Below are positions 1 through 39,019 of a stretch of 39,019 bases of DNA, one piece after another. The first letter of the stretch is position 1. Every line of letters begins with the position of its first letter. Below the pieces are notes generated by a model, which was not told the DNA's origin, made no database searches, and saw nothing but the letters and a program-made list of their open reading frames with translations. Origin of the DNA: Candidatus Omnitrophota bacterium (lineage in GTDB: Bacteria > Omnitrophota > Gorgyraeia > Zapsychrales > Fredricksoniimonadaceae); NCBI GenBank assembly GCA_028870995.1, contig JAGWOI010000020.1:1-39019 (forward strand). Reading direction: 5' to 3'. Both the position numbers and the translations under genes were made by a program.

Positions 1-613
1 CTTTCAGCCTTGCTTGAACGACGTACGCCGTTCCTGCCTGGGCATTTTCATAGACAACGGCTTTATCAGGAACTATCCACACCTTATTAAAGGTCTTAAC
101 CGGAATGTCCGTGGTGCCGTACTGGGCTGAAGCCTTGGCGTAGACTTTCTTCCAGAATTCCTTGCCTATTTTGCCTTCAGGGTATATCAATGAAGCTGTT
201 ATTTGTTTGAGCAGATAATCTTCCGCAAGCAAGTCCCGGCCCATCTCAGTGAGTCCAAATCCGGAAGGAATGATGCGGTCCTTTTCATAAGGGGAAAGAT
301 TGACCCACAGGTCCTTGTCAGGGACAGTCAGGCCGGCTAAAAAATATTTGATCAGCCTGCCGGATTCAATTTCCAACCCATGCCCGCCTAATTTGCTTTC
401 TCCCTTGTCTAAAATAAAATCAAAACGGAACGGGTTGTTGGTATGAACTTTCAAACCCCTCAAAACGGGCGGATGCGCCGGCGCGCTCAAATTCACCATG
501 ACCCCCGGCACAGGCAAATAAAAACCATCATCAGAAGCACAGACAGGTAGCGGCCCGATGACGATCGTCATCAAGAAAAATGCCGCTGTTATGAGAGAAA
601 ATGGGGTTCTCAT
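1..613 (-). CDS. Partial secreted protein, Omnitrophota-type family (3' end outside window)
   Basis: An open frame of about 204 codons starts at an ATG at 613 and runs uninterrupted off the left edge, so the C-terminus is missing. The first ~26 residues form a signal peptide (hydrophobic stretch ending around PVCAS), so the product is exported. The mature part contains the phrases NPFRFDFILDKGES, KDLWVNLSPYEKDRIIP and TEMGRDLLAEDYLLKQITAS, then NKVWIVPDKAVVYENA. I recall very similar phrases at the start of large secreted proteins in Omnitrophota genomes; this is recollection, not a search. No catalytic motif is visible and no function is assigned. A TATACT -10-like box lies at 647-652 but has no good -35. 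No strong ribosome binding site precedes the start. Confidence 0.7.
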   Translation of the reverse strand, partial: MRTPFSLITAAFFLMTIVIGPLPVCASDDGFYLPVPGVMVNLSAPAHPPVLRGLKVHTNNPFRFDFILDKGESKLGGHGLEIESGRLIKYFLAGLTVPDKDLWVNLSPYEKDRIIPSGFGLTEMGRDLLAEDYLLKQITASLIYPEGKIGKEFWKKVYAKASAQYGTTDIPVKTFNKVWIVPDKAVVYENAQAGTAYVVQARLK

Positions 614-774
614 ATACTTTTTATCTCTGTTTTATTTCTTAATAAAAGTATACAAGCTATTTACCTGCTTGAAGACCAGTGGAAGAGTGTTTTAAGAAAA
701 CGGTTTCTGTAGGGATTATCGACGAGAAATATTAAACTTTGAAATGATCCTATAAGATTGCGGAATAATTAAAA

Positions 775-1821
775 CTAAAGAATGAGCATGGCATCCCCGT
801 AACTATAAAAGCGGTAGCGCTCTTTGACCGCCTGACGGTAGGCCTCCATAATCAAATCATGGCCGCCAAAGGCGCAGACCAGCATCAGCAAGGTGCTGCG
901 GGGCAGATGAAAATTGGTGATCAACGCGTCCGCCATCTTGAAATCGTAACCCGGATAAATGAAGAGGTTTGTCGCACCTTCATAAACCCCTGTTTGGGCC
1001 ACGGACTCCAAAACCCTCAGGCTGGTGGTGCCCACCGCCACCACGGGTTTGCCACCGTCTTTGGCCTTGAGGATTTTGTCATACACGGCCGGTTTAAGGC
1101 TGTAACTTTCGGTATGAATGGGGTGCTGCCGTATATCGTCGCACTCGACCGGCTTGAAGGTGCCGTAATTGATATGCAGGGTCAATTCCAAAAAGCCGTG
1201 GCCGCGGGACTTCAAGCCGGCCATCAGTTCCTTGGTAAAATGCAGTCCGGCCGTCGGTGACGCCACGGACCCAGGCCTGCTGGCATAGACGGTTTGATAA
1301 TCCTTTTGATCGGCCGGCGTATCCGGCCTTTTAATGTAGGGCGGCAAGGGAATATGCCCCACCCGGGCCAGGTGCTTGATAATATCTTTCTTGTTAAAAC
1401 TCACGGTGCGCTTAAGCTTATCCTCCAGTTTAGCGCTGATACCCCGGCCTAAATCGATCTCTTCCCCTTCCCTGATCTTTTTAAGCGGCCGTAAAAGAGC
1501 CTCAAAACGATGACCGTCACCCAAGGCCTTTAACAAAAAGATTTCAACCGCTCCCCCGGTTTTTCGTTTGCCCAACAAACGCGCCGGGATCACCTTGCTG
1601 TTATTGACAACCAGCGATGATTTTTCAGGCAAATAGTCAGAAAGCCGGCTAAAGACGCCATGGCGGATCGTTCCCTCCCGGCGGTCAATGACCAGCAGGC
1701 GGCACTTGTCCCGTTGCGAAAGCGGCTCTTGAGCAATCAGGGCCTCAGGCAGCGGGTAATCGTAAGACTTCAGTTGAAAAATCTTATTTATGGGGAGCAC
1801 CGTTCTGCGGGGTAAGCTCAT
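775..1821 (-). CDS. queA: S-adenosylmethionine:tRNA ribosyltransferase-isomerase QueA
   Basis: QueA transfers and isomerises the ribosyl moiety of SAM onto preQ1-modified tRNA to make epoxyqueuosine, in the cytoplasm. Family signatures seen: YDYPLPEALIAQEPL near the N-terminus, then SLVVNNSKVIPARLLG, the central GSVASPTAGLHFT and HINYGTFKPV, and LITNFHLPRSTLLMLV near the C-terminus. The length (up to 348 aa) is typical. The start is uncertain. The ATG at 1821 overlaps the preceding spoIID gene by 38 bases and adds about 19 residues before the conserved region; a GTG at 1800 in the same frame is a plausible alternative. It is last in the ruvB-DUF2905-spoIID-queA run. The usual partner tgt is not next to it. 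Stop is TAG. Confidence 0.95.
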   Translation of the reverse strand: MSLPRRTVLPINKIFQLKSYDYPLPEALIAQEPLSQRDKCRLLVIDRREGTIRHGVFSRLSDYLPEKSSLVVNNSKVIPARLLGKRKTGGAVEIFLLKALGDGHRFEALLRPLKKIREGEEIDLGRGISAKLEDKLKRTVSFNKKDIIKHLARVGHIPLPPYIKRPDTPADQKDYQTVYASRPGSVASPTAGLHFTKELMAGLKSRGHGFLELTLHINYGTFKPVECDDIRQHPIHTESYSLKPAVYDKILKAKDGGKPVVAVGTTSLRVLESVAQTGVYEGATNLFIYPGYDFKMADALITNFHLPRSTLLMLVCAFGGHDLIMEAYRQAVKERYRFYSYGDAMLIL

Positions 1822-2980
1822 GATAATCCATCAACACGGATTGCGGGTAATAATAGGCAAGGATCTGTTTGTAATTAAAATTCTGCTTGGCCATGCCCAA
1901 GGCGCCCCATTGGCACAAGCCCACTCCATGGCCCCAACCTTTGCCAATAAAATCCACATAATAACCCTTCATGACGATCTGGTAGTTGTCGCTGTCAACC
2001 ACATTGGGGCCCATGAGGTCACGGAAATCCACACCCTTGATGATAAGCTCATTGCCGTTAGACTGCAGGATTTTTAAATCCTCGATGCGGTCGCTGCGGT
2101 CGCGGTCCACCACGGATATCTGCTTGATCGGACCAACCTTATAACCGTGAAGATTAAGAGCCTCCTGAATATCTTTCAGGCGGAAATTTTTCTTCCAAAA
2201 GAAATGGGGCGACATCCGGCAAAATGAACAGGGCACCCCCCGCAGCGGCGGAATGTCGGGCGCCTTGGGCCATACTTCTCGGGCGTCTTCCGTGGCACCG
2301 GCGCAGGTGGCATGAAAATAGGCCGGAATGATCTTGCCCTTATAAGTCAACACCTGGCCCCTGGTGTAATCCACGGCCAGATCCGTACGGTAGCGTTCCG
2401 AACCCTTGCCGCCGTATACCTGGGAATAAATGTCATTGGTCAGATCATATGGCTTGCCGGCCGGATTAATGGAATACAAGGCATAAGTGCGGGAAGCCAC
2501 GGCCTGGGCCTTCAATGCCTCCATGGGCCAAAGGTGCGAAACCTCATGATAAAGAATGCCTTTGACATAATCTTCAACGTCAATGTTATTGACAACAGTG
2601 ATGCGGTTTTCAGGCGTACGGATAAAGGTCACCTCTCCCCGGAAAGGACGGCCGTCGATGAGAATGCAGGCGTCCTTGGAAGGCTCGAGGGTCAAATGCG
2701 TAAGCCGGTAAACATGCAGCCCCACCAGGATACCCTTTCTTAAAAGCCGTACCCTGCTGTCGGCCAGGTAACTGCCCCTGCTGATGATGGGACCCTTTGC
2801 CGACTCGCGGATGAAGTAATGACCGTGGATACCTAGGTCCACTTCCCTGGAGTCCCGCACAATGGCCACACGCACATGTTCGGGATAAAACTTTTCCGTG
2901 TCGGATTCTCTGGCCGCAACCGTCACCGCAAGGCCGGTGGCGACCGTGAATAAAAAAGCAAGGAGGAGACTTCTTCTCAT
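1784..2980 (-). CDS. SpoIID/LytB domain protein (secreted cell-wall protein)
   Basis: A 398-aa protein with an N-terminal signal peptide (about residues 1-23) followed by a SpoIID/LytB domain. Diagnostic stretches are NNIDVEDYVKGILYHEVSH, EALKAQAVASRTYAL, the DIYSQVYGG segment, HATCAG, and the C-terminal GHGVGLCQWGALGMA followed by YYYP. In sporulating Firmicutes SpoIID is a lytic transglycosylase of the engulfment machinery and LytB an amidase enhancer. Here no sporulation context exists, so a role in peptidoglycan processing in the periplasm is inferred. The coding start directly abuts the DUF2905 gene (which ends at 2981), implying translational coupling. The neighbourhood ruvB-DUF2905-spoIID-queA is one I know from Clostridia and other phyla. 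Confidence 0.88.
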   Translation of the reverse strand: MRRSLLLAFLFTVATGLAVTVAARESDTEKFYPEHVRVAIVRDSREVDLGIHGHYFIRESAKGPIISRGSYLADSRVRLLRKGILVGLHVYRLTHLTLEPSKDACILIDGRPFRGEVTFIRTPENRITVVNNIDVEDYVKGILYHEVSHLWPMEALKAQAVASRTYALYSINPAGKPYDLTNDIYSQVYGGKGSERYRTDLAVDYTRGQVLTYKGKIIPAYFHATCAGATEDAREVWPKAPDIPPLRGVPCSFCRMSPHFFWKKNFRLKDIQEALNLHGYKVGPIKQISVVDRDRSDRIEDLKILQSNGNELIIKGVDFRDLMGPNVVDSDNYQIVMKGYYVDFIGKGWGHGVGLCQWGALGMAKQNFNYKQILAYYYPQSVLMDYHELTPQNGAPHK

Positions 2981-3196
2981 TTATTTTTTCCCTAAAAAGT
3001 ACATAACGAGGCTTATGACTATGCTCAATAAAATACAGGTGGTGAGCGGAAAATAAAAGCTAAAATTTTCCTTTTTGATCAAGATATCTCCGGGCAAACG
3101 TCCGACACCCGGTATTTTGCCGGCAACCGTAATCAAAGCCCCTGCGACAATCAAGACAACACCGATAACGATAATGGATTTGCCGATATCACCCAT
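2981..3196 (-). CDS. DUF2905 family small membrane protein
   Basis: A 71-aa protein with two predicted transmembrane helices: one near residues 6-25 (SIIVIGVVLIVAGALITVAG) and one near 47-67. Between them lies the family hallmark IPGVGRLPGDI(L/Y)IKKENFSFYFPL. This matches the DUF2905 family, whose biochemical function is unknown. It overlaps the end of ruvB by 8 bases and abuts spoIID, so it is almost certainly co-translated with them. The association of DUF2905 with ruvB and spoIID is recurrent across distant phyla, but no mechanism linking them is established. Confidence 0.88.
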   Translation of the reverse strand: MGDIGKSIIVIGVVLIVAGALITVAGKIPGVGRLPGDILIKKENFSFYFPLTTCILLSIVISLVMYFLGKK

Positions 3197-4184
3197 TGAT
3201 GTGCTCCCGTGCCAAAGGGGTCAATTCCCTGCCCCGCGGTGTCCGGCGTAAGAATCCCGCCTTCAAAAGATAAGGCTCGATAACATCCTCGATGGTGTCT
3301 GTTTCCTCGTTTAAAGTTGCGGCCAACGCTTCAATCCCCACCGGCCCGCCATCATATTGGTTTTTGATGACCACAAGCAGCCTGCGGTCCAACTCATCCA
3401 GTCCTGCCTTGTCGATCTTAAGGGCCGCCATGGCCTCATTGACCACCTTGAGGTCAATGTGGCTTTTGCCGGAATTGACCTGCGCGTAATCACGGCAGCG
3501 GCGCAACAGCCGGTTGGCGATGCGGGGCGTGCCCCTGGAACGGCACGCGAGCCCCAAACAAGCGTCAGTCTCAATGGCAACACCGAGCTTTTGGGCGGAG
3601 GTGGCCACGATGCGGCTTAGATCCGTCTGTTCATAAAACTCCAAATGATAAAAAATCCCGAAACGGTCCCTGAGCGGGGTGGTCAGCAAGCCGCTGCGGG
3701 TGGTGGCGCCGATCAGGGTAAAGGGCTTTAAATTGAAATTGATGGTCTTGGCATAAGGCCCCTTGTCCACGACAAAATCGATCTTGTAGTTCTCCATGGC
3801 GGGATACAGAAATTCCTCAACGTTCTTGGAGAGGCGGTGGATCTCGTCGATAAAAAGCACATCACCTTTTTCCAGGTTCGTGAGGATGCCGATGAAGTCC
3901 CCGGCGCGGTCGATGGCAGGGCCGGAGGTGATGGTGATGCTGCTGCCCATCTCAGTGGCGATGATGTGGGCAAGCGAAGTCTTGCCCAAACCCGGCGGTC
4001 CGGAAAAAAGAGTATGCTCCAGCGGCTCTCCCCGCTTTTGCGCGGCGGCGATGGCCACCCGCAAGCCTTTGACCAGGTCCGCCTGCCCCACAAAATCATC
4101 CAGGCGCTGGGGACGCAGGGACAGACTGACGACCCTGTCCTCTTCGCTCTCATGGTTTAGGATTATGCGCTTGATCTCTTCCAT
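3189..4184 (-). CDS. ruvB: Holliday junction branch migration ATPase RuvB
   Basis: RuvB is the hexameric AAA+ motor that with RuvA drives branch migration of Holliday junctions. Seen in the 331-aa product: N-terminal LRPQRLDDFVGQ, Walker A GPPGLGKT (62-69), Walker B LFIDEIH (110-116), sensor 1 GATTRSG, the arginine-finger segment PLRDRFG, and the C-terminal winged-helix part with NEETDTIEDVIEPYLLKAGF and RTPRGRELT. All catalytic elements are present. ruvA and ruvC are not in the window; upstream lies scpA instead. The start at 4184 lies 29 bases after the scpA stop. The gene overlaps the following DUF2905 gene by 8 bases. Confidence 0.97.
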   Translation of the reverse strand: MEEIKRIILNHESEEDRVVSLSLRPQRLDDFVGQADLVKGLRVAIAAAQKRGEPLEHTLFSGPPGLGKTSLAHIIATEMGSSITITSGPAIDRAGDFIGILTNLEKGDVLFIDEIHRLSKNVEEFLYPAMENYKIDFVVDKGPYAKTINFNLKPFTLIGATTRSGLLTTPLRDRFGIFYHLEFYEQTDLSRIVATSAQKLGVAIETDACLGLACRSRGTPRIANRLLRRCRDYAQVNSGKSHIDLKVVNEAMAALKIDKAGLDELDRRLLVVIKNQYDGGPVGIEALAATLNEETDTIEDVIEPYLLKAGFLRRTPRGRELTPLAREHING

Positions 4185-4213
4185 GGTTTAAAAAGGGTCT
4201 GACCCTTCTTTTT

Positions 4214-4963
4214 CTATGCCGCCGGAGGTGCCGATGGCGCTTCATTGACCGTATTACGCACGATCTCAATGTCTTCGAAGTGGCGGTGCTGGATGACCAT
4301 AATTTCCTTCTGGCGCGTCAGTTCCAAAATGGCCACAAAGGTGCACACGATCTCGTCCTTGTTCCGGGCCCGGCGGAAGAGATCGAGCAGGGACAAACGC
4401 TGGTTTTCAACCAACAGGTGCAGCAGGTCATGGATCTTGCCTTGCACGGTAAATATTTCACGGCTGATCTGGTAATCTTTCTTTTCAGGGACCTGTTTCA
4501 AAGCCTCTGAAAGGGCGTTGATCAAATCAAACAGGGTCGCCTCAATGAGAACCTCCTGGGAGTCTTCCTTAATTTCATTGAGTTTTTCTTCATCGACCAG
4601 GCGGGCAAACAAGCTCTGGCGGTGCAATTCCTTGGCCTTAAGATCCTCCGCCACCTTCTTGAATTGCTCATATTCCTTCAGGCGGTCCACCAATTCCTGG
4701 CGGGGATCCACGGCCTCAGGACCGGCCAGCGGATCAGGCGGCAGCAACATCCGGGACTTGATCTGCATCAAGGTGGCAGCCATGACCAAAAAATCGCCCA
4801 CCACCTCCAGATCCAGCATTTTCATCATTGCGATATATTCCATGTACTGGTCCGTGATGGTGGCGATCGGAATATCGCAGATGTCGATGTCATTCTTCTT
4901 GATCAAGTACAGCAGAAGATCCAAAGGACCTTCAAATTTTTCCAGATGGATTTTGTAGCTCAT
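4214..4963 (-). CDS. scpA: Segregation and condensation protein A (ScpA)
   Basis: ScpA is the kleisin subunit of the Smc-ScpAB condensin complex, which organises and segregates the chromosome. The 249-aa product begins with the family signature KFEGPLDLLLYLIKKNDIDI, followed by IATITDQYMEYI and DFLVMAATLMQIKSRMLLP (the N-terminal Smc-neck-binding region). The C-terminal winged-helix part contains RLSLLDLFRRARNKDEIVCTFVAILEL. The length is normal. smc and scpB are not in this window. The stop of trpS is 2 bases from this start, so it is within the same operon as trpS and infB. Confidence 0.95.
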   Translation of the reverse strand: MSYKIHLEKFEGPLDLLLYLIKKNDIDICDIPIATITDQYMEYIAMMKMLDLEVVGDFLVMAATLMQIKSRMLLPPDPLAGPEAVDPRQELVDRLKEYEQFKKVAEDLKAKELHRQSLFARLVDEEKLNEIKEDSQEVLIEATLFDLINALSEALKQVPEKKDYQISREIFTVQGKIHDLLHLLVENQRLSLLDLFRRARNKDEIVCTFVAILELTRQKEIMVIQHRHFEDIEIVRNTVNEAPSAPPAA

Positions 4964-4965
4964 AA

Positions 4966-5940
4966 TTAGAAAACAGCCTCGCGGACTTCGGCCAAGGTCT
5001 GTGCGGCGATCTTGGCGGCTTTAACGGCGCCTTCTTCCAAGATACCGGCCACCTTGGCCTTGTCCTTTTCGAGTCCGGCCCTTTTTTCCCGGATGGGAGC
5101 AAGGGTTTGGTTGATATGCCCGGCCAAATTCCTTTTGCACTCGACGCAGCCCTTCAGCGCCCGGGAGCACCACTCGTAACATCCCGGCGCCTCTTGGGAG
5201 GCGAACACCTTATAATAACTGTAAACGTTGCATTCTTCCGGGTGACCGGGATCGGCCATCCGTACGCGCTTGGGATCGGTGATCATGGAAACGACTTTTT
5301 TCTCGACGTCTTTTGCGTTGTCAGAAAGATTGATGGTGTTGCCGTAGCTCTTGCTCATCTTACGGTTGTCGGTGCCCAAAAGCCGGGGCGTGGCGGTCAA
5401 AATGGCTTTGCAGTCGGTGAAAACCTGCCTTTCGTAGATGGAATTAAACCGGCGGGCGATCTCGCGGCATAATTCCAGGTGCGGCAGCTGATCTTCGCCG
5501 ATGGGTACCGCATCGGCTTTATACAAAAGGATGTCGGCGGCCTGCAGCACCGGATAGCCTAAAAAAGCGTAAGTCTGCAGGTCACGGGTGGTGATCTCCC
5601 TTAATTGTTCCTTATAGGTGGGGTTACGTTCCAGCCAGCCCAAAGGCGTCAGGCACGAGAGGAACATCTGCAGTTCCAAATGCCCGGCCACATCGGATTG
5701 CCGGTAAAGGATGGATTTCTCTGGGTCGATGCCGCAGGCCATCCAGTCGATGGCCATTTCCACGCCGTTGGCGCGCAACTCGCCGCTATTCTCGTACTCG
5801 CTCATGAGCGCATGCCAGTCGGCCACAGCGAAAATACACTGATATTCTTTCTGCAAGGAGACCCAATTCTTGAGGGCACCCAACAGATGACCCAGGTGCA
5901 ATTTACCCGTCGGCCGCATGGCCGAAAAGACTTTCTTCAT
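4966..5940 (-). CDS. trpS: Tryptophanyl-tRNA synthetase
   Basis: TrpRS charges tRNA-Trp with tryptophan using ATP. I place the start at the ATG at 5940, not at the much longer open frame reaching 6192. From 5940 the protein begins MKKVFSAMRPTGKLHLGHL, the canonical N-terminus, and an AGGAAAG ribosome binding site sits just upstream; the longer frame would overlap infB. Class I signatures are HLGH (15-18) and KMSKS (194-198). GEDQLPHLELCREIARRFN is also diagnostic. The product is 324 aa, the normal size. It lies 13 bases after infB. In many bacteria rbfA and truB follow infB, so the trpS-scpA arrangement here is a lineage-specific operon layout. Confidence 0.97.
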   Translation of the reverse strand: MKKVFSAMRPTGKLHLGHLLGALKNWVSLQKEYQCIFAVADWHALMSEYENSGELRANGVEMAIDWMACGIDPEKSILYRQSDVAGHLELQMFLSCLTPLGWLERNPTYKEQLREITTRDLQTYAFLGYPVLQAADILLYKADAVPIGEDQLPHLELCREIARRFNSIYERQVFTDCKAILTATPRLLGTDNRKMSKSYGNTINLSDNAKDVEKKVVSMITDPKRVRMADPGHPEECNVYSYYKVFASQEAPGCYEWCSRALKGCVECKRNLAGHINQTLAPIREKRAGLEKDKAKVAGILEEGAVKAAKIAAQTLAEVREAVF

Positions 5941-5953
5941 CGACTTTCCTGCA

Positions 5954-8455
5954 TTAGAGTTTACGGGCAATGGACTCAATATCGAAGACTTCGATAATAT
6001 CACCGACGGCGATGGTGTCGAAGTTGGAGACCGTGATCCCGCATTCAAAACCCTCGGTGACTTCCTTGACATCGTCTTTGAAACGCTTGAGGCTGCTGAC
6101 ATGCCCCGCATGGACCACTTCGCCGTTACGCAGCACCTCGGACTGGATCTTATTGCGGATCCTGCCCTTTTGGACGTAACAGCCCGCCACAATGCCGGAC
6201 CTGCTTAATTTAAACACATTGCGCACTTCCGCGCGGCCCACAAAATGGCGCTTGAGTTTGGGAGCCAGCAGCCCTTCCAGAGCCTTCCTTAAATCCTCGA
6301 CGGCATCATAAATAATGCGGTACTCGCGCACATCAACGGGATTTTTATCCAATTCCTGGCGGGCCTTGCCGTCGATGCCGACCTGGAAAGCAATGATAAT
6401 GGCATTCGAGGCCTGGGCCAGCACCACATCCGAGGCATTCACATCACCCACCGCGGCATGGATAAAGCGCAATTTAACCTCATCCGAAGGGATCTTGCCC
6501 AAGGATTCCTTGAGCGCTTCCAAGGAGCCCTGCACATCAGCCTTGATCACAACACGCAGCTCCTTGATCTCGCCCTGCTGGATCTGGGAATAAAGCTCTT
6601 CCAGCGAAACCTTGGCGGTGCCTGAGAGCTTTTCGTTCTTCAAGCGCTCCTGCCTGTCTTCCGCGATCTGTTTGGCCTGCTTCTCATCCTCAACCGCATA
6701 AAAAATCTCGCCGGCCGCCGCCACTTCGGAGAGCCCCAAAATTTCCACCGGCATCGATGGACCGGCCTCCTTGATGGCAACCCCATAGTGGTCGAACATG
6801 GCCTTGACCTTGCCGTGCAAAGGCCCAACGACGATGGGATCACCTTCGCGCAGCGTTCCATTTTGCACGATCATGGTGGCGATGGCGCCCTTGCCCTTGC
6901 TCATATGGGCTTCAATGACGATCCCTAAAGCCTGACGGTTCGGATTGGCCCGCAGTTCCAGGATTTCCGCTTCCAATAGGATGCGGTCCAGCAAGCCATC
7001 GATCCCTTCGCCGGTCAGGGCCGAGACGGGAACGACACCGACTTTTCCGCCCCAATCTTCGGACATCAAATCGAGCTCGGAAAGTTGCTTTTTGACGCGG
7101 TCCGGATTGGCGCCCTTCTTGTCTATTTTATTCATGGCTACAACAATGGGCAGATTCGCGGCCCGGGCATGGGCAATGGCTTCCTCGGTCTGAGGCATGA
7201 CACCGTCGTCCGCCGCCACCACCAACACCACGACATCGGTGATATGCGCCCCGCGGGCGCGCATGGCGGTGAAGGCCTCATGACCCGGCGTATCCAAAAA
7301 GGTAAGAGTACTGCCGCCGGAGGTCTTGACGGAATAGGCGCCGATGTGCTGTGTTATGCCTCCATGCTCGCCCTCAGCCACCTTGGCGCCGCGGATGCGG
7401 TCCAAAAGTGATGTCTTACCATGGTCCACATGCCCCATGAAGGTCACCACCGGGGCGCGCGGTCTCAAATGTGCCGGATCGTCTTTCTGCTGATAAACAT
7501 TTACAAGCTCTTCTTCCTGGGTCTTGGCCTTGATGACATTAAAACCAAAGGCATTGGCCAGCTTACCGACAATCTCTTCCCCCAAATTCTGGTTGATATT
7601 GGCAAAAATACCCATGGCCAAAAGCTTCTTTAAAACAACGTTCATTTTCTGGTTGGTGCGCACCGCAAAATCCTTGACGCTGATGGGAATGGGCAATTCC
7701 AGGTCCGCCATGGGGCCGGCAGGCTGGACTTCAGGAACGACGGCGGCCTCGATGGAAGCCGAGGGCCTATGATCCCGCCCGCGGCCGGCCTCTTCATGGG
7801 TCCTCTTGCGCTTCTTGGCCAGCGGCTTGACGGAAATAAAGGGCTGGTCATAACGGACCTTTTTCTGCGCCGTCTCTAACGGCAAAATCTCTTTAGGGAT
7901 ATTGATCTTCGTAACATCAATAACCGGAACCTCGGGCTTGGACGCGGCTACTGGCACAGGCTGAGGCTTGGATTCCGGTTTGGGGGCGGCCTTGGTTATT
8001 TCCGGCTTGGACGCCTCGGTTTTGATCACCTCTGGTTTAGGGGTTTCTTTGGAAGTCTCAACTTTGGGAGTTTCGGATTTGGGTGCGGCCTCAGGTTTTG
8101 CCGCCTTGGATTTGGCTGCAGTCCTGGTTTCCTCAACCGGTTCCTCATCGGATTCAAGAGCGGTCTTTTTCCTGGCGGGGGCTGCCTTGGGTTTCTTCTC
8201 TTTTTTGACAGCGCCGTCACCCTCCTTGGGCTTTGGCTTAGCCGCTGCCTTGGCCTTTTTAACGGGCTTTTTGGACTCGGGTTCATCCACCGGCTTCTGG
8301 CCTATGCCTTCATCCGCGAGCGCATCACGCAGGATCATTTCGACAACGGCGGTGATTTCCCCGCCCTCTTTGGAACGCAGCTTCAATGAATGGACTTTGT
8401 CATTGATATACTGCTCGGTGATCTTCAACTCTTTGGCTAAATCGGCTATTTTCAC
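5954..8455 (-). CDS. infB: Translation initiation factor IF-2
   Basis: IF-2 is the GTPase that places initiator tRNA on the ribosome. In the 833-aa product an IF2_N module (about residues 1-50, MKIADLAKELKITEQYIN) is followed by a long low-complexity linker rich in Lys, Ala, Pro and Glu (about 55-200). A second IF2_N module follows (about 250-310, KDFAVRTNQKMNVVLKKLL). The GTPase domain starts with GHVDHGKT near residue 340, with DTPGHEAF as G3 and NKIDK as G4. The C-terminal beta-barrels and the fMet-tRNA-binding C2 domain (SLKRFKDDVKEVTEGFECGI) are intact. The start at 8455 directly abuts the nusA stop, indicating coupled translation. Confidence 0.97.
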   Translation of the reverse strand: MKIADLAKELKITEQYINDKVHSLKLRSKEGGEITAVVEMILRDALADEGIGQKPVDEPESKKPVKKAKAAAKPKPKEGDGAVKKEKKPKAAPARKKTALESDEEPVEETRTAAKSKAAKPEAAPKSETPKVETSKETPKPEVIKTEASKPEITKAAPKPESKPQPVPVAASKPEVPVIDVTKINIPKEILPLETAQKKVRYDQPFISVKPLAKKRKRTHEEAGRGRDHRPSASIEAAVVPEVQPAGPMADLELPIPISVKDFAVRTNQKMNVVLKKLLAMGIFANINQNLGEEIVGKLANAFGFNVIKAKTQEEELVNVYQQKDDPAHLRPRAPVVTFMGHVDHGKTSLLDRIRGAKVAEGEHGGITQHIGAYSVKTSGGSTLTFLDTPGHEAFTAMRARGAHITDVVVLVVAADDGVMPQTEEAIAHARAANLPIVVAMNKIDKKGANPDRVKKQLSELDLMSEDWGGKVGVVPVSALTGEGIDGLLDRILLEAEILELRANPNRQALGIVIEAHMSKGKGAIATMIVQNGTLREGDPIVVGPLHGKVKAMFDHYGVAIKEAGPSMPVEILGLSEVAAAGEIFYAVEDEKQAKQIAEDRQERLKNEKLSGTAKVSLEELYSQIQQGEIKELRVVIKADVQGSLEALKESLGKIPSDEVKLRFIHAAVGDVNASDVVLAQASNAIIIAFQVGIDGKARQELDKNPVDVREYRIIYDAVEDLRKALEGLLAPKLKRHFVGRAEVRNVFKLSRSGIVAGCYVQKGRIRNKIQSEVLRNGEVVHAGHVSSLKRFKDDVKEVTEGFECGITVSNFDTIAVGDIIEVFDIESIARKL

Positions 8456-9502
8456 TTATTCTTGTTCCTCTTCTTCTTTGGAATCCTCGTCGGAAGGTGT
8501 AGAATCCACGGCAGGGATTTCGGCCGCCGGCGCACCACCTTCGGCGGTCTTCTGCTTTTCTTCCCATTGTTTGGCGGAATAGATGTCCAGTTCCCAGCCT
8601 ACCAGCTTGCTGGCCAAGCGCACGTTCTGGCCGTATTTGCCGATGGCCAGGGACAACTGGTCTTCATCCACAATAATGTTAACTCTCTTTTCCTCGGCAA
8701 TCAACTGCATCTGCGAAATTTCGGCCGGTGAAAGCGCCGCCTGGATGTATTCCTTGATGTCATCGGAATGCCGCACGATGTCGATTTTCTCGCCGTGCAG
8801 TTCGGTGACGATGTTTTTGACGCGGCTGCCGCGCATGCCGACACAGGCCCCGACGCAGTCGATCTTCTCGTCCTTGGAATAAACCGCGATCTTGGTGCGC
8901 TCGCCGGCGTCCCGGGCAATGCCCTTGACCTCAATGATACCCTCGTAGATCTCGGGCACTTCCAGTTCGAAAAGGCGCTTGACGAAATTCGGATGGGCCC
9001 GCGACAGGATGATCTGCGGCCCGCGGTTCTCCCGGCGAACTTCCAGCACGTAGGCGCGGATACGCTCGCCCTGACGGAACTCTTCCTTGTTGCTCTGTTC
9101 CGATTTCGGGATGAGCGCCTCGGACTTGCCCAAATCGACGATGATGTTGCCGCGCTCAAAACGGTAGACGCTGCCCGAGATGATCTGGCCGATACGGGCA
9201 TTGTACTCCCCAAAAACGACATCCTTTTCGGCCTCCCTGATTTTCTGGATCACCACCTGCTTGGCGGTCTGGGCGGCGATGCGGCCGAATTCGCTGGAAT
9301 GGATCTCCTCGTCCCCGGCCCAGGCCTTGATCTTGCCGGTCTTGCGGTCCAGGGTGACCTTGACATCCACTTCCTTGTCGACCGTCCATATCTTTTTGGC
9401 CGCGGAAGCCACCGCCGCTTCGACGGCAGAGATGAGGGTCTCCTTATCGATCCCCTTGTCACGCTCCAGTTGTTCCAAAATAATCATCAATTCACTATCC
9501 AT
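8456..9502 (-). CDS. nusA: Transcription termination/antitermination factor NusA
   Basis: NusA binds RNA polymerase and nascent RNA and modulates pausing, termination and antitermination. The 348-aa product shows an N-terminal RNAP-binding domain (ILEQLERDKGIDKETLISAVEAA), then an S1 domain (ISGSVYRFERGNIIVDLG). The KH1/KH2 region follows, with CVGMRGSRVKNIVTELHGEKI, NIIVDEDQLSLAIGKYGQNV and RLASKLVGWELDI. The C-terminal acidic repeats found in Gammaproteobacteria are absent; the protein ends in a short acidic tail (EDSKEEEEQE), the usual short form. It sits between rimP and infB, the classical rimP-nusA-infB order, with a 19-base gap to rimP. Confidence 0.97.
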   Translation of the reverse strand: MDSELMIILEQLERDKGIDKETLISAVEAAVASAAKKIWTVDKEVDVKVTLDRKTGKIKAWAGDEEIHSSEFGRIAAQTAKQVVIQKIREAEKDVVFGEYNARIGQIISGSVYRFERGNIIVDLGKSEALIPKSEQSNKEEFRQGERIRAYVLEVRRENRGPQIILSRAHPNFVKRLFELEVPEIYEGIIEVKGIARDAGERTKIAVYSKDEKIDCVGACVGMRGSRVKNIVTELHGEKIDIVRHSDDIKEYIQAALSPAEISQMQLIAEEKRVNIIVDEDQLSLAIGKYGQNVRLASKLVGWELDIYSAKQWEEKQKTAEGGAPAAEIPAVDSTPSDEDSKEEEEQE

Positions 9503-9521
9503 GACCCAACCTCTCGTTTTG

Positions 9522-9986
9522 TTAAATAACTAATTTACCTTTAATAATCAAAGGCAGCGGCAACACCAGCTCAACATCCTTGACCGCGATCATCAGGCTG
9601 TTTTCCATGACCTCCACCAGCGTCCCCTGCCATTCTTTCTTGCCGGCCACAGGTTCATTAAGCCAAAAGCGAAGCTCCTGGTCGACACAACGCATAAAAT
9701 CCTTGCGCGTGACCAACGGCCTATCTAATCCCGGCGAACTTAGTTCCAGGGAGAAAATATCAGGAGGCAAGAAGCTGTCCTGCTCAATGGCGGCAACTAA
9801 AGCTTTGTTCAGTATAGCACAATCTTCTATGGTAATACCACCTAAAGGTTTATCAGCCACGATTGAGATCTGCACGTCCTGGGGATGCCCGGCGACCTTG
9901 GCTTCGATCAAATCCACACCCCGGGCTTCCAACACCTTATTGGCGATCGCCTCCACCCTCTCTTGGATCTCTTCTATGCGGCTCAT
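9522..9986 (-). CDS. rimP: Ribosome maturation factor RimP
   Basis: RimP assists maturation of the 30S subunit. The 154-aa product has the expected two-domain layout. The N-terminal part carries GVDLIEAKVAGHPQDVQISIVADKP and the family signature FSLELSSPGLDRPL with the following RKDFMR. The C-terminal Sm-like part includes GTLVEVMENSLMI. The length and location immediately upstream of nusA are typical. It overlaps the end of proS by 4 bases (9983-9986), so translation is likely coupled. Confidence 0.95.
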   Translation of the reverse strand: MSRIEEIQERVEAIANKVLEARGVDLIEAKVAGHPQDVQISIVADKPLGGITIEDCAILNKALVAAIEQDSFLPPDIFSLELSSPGLDRPLVTRKDFMRCVDQELRFWLNEPVAGKKEWQGTLVEVMENSLMIAVKDVELVLPLPLIIKGKLVI

Positions 9987-11218
9987 AGCGTACGTAATTT
10001 CAATATTTCTTGAGAAACTTCATCCTTATTGACGACAACGACCTGGCCGTTGCGGCGCAGCTTGATCTCCACCTGGTTGTGAGCAAGCATCCTTTTGCCA
10101 ATGATGACACGCAGCGGTATGCCAATCAGGTCCGCATCGTTGAATTTACGTCCGGCACTCTCATCACGGTCGTCCAAGAGCACTTCCAGGCCGGCCTGGC
10201 GCAGCTCTTGATAATATTTTTCAGCCAATGCCATGGAAGCGCTGTCAGAGGCCTGCACCGGCAATATTTCCACATCAAAGGGTGCTATCTCTTTAGGCCA
10301 AATGATGCCTTCAGCGTCGTTGTTGACTTCGATGACAGCGGCGATCAGCCGGCTGACCCCGATCCCATAGCAACCCATGATGATGGGCTTGGTTTGGCCA
10401 TTCTCATCCAAAAAGGTGGCGCCCAGGCTTTGCGAATACTTTGTCCCTAACTGAAAGATATGGCCCAATTCAATGGCGACCTTGCGTTCCCAGTTGCCCT
10501 GCGGTTCTTTGCCTTCTTCGTCCTTGATGATACGGCCGTCATCCTTATTGACCCAAACGGCATCCTCGCCGATGGGGGCCGCCACCAGGAATTCGTGGGA
10601 AACGCTGCCGCCCATGGCCCCGCTGTCCGCGGAGACCACGATCATCTCAAGCCCGCAGCGTTTAAAAATTCTTTGGTACGCCTGCAGCTGCAGATCGTAA
10701 TTCTTCTTCAAACCCTCCCCATCGCGGTCAAAGCTGTACGCATCCTTCATGATGAATTCGCAGGCGCGCACGATCCCGAAACGGGTACGGATCTCGTCGC
10801 GGAATTTGGTCTGGATCTGGTATAAGGTCACCGGCAGCTGACGGTAACTTTTGACGAATTGCCGGACGATATCGGTAATGATCTCTTCATGGGTCGGCCC
10901 CAGGCACATGCGCTGGCCCTTTTTATTATCAAAGGTGATCATGACTTCCTTGAGAGTCGCATCACGGCCGGTCTTTTTCCAAATATCGATGGGATGCAAG
11001 GCCGGCATCAGCAGCTCGTGGCAGCCGATGGCGTTCATTTCCTCGCGGATGATGTTTTCCACCCTTGAAAGCACCCTGTAGCCCAAAGGGAGGTATGAAT
11101 AGACGCCAGAGGTCAGCATATTGACCAGCCCCGCACGCAACGACAAGCGGTGGCTGACCGCTTCGGTGCCTGCAGGGACCTCTTTTAGCGTCGGGATGAA
11201 ATATTTTGACCAGTACAT
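9983..11218 (-). CDS. proS: Prolyl-tRNA synthetase, short form lacking the INS editing domain
   Basis: ProRS charges tRNA-Pro. The class II catalytic core is recognisable: GVYSYLPLGYRVLSRVENII, CLGPTHEEIITDIV, the motif 2 region QIQTKFRDEIRTRFGIVRACEF, motif 3 MGCYGIGVSRLIAA, and an anticodon-binding domain with GLEVLLDDRDESAGRKFNDA. The protein is 411 aa. Bacterial-type ProRS is usually ~565 aa because a ~180-residue editing (INS) domain lies between motifs 2 and 3. Here SHEFLVAAPIGED passes after a short linker to ELGHIFQLGTKYS, so the insertion is absent. Such INS-less enzymes are known in some bacteria and in mitochondria. The start overlaps the upstream cpaF stop by one base (TAATG). Confidence 0.95.
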   Translation of the reverse strand: MYWSKYFIPTLKEVPAGTEAVSHRLSLRAGLVNMLTSGVYSYLPLGYRVLSRVENIIREEMNAIGCHELLMPALHPIDIWKKTGRDATLKEVMITFDNKKGQRMCLGPTHEEIITDIVRQFVKSYRQLPVTLYQIQTKFRDEIRTRFGIVRACEFIMKDAYSFDRDGEGLKKNYDLQLQAYQRIFKRCGLEMIVVSADSGAMGGSVSHEFLVAAPIGEDAVWVNKDDGRIIKDEEGKEPQGNWERKVAIELGHIFQLGTKYSQSLGATFLDENGQTKPIIMGCYGIGVSRLIAAVIEVNNDAEGIIWPKEIAPFDVEILPVQASDSASMALAEKYYQELRQAGLEVLLDDRDESAGRKFNDADLIGIPLRVIIGKRMLAHNQVEIKLRRNGQVVVVNKDEVSQEILKLRTL

Positions 11219-12492
11219 TAGACGAAAAATCCTTCCGGCAACTGAACGTTGCGTTTAGTGAATTTTTGATAAAAAGAGGGCTTCTGCTTATTTTGCGTCC
11301 AGTCGCCAATGACCCGCCCCTTCTCGTCGATCCTCTCCTGCTTAAAGGTGAAGATGTCCTTAAGCACACAGGCGCCCTTCTGGTTGTCGAACCACAGATC
11401 CGTAATATTGGTCACCCGGCGCACACCATCCATGAAAAGCTCAAGGTAGACGAGCAAATCAACAGAGGTGGCCAGCTGCTTCTGGATTTCCTGGCCGCTC
11501 AAACGGATGCCGGACATAAGCATCATGGTGACCATGCGGTTAAAGCATTCCTGGGGCGAATCCGCGTGCACGATGGCCAACGAGCCCGAGTGCCCTGAAG
11601 AAATGGACTGCACCAAATCCAGGATTTCATGGCCGCGCACCTCACCGATGATGATGCGGTCCGGGCGCATACGCAGGGAGTTGACGAACAAATCCCGGAT
11701 GGTCACCTCGCCCTTGCCTTCCACGTTGGCAGCCTTGGCCTGCAGTGACACCACATGCTCCTGCATCAGGCGCAGCTCCGAGGTGTCCTCAATGGTGATG
11801 ATGCGCTCATGCCCCGGGATGTGGCTGGAAAGCACGTTAAGCATGGTTGTCTTACCGCTGCCGGTCGAGCCGCAAAAAACGATATTTAATTTGGCCTTGA
11901 TAGCCGCGATCAAAAAAGCCGCCATCTGTTTGTTCAAAGTATTGCGCTGTATCAGATCATCGATCGTGGCCAAATCCCTGGAAAACTTCCTGATCGTCAT
12001 GACCGGACCGACCATGGAGCAAGGCGGCAGGATGACATTCACGCGCGAACCGTCCGCCATGGAAAAGTCCACATACGGTGACGACTCGTCCACCCGCCGG
12101 CTGGTGCTGGCCGCAGCCAAAATCTTTTGAATGGTATGGACCAAATTGGTATTGTCCGGAAAGGTGACATTGGTCTTTTCAATCTTACCGGCGCGCTGGA
12201 TATACACCGCCTTGCACCCATTGACCATGATTTCGGTGACCGTCGGATCTTCAATGAAGGGACGCAGAGGACCAACGCTGACAATGGACGAAGCAAGCTC
12301 CCGTAAAATAATTTGCCGCTCCTCCAAATTGATGACCATCTTGGTTTCCTGGCAGAGACTGTCGACGGCCTTGTTGACAAAAGCGCGCAGCTCATCACCC
12401 TGCATGGTGTCTTTAACTTCTAAAAAATTGGTCTTGGAAATCAGGTAATGATGGATGCGGGCTTTGATCTCATTATGTTCGAAACTAGGCAT
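11218..12492 (-). CDS. cpaF: CpaF/TadA-family secretion ATPase (copy 1)
   Basis: A 424-aa P-loop ATPase of the type II/IV secretion superfamily, CpaF subgroup, which powers Tad/Flp-type pilus assembly. Motifs: an N-terminal domain with LRPFIEDPTVTEIMVNG (typical CpaF), Walker A GSTGSGKTT (208-216), Asp box ITIEDTSELRL, Walker B RIIIGEVRG (279-287) and His-box-like HSGSLAIVHAD. A good GAGGAGG ribosome binding site precedes the ATG at 12492. It sits 15 bases after rseP and one base into proS, in an otherwise housekeeping operon. No other pilus gene is adjacent. About 60 residues at the C-terminus after the ATPase core are of unclear role. A second, divergent CpaF relative lies at 33895-35256. 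Confidence 0.9.
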   Translation of the reverse strand: MPSFEHNEIKARIHHYLISKTNFLEVKDTMQGDELRAFVNKAVDSLCQETKMVINLEERQIILRELASSIVSVGPLRPFIEDPTVTEIMVNGCKAVYIQRAGKIEKTNVTFPDNTNLVHTIQKILAAASTSRRVDESSPYVDFSMADGSRVNVILPPCSMVGPVMTIRKFSRDLATIDDLIQRNTLNKQMAAFLIAAIKAKLNIVFCGSTGSGKTTMLNVLSSHIPGHERIITIEDTSELRLMQEHVVSLQAKAANVEGKGEVTIRDLFVNSLRMRPDRIIIGEVRGHEILDLVQSISSGHSGSLAIVHADSPQECFNRMVTMMLMSGIRLSGQEIQKQLATSVDLLVYLELFMDGVRRVTNITDLWFDNQKGACVLKDIFTFKQERIDEKGRVIGDWTQNKQKPSFYQKFTKRNVQLPEGFFV

Positions 12493-12507
12493 AGGCCTCC
12501 TCGGTCT

Positions 12508-13629
12508 TTAGAGTCGCATTCCCTTGAATAGTTGAACGATCTTATCGATCCATCCCACACGTTCGAAATCCGAATAAAAAACGAACACCGCCAGCATGAT
12601 GATCAGGGCAAAACCGGTCCTGGCCATCACCAGGTCTGTTTTCTCGGATAGGGCCCGGCCGCGCCACTTTTCCAAACCCAACAGGAACAAATGCCCGCCG
12701 TCCAAAGGAATGACGGGCAGAAGGTTGATAAGCCCCAAGGAGGCGCTGATGATGCCCACCATATGCAAGAGGAAGGAAAACCCGACACTCAGGGCAAATT
12801 TGATCACAAAGAACATGCCGATGATCCCCATGGCTTCTTTCGGCGAACGTTCACCGATGGCCATCTGGTACAGGGCGATGTAGGTCTTGGCCGTGACATC
12901 CCATAATTCCTCGCCGGCCTTGGCAAAAGACTCGAAAAAGCCGTAGCGCTTGATCACCAGGTCTTCCGCTTTATTGAGTGGCACCGGCCCCACCCCGATG
13001 CGCCGGGTCTTATGGGAACGCCCAAAAATGTCCTGGCTGCTGGTTTCCTCAGGGACAAGCCTGATCTGAATGTCATGCCTGGCGCGTTCAACGGTCAAAA
13101 CCATTTGTTTGCCGGTAAAGGCCGAAACCGTGTCCTGCAGCGCGGACCAATTGGCGATCGTTTTCCCGTCGATGCTTAATATCTTGTCCCCCACCATCAA
13201 TCCCGCCTGCTGGGCCGGCGAATGCTCCAGCACCTGCCCCACCACGGGAGCGATCTTCTGGGTGGACAAATTCATATCGACATAACCGATCTTGAAAACA
13301 AACCAAAAGCAGATGTAGGCGAAAACCAGATTCACCACCGGCCCCATCAACACGATCAAGGCCCTTAAGCCCGGCGGTTTGGCCAGGTACTCAAAAGTTT
13401 TTCCCGCACATTGCCCCCGCTCGTCGCCGGCCATCTTGACAAAGCCGCCTAGAGGAAAAAGGCTTAAGATATACTCCGTTTCACCGCGCTTCCAGGAGAA
13501 CAACTTGGGACCGAACCCGATGGAAAACTGTTCGACCTTGACCCCGCATTTGCGGGCGGTAATAAAATGCCCCCATTCATGCACGAGGATCAAAATACTC
13601 AATATGATCAAAAAAATAATAAAGGACAT
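12508..13629 (-). CDS. rseP: Site-2 intramembrane metalloprotease RseP
   Basis: RseP-type M50 protease, which cleaves membrane-spanning substrates such as anti-sigma factors and signal-peptide remnants in the inner membrane. The zinc-binding motif HEWGH is at residues 17-21 in the first membrane helix; the second metal-ligand motif, LLPVIPLDGGHL, lies near residue 300. One PDZ domain is visible between them (EHSPAQQAGLMVGDKILSIDG). The length (373 aa) fits a single-PDZ member. The order uppS-cdsA-dxr-rseP-(cpaF)-proS matches the common cell-envelope/isoprenoid cluster except for the inserted cpaF. Confidence 0.95.
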   Translation of the reverse strand: MSFIIFLIILSILILVHEWGHFITARKCGVKVEQFSIGFGPKLFSWKRGETEYILSLFPLGGFVKMAGDERGQCAGKTFEYLAKPPGLRALIVLMGPVVNLVFAYICFWFVFKIGYVDMNLSTQKIAPVVGQVLEHSPAQQAGLMVGDKILSIDGKTIANWSALQDTVSAFTGKQMVLTVERARHDIQIRLVPEETSSQDIFGRSHKTRRIGVGPVPLNKAEDLVIKRYGFFESFAKAGEELWDVTAKTYIALYQMAIGERSPKEAMGIIGMFFVIKFALSVGFSFLLHMVGIISASLGLINLLPVIPLDGGHLFLLGLEKWRGRALSEKTDLVMARTGFALIIMLAVFVFYSDFERVGWIDKIVQLFKGMRL

Positions 13630-13638
13630 ATGCTCTCT

Positions 13639-14787
13639 TTACCTTTTATAAATGATCTTGCCGGCTTCCTGCCTGGCCCATTGGTCCGCCGCAAGGATCG
13701 CCTCCAGCCCGGGATTTTTTACTATTCTATGAGCCAGCACCACTTTTTCAACGACTTTATAAATTTGTGGAAATCCAATAATTCCTTTTAAAAAAGCTTC
13801 CACCGCTTCTTCGTCTGCCGCGTTAAGCACCGCCGGCAGCGTCCCTGCCTGCCGGGCCGCTTCATAAGCCAGCCCCAGCGACGGGAATTTCTTAAGGTCC
13901 GGTTTATAAAAATGCAGCTTCCCCCATCGGGCCAGGTCAAGGCTCTTAAGCCCCGAGCTCAAACGCTGGGGATAGGTCAAGGCATACTGGATCGGCAAAC
14001 GCATGTCCGTTATCCCCAACTGGGCCAGCCACGAGCCGTCCTCAAATTCAACCATCGAATGAATGATGGCCTCGGGATGGATCAATACCTGTATTTTGTC
14101 CCAGCGTAAATTGAATAGGTGTTTGGCCTCAATGACCTCAAACCCCTTATTCATCAGGGTGGCCGAATCCACCGTGATCTTCGGCCCCATCTTCCAGCGC
14201 GGGTGACGCAAAATTTGCTCGGGCGTCATCCTTTTAAACTGGCCGGCAGGCACTTCCCTGAGCGGCCCGCCGGATGCGGTCAAATGCACCAGTGCCGGTT
14301 TAGACCTCTGACCGTCCAAACATTGAAAAATGGCGCTTTGCTCGCTGTCGATGGGGATGATGCTTCCCCCGTGGCGCCCGGCTTCCCGCATGATCACTTC
14401 ACCGGCAATGACCAGAGCTTCCTTGTTGGCCGGCGCGACACGCTTGCCCGTGCGCAAGCCGGCCAGAAAAGGCATCAGGGCGCTTGTCCCCCGCATGCCT
14501 AAAACCACCACATCCACCTGGCTCAAAGACGCCAGTTGAGCGCAATCCTCAATCTTATAAAACTTAATGCCTTTAAGGCCCGTTTTTTTAAAATGCGCCA
14601 GGCCTTGAGCTCCGACCGCCACATAGGCGGGTCTATATTTCCTTATTTGCGCTTCCAACAGCTTGAAATTATTGTAAGCGCTCAGAGCAATCACCCGGAA
14701 CGCCTGCGGGTGTTGATCCACCACCTTTAAGGCATTCACGCCGATAGAACCGGTCGAACCTAAAATAGCTACGCAGCAAGGTTTCAT
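13639..14787 (-). CDS. dxr: 1-deoxy-D-xylulose 5-phosphate reductoisomerase
   Basis: Dxr (IspC) converts DXP to 2-C-methyl-D-erythritol 4-phosphate with NADPH, the committed step of the MEP isoprenoid pathway. The 382-aa product has the NADPH-binding GSTGSIG at residues 10-16, PANKEALVIAGE, the metal/substrate-binding IPIDSEQSAIFQCL, and LTASGGPLRE. The downstream conserved WKMGPKITVDSATLMNKGFE is present with HPEAIIHSMVEF. It overlaps cdsA by 4 bases (ATGA). Together with uppS and cdsA it links isoprenoid supply to lipid carrier and phospholipid synthesis. Confidence 0.97.
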   Translation of the reverse strand: MKPCCVAILGSTGSIGVNALKVVDQHPQAFRVIALSAYNNFKLLEAQIRKYRPAYVAVGAQGLAHFKKTGLKGIKFYKIEDCAQLASLSQVDVVVLGMRGTSALMPFLAGLRTGKRVAPANKEALVIAGEVIMREAGRHGGSIIPIDSEQSAIFQCLDGQRSKPALVHLTASGGPLREVPAGQFKRMTPEQILRHPRWKMGPKITVDSATLMNKGFEVIEAKHLFNLRWDKIQVLIHPEAIIHSMVEFEDGSWLAQLGITDMRLPIQYALTYPQRLSSGLKSLDLARWGKLHFYKPDLKKFPSLGLAYEAARQAGTLPAVLNAADEEAVEAFLKGIIGFPQIYKVVEKVVLAHRIVKNPGLEAILAADQWARQEAGKIIYKR

Positions 14788-15626
14788 TGGTGCAAAGGAT
14801 TAAGGACAGAACTCATGTACAAATAAAACGCCGGTGCCGAAAACAATATGCTGTCGATCATGTCCAAGACACCGCCCATGGCCGGCAGTGTTTTTCCCGA
14901 ATCCTTGACCCCGCAATCGCGTTTGATCAAGGACTCCGAGAGATCGCCCAACTGCCCCAACCCGCCGAAAAAGGCGCCCATGAAAAATACCTGCCAAAGC
15001 GGCAGCCCCAAGGTGGGCGGCAAAAAGGAACGGAAGGTCAGGGCCACACAGGCCGATACCAGCACACCCCCGACGGTGCCTTCAATGGATTTATTGGGAC
15101 TGACCTTGGGCAAAAGCGGGTGCCTGCCGAAATTGGTCCCGATGACCAAAGCCCCCATGTCCGCCGTCTTGGTCACCAGCAATATAAATGCTACCAGTTT
15201 GACGCCATCCAAACCCGGAATCAAATGACGGATCTTCACCAAAAAGGAAAAGAACCAGGCCACGTAAAGGACGCCGAAAAGCGTCGTGGATAATCCCAGG
15301 ATGGCATGGCGGTTGTCCTGCCGGGCGAACTGCATGAACAGAATCAGTAAAAAGCCGATGACGATAAAGAGCAATTCCCAATTATGCGTGGGTTCAAAAT
15401 GGGTAAAAATGGAAATGGGGATCAATACTCCTATGAAAATGCCGGTATAGCTGTAAATAGGCACGTCTTTTTTACGGACCATATAAAAAAATTCATAAAG
15501 TCCGCCGGCGGTTAAAAGCACCACGACCGTGATGAACAGGTAGCTGTAAAGAATGGCCAGCCCCGTAATCAGGATCGCCAGTACAGAGGACAAAAATCTC
15601 GACCAGGACATCTTTTCCTTCGGCAT
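14784..15626 (-). CDS. cdsA: Phosphatidate cytidylyltransferase CdsA
   Basis: CdsA makes CDP-diacylglycerol from phosphatidate and CTP in the inner membrane. I choose the ATG at 15626 (MPKEKMSWSRFLSS), which follows the uppS stop by 10 bases and has a GAGG ribosome binding site. The open frame extends to 15680, but that would overlap uppS. The 280-aa product is highly hydrophobic with several membrane helices. The C-terminal CDP-alcohol signature SESLIKRDCGVKDSGKTLPAMGGVLDMIDS (written in part; key residues Lys, Asp, Gly-Gly-x-x-Asp, Asp-Ser) is intact, as is LPKVSPNKSIEGTVGG. Confidence 0.95.
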   Translation of the reverse strand: MPKEKMSWSRFLSSVLAILITGLAILYSYLFITVVVLLTAGGLYEFFYMVRKKDVPIYSYTGIFIGVLIPISIFTHFEPTHNWELLFIVIGFLLILFMQFARQDNRHAILGLSTTLFGVLYVAWFFSFLVKIRHLIPGLDGVKLVAFILLVTKTADMGALVIGTNFGRHPLLPKVSPNKSIEGTVGGVLVSACVALTFRSFLPPTLGLPLWQVFFMGAFFGGLGQLGDLSESLIKRDCGVKDSGKTLPAMGGVLDMIDSILFSAPAFYLYMSSVLNPLHQ

Positions 15627-15636
15627 TACTGGACCC

Positions 15637-16353
15637 TCAATTGATCTTGACGCCCCCCCAGCGGCGTTCCCGCTGGGCATAGACGGACAGCGCCTTTAAA
15701 AATTCTTCTTCAGTGAATTCCGGCCAGCATTTCTCGGTCAAATACAGTTCGGCGTAAGAAAGCTGCCATAATAAAAAATTGCTGATGCGCTCTTCCCCCG
15801 AAGTGCGGATCAAAAGATCGGGATCAGGCTGGCCCTTGGTGTACAGGCAGGCGCTGAAGGCCTTTTCGTCGATATCCTCCGGCTTGACCCGGCCATCGGC
15901 CGCCTGGACGGCAAGGTTTTTAGCGGCATCCACGATTTCCCCCCGCGCACCGTAATTAAAAGCCACGTTGAGCGTCATGAGGTGAGGGTCAGGCACCAGG
16001 GCCGCCGCCTTGTCCATCGCCTCCAGCACCTCGGAAGGCACCCCCTGCCGCCGGCCGATAAAACGGATGGCGACACCGTTTTTACAAAGATCCCTGGCTT
16101 TCTGGCCAAGGACCTGGATAAAGGTGCGCATGATCATGGACACCTCTTCGTGCGGCCTGGTCCAGTTCTCCGTCGAAAAAGCGTAAATGGTCAAAAATTT
16201 AATGCCGGCATTCCGGGCGGCCTTGATGATTTCCTCGACTCTTTTAACGCCCTCCAAATGTCCCTGGGTACGGCCCATCCCCCGGGCCTTGGCCCAACGC
16301 CCGTTGCCATCCATGATGATGGCCACATGTACAGGGAGTCTATCTTTCGTCAT
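15637..16353 (-). CDS. uppS: Undecaprenyl diphosphate synthase
   Basis: UppS (IspU) elongates farnesyl diphosphate with isopentenyl diphosphate into the C55 carrier lipid for cell-wall and LPS sugars. The 238-aa product opens with the signature VAIIMDGNGRWAKARG (catalytic Asp15). It also contains YAFSTENWTRP, FNYGARGEIVDA, DPDLLIRTSGEERISNFLLWQ and the C-terminal RRWGG. All fit the cis-prenyltransferase family. The gene starts just after a strong intrinsic terminator at 16362-16397, so it is first in the uppS-cdsA-dxr-rseP run. Its own promoter was not clearly identified. Confidence 0.97.
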   Translation of the reverse strand: MTKDRLPVHVAIIMDGNGRWAKARGMGRTQGHLEGVKRVEEIIKAARNAGIKFLTIYAFSTENWTRPHEEVSMIMRTFIQVLGQKARDLCKNGVAIRFIGRRQGVPSEVLEAMDKAAALVPDPHLMTLNVAFNYGARGEIVDAAKNLAVQAADGRVKPEDIDEKAFSACLYTKGQPDPDLLIRTSGEERISNFLLWQLSYAELYLTEKCWPEFTEEEFLKALSVYAQRERRWGGVKIN

Positions 16354-16361
16354 AAATTGAG

Positions 16362-16397
16362 GCCTTAAATTAAAATGGGGGATATAACATCCCCCAA
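16362..16397 (-). terminator. Intrinsic terminator upstream of uppS
   Basis: An 8-bp perfect stem, TGGGGGAT (376-383) and ATCCCCCA (389-396) with a 5-nt loop, is followed on the minus strand by TTTTAATTT. This is a rho-independent terminator placed to end the OmpA-like/coiled-coil transcript before uppS. Confidence 0.8.
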
Positions 16398-16445
16398 TGA
16401 ATTGCCGCTTACATACGCAAAACCTACTTCAGAAAGCCTCCCGGC

Positions 16446-16862
16446 TTAATGTCCAGCGCCGGCAGGTTGTGCCGCCGACACTGCAGCCTCGGCGCGGCCC
16501 TGGGACTGCAAGGCGGTCATGGCGGCAGCCTTGTCCTTAAGTGCTGACTGTAATTGCGCCTCCAAACCAGCCTTGGTCTGATTTAACTCGTCGTATTTCT
16601 TCTTCAAATCCGAATTGATGGTCTTTTCCTGTTTCAAGGTGGTGAGGATATTGGCCATCTTATCCTGGGTATCTTTCAATTCCTGCTGGAAAGTGACCAA
16701 TTTGGCATCGTTCTTCTGCAGGGTTTCTTCAGCCACCATCCGGCTGTAACGCTCTTCTTCCAGGCTCTTGGAAGCCTTATCGGCCTTCTGCGACAACTGC
16801 ACTACCATGACGAGCAAGCCTATGGTAACTACGATGGCTATGATTAGAATTATGTCTCTCAT
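16446..16862 (-). CDS. Small membrane-anchored coiled-coil protein, function unknown
   Basis: A 138-aa protein not assigned to a named family. It has one N-terminal transmembrane helix (about residues 3-23, IILIIAIVVTIGLLVMVVQL). A long heptad-like charged coiled coil follows (about 28-115, rich in Glu, Lys, Gln and Leu), then an Ala/Gly-rich tail ending in PAGAGH. It lies 9 bases after the OmpA-like lipoprotein gene and before an intrinsic terminator, so the two form one short operon. A periplasmic scaffold or envelope-spacing partner of the OmpA-like lipoprotein is a guess from context only. Confidence 0.7.
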   Translation of the reverse strand: MRDIILIIAIVVTIGLLVMVVQLSQKADKASKSLEEERYSRMVAEETLQKNDAKLVTFQQELKDTQDKMANILTTLKQEKTINSDLKKKYDELNQTKAGLEAQLQSALKDKAAAMTALQSQGRAEAAVSAAQPAGAGH

Positions 16863-16871
16863 CCGTAAAAA

Positions 16872-17483
16872 TTATTGCTGAGCCCTTGTCTCATTCTTAG
16901 GTAAAACAACGATCTCGACGCGGCGGTTGGCCTGACGTCCCGCCTTGGTCGCATTGGAGGCGACCGGACGGTATTGCCCATAACCAATGGCCGACAAACG
17001 GGGCTCGGAAATGCCTTTGCCGATCAAATAATGCAGCACGGACAAGGCACGGGCCGTGGACAGTTCCCAGTTGGATTTCCAATGGGATTTTCTGATGGGC
17101 TGGTTGTCCGTATGCCCCTCGATACCGACGTTCAAATCGGAAACGGTGGTATTGAGGACATTGGCGACTTTGTCCAATTTGGCATCGGCGTCCGGGCGCA
17201 GCTTGGCCTTGCCGGAATCAAACAATACCTCGGAAACGAAGGTAATGACCAGGCCTTTGTTCTCCATTTCCACCTTCACCTGCTTATTGTTGATCTCGTT
17301 TTGAAGGCGTTTTTCCAGCTCCTCCTTGGCACGCTGCAGCTCATCCAAATCGCTTCTCATCTTGGAAATCTTCTCAATATCCATGCGGCGGCCTTTTTGC
17401 AGGATGATGGTACAGCCGGAAAGCCCTAAAGCAAACACCAAGGCCAGGGAAATATTCATGAACAAAACCTTGTAAGCACGCAT
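16872..17483 (-). CDS. OmpA-family lipoprotein with peptidoglycan-binding domain
   Basis: A 203-aa lipoprotein. The signal peptide ends in the lipobox LSGC with Cys24 as lipidation site. Residues ~35-70 form a short coiled coil (MRSDLDELQRAKEELEKRL). The C-terminal ~120 residues are an OmpA/MotB peptidoglycan-binding domain: VLFDSGKAKLRPDADAKLDK, GHTDNQPI, NWELSTARALSVLHYLI, IGYGQYRPVASN and NRRVEIVV. It should tether an envelope membrane to peptidoglycan, similar to Pal. An AGGAGG site sits close upstream of the ATG at 17483, and a promoter lies at 17537-17565. It is followed at once by the coiled-coil membrane protein. Confidence 0.9.
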   Translation of the reverse strand: MRAYKVLFMNISLALVFALGLSGCTIILQKGRRMDIEKISKMRSDLDELQRAKEELEKRLQNEINNKQVKVEMENKGLVITFVSEVLFDSGKAKLRPDADAKLDKVANVLNTTVSDLNVGIEGHTDNQPIRKSHWKSNWELSTARALSVLHYLIGKGISEPRLSAIGYGQYRPVASNATKAGRQANRRVEIVVLPKNETRAQQ

Positions 17484-17536
17484 TACCTTCCTCCTCTTTA
17501 TTAAGAAATCAAGTTGATACCATATTATTGAAACTC

Positions 17537-17565
17537 AAATTATCACAGGCAGTTACGAAAGTCAA
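17537..17565 (-). promoter_or_regulatory. Sigma70-like promoter for the OmpA-like operon
   Basis: On the minus strand TTGACT (17565-17560) is followed after 17 bases by TAATTT (17542-17537). This predicts a start near 17530 and a leader of about 45 nt before the OmpA-like gene. An alternative -10, GATAAT, has 15-bp spacing. Confidence 0.55.
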
Positions 17566-17598
17566 GCTTTAACGGACGGCCGGTTTTATTCAAAGATA

Positions 17599-19543
<1,945 letters not shown>

Positions 19544-19546
19544 GCG

Positions 19547-21133
19547 CTATACCTTAATGGCTTTGACAAAAAGGATATTTTTGGTCTTGCGCAACTTCTC
19601 GATCACGGATTCAGGGATCTCACTGTCAACATTCACGACACTGACCGCAACGCCATGCTGGTCTTCCCGGCCCAGGGTAATACCGGCGATGTTGATGTTT
19701 TCCGCGGCCAGCAAGGTTCCGATCGCGCCCACAATGCCGGGCTTGTCGTTATTATTGATAAAAAGCATGTGCCCCTGGGGCACGGTCTCAACATAGACAT
19801 TATTGATCTTCACGATGCGCGGCTGCTTGTTGCTGGACAAGGTCCCCAAGAGATAAAAAGGCTCCTTGTCCGTGGCAATGTCCAGGGCGATGGAATTGAC
19901 ATACTCGCCTTCCTGGCTGGAAACAATTTCCTTAATATTGATGCCGCGTTCCTTCATCATATTCAAGGCATTGATGGTGTTGACCTCTTCCCCTAAGGCA
20001 GGCGACAACAATCCATGAGCCAAGGCCATGGTCACGGCCGTGACCTTTTCCTTGGCAACGGCGCCGCTGTAGGTGATGGTGACATGGCTGATACGGCCTT
20101 GCACCAGTTGGCCGGCGAATTTGCCCATCCCCTGGGCCAATTTCAAATACGGCTCAATGGCCCTATAGGATTCCATGGACAGGGACGGGAAATTAGCGGC
20201 ATTGCGGATACCGGCACCGGTCAGGGCGTCTTTAACCGCGTGCGCGATCTCGATGGCCACGTTCAATTGGGCCTCGGAAGTGGAGGCACCCAGATGCGGG
20301 GTGGTGATGCAATTATCCATTTTGAATAAAGGGGAATTAAAATCCGGCGGTTCTACTTCGTACACATCCAAGGCCGCCCCGGCGATACGCTTTTCCTGCA
20401 GGGCCTTGATCAAGGCTGCCTCATCAATGATACCTCCCCTGGCGCAGTTGATCAGGCGCGCACTTTTTTTCATGAGCGCGATCTGCTCCTCACCGATCAT
20501 ATGGGTGGTCTCCTCCGTTTTGGGGATATGCACGGTGATATAGTCGGCGGTCTTGTAAATTTCGTTGAGATCCACCAGTTTGATGCCGTTTTTGGCGGCG
20601 ATTTCAGCGGAAAGATAGGGATCAAAACCCAAGGTGATCATGCCGTAACCCTGCGCCATCTTGGCCACGGTCGAGCCGATGCGGCCCAGGCCGATGATCC
20701 CCAGCACCTTGCCGTAAAGTTCGACGCCGGTAAACTTGGAACGCTCCCACTTGCCTGATTTCAAGGAAGCCACGGCCTGCGGAATGTTGCGCGACAGCGC
20801 CATGATGAGACTCATCGTGTGTTCGGCGGTGGAGGTGGTGTTGCCGGCAGGCGTGTTCATGGCCACCACACCCTTTTTGGTGGCGGCCGGCAGATCCACA
20901 TTGTCCAACCCGACGCCGGCCCGGCCGATGACCTTCAATTTATCTGCCGCCTCGATAATAGGCGAGGTGACCTGGGTGCCGGAACGCACGATCAAGGCAT
21001 CGTAATCCCCGATGATCTTTTTCAATTCATCCGCCGGGAGTCCGAATTTGCAATCCACGGTAAAACGCTTGTCCGCAGCCAGAATATCCAAACCCTCTTT
21101 TTCCAATTTGTCGCTGACCAGAATCTTGAACAT
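19547..21133 (-). CDS. serA: D-3-phosphoglycerate dehydrogenase (long form with ACT domain)
   Basis: SerA oxidises 3-phosphoglycerate to 3-phosphohydroxypyruvate with NAD, the first step of serine synthesis. The 528-aa product has the substrate-binding part (IVRSGTQVTSPIIEAADKLK, IGRAGVGLDNVD), NAD-binding GIIGLGRIGSTVA, INCARGGIIDEAAL, and catalytic TTPHLGAST with the His. The intervening ASB-type domain (about 320-450) and a C-terminal ACT domain (about 455-528, INNNDKPGIVGAIGTLL) mark the long type 1 form, commonly inhibited by serine. It is directly downstream of a class V aminotransferase that can supply the next step. Confidence 0.97.
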   Translation of the reverse strand: MFKILVSDKLEKEGLDILAADKRFTVDCKFGLPADELKKIIGDYDALIVRSGTQVTSPIIEAADKLKVIGRAGVGLDNVDLPAATKKGVVAMNTPAGNTTSTAEHTMSLIMALSRNIPQAVASLKSGKWERSKFTGVELYGKVLGIIGLGRIGSTVAKMAQGYGMITLGFDPYLSAEIAAKNGIKLVDLNEIYKTADYITVHIPKTEETTHMIGEEQIALMKKSARLINCARGGIIDEAALIKALQEKRIAGAALDVYEVEPPDFNSPLFKMDNCITTPHLGASTSEAQLNVAIEIAHAVKDALTGAGIRNAANFPSLSMESYRAIEPYLKLAQGMGKFAGQLVQGRISHVTITYSGAVAKEKVTAVTMALAHGLLSPALGEEVNTINALNMMKERGINIKEIVSSQEGEYVNSIALDIATDKEPFYLLGTLSSNKQPRIVKINNVYVETVPQGHMLFINNNDKPGIVGAIGTLLAAENINIAGITLGREDQHGVAVSVVNVDSEIPESVIEKLRKTKNILFVKAIKV

Positions 21134-21137
21134 AAAC

Positions 21138-22283
21138 CTATCCTTTGCTGTTTAAAACTTTCTGAGCCGCTGTCAAAGCAGCGCCCAATTCAAATTTATG
21201 CCCCATCTGATGCAAAACTTTTTCCAAGCAGGCCAGGCCCGTGAGGATATCGTATTCATCCAAAGCGCCCATATGCGCCATGCGGATGACCTTGCCCTTC
21301 AGATGGTCCTGTCCCCCAGCAAAGGTGATGCCGTGGGTATCGCGCATGGTCTTGGTCAGTTTCTCGCCATCGATGCCTGCCGGGACCTTGACCGCTGTCA
21401 ACACATTGGTGGAACAGGCTGGGTCAGGGAACAATTCCAAACCAATGGCCGCACACCCGGCGCGCACCGCGCGGGCCAGGTGGGCATAGCGGGCGAACAT
21501 ATTGTTCAAGCCTTCCTTTTTGATCATGTTCAGGCTTTCCACCATGGCGATCATGACGCCGATGGCCGGTGTAAAGGGCGTATCGATCTTGGCCATGGCC
21601 GCCTTGCATTCGCGCAAGTCAAAATAATAACGCGGGGACGTGCATTTATTGATAAGTTCAATGGCCTTGGGCGAAGCGCTGACAAAGGCCAGGCCAGGCG
21701 GCAGCATGAACCCTTTATGCGAGCCGGAGACAACCACGTCGCAATGCCATTCATCGGTCTTGATCTCCTGGACAGCCAGGCCTGAGACCGCATCCACCAC
21801 CAAAACAGCCGGGGTATTTTTGACTGCCTCGCCGATGGCTTTGACATCAGGCGTCACGCCTGTCGAGGTCTCGGCCAGGGTGATGAAGACGGCCTTGGTG
21901 TCAGGATGGGCAGCCAGGAGCGATTTGATCTCAGCGGCGGTAGGCGCCTTGCCCCATTGCACCTTGTGCACCACGGTGTTGGCCTTATAGGTCTGGCAAA
22001 GCTCCACCCAGCGTTCGCCGAATTTGCCGCCGTCGACCGCAATGGCTTTGTCACCCGGGGAAAGCAGGTTGACCACCGCCGCCTCCATGGCGCCGGACCC
22101 GGAAGACGTCAGAATGTAGATGTCATTCTTGGTCTGGAAGACTTCTTTCAACCCCTCCACCACCTGTTTGATATTCTCCTGGAATTGCGGGGTGCGGTGA
22201 TGGATGATGGGCCGTCCCAAAACCTCGCAAAGTTGGGGCGGTACCTGGGTCGGTCCGGGGGTCAACAACAGATTGCGTTTCAT
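21138..22283 (-). CDS. Class V aminotransferase (serine/alanine-glyoxylate type), probable phosphoserine-step enzyme
   Basis: A 381-aa PLP enzyme of the alanine-glyoxylate/serine-pyruvate aminotransferase family. The N-terminus LLTPGPTQVPP is diagnostic, followed by LTSSGSGAMEAAVVNL, VVDAVSGL and the PLP lysine in SGSHKGFMLPPG (Lys190). The C-terminal domain contains RMAHMGALDEYDILTGL. It lies 4 bases before serA, so a role in serine synthesis (transamination of phosphohydroxypyruvate, replacing SerC) is a sound inference. Glyoxylate or pyruvate as acceptor cannot be excluded. No serC or serB is in the window. Confidence 0.88.
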   Translation of the reverse strand: MKRNLLLTPGPTQVPPQLCEVLGRPIIHHRTPQFQENIKQVVEGLKEVFQTKNDIYILTSSGSGAMEAAVVNLLSPGDKAIAVDGGKFGERWVELCQTYKANTVVHKVQWGKAPTAAEIKSLLAAHPDTKAVFITLAETSTGVTPDVKAIGEAVKNTPAVLVVDAVSGLAVQEIKTDEWHCDVVVSGSHKGFMLPPGLAFVSASPKAIELINKCTSPRYYFDLRECKAAMAKIDTPFTPAIGVMIAMVESLNMIKKEGLNNMFARYAHLARAVRAGCAAIGLELFPDPACSTNVLTAVKVPAGIDGEKLTKTMRDTHGITFAGGQDHLKGKVIRMAHMGALDEYDILTGLACLEKVLHQMGHKFELGAALTAAQKVLNSKG

Positions 22284-22304
22284 GGGGCACTACCTTTCTT
22301 TTCT

Positions 22305-22913
22305 TTATTTAATGGCTTCACCAAAATGGGTTATCACGCCGTCGATCAAACCATAATCCTTGGATTCCTGCGCGGACATGAAGAAATCACGGTCGGTGTC
22401 CTTGACAATCCTGTCGAGCGGCTGGCCGCTGTGCCTGGACAAAAGCTTATTGAGCTCGTCCTTCATCCGCAAAATTTCCTGGGCCTGAATGTGGATATCG
22501 CTGGCCGTGCCCTGCGTACCGCCCCAGGGCTGGTGGATCATGATGCGCGAATAAGGAAGCGCGTAGCGTTTGCCCTTGGCACCGGCGGTCAACAGCACCG
22601 CCCCCATGCTGGCGGCCTGGCCGATGCAGCAGGTCACCACATCCGGCTTGACGTACTGCATGGTGTCATAAATGGCCAAACCGGCGGTCACGGACCCTCC
22701 GGGAGAATTGATATAAAGGAAGATGTCCTTTTCTTTGTCCTCGGACTGCAAAAACAAAAGCTGGGCGATGATCAAATTGGCCACATGATCATCCACGGCC
22801 GTGCCTAAAAATACAATGCGCTCCTTCAAAAGCCGGGAATAAATGTCATAGGCGCGCTCGCCATGGGTCGTTTTCTCGACTACCATCGGAACTAATATTT
22901 GTGCTTTTTCCAT
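22305..22913 (-). CDS. clpP: ATP-dependent Clp protease proteolytic subunit
   Basis: ClpP forms the tetradecameric serine protease chamber. I place the start at the ATG at 22913 ([15 protein letters not shown]), preceded by a strong GGAGG site. The open frame extends to 22979, but the extra part overlaps tig. In the 202-aa product the catalytic triad is Ser102 ([11 protein letters not shown]), His127 ([11 protein letters not shown]) and Asp176 ([12 protein letters not shown]). The order tig-clpP is conserved, but the usual next gene, clpX, is replaced by the serine-pathway genes. Confidence 0.97.
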
Positions 22914-22935
22914 ATTCAGGACCTCCTCAAAAAAT

Positions 22936-23826
22936 TTATTTAGCGTCCTTCCAAGCGGCCTCTTTGAGCAAAAACTCAATAACCTTCATCGGCAGACTGT
23001 CATTGGGATCGGTGACAGTGATATTCTCGCGCTTGGCAATTTCTTCTAAAACCAAATAAACCTTTACCTCGCGCTCAACCACCGGCTGCAGTTGCGTGGT
23101 GAGCTCTTCGGCTTTTTTCTTCAACTCCTCATCATTGGTGCCTTGGGATTTAAGCCGGCGTAAAGCTTCATTTAAACGGTAATGCAACTGCCGCTTGACC
23201 AGGGATTGAGGAACAATCAGTTTAGCACTTTTAAGTAATTCTTCCACTATTTGATTCTCAATATCCATGCGGTTGCTGCGGTCCTTGTCAAACTCCAGCT
23301 GGTGCTTAAGAGCCTTCTTGAACTCCTCCAGGCTGGGGAAGCCCATACCCTTGGCAAACTTATCGTCGACTGTGATTTCTTCGCCGCGGCCCTTTTTGAA
23401 GAAATCCAGGGCCTTGGTGACCTCTTCCTCGCTCACTTCGCTGGTTTTGCGCTCAATGACAAGCCCCTTGTATTTACCGACCTCGACCTCCGGGCGGATG
23501 TCCAGCGTAGCGGTAAAGGTCAACACGCCGTCCTTGAAATCGACCTCGGAGATCTCCGGCAAGTCAATGGGATCCAATTTATGTTGATTGACTCCCTCAT
23601 GATAGGCCTCGGGGATAATCTTCTTGATGGTCTCATCCTTGGCCAGCTGCCCGTGGGAGTTGGCCAAAATGTGGCGGGGCACCTTGCCCTGGCGAAAACC
23701 CTTGACCTTGGCGTGCTTGCCGATCTCGGTGTACACTTCGTCCATGGCCTTGGTGACTTTCTCACGGGGGATTTCAAATTTCATTTCGCGTTTTAATGCG
23801 TCTACTTTTTTGACATCAACTTTCAT
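22936..23826 (-). CDS. tig: Trigger factor lacking the PPIase (FKBP) domain
   Basis: Trigger factor is the ribosome-associated chaperone. The 296-aa product has the ribosome-binding N-terminal domain with the signature GFRQGKVP (43-50) and the following domain ([23 protein letters not shown]). After the short linker [23 protein letters not shown] it passes directly to the C-terminal helical arms ([40 protein letters not shown]). The ~90-residue FKBP-type PPIase domain normally between these parts is missing, which explains the short length (typical 430 aa). Both flanking segments stay in frame and conserved, so this looks like a true domain loss, not a sequencing error. It precedes clpP. Confidence 0.93.
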
Positions 23827-23839
23827 GATACGTACCTTT

Positions 23840-24562
23840 CTACATTGTGAACTTTTCGCCTAGATAAATTTTGCGGGCCTTGGGGTCGTTGATCAGGTCG
23901 TGGGCCGTACCCGAAATGAGCACGCGGCCGTCAGCTACCAGATAGGCCCGGTCAGTGATGGATAGCGTCTCACGGACATTGTGATCTGTCAATAAAATCC
24001 CCAAACCCCTTTTCTTCAAATCCTTGATGATCTCCTGCGCCTCGGCCACCACAATGGGATCAATGCCGGAAAACGGCTCATCCAGCAGCAAGAACGAGGG
24101 TTTGGTCACCAGCGCCCGGGTGATTTCCAGACGCCGGCGCTCCCCGCCGGAAAGCGTGTAGGCCTTGGCACGGGCCAAATGGGAAATGTTCAGTTCCTCC
24201 AGCAGGGATTCCAGACGGCGGCGCCGCTCGATGGGGCTGAGATTCAAGGTTTCCAAAATCGCCATGATGTTCTGCTCCACGGTAAGCTTGCGGAAAATCG
24301 AACTTTCCTGGGCGAGATAACCCATCCCCAAACGGCAGCGCTCATGGATGGGTTTTTTAGTGATGTCTTCCTGATCGAAAATCACCTGCCCCTGCTCAGG
24401 GCTTATGATCCCCACCACCATGTAAAAGCTTGTGGTCTTGCCCGCACCGTTGGGCCCCAGAAGACCGACGATCTCCGAACGGCCGACGGTGATATTCAAG
24501 CCGTCCACCACCTTGCGGCCGCCGTAAATTTTGACCAGATTTTTAGCTTCAAGTAATCTCAT
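23840..24562 (-). CDS. lptB: LPS export ABC transporter ATP-binding protein LptB
   Basis: LptB is the ATPase dimer that powers LPS extraction from the inner membrane with LptFG. In the 240-aa product: Walker A GPNGAGKTT (36-44), the LptB-typical LAQESSIFRKLTVEQNIMAILE, signature LSGGERRR, Walker B FLLLDEPFSGIDP, switch His in LLTDHNVRETL, and the LptB-specific C-terminal end (PKARKIYLGEKF). It follows the fused lptC-lptA gene by 8 bases and precedes tig. lptF and lptG are not in the window. Confidence 0.96.
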   Translation of the reverse strand: MRLLEAKNLVKIYGGRKVVDGLNITVGRSEIVGLLGPNGAGKTTSFYMVVGIISPEQGQVIFDQEDITKKPIHERCRLGMGYLAQESSIFRKLTVEQNIMAILETLNLSPIERRRRLESLLEELNISHLARAKAYTLSGGERRRLEITRALVTKPSFLLLDEPFSGIDPIVVAEAQEIIKDLKKRGLGILLTDHNVRETLSITDRAYLVADGRVLISGTAHDLINDPKARKIYLGEKFTM

Positions 24563-24570
24563 TTAGTGAC

Positions 24571-25428
24571 TCATTTGCCCATGGGCTGAAACATACCGTT
24601 GCCCTTGGTGCTGCCGGTATCGAAGACGATCTTGGGACGGCCGATCATGGTCAGCATCTGCGTGTCGCCTTCATAAATCATCTTGTTCGCATAACTTACA
24701 TTAGGCCCTTGCACCACCTTCACATGGCCGGTACAGATGGCTTTCTTTATTTTCTTGGTGGCCTGGTCCATCCAAATTTCCATTTTATCGCAATACAGCT
24801 GGCGGCCGGTGGACGCCTCAACCGCCACCACATTATCGGTAAAGACCGCGTACATGGCGGCCTGGTTCATCTGCATGGGGCCGTCCGACGTAATGGTGAT
24901 GACCTGGCCGTCCCCCTTGCCTTTGGGAGGCTCCATGGTGGCCTTGACATGCTTGTTGATCTGGGCGTTCTTTAAATTCGGATGCGCCACCAACCCCTGC
25001 CCCGTCACCACTCCCTGGGGGTCGACGATCTTGACCGGAGCCTGGGTTGTCACCAGGTCTTTGTTCCGGTTGTAATCCAGGACATCCGTCGTCATTTGCG
25101 TGCCGCGGTCCTTGGAAGTAATGACCACATTGTCCTGCAAATGGATGTTGCCGTTGGTCTTGTTGATCGTGCCGTGGTCAGCCTTCAGATTGGCCTGCTG
25201 CTTGCCGTAAAAATTGGCATCGACCTTGGTGATCTGGATATTGCTCTGCGTGATATCCGCCTTGTCGCCATTGACATCCCAGGTCTTTTGACCCTGATTG
25301 TTATAGCCGTCAAGATTGAATCCCTGCAATTGCTGAGTGGGCGATGAAGGAGAATCCTCCTCATCAGCCTGAACACCAGCGCAGCACAAAACCAACATAA
25401 GCGAAAAAATCAATAGTTTAATGTCCAT
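24571..25428 (-). CDS. Fused LptC-LptA periplasmic LPS-transport protein
   Basis: A 285-aa exported protein (signal peptide about 1-21, cleavage near AGVQA). The first half (about 32-160) reads as an LptC periplasmic domain: LQGFNLDGYNNQGQKTWDVN, NFYGKQQANLKADHG, NGNIHLQDNVVITSKDRG, TTDVLDYNRNKDLVTTQAPV, GQGLVAHP. The second half (about 172-275) reads as an LptA/OstA domain: ITSDGPMQMN, FTDNVVAVEASTGRQLYCDKMEIW, KKAICTGHVKVVQGPNVSYANKMIY. Together they would form a continuous beta-jellyroll bridge between LptFGB and the outer-membrane LptD. It overlaps the kdsC end by 11 bases. No separate membrane anchor other than the signal peptide is seen. Confidence 0.85.
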   Translation of the reverse strand: MDIKLLIFSLMLVLCCAGVQADEEDSPSSPTQQLQGFNLDGYNNQGQKTWDVNGDKADITQSNIQITKVDANFYGKQQANLKADHGTINKTNGNIHLQDNVVITSKDRGTQMTTDVLDYNRNKDLVTTQAPVKIVDPQGVVTGQGLVAHPNLKNAQINKHVKATMEPPKGKGDGQVITITSDGPMQMNQAAMYAVFTDNVVAVEASTGRQLYCDKMEIWMDQATKKIKKAICTGHVKVVQGPNVSYANKMIYEGDTQMLTMIGRPKIVFDTGSTKGNGMFQPMGK

Positions 25429-25927
25429 AAAGTTGGGGTGTCCATTGTCCTTTGGCTTTTAAAATGAGTTCAACCGTTTCCCTGACGGCCCCCCGGCCGC
25501 CGCTTTTTTGGGTCACATAGTGGGCGGTCTGCTTGACTTCAAAGACCGCATTGGCCACCGCCACGGCAAATCCGCAGCGCTGCATGATCTTTAAATCCGC
25601 CACATCATCGCCGATAAAACAAACTTCCTCATCGCTGACCTTAAACTCGCGTAAACAAGATTCGTATGCGCTGAGCTTAGGATACACGCCGACATGGACT
25701 TTGTCGATTTTTAAATCCCTGGCGCGGTGGGCCACCACCCCTGACTCGCGGGCGGAGATGATCGCGGTTTTGATCCCGCATTGCTGCAAAAATACTATGC
25801 CGAAACCGTCCTGCACATCGAAATTCTTGGTCTCAACGCCGTTGGCATCGACAATGATGCTGCCGTCGGTCAAGACACCGTCCACATCCATGATCACCGC
25901 TTTGATGTTCTTCAAACGCTGTGCCAT
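25418..25927 (-). CDS. kdsC: 3-deoxy-D-manno-octulosonate 8-phosphate phosphatase KdsC
   Basis: KdsC is the HAD-family phosphatase releasing Kdo from Kdo-8-phosphate. The 169-aa product has the HAD motif I DVDGVLTDG (Asp14 nucleophile, Asp16), IISARESGVV as motif II, and CFIGDDVADL as motif IV. The C-terminal region TQKSGGRGAVRETVELIL is also typical. Its ATG overlaps the kdsD stop by one base (TGATG), and the gene overlaps lptC-lptA at its end, so the whole set is translationally coupled. Confidence 0.96.
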   Translation of the reverse strand: MAQRLKNIKAVIMDVDGVLTDGSIIVDANGVETKNFDVQDGFGIVFLQQCGIKTAIISARESGVVAHRARDLKIDKVHVGVYPKLSAYESCLREFKVSDEEVCFIGDDVADLKIMQRCGFAVAVANAVFEVKQTAHYVTQKSGGRGAVRETVELILKAKGQWTPQLYGH

Positions 25928-26883
25928 CAGAGCAATCCCGCTTTCAATAAATCCTGCACGTCCAAAAGCCCCACCACCCGGCCCTTTTGGTCCACCACCG
26001 GAAGCTCGTCGATCTTCTTGGTCTTGAGCATTTCGAAAGCCTGGGCCGCCAATTTTTCCTTGCGGATGGAAGACGGGTTTTTGGTCATGACCTCCGCCAC
26101 CTTTTTCTGCAAGACGCCGGGATCGGTTTCCAGATGGCGGCGCAAATCGCCGTCGGTAAAAATGCCCAGAAGCTTATGTTTGGCATCAACCACACAGGCA
26201 CAGCCGCAGCGGGCCTTGGTGATGGTCCATAGCGCGTCCTTGACGCGCGTCTGCCCCGAAACCTTGGCAAAAAACCCGTCGCGACGCATGATGTCTTCCG
26301 CACGCAGCAAGAGTCTGCGTCCCAGGCTGCCGCCGGGATGATACAAGGCAAAATCCTCTTTTCTAAACTTCTTACGGTCGATCAGGCACGCCGCCAGGGC
26401 ATCGCCCAAGGCCATGGTCACCGTTGTGGAAGCCATCGGCGCCAACCCCAACGGGCAGCCTTCGGAATCAACCGCAATGTTTAAAACCACATCCCCGTCG
26501 GCCGCCAGGGTAGATTTGAGATTGCCGGTCATGACAATGATCCTGGCTCCGATCTTCCGCAAGAGCGGCAGGACGCGCACCGTTTCCTCGGTCTCCCCGC
26601 TTTGGGAGATGACGATCACAATATCTTTGGCGGTAACCTGGCCCAAATCGCCGTGCAAACCTTCGGCACTGTGAAGAAAAATACTGGGCGTTCCCGTGGA
26701 GGACAAGGTGGCGGCCATCTTGCGGGCCACCAGGCCCGACTTGCCCATGCCGCAGACAACCACCCGGCCCGTGCATTTGGCCATCATTTCAACCGCGGCA
26801 TCGAAACCGGCCCCAAGCCGGCGCATCATGCGCTGAATGGCCTTGGCTTCGGTCGTTAATACCTGTCTGGCACGCTTAAGCAT
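25927..26883 (-). CDS. kdsD: Arabinose-5-phosphate isomerase KdsD (SIS-CBS)
   Basis: KdsD converts ribulose 5-phosphate to arabinose 5-phosphate, the first step of Kdo synthesis. The 318-aa product has an N-terminal SIS domain (VVVCGMGKSGLVARKMAATL, SQSGETEETVRVLP) with ASTTVTMALGDALAACL. Two CBS domains follow (about 200-318), with FTDGDLRRHLE and VGLLDVQDLLKAGLL. This is the typical KpsF/GutQ layout. It overlaps the kdsA end by 8 bases. Confidence 0.95.
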   Translation of the reverse strand: MLKRARQVLTTEAKAIQRMMRRLGAGFDAAVEMMAKCTGRVVVCGMGKSGLVARKMAATLSSTGTPSIFLHSAEGLHGDLGQVTAKDIVIVISQSGETEETVRVLPLLRKIGARIIVMTGNLKSTLAADGDVVLNIAVDSEGCPLGLAPMASTTVTMALGDALAACLIDRKKFRKEDFALYHPGGSLGRRLLLRAEDIMRRDGFFAKVSGQTRVKDALWTITKARCGCACVVDAKHKLLGIFTDGDLRRHLETDPGVLQKKVAEVMTKNPSSIRKEKLAAQAFEMLKTKKIDELPVVDQKGRVVGLLDVQDLLKAGLL

Positions 26884-27703
26884 TTTTGTCCCTCACCTGA
26901 TCGATGGCCGTCAGGTCTTTCAACAGCCTTTCCAAATTTTTTAACGGCAAACTATTGGGGCCATCCGAAAGAGCGCGGGATGGGTTGGGATGGGTTTCCA
27001 AAAACACGGCATCCACCCCGGCGGCCACGGCACAGCGGGCCAACAAGGGGATGTATTGGCTTTCCCCTCCTGATGATGTGCCCAAACCTCCCGGCTTCTG
27101 CACGCTGTGGGTGGCGTCGAACACCACCGGATAACCGCTCGCCCTCATGATGGACAAGGCCCTGAAATCCGTAATCAAATTATTGTATCCGAAACTGACC
27201 CCGCGCTCGGTCAACAGCAAACGGCGGTTGCCGGCCTCTTCCATTTTCTTGATAATGCCGCTCACATCCCACGGGGCCATGAACTGCCCTTTTTTGACAT
27301 TCACCGCCTTGCCTGTTTTAGCAGCAGCGGTGATCAAATCCGTCTGGCGGCACAGAAAAGCTGGTACCTGCACGATGTCCAAGACCTCGCCGGCCAGCTG
27401 GGCTTGAGCCACGTCATGCACGTCCGAAAGGACAGGCACGCCCAACTTTGACTGGATCTGAGAAAGCACTTTAAGCCCCTCGTAAAGCCCCGGGCCCCGG
27501 AAAGATTTGATTGAGGTGCGGTTGGCCTTATCGTAGCTGGCTTTAAAAACAAAGGGAACTTTAAGCTTCGTAGTGATCTTTTGAATGGCTTCGGCAATTT
27601 TTAATGTGCCGGCCGGTGATTCGATGACGCATGGCCCGGCGATCAATACCAGCTTTTGGGCGCCAAAAATCACCCGATCGTTGATTTTAACTTGTCGTAC
27701 CAT
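26876..27703 (-). CDS. kdsA: Kdo-8-phosphate synthase KdsA
   Basis: KdsA condenses arabinose 5-phosphate with phosphoenolpyruvate. The 275-aa product has LVLIAGPCVIES with Cys25, FKASYDKANRTSIKSFRGPG, IQVPAFLCRQTDLI-type sequence, VNVKKGQFMAPWD, and DATHSVQKPGG followed by THPNPSRALSDG. The Cys in GPC is the metal ligand of the metal-dependent KdsA class (as in Aquifex); metal-independent enzymes such as E. coli KdsA have Asn there. The gene start lies inside the kdsB 3' end (34-base overlap). No shorter start gives a better N-terminus. Confidence 0.95.
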   Translation of the reverse strand: MVRQVKINDRVIFGAQKLVLIAGPCVIESPAGTLKIAEAIQKITTKLKVPFVFKASYDKANRTSIKSFRGPGLYEGLKVLSQIQSKLGVPVLSDVHDVAQAQLAGEVLDIVQVPAFLCRQTDLITAAAKTGKAVNVKKGQFMAPWDVSGIIKKMEEAGNRRLLLTERGVSFGYNNLITDFRALSIMRASGYPVVFDATHSVQKPGGLGTSSGGESQYIPLLARCAVAAGVDAVFLETHPNPSRALSDGPNSLPLKNLERLLKDLTAIDQVRDKNA

Positions 27704-28419
27704 GCATTCGCTTTCTGTAAATCCTGCGGGGTGTCCACCGCAATGGATTCATGATCGGTGATGGTTGTTTTTATCTTTACGCCGTGTTCCAGGGCGCGTA
27801 ACTGTTCCAGCTCTTCCGCTGATTCCAGAACACCTTTGGGCCACTTCGTAAACTCCATCAAAAAACTTTTACGGTAAGCGTAAAGCCCCAGGTGTTTGTA
27901 ATTCTTTGGGAACAGTGCAAAATTCTTGCCGCGGTGATGAGGGATCGGCGAGCGGGAGAAATACAAGGCATTCCCGTCCTGGTCCACCACGCATTTGACC
28001 ACATTGGGGTTCAGGAAATCCTGCTCGCTGGTGATTTCCTTGATCACCGTGGCCATGAGCGTTTGGCCGTCTTGCTTTAAAAGAACAGCCAGGGCATCGA
28101 CCGTTTCGGGATCGATAAAAGGCTCATCGCCCTGGATGTTGACAACAATATCGACATCTTTAGCCTTCACCGCCTCGGCAATACGGTCCGAACCGGAAGC
28201 ATGCTTAGGATCGGTCATCACAGTCTGGGCGCCAAAGGCCTTGGCTACTTTAAAAATATCCTCATGGTCGCAGGCAATCAGCACCTCATCGAGCTCTTTG
28301 CATGAAGACGCCTTGGCCCACACATGTTGAACCAAAGGCTTGCCGCCGATGTCCGCCAGGACCTTGGCCGGAAACCGGGTGGAACCGAAACGCGCCGGGA
28401 TAACACCGATGGTTTTCAT
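27670..28419 (-). CDS. kdsB: CMP-Kdo synthetase KdsB
   Basis: KdsB activates Kdo with CTP to CMP-Kdo, the donor for lipid A glycosylation. The 249-aa product starts with IGVIPARFGSTRFPAKVLADI and contains KPLVQHVW, ASGSDRIAEA, VVNIQGDEPFIDP, YFSRSPIPHH, and HLGLYAYRKSFL with LEQLRALEHG. All are standard KdsB signatures. It overlaps the upstream kinase gene by 4 bases (ATGA). Together with kdsD, kdsA and kdsC it completes the CMP-Kdo pathway. Confidence 0.96.
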   Translation of the reverse strand: MKTIGVIPARFGSTRFPAKVLADIGGKPLVQHVWAKASSCKELDEVLIACDHEDIFKVAKAFGAQTVMTDPKHASGSDRIAEAVKAKDVDIVVNIQGDEPFIDPETVDALAVLLKQDGQTLMATVIKEITSEQDFLNPNVVKCVVDQDGNALYFSRSPIPHHRGKNFALFPKNYKHLGLYAYRKSFLMEFTKWPKGVLESAEELEQLRALEHGVKIKTTITDHESIAVDTPQDLQKANAWYDKLKSTIG

Positions 28420-29441
28420 TTGACGGCTCTCAAGGCCTGTTTTAATTCTTCCAGTTCAACCGCCACCGCGCCCATCTTACCCACCACGATGCCCGCGGCA
28501 TGATTGGCGATCTTCGCCGCCAGGGGTTTGTCGGCGCCGGCGGCCAGGCACAAGGCAAAGGTGGCGATCACCGTATCCCCCGCGCCGGAAACATCGAACA
28601 CCTGGCGCGCCACGGTCGGGATGGGCAGCGGTTTTTTATTGTGCTCAAAAAGATACATCCCCTGCTCGCCTAGGGTGATCAACAGGGATTCGATGCCTAA
28701 ATAATTCAAAAGACCGGTACCGTTGGCTTCGATATCGTCCTTACTTTCCAATTTGGTCGAGACAATCCCAAATGCTTTGCGGGCATCGAACGAAATGCCC
28801 TTTAGGGCAGTCTCCGCCTCTTTTTTATTGGGTGTAATGCAACTGACCTGGCCGTACTCGCGCAGGTCTTCCAATTTAGGGTCAACAATGACCGGCAGCC
28901 GGCATTGCAAGGCCAGCTCATGCAGCTGGCTTAACATCCTGGCATCGATCATGCCTTTACCGTAATCCGATACAATGACGGCATCAAAATTCTTCATTTG
29001 CCGGCGTATAAAAGGCAGGATCTTGGATTCCTTGACCAAATCCAGGCCGTCCTGATTGCATTTTTCCCTGTCCAGGCGGATGATCTGCTGGTGCTGGGCA
29101 ATAATACGCGTTTTAAAAATGGTACTGACAGCGCCGTCTATAAAAAGACCCTGGCTGCGGATGCCCCGCTTCAAAAGCTCACGTTTGAGGATGGCGCCCT
29201 CAATATCATCCCCGATCTTGCCCACCAGGGTGACATCCGCGCCCAGACTGACCAGGTTATTAGCCACATTCGCGGCCCCGCCCGGCGTGTAAAAAGACTC
29301 CTCCTGCAGCACGATAGGCACGGGCGCTTCCGGGGAGATGCGCGATACGCTCCCCTTGATGTACTGATCAAGCACCACATCGCCTATAACCAGCAGGCGC
29401 CGGGCTTTAAAACGCTTGATAAAGTGGCTGTGATCAGGCAA
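28416..29441 (-). CDS. hldA: D-glycero-beta-D-manno-heptose-7-phosphate kinase (HldA/RfaE1 type)
   Basis: A 341-aa PfkB/ribokinase-family protein that matches the kinase half of HldE. It would phosphorylate heptose 7-phosphate at O1 in ADP-heptose synthesis for the LPS inner core. Signatures are LLVIGDVVLDQYIKGSVSRI, SPEAPVPIVL, TPGGAANVANNLVSLGA, the TRIIAQHQQIIRLDRE segment, ITPNKKEA and the catalytic VSGAGDTVIATFAL. The adenylyltransferase half of HldE is absent. The start is a TTG at 29441, 9 bases after AAAGG; no in-frame ATG fits between the stop upstream and the conserved N-terminus. It is the first gene of the envelope operon. Confidence 0.93.
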   Translation of the reverse strand: MPDHSHFIKRFKARRLLVIGDVVLDQYIKGSVSRISPEAPVPIVLQEESFYTPGGAANVANNLVSLGADVTLVGKIGDDIEGAILKRELLKRGIRSQGLFIDGAVSTIFKTRIIAQHQQIIRLDREKCNQDGLDLVKESKILPFIRRQMKNFDAVIVSDYGKGMIDARMLSQLHELALQCRLPVIVDPKLEDLREYGQVSCITPNKKEAETALKGISFDARKAFGIVSTKLESKDDIEANGTGLLNYLGIESLLITLGEQGMYLFEHNKKPLPIPTVARQVFDVSGAGDTVIATFALCLAAGADKPLAAKIANHAAGIVVGKMGAVAVELEELKQALRAVK

Positions 29442-29500
29442 AAGGAAGACCTTTCTTTAAAATAATTAATTAAAATAATTATATTTATAAAGAAAACGGC

Positions 29501-29529
29501 ATTTTAACACAGATTATAAGAAGCGTCAA
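29501..29529 (-). promoter_or_regulatory. Sigma70-like promoter of the heptose/Kdo/Lpt operon
   Basis: On the minus strand TTGACG (29529-29524) is followed after 17 bases by TAAAAT (29506-29501), predicting a start near 29494. The AT-rich leader of about 50 nt (29442-29494) leads to the TTG start of the heptose kinase. This is the best promoter candidate ahead of the 12-kb co-directional run. Confidence 0.65.
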
Positions 29530-29547
29530 CTTGAGGTAGGAAAGGTT

Positions 29548-29751
29548 TTACCAGAGGTTTTCCCGTATCCAGGCATCTGCATGCATGATGGCGGCCCAGC
29601 CGTTTTTGGAAGAATCGCCGGCATTCTGGACATCCTTATGAAAGCCGCATGAAGCGCCGTGGGCAGCGCCTTTGACGGTTTCACAGCCTGCGGCCATGAC
29701 AGTCGCGGCCATGACTAACAGGACCAGATAAGCGGTACTTTTTGATCTCAT
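29548..29751 (-). CDS. Small entericidin-like lipoprotein
   Basis: A 67-aa lipoprotein. The signal peptide ends in a lipobox MAAGC with Cys23, followed by ETVKGAAHG, which resembles the C-x-T-x-x-G start of mature entericidin A/B-type lipoproteins. The mature part also has a second Cys (SCGF), a Lys/Asp/Asn-rich stretch, and ends in an aromatic IRENLW. It is longer than classical entericidins, and the C-terminal half is unlike them, so function is not assigned. A TACTAT box at 29759-29764 suggests transcription beginning almost at the ATG, and no ribosome binding site is visible. Confidence 0.75.
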   Translation of the reverse strand: MRSKSTAYLVLLVMAATVMAAGCETVKGAAHGASCGFHKDVQNAGDSSKNGWAAIMHADAWIRENLW

Positions 29752-29810
29752 ATAAGAGATAGTATGCCTTAAAAACAGCCTAAAGACAAGGATTTGGGGA
29801 AAAATTTAGG

Positions 29811-31604
29811 TTATTGGCTGGAGCCGCCAAGGAAGGAATTTAAAAGATTGCCGATGGCAGGATTATTGCCGATAACTTTTTGCAGCTGTTGAGCCCCTTC
29901 GGCAATGGCGGCTTTTTTAGTGACATAGCCAGCCTGCGGCAGGTACTTGACCGAAGGAACTTTACCGGAAACCTTACCGGGGATATAAATGCGACCCTGA
30001 TCATCCAAAAGACCCTGCAAAGGCGGGGCGGCGTGCGTCAAAGCAGCGGAGATGTCCTGGCCTAAATAAGTTTTAATATCCATGCTCGTATTTAAATCAA
30101 AATCGACGGTTCCCTGCATCTCAATGGCAAACAGCTTAGATGACACCTGGCCTTCCGAAACGGTGATAACTTTGTTTGCAATTTTGACCTTCCCTTCAGC
30201 CTTGTCTAGGACCGTGGTATCAGTATCCAGCTCGTCCTTTATATTGGAAGGCATGGCTCCTTCAAGGGCATTCTGAAGAATATCGCCCAAACCCGGAATA
30301 AAATCCAGCTTGCCCAGGATGGTTTTTAGGATATTGAGTTTTTCGATCTTACCGTTGTTAAGACTAAACTGACCGTCGCCTTTAAAATTTTGCAACATGG
30401 CCTGAGGATCAAAACTTTCGCCGGAACCTGTGAACTGGGCATCCACTTCGCCTTCCACCACGGCAGGCGCCTTGCTTTGGTCGATAAGGTCCTGGACCTT
30501 CACGGATTTAGTGTCCAGTTGAAACGTGTAGGTTGGCGTCGACATAAGACCGTGCACGTCGCCCTTCAGATTAATAGTGCCCTGCTTTACCTGGACCTGC
30601 AACTGCTTGACGGAAAGATCATTTAAGTCCGATTCGGCCCGGAGAGTAATATGCTCAAGAGGGTTTAAAAGTTCTTTTAGCTTAACATACCCTTCGTTCA
30701 AGGAAATTTGCAGCGAAAGGCCCTGCAGCCCTTTGGGGGAAGCGTTTAATTTAGGAATATCGACAGTAACGTCGCCTCTGATCTCTTGCGGCCAAACCGG
30801 CAGCTTCCCAAGGACAGGACTGATCTCCCTGACTTTATTCCAATCCCACTGGCTTAGATCGCTTTTTATTTGAAGACCGCTCATCTCTGCCGCCGATGCG
30901 GCCAAATCGAGGTGGCATTGGCCGCTGACACTGATATTGTTCTGCTTTCGGCCCCAGGCATTAGCACTAACTATAAAGGTGAACGGCGCACTTAAGGAAA
31001 AATGATTGACTGCAATTTCCACATCGGGAATAACGATAGACAGCGGCATTTGAGGATTTTGGTCTTCAAAGACCAGCTGGGCATGACTGACGGCAATGGA
31101 GCCGATGGTGACCGCCGGCAAAGCCATGGCTTGATCGGATGCCACATGTGAGGCTGCAGCCTTTGCACCGCCAGCCGGTTTTGCCTCTTGGGCAGGGGCG
31201 GCAGGCGCCATGGTCTGGACATTAAGCCTGCCGTCCGGCAGACGGATGACAGATATTCTAGGAGAAGCAAGGACGATTTTGGTGACATTGATCTGCCTCT
31301 TTAATAGAGCTGCCATTACATCCAGGCGGGCCTGGGCTTCCTGAAGTTCAAGGAAATTATTACGGCTGAATTGAGGATCGTCGCTGACGGTTATGTTCTT
31401 TAAATCCAGGGAAACACCGTCAAGCCCCAGATCCAAATCGGCATGGCCGATGGTGACCTTGCGGTTAATTATCTGGCCGATCTGCCGGGTGATTTGGGGC
31501 AGGTACGCATTGATGTTGAAAGTTTTAAGGAAAATAAAAAGTCCGGCGACGGCAAGAAGGACCAGGACGAGCAGACCAATGAGGATGTTCTTTAAGACTT
31601 TCAT
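29811..31604 (-). CDS. AsmA-family envelope protein
   Basis: A 597-aa protein with an N-terminal membrane anchor (about residues 5-25, ILIGLLVLVLLAVAGLFIFL). A large predicted periplasmic part follows with the AsmA pattern: INRKVTIGHADLDLGLDGVSL near the start, and in the C-terminal half FKGDGQFSLNNGKIEKLNIL and a region near AIEMQGTVDFDLNTSMDI. The AsmA/TamB-like group is implicated in outer-membrane assembly or phospholipid transport. I place the start at the ATG at 31604. The open frame extends to 31688, but that part is the tRNA-Ser gene. The ATG is only 14 nt past the tRNA CCA end, with no clear ribosome binding site. Confidence 0.85.
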   Translation of the reverse strand: MKVLKNILIGLLVLVLLAVAGLFIFLKTFNINAYLPQITRQIGQIINRKVTIGHADLDLGLDGVSLDLKNITVSDDPQFSRNNFLELQEAQARLDVMAALLKRQINVTKIVLASPRISVIRLPDGRLNVQTMAPAAPAQEAKPAGGAKAAASHVASDQAMALPAVTIGSIAVSHAQLVFEDQNPQMPLSIVIPDVEIAVNHFSLSAPFTFIVSANAWGRKQNNISVSGQCHLDLAASAAEMSGLQIKSDLSQWDWNKVREISPVLGKLPVWPQEIRGDVTVDIPKLNASPKGLQGLSLQISLNEGYVKLKELLNPLEHITLRAESDLNDLSVKQLQVQVKQGTINLKGDVHGLMSTPTYTFQLDTKSVKVQDLIDQSKAPAVVEGEVDAQFTGSGESFDPQAMLQNFKGDGQFSLNNGKIEKLNILKTILGKLDFIPGLGDILQNALEGAMPSNIKDELDTDTTVLDKAEGKVKIANKVITVSEGQVSSKLFAIEMQGTVDFDLNTSMDIKTYLGQDISAALTHAAPPLQGLLDDQGRIYIPGKVSGKVPSVKYLPQAGYVTKKAAIAEGAQQLQKVIGNNPAIGNLLNSFLGGSSQ

Positions 31605-31618
31605 AGTTTTGAATAAAC

Positions 31619-31710
31619 TGGCGGAGAGGTCGGGATTCGAACCCGAGGGCCCAGTTACCCAGGCCAGTTGCTTAGCAGGCAACTGCAATCAGCCACTCTG
31701 CCACCTCTCC
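31619..31710 (-). tRNA. tRNA-Ser (anticodon GCT)
   Basis: A complete class II tRNA of 92 nt read on the minus strand. The acceptor stem is GGAGAGG/CCTCTCC, with discriminator G and a genome-encoded CCA (31621-31619). The anticodon arm is GTTGC-CTGCTAA-GCAAC, giving GCT, which reads AGC and AGU. The long variable arm (about 19 nt, GGCC stem) identifies serine. The T-arm is TCGGG-TTCGAAT-CCCGA. A promoter lies at 31738-31766. The AsmA gene begins 14 nt downstream. Confidence 0.97.
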
Positions 31711-31737
31711 CAATTCAAATCATAAAAGGGAAAGTCC

Positions 31738-31766
31738 TTTATACCAGACTTTTTAGCTGCTGTAAA
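31738..31766 (-). promoter_or_regulatory. Promoter of tRNA-Ser
   Basis: TTTACA (31766-31761), 17-bp spacer, TATAAA (31743-31738) on the minus strand, with a predicted start near 31731, about 20 nt before the tRNA. The flanking bases (TCCTTTACAGCA and GTCTGGTATAAA) closely match the tRNA-Arg promoter. Confidence 0.75.
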
Positions 31767-31782
31767 GGAACTGTTGCTGGTA

Positions 31783-32124
31783 TTACTTTTTAACCTCTCC
31801 CCTGTACATGATGACGCTGACTTTTTCAACCGTTATAAGACCCTCGAGCACCATTTGGTCCAATACGGGCAGAAAGGCGTTGATCTTCTCTTCACTGTCG
31901 ACAATCTCGATGAGCATAGGCAAATCTTCAGAAAGCCTCAAAATCTTGGCCGTATGCATATGACTTTTGCAGCCAAAGCCCATGCAGCCTTTAATCACCG
32001 TGGCACCCGCCAGGTTCCGCTTTCTTGCTTCCCCCACAATGGCCTCGTACAAGGGAAGGCCCTGGTACTTATCCTGTTCGCCGATAAAAATCCTGAGTAA
32101 GTTCCCTTCTGCCGGAATTTTCAT
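31783..32124 (-). CDS. DUF190 family protein
   Basis: A 113-aa soluble protein of the DUF190 family. Seen are LLRIFIGEQDKYQGLPLYEA, the segment KRNLAGATVIKGCMGFG, and LSEDLPMLIEIVDSEEKI with FLPVL. The fold is PII/ACT-like by family knowledge. DUF190 genes are commonly adjacent to crcB, as here (14 bases), which suggests an accessory role with the fluoride channel; its exact function is not established. Confidence 0.9.
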   Translation of the reverse strand: MKIPAEGNLLRIFIGEQDKYQGLPLYEAIVGEARKRNLAGATVIKGCMGFGCKSHMHTAKILRLSEDLPMLIEIVDSEEKINAFLPVLDQMVLEGLITVEKVSVIMYRGEVKK

Positions 32125-32138
32125 TCACACCCCCTGCG

Positions 32139-32513
32139 CTAGATGATTTCACCTATAAAAATCCCCATCAGTAAGGCAATAAAGCCAACGACCGTACTTA
32201 TTATAATATTGGCGAATGCCCTTGTGAACTCTCCATCATGGACCAGATTTGACGTCTCCAGCATATATGTTGAAAATGTGGAATATGCTCCGCAGAATCC
32301 GGTCATCAATAAAATCCTGAAATTGGGCCCAAGAAAAAACTTTTGATCAATGATGGCTGAAAAGAAGCCCACCAGGAAACACGCAGTCAAATTAACAATC
32401 AACGTCCCTATAGGAAATGTCGTTCCGAATTTCTCATAAATAAATCCTGCCAAAAAATAGCGGGAAAAACCTCCCAGGATACTTCCAACAGCTAAAATTA
32501 GCAATTTTTGCAT
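32139..32513 (-). CDS. crcB: Fluoride channel CrcB/FluC
   Basis: A 124-aa membrane protein with four helices, the Fluc fluoride exporter, which acts as a dual-topology dimer. Family features are GSILGGFSRYFLAGFI, FPIGTLIVNLTACFLVGF, and the phenylalanine/polar track GFCGAYSTFSTYMLE. It lies 15 bases after tadA. No room exists for a fluoride riboswitch directly upstream, so expression probably follows the upstream genes. DUF190 follows directly. Confidence 0.95.
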   Translation of the reverse strand: MQKLLILAVGSILGGFSRYFLAGFIYEKFGTTFPIGTLIVNLTACFLVGFFSAIIDQKFFLGPNFRILLMTGFCGAYSTFSTYMLETSNLVHDGEFTRAFANIIISTVVGFIALLMGIFIGEII

Positions 32514-32528
32514 ATCACGGTTTCCCTT

Positions 32529-33008
32529 CTAATTCTCTATGCTTCTTTTGGCCTGACGCTTTTTTTGAAAGAATTCGCTAAGAAGACCGGCACATTCTTC
32601 GGCCAGAATGCCGCCTTGCACTTCGATGCGATGATTCAAGGATCTATGGCTGGCAATGTTGATGACCGAACCGCAGGCACCGGTCTTCGGATCCGTTGCC
32701 CCAAAACAAACCCTGGTGATACGGGATAAAACTAAGGCTCCGGTGCACATGGAACAGGGCTCAATGGTAACATAAAGAGTGCATTCCTGCAGCCACTTAA
32801 GCTGAAGATAATTGGCAGCCTGGGTTATGGCGATCATCTCCGCATGGGCCGTGGGGTCCTTTAACATTTCAATCTGATTATGGGCCTTGGCAATGATCTT
32901 GTTTTCATGCACGATCACAGCGCCCACAGGCACTTCGTCTTTTCCGGCAGCCATCATGGCCTGCTGCATGGCATGCTTCATGAACATTTCATCAAGATTG
33001 GGTTTCAT
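32529..33008 (-). CDS. tadA: tRNA-specific adenosine deaminase TadA
   Basis: TadA converts A34 to inosine in tRNA-Arg(ACG). The 159-aa product has the zinc/catalytic motif HAE (55-57, TAHAEMIAI) and PCSMC (84-88, IEPCSMCTGALVLSRI), followed by FGATDPKTGACGS. The C-terminal sequence LSEFFQKKRQAKR is typical of TadA and argues against guanine or cytosine deaminase. Its tRNA substrate, tRNA-Arg(ACG), is encoded 0.7 kb upstream in the same direction. Start and the histidine kinase stop overlap by one base. Confidence 0.94.
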   Translation of the reverse strand: MKPNLDEMFMKHAMQQAMMAAGKDEVPVGAVIVHENKIIAKAHNQIEMLKDPTAHAEMIAITQAANYLQLKWLQECTLYVTIEPCSMCTGALVLSRITRVCFGATDPKTGACGSVINIASHRSLNHRIEVQGGILAEECAGLLSEFFQKKRQAKRSIEN

Positions 33009-33739
33009 TATTTTGCTTTATAAACCGGAAGGGAAATTTGGACGGTGGTGCCTTTGCGCAGGGAGCTTTTAATGTGAATGGAGCCGCCCGCGGCATTGAT
33101 GATGGAATAAATAATGGAAAGTCCTAAGCCTGCGCTTTTTTCAACCCCGCGCTCCTTGGTCGTAAAGAACGGCTCAAACACCTTGGGCAGGTGGTCGGGC
33201 GTGATACCAACCCCTTCATCCGCAACATCGATGTCCACCAAGCCATAGGCCTTGTCAAAAGAGGTTTTGACCTTAATGACACCGCCGCCTGGCATGGCCT
33301 GGACGGCATTCATGAGCACATTATGGATGATCTGATGGGATTCAATGGGCCCAACGGTGATCCGCGGCAGCTCTTTACCTAACCGCGTAACTAATTTAAT
33401 GCGGGACGATTCCAGCTGCTGGCTTAACCCGGCACCTACGTTTTTGATAATATCATTGATCTGGCAATTGTTGTCAGCCAGACGGGCCTGCCGCTTGCCG
33501 ACGAACATCATGCGGCTGGTTGTTTGCGAACAATGTTCAAGCTGGCGCTCTATTTGTTCCAGAGTGGTGATAATGACTTTAAAATCCTTGTAGGAGATGA
33601 ATTCAAAATCGCGGCTTTTATAATCGCTGATGAGCTTGCGGGTGCGGGCCAGGATTGATTTTAAAGGTGAGTCCAGCTCATGGGCCAGGCCGGAAATAAG
33701 CGTAAAAGAATCAGATGTTTGGACATTATTTTTGGACAT
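33008..33739 (-). CDS. Orphan soluble sensor histidine kinase
   Basis: A 243-aa protein with a HisKA-like dimerisation segment carrying the phospho-acceptor His20 in GLAHELDSPLKSI. A HATPase_c domain follows: N-box HNVLMNAVQAMPGG, G1 DEGVGI, F-box FEPFFTTKERG, G2 AGLGLSIIYSIINAAGG. No membrane helix or separate sensor (PAS, HAMP) domain is present, and no response regulator is adjacent. It is probably cytoplasmic and receives its signal by interaction. Its ATG is 9 nt from the tRNA-Arg 3' end, with no ribosome binding site seen between them. Confidence 0.9.
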   Translation of the reverse strand: MSKNNVQTSDSFTLISGLAHELDSPLKSILARTRKLISDYKSRDFEFISYKDFKVIITTLEQIERQLEHCSQTTSRMMFVGKRQARLADNNCQINDIIKNVGAGLSQQLESSRIKLVTRLGKELPRITVGPIESHQIIHNVLMNAVQAMPGGGVIKVKTSFDKAYGLVDIDVADEGVGITPDHLPKVFEPFFTTKERGVEKSAGLGLSIIYSIINAAGGSIHIKSSLRKGTTVQISLPVYKAK

Positions 33740-33747
33740 GGAGAAAA

Positions 33748-33821
33748 CGCGCCTGACAGGAGTCGAACCTGTAACCCTCAGTTCCGTAGACTGATGCTCT
33801 ATCCAGTTGAGCTACAGGCGC
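33748..33821 (-). tRNA. tRNA-Arg (anticodon ACG)
   Basis: A complete 74-nt tRNA on the minus strand. The acceptor is GCGCCTG/CAGGCGC, the D-arm GCTC...GAGC. The anticodon arm is TCAGT-CTACGGA-ACTGA with anticodon ACG, and the T-arm is ACAGG-TTCGACT-CCTGT. The discriminator is G; no CCA is encoded (followed by TTTT). A34 is expected to be modified to inosine by TadA, encoded downstream. A promoter lies at 33849-33877. The histidine kinase gene starts 9 nt after the discriminator base. Confidence 0.97.
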
Positions 33822-33848
33822 AGTAAATCTATTTTCCAAAGAAACCTT

Positions 33849-33877
33849 TTTATACCAAACTTATGCCGTGCTGTAAA
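33849..33877 (-). promoter_or_regulatory. Promoter of tRNA-Arg
   Basis: TTTACA (33877-33872), 17-bp spacer, TATAAA (33854-33849) on the minus strand. It shares with the tRNA-Ser promoter the strings CCTTTACAGCA and GTYTGGTATAAA, as well as the spacer length. Confidence 0.75.
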
Positions 33878-33894
33878 GGAGATTTCTTTAAGGT

Positions 33895-35256
33895 TCAGCG
33901 GGCCTTCTTGGCGTCGCTGAGCATGCGGTCGCGGTCCAGGCCGATCTTGGCCATGGCCTCCTTGGGATTCAAGGCGTAATAACGGCAGAAAGTTGAAACT
34001 TCCTTGATCGTATGAATGTCGCGCTTGTCCAGAGTCTTGAGCACCGCAGCCCGGACCCACGTTTCGTCGATGACATCGCGCGGCGTCATTCCCGCTTCCT
34101 GGGCCAAGCGGTCACGGTACACGGTGCTCGGAGAAACGGCAGTGACGTGATTTTGCTCGTAATTATATTTAAAAACATGGGATAAAAGGACCTTGCTCGC
34201 CTCCATCCCGCTGGTTTCGGAAATTTCATCGATGACGCGGTAAAGCTTGCCCTTGACATGATAACGCTTCAGGATAATAAAGACGTCGATCAAATTGATG
34301 AGCGCATCCGGCACATTCATGGGCTCGTTATGGAGCCGTGTTATGGTCTCGCGGGCCGTCAGCGCATGGATTGTACCCATGCAGTATTTACCGATATTGA
34401 CTGCGGTGATCATGTCCCTCGCTTCACTGCCGCGGACTTCACCCACAATAATTCGCTCCGGGCGCATGCGCAGGCTGTTCTTCACCAATGCCGACAGGTC
34501 CAGCTCATCATCCGTTTCCAGGCGGGAACAGCTGTCCTCCATAAAGGTATTTAATTCCAGCGTATCCTCAATGACGACCAGGCGGTCTTTTTCGGGAATA
34601 AAACTCAATAAGGCATTCAAAAGTGTCGTCTTGCCTGTCCCCGGCCCGCCGGAAATAATGACATTAGCCGGCCTGATGGAGAGCCCCTCGAGGTAAAGCC
34701 ACAATTGACCGGCCGCCTCGTAGCTCATCGTCCCACGGCGGATCAAGTCAATCACACTTAAAGGGTCCATCTTGGCCTTGGTGATGGTCAACTGAACACC
34801 CAAGGGCGAATCGATGATATTAACGCGGCCGGCCAGATTGACCAATTCTAGATTGACGATCTTGTGGTAACTTTTCCGGCCGCAAAAAACCAAAAGCTTT
34901 TGGATAAAGTTACCCAACTCCTTCTGTGTACGGAAAGTTTTATCGGTGGCGATCAATCCTTTTTGGGAGTGATGGATATAAATCGGCTTTAGCGCGTTGA
35001 TGATGATGTCTTCGACTTCAACATTGTAAAGCAACTCTTCAATGATGCCGTAGGAAAGGAATTTCTTAACGAAGATGTCCCGGTTCTCGGCGGAGCCGCA
35101 GGCAACAGCATAGTCCTGGCCCTCCAGCTTAAGCGCCTCTTCCAAAGCGGCCCTGACCATGGCTTCCCGTTCGGCATCGGTCTGCATCAGGCTCATCTTG
35201 CCGGCCAGTTTATGCAGCAGCAGCGATTCCAACTCCAGGTGCTCGTGTTTGTTCAT
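33895..35256 (-). CDS. CpaF-family secretion ATPase (copy 2)
   Basis: A 453-aa P-loop ATPase of the secretion superfamily with a divergent CpaF-like N-terminal domain (LLYNVEVEDIIINALKPIYI). Walker A is GGPGTGKTT (203-211), the Asp box VVIEDTLELN, Walker B RIIVGEVRG (268-276), and a His-box-like stretch is GTIHALTARETITRLHNEP. After the ATPase core a C-terminal extension of about 90 residues (ending RDRMLSDAKKAR) is not typical of CpaF. It is the third gene of a tight operon after the pseudopilin-like protein and the 179-aa unknown. It differs clearly from copy 1, so it belongs to a separate system. Confidence 0.88.
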   Translation of the reverse strand: MNKHEHLELESLLLHKLAGKMSLMQTDAEREAMVRAALEEALKLEGQDYAVACGSAENRDIFVKKFLSYGIIEELLYNVEVEDIIINALKPIYIHHSQKGLIATDKTFRTQKELGNFIQKLLVFCGRKSYHKIVNLELVNLAGRVNIIDSPLGVQLTITKAKMDPLSVIDLIRRGTMSYEAAGQLWLYLEGLSIRPANVIISGGPGTGKTTLLNALLSFIPEKDRLVVIEDTLELNTFMEDSCSRLETDDELDLSALVKNSLRMRPERIIVGEVRGSEARDMITAVNIGKYCMGTIHALTARETITRLHNEPMNVPDALINLIDVFIILKRYHVKGKLYRVIDEISETSGMEASKVLLSHVFKYNYEQNHVTAVSPSTVYRDRLAQEAGMTPRDVIDETWVRAAVLKTLDKRDIHTIKEVSTFCRYYALNPKEAMAKIGLDRDRMLSDAKKAR

Positions 35257-35259
35257 CGC

Positions 35260-35799
35260 CTAATGTTGGTCTTTCTTTTTATGGTATTCGTCAAGTAAGC
35301 GGCGAATGTCAACAGTTGAATTCTTGGCAATTTGGGAACAGACAAAGATCAACAGTGAAAACTGCCAAACATCGTCAGGCCCACGGATCAAGCCGGTGGC
35401 AGTGTTCTCTTCCCTTTGCAAGCGATTGCCGTAAACGCCGATAGCGTCTTGTATTTTACCTTCAAAAACATCCAAAGCGGAAATTTTATTGTCATATTTC
35501 ATGGAAGGCAGGGTGATGCCCCTGACCAACAGGAAATTGATCATGCTGTCTTCCTTGAAAGAATCCCCGTCTTCAAAAGCGAAACCTTCCAGTTGCGGGA
35601 TATGCGGCGGCAGGATCAGGGACGGGCGGTGCACCAGCACCTCTCCGCTGCGCACAACAGTGTCCCCTTCGTTGACCGAGGAGGGAGACAAAAGAATATA
35701 AGGTACATGTGTTTCGCTGAAAGTCTGCAGGCCGATGATCCTCGAACGGATAATTTCGGTTTCCTGCAAAGCTTTTTCCCACGCTGAGGTGATATCCAT
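35260..35799 (-). CDS. Conserved-looking 179-aa protein, function unknown
   Basis: I do not recognise this protein. It is soluble with no signal peptide or membrane helix. Visible features are an N-terminal helical part, SPSSVNEGDTVVRSGEVLVH and LILPPHIPQLEGFAFED in the middle, and FLLVRGITLPSMKYDNK. The second half has TGLIRGPDDVWQFSLLIFVCSQIAKN and ends in a charged helix. It starts 6 bases after the pseudopilin-like gene ends and is 3 bases before the CpaF ATPase, so the three are surely co-expressed. A cytoplasmic partner of the ATPase is inferred from context only. Confidence 0.75.
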   Translation of the reverse strand: MDITSAWEKALQETEIIRSRIIGLQTFSETHVPYILLSPSSVNEGDTVVRSGEVLVHRPSLILPPHIPQLEGFAFEDGDSFKEDSMINFLLVRGITLPSMKYDNKISALDVFEGKIQDAIGVYGNRLQREENTATGLIRGPDDVWQFSLLIFVCSQIAKNSTVDIRRLLDEYHKKKDQH

Positions 35800-35805
35800 A
35801 AGACT

Positions 35806-36213
35806 TTAATGAATTCTTATCCTCAAATTCGATACCAGGGTTACGTCGCTTTTGGCTTCTATGCGGATTTCCAGAATATTGGGGCTCTGTTTCAGGCGGC
35901 GCACCCGCAGCGCGGCAATATGATCCGCCACCAAGAACCTGGTCTTGCCGTTGATATGGAACAGATTCCCTTCCTTAATAATATATTCAGGATCGCCGTG
36001 CCACCGGCCGTCCACCGGGGTTTTCAAGAGCGCATCATTCCTGTTCTCGCTTAAATCCAGGAACAAACTTTCCAGCACCTTCCTTATGTCCTTGGCTAGA
36101 ACCACCTTCCGGTTGTATTCTTGAAAATGCTTAATTTTAAAAAAAGTAAGCACCATCAAAATAACAAACGGGATAAACAGGCAAACGTAGATGATTTTCA
36201 GTTTATTAGACAT
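35806..36213 (-). CDS. Membrane-anchored pseudopilin-like protein
   Basis: A 135-aa protein with one N-terminal helix (about residues 7-28, IIYVCLFIPFVILMVLTFF). A domain follows with the pattern of GspJ/PilW-type minor pseudopilins: DIRKVLESLFLDLSENRND, then YIIKEGNLFHINGKTRFLVADHIAALRVRRL and a strand-rich C-terminus. The canonical G/FTxxE prepilin cleavage motif is absent, so it may not be processed like a pilin. I place the start at the ATG at 36213, which has a perfect GGAGGAG just upstream. The open frame to 36342 runs through the tRNA relic and is rejected. Assignment to pseudopilins rests on pattern and adjacency to a CpaF ATPase. Confidence 0.65.
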   Translation of the reverse strand: MSNKLKIIYVCLFIPFVILMVLTFFKIKHFQEYNRKVVLAKDIRKVLESLFLDLSENRNDALLKTPVDGRWHGDPEYIIKEGNLFHINGKTRFLVADHIAALRVRRLKQSPNILEIRIEAKSDVTLVSNLRIRIH

Positions 36214-36228
36214 AAACTCCTCCAAATC

Positions 36229-36272
36229 TGGCGGAGAGGGTGAGATTCTGGCCTCAAATAATGCTCTCTCCG
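36229..36272 (-). other. tRNA-Ser 3'-end relic, probable attachment site (attL)
   Basis: On the minus strand positions 36248-36229 read GAATCTCACCCTCTCCGCCA. This is the 3' part of a tRNA-Ser gene: part of the T-loop, T-stem strand CTCAC, acceptor strand CCTCTCC, discriminator G and CCA. It matches the tRNA-Ser(GCT) 3' end at 17 of 20 positions. No anticodon or D arm follows, so it is not a tRNA gene. CGGAGAG at 36272-36266 can pair with CTCTCCG at 36238-36232. The site sits between the integrase gene and the host operon, as expected for an attachment junction. Confidence 0.6.
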
Positions 36273-36296
36273 TCGATAAATCAACATTTGACCCTT

Positions 36297-36325
36297 CAGA
36301 TTTTGACAGATTTTGACAAAATCTG
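36297..36325. repeat. Tandem CAGATTTTGA repeats with an inverted copy
   Basis: CAGATTTTGA occurs twice in tandem (36297-36306 and 36307-36316). The second copy forms a perfect palindrome CAGATTTT-GAC-AAAATCTG (36307-36325). They lie between the integrase stop and the tRNA relic. They could be integrase arm-type sites, or the palindrome could be a terminator-like hairpin for the integrase transcript. Confidence 0.6.
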
Positions 36326-36341
36326 CTTCTTAGATTTTCCA

Positions 36342-37472
36342 TTATGTCTTAACCTTTTTACTTTGTCCATAGGAAAGACTGCTAAACTGGTCCGCAATAT
36401 AATTAGGGTCTAAATGCGTGTATTTGCGCGTCATTACAGGTGACGTGTGCCCCAAAGCCCCCTGGACCAAGGACTCTGCTGCCCCACCCTTTATTGATAA
36501 GCTGGTAAATGTATGCCGCCCCCGATGAAAGGGTTGTTTAGGCGGCAGGCCAGCCTTATCCATAGCCTCAATAGCTGTTACATAACAGCGGTCATAATGG
36601 ATGGGCTTCCCATCCTTGCCGGGAAATAGTAAGGGTGACGGATTATCTTTGACCTCATTCATCCACACTCTCAAAATAACCTCTAACTCTGGATTAAGCG
36701 GCACATAACGGTCTTTTCGGGTCTTGGTGTAATATTGGATACTATCAATGATTTTATTGTGAACATAGATCCGGCGCGAAGAAAACTCAATATCGGTTTT
36801 AAAAAGATGTGTCGACTCTGAAACCCTTAAGCCCGCATAATAAGCAATGGCTGTTATTTCAAAACAGCATTTGTCTATTGGGCGCGGGCCTTGTTTCATC
36901 AGCTTTAATTGTTCAAGAAGTTTGCCCACTTCATCAGGGGTTAAGGTCTCCGGGGAAACATTGTCCGGCTCATCAACCTTTTTTATCTTTGAAACCGGGT
37001 TTTTATCAATCCAGCCATTATCAAGGGTATAAATAAAGAAGTTTGTAAGGATATTCCTCTTATCGTTACGGGTATGCGGATTTAACCCCTTATCAAGAAT
37101 CCCCTGCAAATATTTCTCGACCATCGGTTTTTCAATGTCTTGAAGCAACGGCATTGTCCCTAATTCTTGGACGATAAAATTTTTGAATTCCAAAATTGTG
37201 GCCTTATATTTAATAAAACTCTTTTTAGCCAGTGATCCTCTGGCTATTAAATAAGCGTCTATTGCCTTGTCCAAAGCCGCGTCCGTAAAGGTTTGGTTAT
37301 TGGCCCGGGCATATAACTGCCTTAAATATTCATCCCTTACTCTTTCCGCATCTCTTTTAACGCTCTGGCGCGTATTGTAGTGACGTTTTTTCGGCTTAAG
37401 ATGGGTCGGAATCTTAAAACAGTATGTTTTACCGCCAGGCGGAAGATATAGTTTTACTTGGTTAAATTTCAT
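36342..37472 (-). CDS. Tyrosine recombinase/integrase
   Basis: A 376-aa site-specific recombinase of the phage integrase family. The N-terminal part includes an arm/core-binding domain (about 60-155, with YLIARGSLAKKSFIKYKATI). The catalytic domain has Arg216 (YAGLRVSES), a lysine-containing beta-hairpin (TKTRKDRYVPL), His316 and Arg319 in FHRGRHTFTSL, His342 in LGHTSPVMT and nucleophile Tyr351 (RKYTHL). All catalytic residues are present, so it is probably active. I take the ATG at 37472, overlapping slightly upstream with the excisionase-like gene. The gene is more AT-rich than the neighbouring housekeeping genes. Confidence 0.94.
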   Translation of the reverse strand: MKFNQVKLYLPPGGKTYCFKIPTHLKPKKRHYNTRQSVKRDAERVRDEYLRQLYARANNQTFTDAALDKAIDAYLIARGSLAKKSFIKYKATILEFKNFIVQELGTMPLLQDIEKPMVEKYLQGILDKGLNPHTRNDKRNILTNFFIYTLDNGWIDKNPVSKIKKVDEPDNVSPETLTPDEVGKLLEQLKLMKQGPRPIDKCCFEITAIAYYAGLRVSESTHLFKTDIEFSSRRIYVHNKIIDSIQYYTKTRKDRYVPLNPELEVILRVWMNEVKDNPSPLLFPGKDGKPIHYDRCYVTAIEAMDKAGLPPKQPFHRGRHTFTSLSIKGGAAESLVQGALGHTSPVMTRKYTHLDPNYIADQFSSLSYGQSKKVKT

Positions 37473-37474
37473 AA

Positions 37475-37690
37475 TCAATTTTTAGAATACAGTGTTGGAG
37501 ACGACTTTCTGACCGTTAGCCTTGCGATAGCTTCCTTTATCTGTTGTTCAGTGACCATTCTCCTGCCGTGCCAATTAACATGCTCAATAGAACCATCTTT
37601 AAGGAGATCATTAACCGTATTCTTGCCCAACCCCGTCATTTCCTTTAGCTCTTTAGGGCTATACATCTTAATTCCGCACAATTCGATCAT
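37475..37690 (-). CDS. AlpA/excisionase-type HTH protein
   Basis: A 71-aa DNA-binding protein with a MerR-like/HTH_17 fold: MYSPKELKEMTGLGKNTVNDLL, then a wing with HVNWHGRRMVTEQQIKEAIARL. Such proteins act as excisionases or regulators next to integrases. I choose the ATG at 37690, with AAAGGAGGTGA as ribosome binding site; the open frame continues to 37723, but that start would lie within the leader. It is directly upstream of the integrase (stop at 37475, ATG at 37472), so the two are coupled. Confidence 0.85.
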   Translation of the reverse strand: MIELCGIKMYSPKELKEMTGLGKNTVNDLLKDGSIEHVNWHGRRMVTEQQIKEAIARLTVRKSSPTLYSKN

Positions 37691-37737
37691 CCCATCACCT
37701 CCTTTTGGTAAACCATCACTCAAACAATCTCTTTCAG

Positions 37738-37761
37738 ATAACTAACAGATTTGTTAGTTAT
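37738..37761. promoter_or_regulatory. Operator O1, palindrome between xis and the XRE gene
   Basis: ATAACTAACA and TGTTAGTTAT form a perfect 10-bp inverted repeat around a GATT spacer. It covers the predicted start site of the leftward xis-int promoter. The XRE regulator encoded divergently is the likely binder. Confidence 0.7.
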
Positions 37762-37762
37762 A

Positions 37763-37790
37763 AGTATAAAACGAAACAGAAATATGTCAA
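37763..37790 (-). promoter_or_regulatory. Promoter of the excisionase-integrase operon
   Basis: TTGACA (37790-37785, perfect consensus), 16-bp spacer, TATACT (37768-37763) on the minus strand. The predicted start near 37756 falls inside operator O1, so the operator would block it. Confidence 0.7.
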
Positions 37791-37798
37791 GAAATAAC

Positions 37799-37827
37799 TT
37801 GTTTGTTAGTTTTTTATGAATTATACT
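37799..37827 (+). promoter_or_regulatory. Promoter of the XRE regulator, overlapping operator half-site O2
   Basis: TTGTTT (37799-37804), 17-bp spacer, TATACT (37822-37827). The predicted start falls at about 37834, which is the A of an in-frame ATG, suggesting a leaderless mRNA. TTTGTTAGTT at 37802-37811 repeats one arm of O1 and overlaps the -35, which fits autoregulation. Confidence 0.5.
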
Positions 37828-37833
37828 TCTGGC

Positions 37834-38430
37834 ATGGCAAATATGGGACAAATTATAAGGAAACGGCGCAAATACCTAAAACTTCAAGTTAAGGAATTAG
37901 GCAATAAAGTAGGCGTTGACCCCGTATACATAACACAAATTGAAGTTCATAATAAAATGCCTTCTTTGGAAGTTTACAAAAAGATTGAGAAGGCTTTACT
38001 ACTCCCTCCCTATTATCGCACCCAGTACTTCAGAGAAAAACATCCAGAATATACCAAAAATATGCTCACAGAAGACATTATTAAGCAAGTACGAGATGCC
38101 TCGGTTAAAGACGATCCAAACGCCCCACCCCCTGATACATTTCATGAGGTGGACATGTTTTTTCGCTTTAAAGACCCAACTCCGCAGGAAATCCGGGCGT
38201 TTGTGCTTGATACAGCACATGAATTAAATCCAGAAGTGACTTTAAATGAAAAAACTATCAAGGAACTTGTCTCGATAGTCAAAGATGCCATAAAACACAG
38301 AGATTTACTTAGAAGCGGACGAAGGAAGTTTACTCAAAAGATTGAATCTATCACCAAAGCCAAGGTATTGAAACCCTTGGATCCAAACGTTAAAATCGAC
38401 CCCAACAATATAAAAATCTCCCTATCATAA
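37834..38430 (+). CDS. XRE-family HTH regulator of the mobile element
   Basis: A protein of about 198 aa, the only real plus-strand gene in the window. An N-terminal Cro/CI-type HTH (about residues 1-60: MGQIIRKRRKYLKLQVKELG, VDPVYITQIEV, PSLEVYKKIEKAL) is followed by a charged helical region of unknown family (about 60-198) with no LexA-like peptidase motif. I take the ATG at 37834. An ATG at 37816 in the same frame is possible but has no ribosome binding site, and the predicted promoter would start transcription after it. It is divergent from xis-int and shares the operator region, so it is the likely lysogeny-type repressor of the element. Confidence 0.85.
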   Translation: MANMGQIIRKRRKYLKLQVKELGNKVGVDPVYITQIEVHNKMPSLEVYKKIEKALLLPPYYRTQYFREKHPEYTKNMLTEDIIKQVRDASVKDDPNAPPPDTFHEVDMFFRFKDPTPQEIRAFVLDTAHELNPEVTLNEKTIKELVSIVKDAIKHRDLLRSGRRKFTQKIESITKAKVLKPLDPNVKIDPNNIKISLS

Positions 38431-38447
38431 AGCCCTTAGAATTCTTG

Positions 38448-39019
38448 TTAATGATATATGGAAGAAACCCCAAAATGTTGGCTGATGGATTCATCAGAGA
38501 GCGGCGCGGGCAATTCCATTCCTTTAATCTCATTTAACTGCGCAAGAACATCCCTCATATTCTTTAGCGGCCCGCCACGGAAAGCTAAATAACAGCCCCT
38601 TCGAAAATACGCGCCCATGATAGCCTCATTCTTCATCATCCTACGATCTGATCCTTCAAAATAACCAAGATCTATGACCATCCGGTTAATTGTGCCTATC
38701 ATCACGCGATCAAGGGTTGATGTCACCCGAATCTCTTTCATGCGCTCATTAAAAATCCCAATAACCTCTGCCGGATAATGCTCATCGTAGAGGGCCTTTC
38801 TGAGCCTTTGGCGGAATATGGCCTCAATGGAATTAATATCTTCCCTGCTGACGTCCATGGCAAAAAAACAAAACATGGTCCCAGCGTGAGCAAAGACCAC
38901 ACATTTACGCCTGGGATAAAGCGTAAAAACATGACCATACCATTCATCTAAGGGATGGGCAGATTGCGGCTGGATCGTAATATCTGCCTTTTTAAGCCGT
39001 AGTTCCGTAAGCAATTTTT
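38448..39019 (-). CDS. DUF6933-like protein, 5' end outside window
   Basis: An open frame of at least 188 codons that continues to the right edge. The first possible start in the window is a TTG at 39014, but the sequence (LTELRLKKAD) looks like the interior of the usual N-terminus, so the true start is probably beyond 39019. The N-terminal part matches my memory of DUF6933: HPLDEWYGHVFTLYPRRKCVVFAHAGTMFC, with a C-terminal extension (NEAIMGAYFRRGCYLAFRGG). Function is unknown. It is oriented towards the XRE gene and is probably element cargo. Confidence 0.75.
   Translation of the reverse strand, partial: KLLTELRLKKADITIQPQSAHPLDEWYGHVFTLYPRRKCVVFAHAGTMFCFFAMDVSREDINSIEAIFRQRLRKALYDEHYPAEVIGIFNERMKEIRVTSTLDRVMIGTINRMVIDLGYFEGSDRRMMKNEAIMGAYFRRGCYLAFRGGPLKNMRDVLAQLNEIKGMELPAPLSDESISQHFGVSSIYH

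Follow-up and report, generated by a model that had tools for sequence, protein, structure and literature searches.

A tRNA-Ser(CGA)-integrated element at the end of a Candidatus Omnitrophota contig, and a predicted repressor-operator switch that recurs elsewhere in the phylum

Insertion of a mobile element into a tRNA gene is a common kind of event. In the Islander survey (Hudson et al. 2014, PMC4383910), tRNA-integrated islands are defined by an integrase gene inside the island and a displaced 3' end of the tDNA; an intact cognate tDNA has to be found on the same replicon and in the same orientation, with the fragment on its 3' side, the fragment must not overlap a conserved protein domain, and the length is set at 2-200 kb (PMC4383910). 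The locus described here shares with these islands a tyrosine integrase within the island and a displaced 3' tDNA fragment in the expected orientation, and its scar starts in the T-loop, as in the T-loop/T-stem crossover class of Islander ('site J', PMC4383910). Unlike the Islander islands, it has its integrase next to the displaced fragment and not next to the intact tRNA, and only one of its ends is assembled here.

The window, that is, the whole stretch of DNA analysed, is a complete contig (C11) of 39,019 bp from a genome of 59 contigs that is 94.6% complete; its relatives in the named genome collection are nearly all Candidatus Omnitrophota MAGs. The element is a tRNA-integrated island known here from the 2.8 kb at one of its ends, and this portion contains neither relaxase or type IV secretion genes nor packaging or structural genes. 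The reading preferred here, to which we assign a probability of about 0.9, is that the tyrosine integrase of an integrative element recombined this element with tRNA-Ser(CGA), in the 3' part of the gene, that the restored tRNA stands at the far end, and that an XRE-family switch acts on the xis and int genes. Four observations lie behind it: there is a scar, the integrase beside it is intact, relatives have the site empty, and the assembly contains neither tRNA-Ser(CGA) nor the genes expected upstream of it. The features of the region, from left to right, are as follows.

35806-36213, minus strand: chromosomal gene left of the scar, ATG at 36213, no Pfam matches
36229-36247, minus strand: displaced 3' end of tRNA-Ser(CGA), AATCTCACCCTCTCCGCCA, the attachment-site core at the junction of chromosome and element
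36249-36341, no strand: integrase-side attachment arm, 94 bp from the scar to the integrase stop
36342-37478, minus strand: tyrosine integrase, start ATG 37472 or TTG 37478; Pfam Phage_integrase PF00589, E=5e-26; PHROG integrase, 6e-52
37475-37690 (ORF 37475-37723), minus strand: excisionase-like HTH_17 protein; PF12728, 4.5e-7; phrog_66 excisionase/regulator, 3.8e-4, weak
37740-37759, no strand: predicted operator O1, AACTAACAGATTTGTTAGTT, covering the position where xis-int transcription is expected to start
37763-37790, minus strand: xis-int promoter, TTGACA-16-TATACT, 11/12
37792-37811, no strand: predicted operator O2, AAATAACTTGTTTGTTAGTT, immediately before the xis-int -35 and covering the position expected for the XRE -35
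37822-37827, plus strand: XRE promoter, with its -10 box TATACT ending 6 nt short of ATG 37834
37834-38430 (alternative start 37816), plus strand: XRE-family (HTH_3) regulator; PF01381, 1.9e-7
38448-39017, minus strand: DUF6933 protein, cut by the contig end; PF22016, 9.2e-25

In sequence, the scar corresponds to the 3' terminus of tRNA-Ser(CGA). The 19-mer AATCTCACCCTCTCCGCCA occurs without mismatch at 36229-36247 of the minus strand and forms the terminal 19 nt of a serine tRNA, from the T-loop to CCA (positions ~58-76); no rest of a tRNA is found at 36229 by ARAGORN. It agrees at 19/19 positions with the tRNA-Ser(CGA) 3' end of two congeners, G003 and G006, the identity to the CGA gene starting in the T-loop (tRNA position ~58) and ending at CCA, and the sequences diverge 5' of the scar; the tRNA-Ser(CGA) 3' end of a third congener, G002, has one difference. 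The sequence-only reading had reported a 20-nt tRNA-Ser 3' end separated from the rest of its tRNA: 19 nt of this are exact, but the 20th base, G at 36248, is the one that Ser(TGA) and Ser(GGA) of this genome have and differs from the CGA gene of the relatives. The same reading had counted three mismatches to tRNA-Ser(GCT), which is indeed the only other site in the window with three or fewer mismatches to the 19-mer (31619-31637, exactly three; shuffled sequences average 0.01 matches), and its prediction of a serine isoacceptor other than GCT is borne out, the tRNA at this site in the relatives being CGA. The scar is assigned to tRNA-Ser(CGA), with the element to its right, because tRNA-Ser(CGA) precedes the ortholog of the left-hand gene in relatives. 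It lies between the integrase gene and the ATG at 36213 and overlaps no conserved protein domain, and the GC content changes at this point from 0.49-0.51 on the left to 0.37-0.43 on the right.

Orthologs of the left-hand gene (35806-36213) are clear in G006 and G002 by protein search; the G003 copy contains a stretch of N that interrupts it, and the search accordingly did not pick it up. In G006 (C59) tRNA-Ser(CGA) ends 11 bp before the ortholog, in G003 (C23) 12 bp separate its end from the start codon of this gene, and in G002 (C22) it precedes the ortholog at a distance of 0.86 kb, with a stomatin-like gene between them. G006 and G003 share the order SerS, membrane protein, tRNA-Ser(CGA), ortholog, a gene of 179/180 aa and CpaF-like ATPase. 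In G003, where the membrane protein has 196 aa and the gene before the ATPase 180 aa, the collinear series continues through tRNA-Arg(ACG), a histidine kinase and a deaminase to tRNA-Ser(GCT). Read leftwards from the scar, the window has the G003 order, except that two additional small genes separate the deaminase from tRNA-Ser(GCT); its CpaF-like ATPase (33895-35256) is outside the element and a core gene in relatives. The integrase, xis, XRE and DUF6933 genes are absent from this site in all three congeners (G002, G003 and G006). G006 C59 and G003 C23 are unoccupied sites, and so is G002 C22, with altered surroundings. These sites support the earlier placement of the element to the right of the scar, and a check of whether the layout of 36.2-39 kb belongs to the core genome of relatives, now run, found it absent there, so that the reading stands.

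The integrase beside the scar, described as intact from the letters alone, has a Pfam match and retains its catalytic residues, R218, H318-R-G-R321, H344 and Y353, in the expected motifs. As a query it gave no matches among the named genomes, and the integrase, XRE and DUF6933 proteins and a 31-base exact pattern gave none against viral contigs. The gene before it, previously called excisionase-like, keeps this description with its HTH_17 match and a weak match to PHROG excisionases; it encodes 71 aa from an ATG served by the ribosome site AGGAGGTG, and int starts ~2 nt past the xis stop. The attachment arm contains a 10-bp direct repeat, CAGATTTTGA, at 36297 and 36307, one helical turn apart, and a 9+1+9 palindrome, CAGATTTTGACAAAATCTG, at 36307-36325, within an inverted repeat at 36297-36325; the CAGATTTTGA repeats and the palindrome are probable arm sites of Int and Xis. 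The DUF6933 protein is the first visible cargo gene and resembles the PADLOC defence candidate PDC-S63 (1.3e-15).

The contig stops at 39019 and no contig continues it; the portion of the element on it amounts to at least 2.79 kb. The restored tRNA must lie rightwards, because the scar is a 3' end on the minus strand. The tRNA-Ser genes assembled in this genome are Ser(GCT), Ser(GGA) and Ser(TGA); tRNA-Ser(CGA) is absent from the assembly, as are SerS and the membrane protein, its neighbours in G003 and G006. Since SerS is essential, its absence is an assembly gap, and the simplest placement of the missing segment, comprising tRNA-Ser(CGA), the membrane protein and SerS, should be beyond 39019, although the absence of SerS could instead be an unrelated gap in a MAG that is 94.6% complete. 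No ortholog of the response regulator adjoining SerS in the relatives was found above 38% identity in this genome, and the far flank is therefore not placeable on another contig. A search of the same genome for a second copy of the contig end also gave none.

The lack of tRNA-Ser(CGA) from the assembly would also agree with a relic, in which the intact-tRNA end of the element was later deleted or rearranged and tRNA-Ser(CGA) was lost, leaving a stranded fragment, UCG being readable by Ser(TGA). The tRNA-Ser loci are indeed rearranged in the genus (in G002, SerS and the membrane protein precede Ser(TGA), and Ser(CGA) lies behind a bactofilin gene), but SerS, which cannot have been lost, is missing as well, and the integrase, xis and control region are intact and free of decay, which makes such a history quite improbable. 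Less probable still is that the restored tRNA has already been assembled, as Ser(TGA) on C15 or Ser(GGA) on C23, with the right end of the window joining that contig. Ser(TGA) at C15:3708-3792 shares GAATCTCACCCTCTCCG at 17/17 bases, but it is without the CCA present at the scar and is directly followed by a core H+-pyrophosphatase gene, a pair also found in G006. Ser(GGA) at C23:2732-2823 has the right orientation, an integrase at 1580-2647 and a contig that begins inside element-like DNA, but its 3' end differs at two positions, the integrase is a different one, 24% identical to that of the window, and the relatives have Ser(CGA) at the scar site. A single junction is visible, so that a chance resemblance, or a decayed tRNA near an ordinary chromosomal recombinase with no element at all, might be considered; this deserves hardly any weight, as the exact 19-mer stands at the very position of the relatives' tRNA and the DNA right of the scar is absent from their site, the empty sites refuting it.

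The XRE regulator, pointed out from the sequence as divergent, matches HTH_3 and is encoded on the plus strand, opposite to xis-int on the minus strand. The P22 C2 repressor is among its nearest natural solved relatives (3e-4), and Pfam shows no LexA-type protease domain in its C-terminal half. A repeat search recovers O1 and O2 as 20-bp palindrome-like repeats 52 bp apart that flank the xis-int promoter, and perfect palindromes with arms at least equal to the best of this intergenic region arise in 3/1000 shuffles. The XRE protein is a probable repressor of xis-int and of its own gene, and the XRE mRNA is probably leaderless, a prediction made because TATACT stands 6 nt before ATG 37834.

This control region resembles a lambda/P22-type switch in its XRE/HTH_3 repressor-like protein, its divergent promoters and its paired palindromic operators, which are predicted here, and, the lambda cI mRNA from PRM being leaderless, also in its predicted leaderless repressor mRNA. 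In contrast to lambda and P22, the two operators bracket the xis-int promoter, and no Cro gene or lytic operon is visible on the contig. If the element entered tRNA-Ser(CGA) as proposed, it would have brought its own tRNA 3' end, and the restored tRNA-Ser(CGA) would stand at the far end, with the genes for the membrane protein and SerS behind it. The XRE protein, as a lambda/P22-type repressor translated from a leaderless mRNA, would occupy the two operators ~52 bp apart, keeping the divergent xis-int promoter off and tuning its own; once repression is lifted, Xis and Int would be produced together and the element would be excised. The insertion target can now be named as tRNA-Ser(CGA); what the assembly lacks, the essential SerS among it, is predicted just past the contig.

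Relatives of the XRE protein are found in 11 other Omnitrophota genomes, with an integrase-like gene beside or near the XRE gene in 7 loci (L134-L139, L144). The half-site AACTAAC/GTTAGTT occurs in 12 copies in 5/10 other loci, within 125 bp upstream of the XRE genes, against 0.38 expected; the maximum among 2000 shuffles was 4, and none (0/2000) had as many. It is absent upstream of the related XRE genes in L133, L134, L140 and L143, and L135-L137 have a different or single half-site only. Where the repeat search gave two copies, the operator spacing is 53 bp (G097) and 56 bp (G383), compared with 52 bp here; the TTGACA box of the divergent promoter is kept in related loci, and a TATAAT/TATACT box 6-7 nt before the ATG is present in five of them. 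A scan of 384 genomes with the strict O2 pattern gave 5 occurrences. Of these, 4 stand immediately upstream of genes of this XRE family, each in a different bacterial family (f1, f8, f15, f20); as this pattern was written from loci already known, its specificity is partly circular, and the count demonstrates rarity rather than an independent prediction. The fifth occurrence, in G009 (L162), has no XRE gene; it falls where an unrelated coding gene begins, and was taken as chance. By these comparisons, three further Omnitrophota families have the predicted operator motif and its layout in front of related regulators. A literature search with the operator sequence matched a single, unrelated paper on cyanophages, and limited literature searches gave no study centred on Omnitrophota mobile elements.

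Elements that carry this regulator family differ in type. One parallel with both ends assembled, in G383 (C5:25352-39638, from L152 6352 to L144 12638), is a complete element of ~14.3 kb from another Omnitrophota family, lying between tRNA-Asp and a displaced 3' fragment. It has in common with the element described here the XRE family, a tyrosine integrase and the displaced tRNA 3' fragment, and its operators are 56 bp apart; it differs in having the integrase at the intact-tRNA end and a resolvase in place of xis. It encodes a replication initiator, a D5-like primase, a terminase-small-subunit-like protein and, in 872 aa, a protein that matches an internal virion protein, and is a small phage-like or satellite element. 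A module in G244 (C42, L134) shares with the window a divergent XRE gene and an HTH_17-like gene overlapping int, and has an integrase 30% identical to that of the window, but no GTTAGTT operators, and no tRNA fragment was found there. In G187 and G356 (L140 and L143) the XRE gene belongs to a conserved cluster, between TraG_N-like and TraG/TraD-like (coupling-protein-like) conjugation genes, pointing to ICE-like elements in Omnitrophota.

We give even odds to the broader proposal that one XRE repressor family, paired AATAACTT-N-GTTAGTT operators and a leaderless promoter form a phylum-wide switch module common to otherwise unrelated elements. If so, the module would join different integrases, xis or resolvase partners and tRNA targets, would pass as one unit from element to element, and might exert cross-regulation on elements that share a cell. 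The conserved layout of operators and promoter can serve as a search signature for elements of this kind, and it supplies a concrete, testable regulator-operator pair.

Several other serine-tRNA loci came to light in the course of these comparisons. Among the XRE relatives sampled in the phylum, the nearest (39%) is in G019 (L133, C77, 4621-5109); it lies between SerS and tRNA-Ser(CGA), on the 5' side of the same tRNA locus, with no integrase and no operators. On C23 of the genome described here (L034, 1-2823), a second, different tyrosine integrase (1580-2647) stands directly behind tRNA-Ser(GGA), next to a RelE-like toxin and HTH antitoxin pair (930-1533), with GC low toward the contig start; this stretch is probably where a further element, in a second serine tRNA, has its intact-tRNA end. 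A conserved protein of ~215 aa is encoded directly before tRNA-Ser(TGA) in two genera (L035, own C15, 2965-3615; L133, G019 C77, 8248-8892); it has no Pfam matches and, by eye, looks like a tyrosine integrase reduced to its arm and core-binding half, the catalytic half being absent. In G002 (L051/L065, C22 and C11 of that genome), the upstream neighbours of tRNA-Ser(CGA) and tRNA-Ser(TGA) are swapped relative to G003, G006 and the genome described here, and in this genus the tRNA-Ser genes appear to act as joints at which the genome is rearranged.
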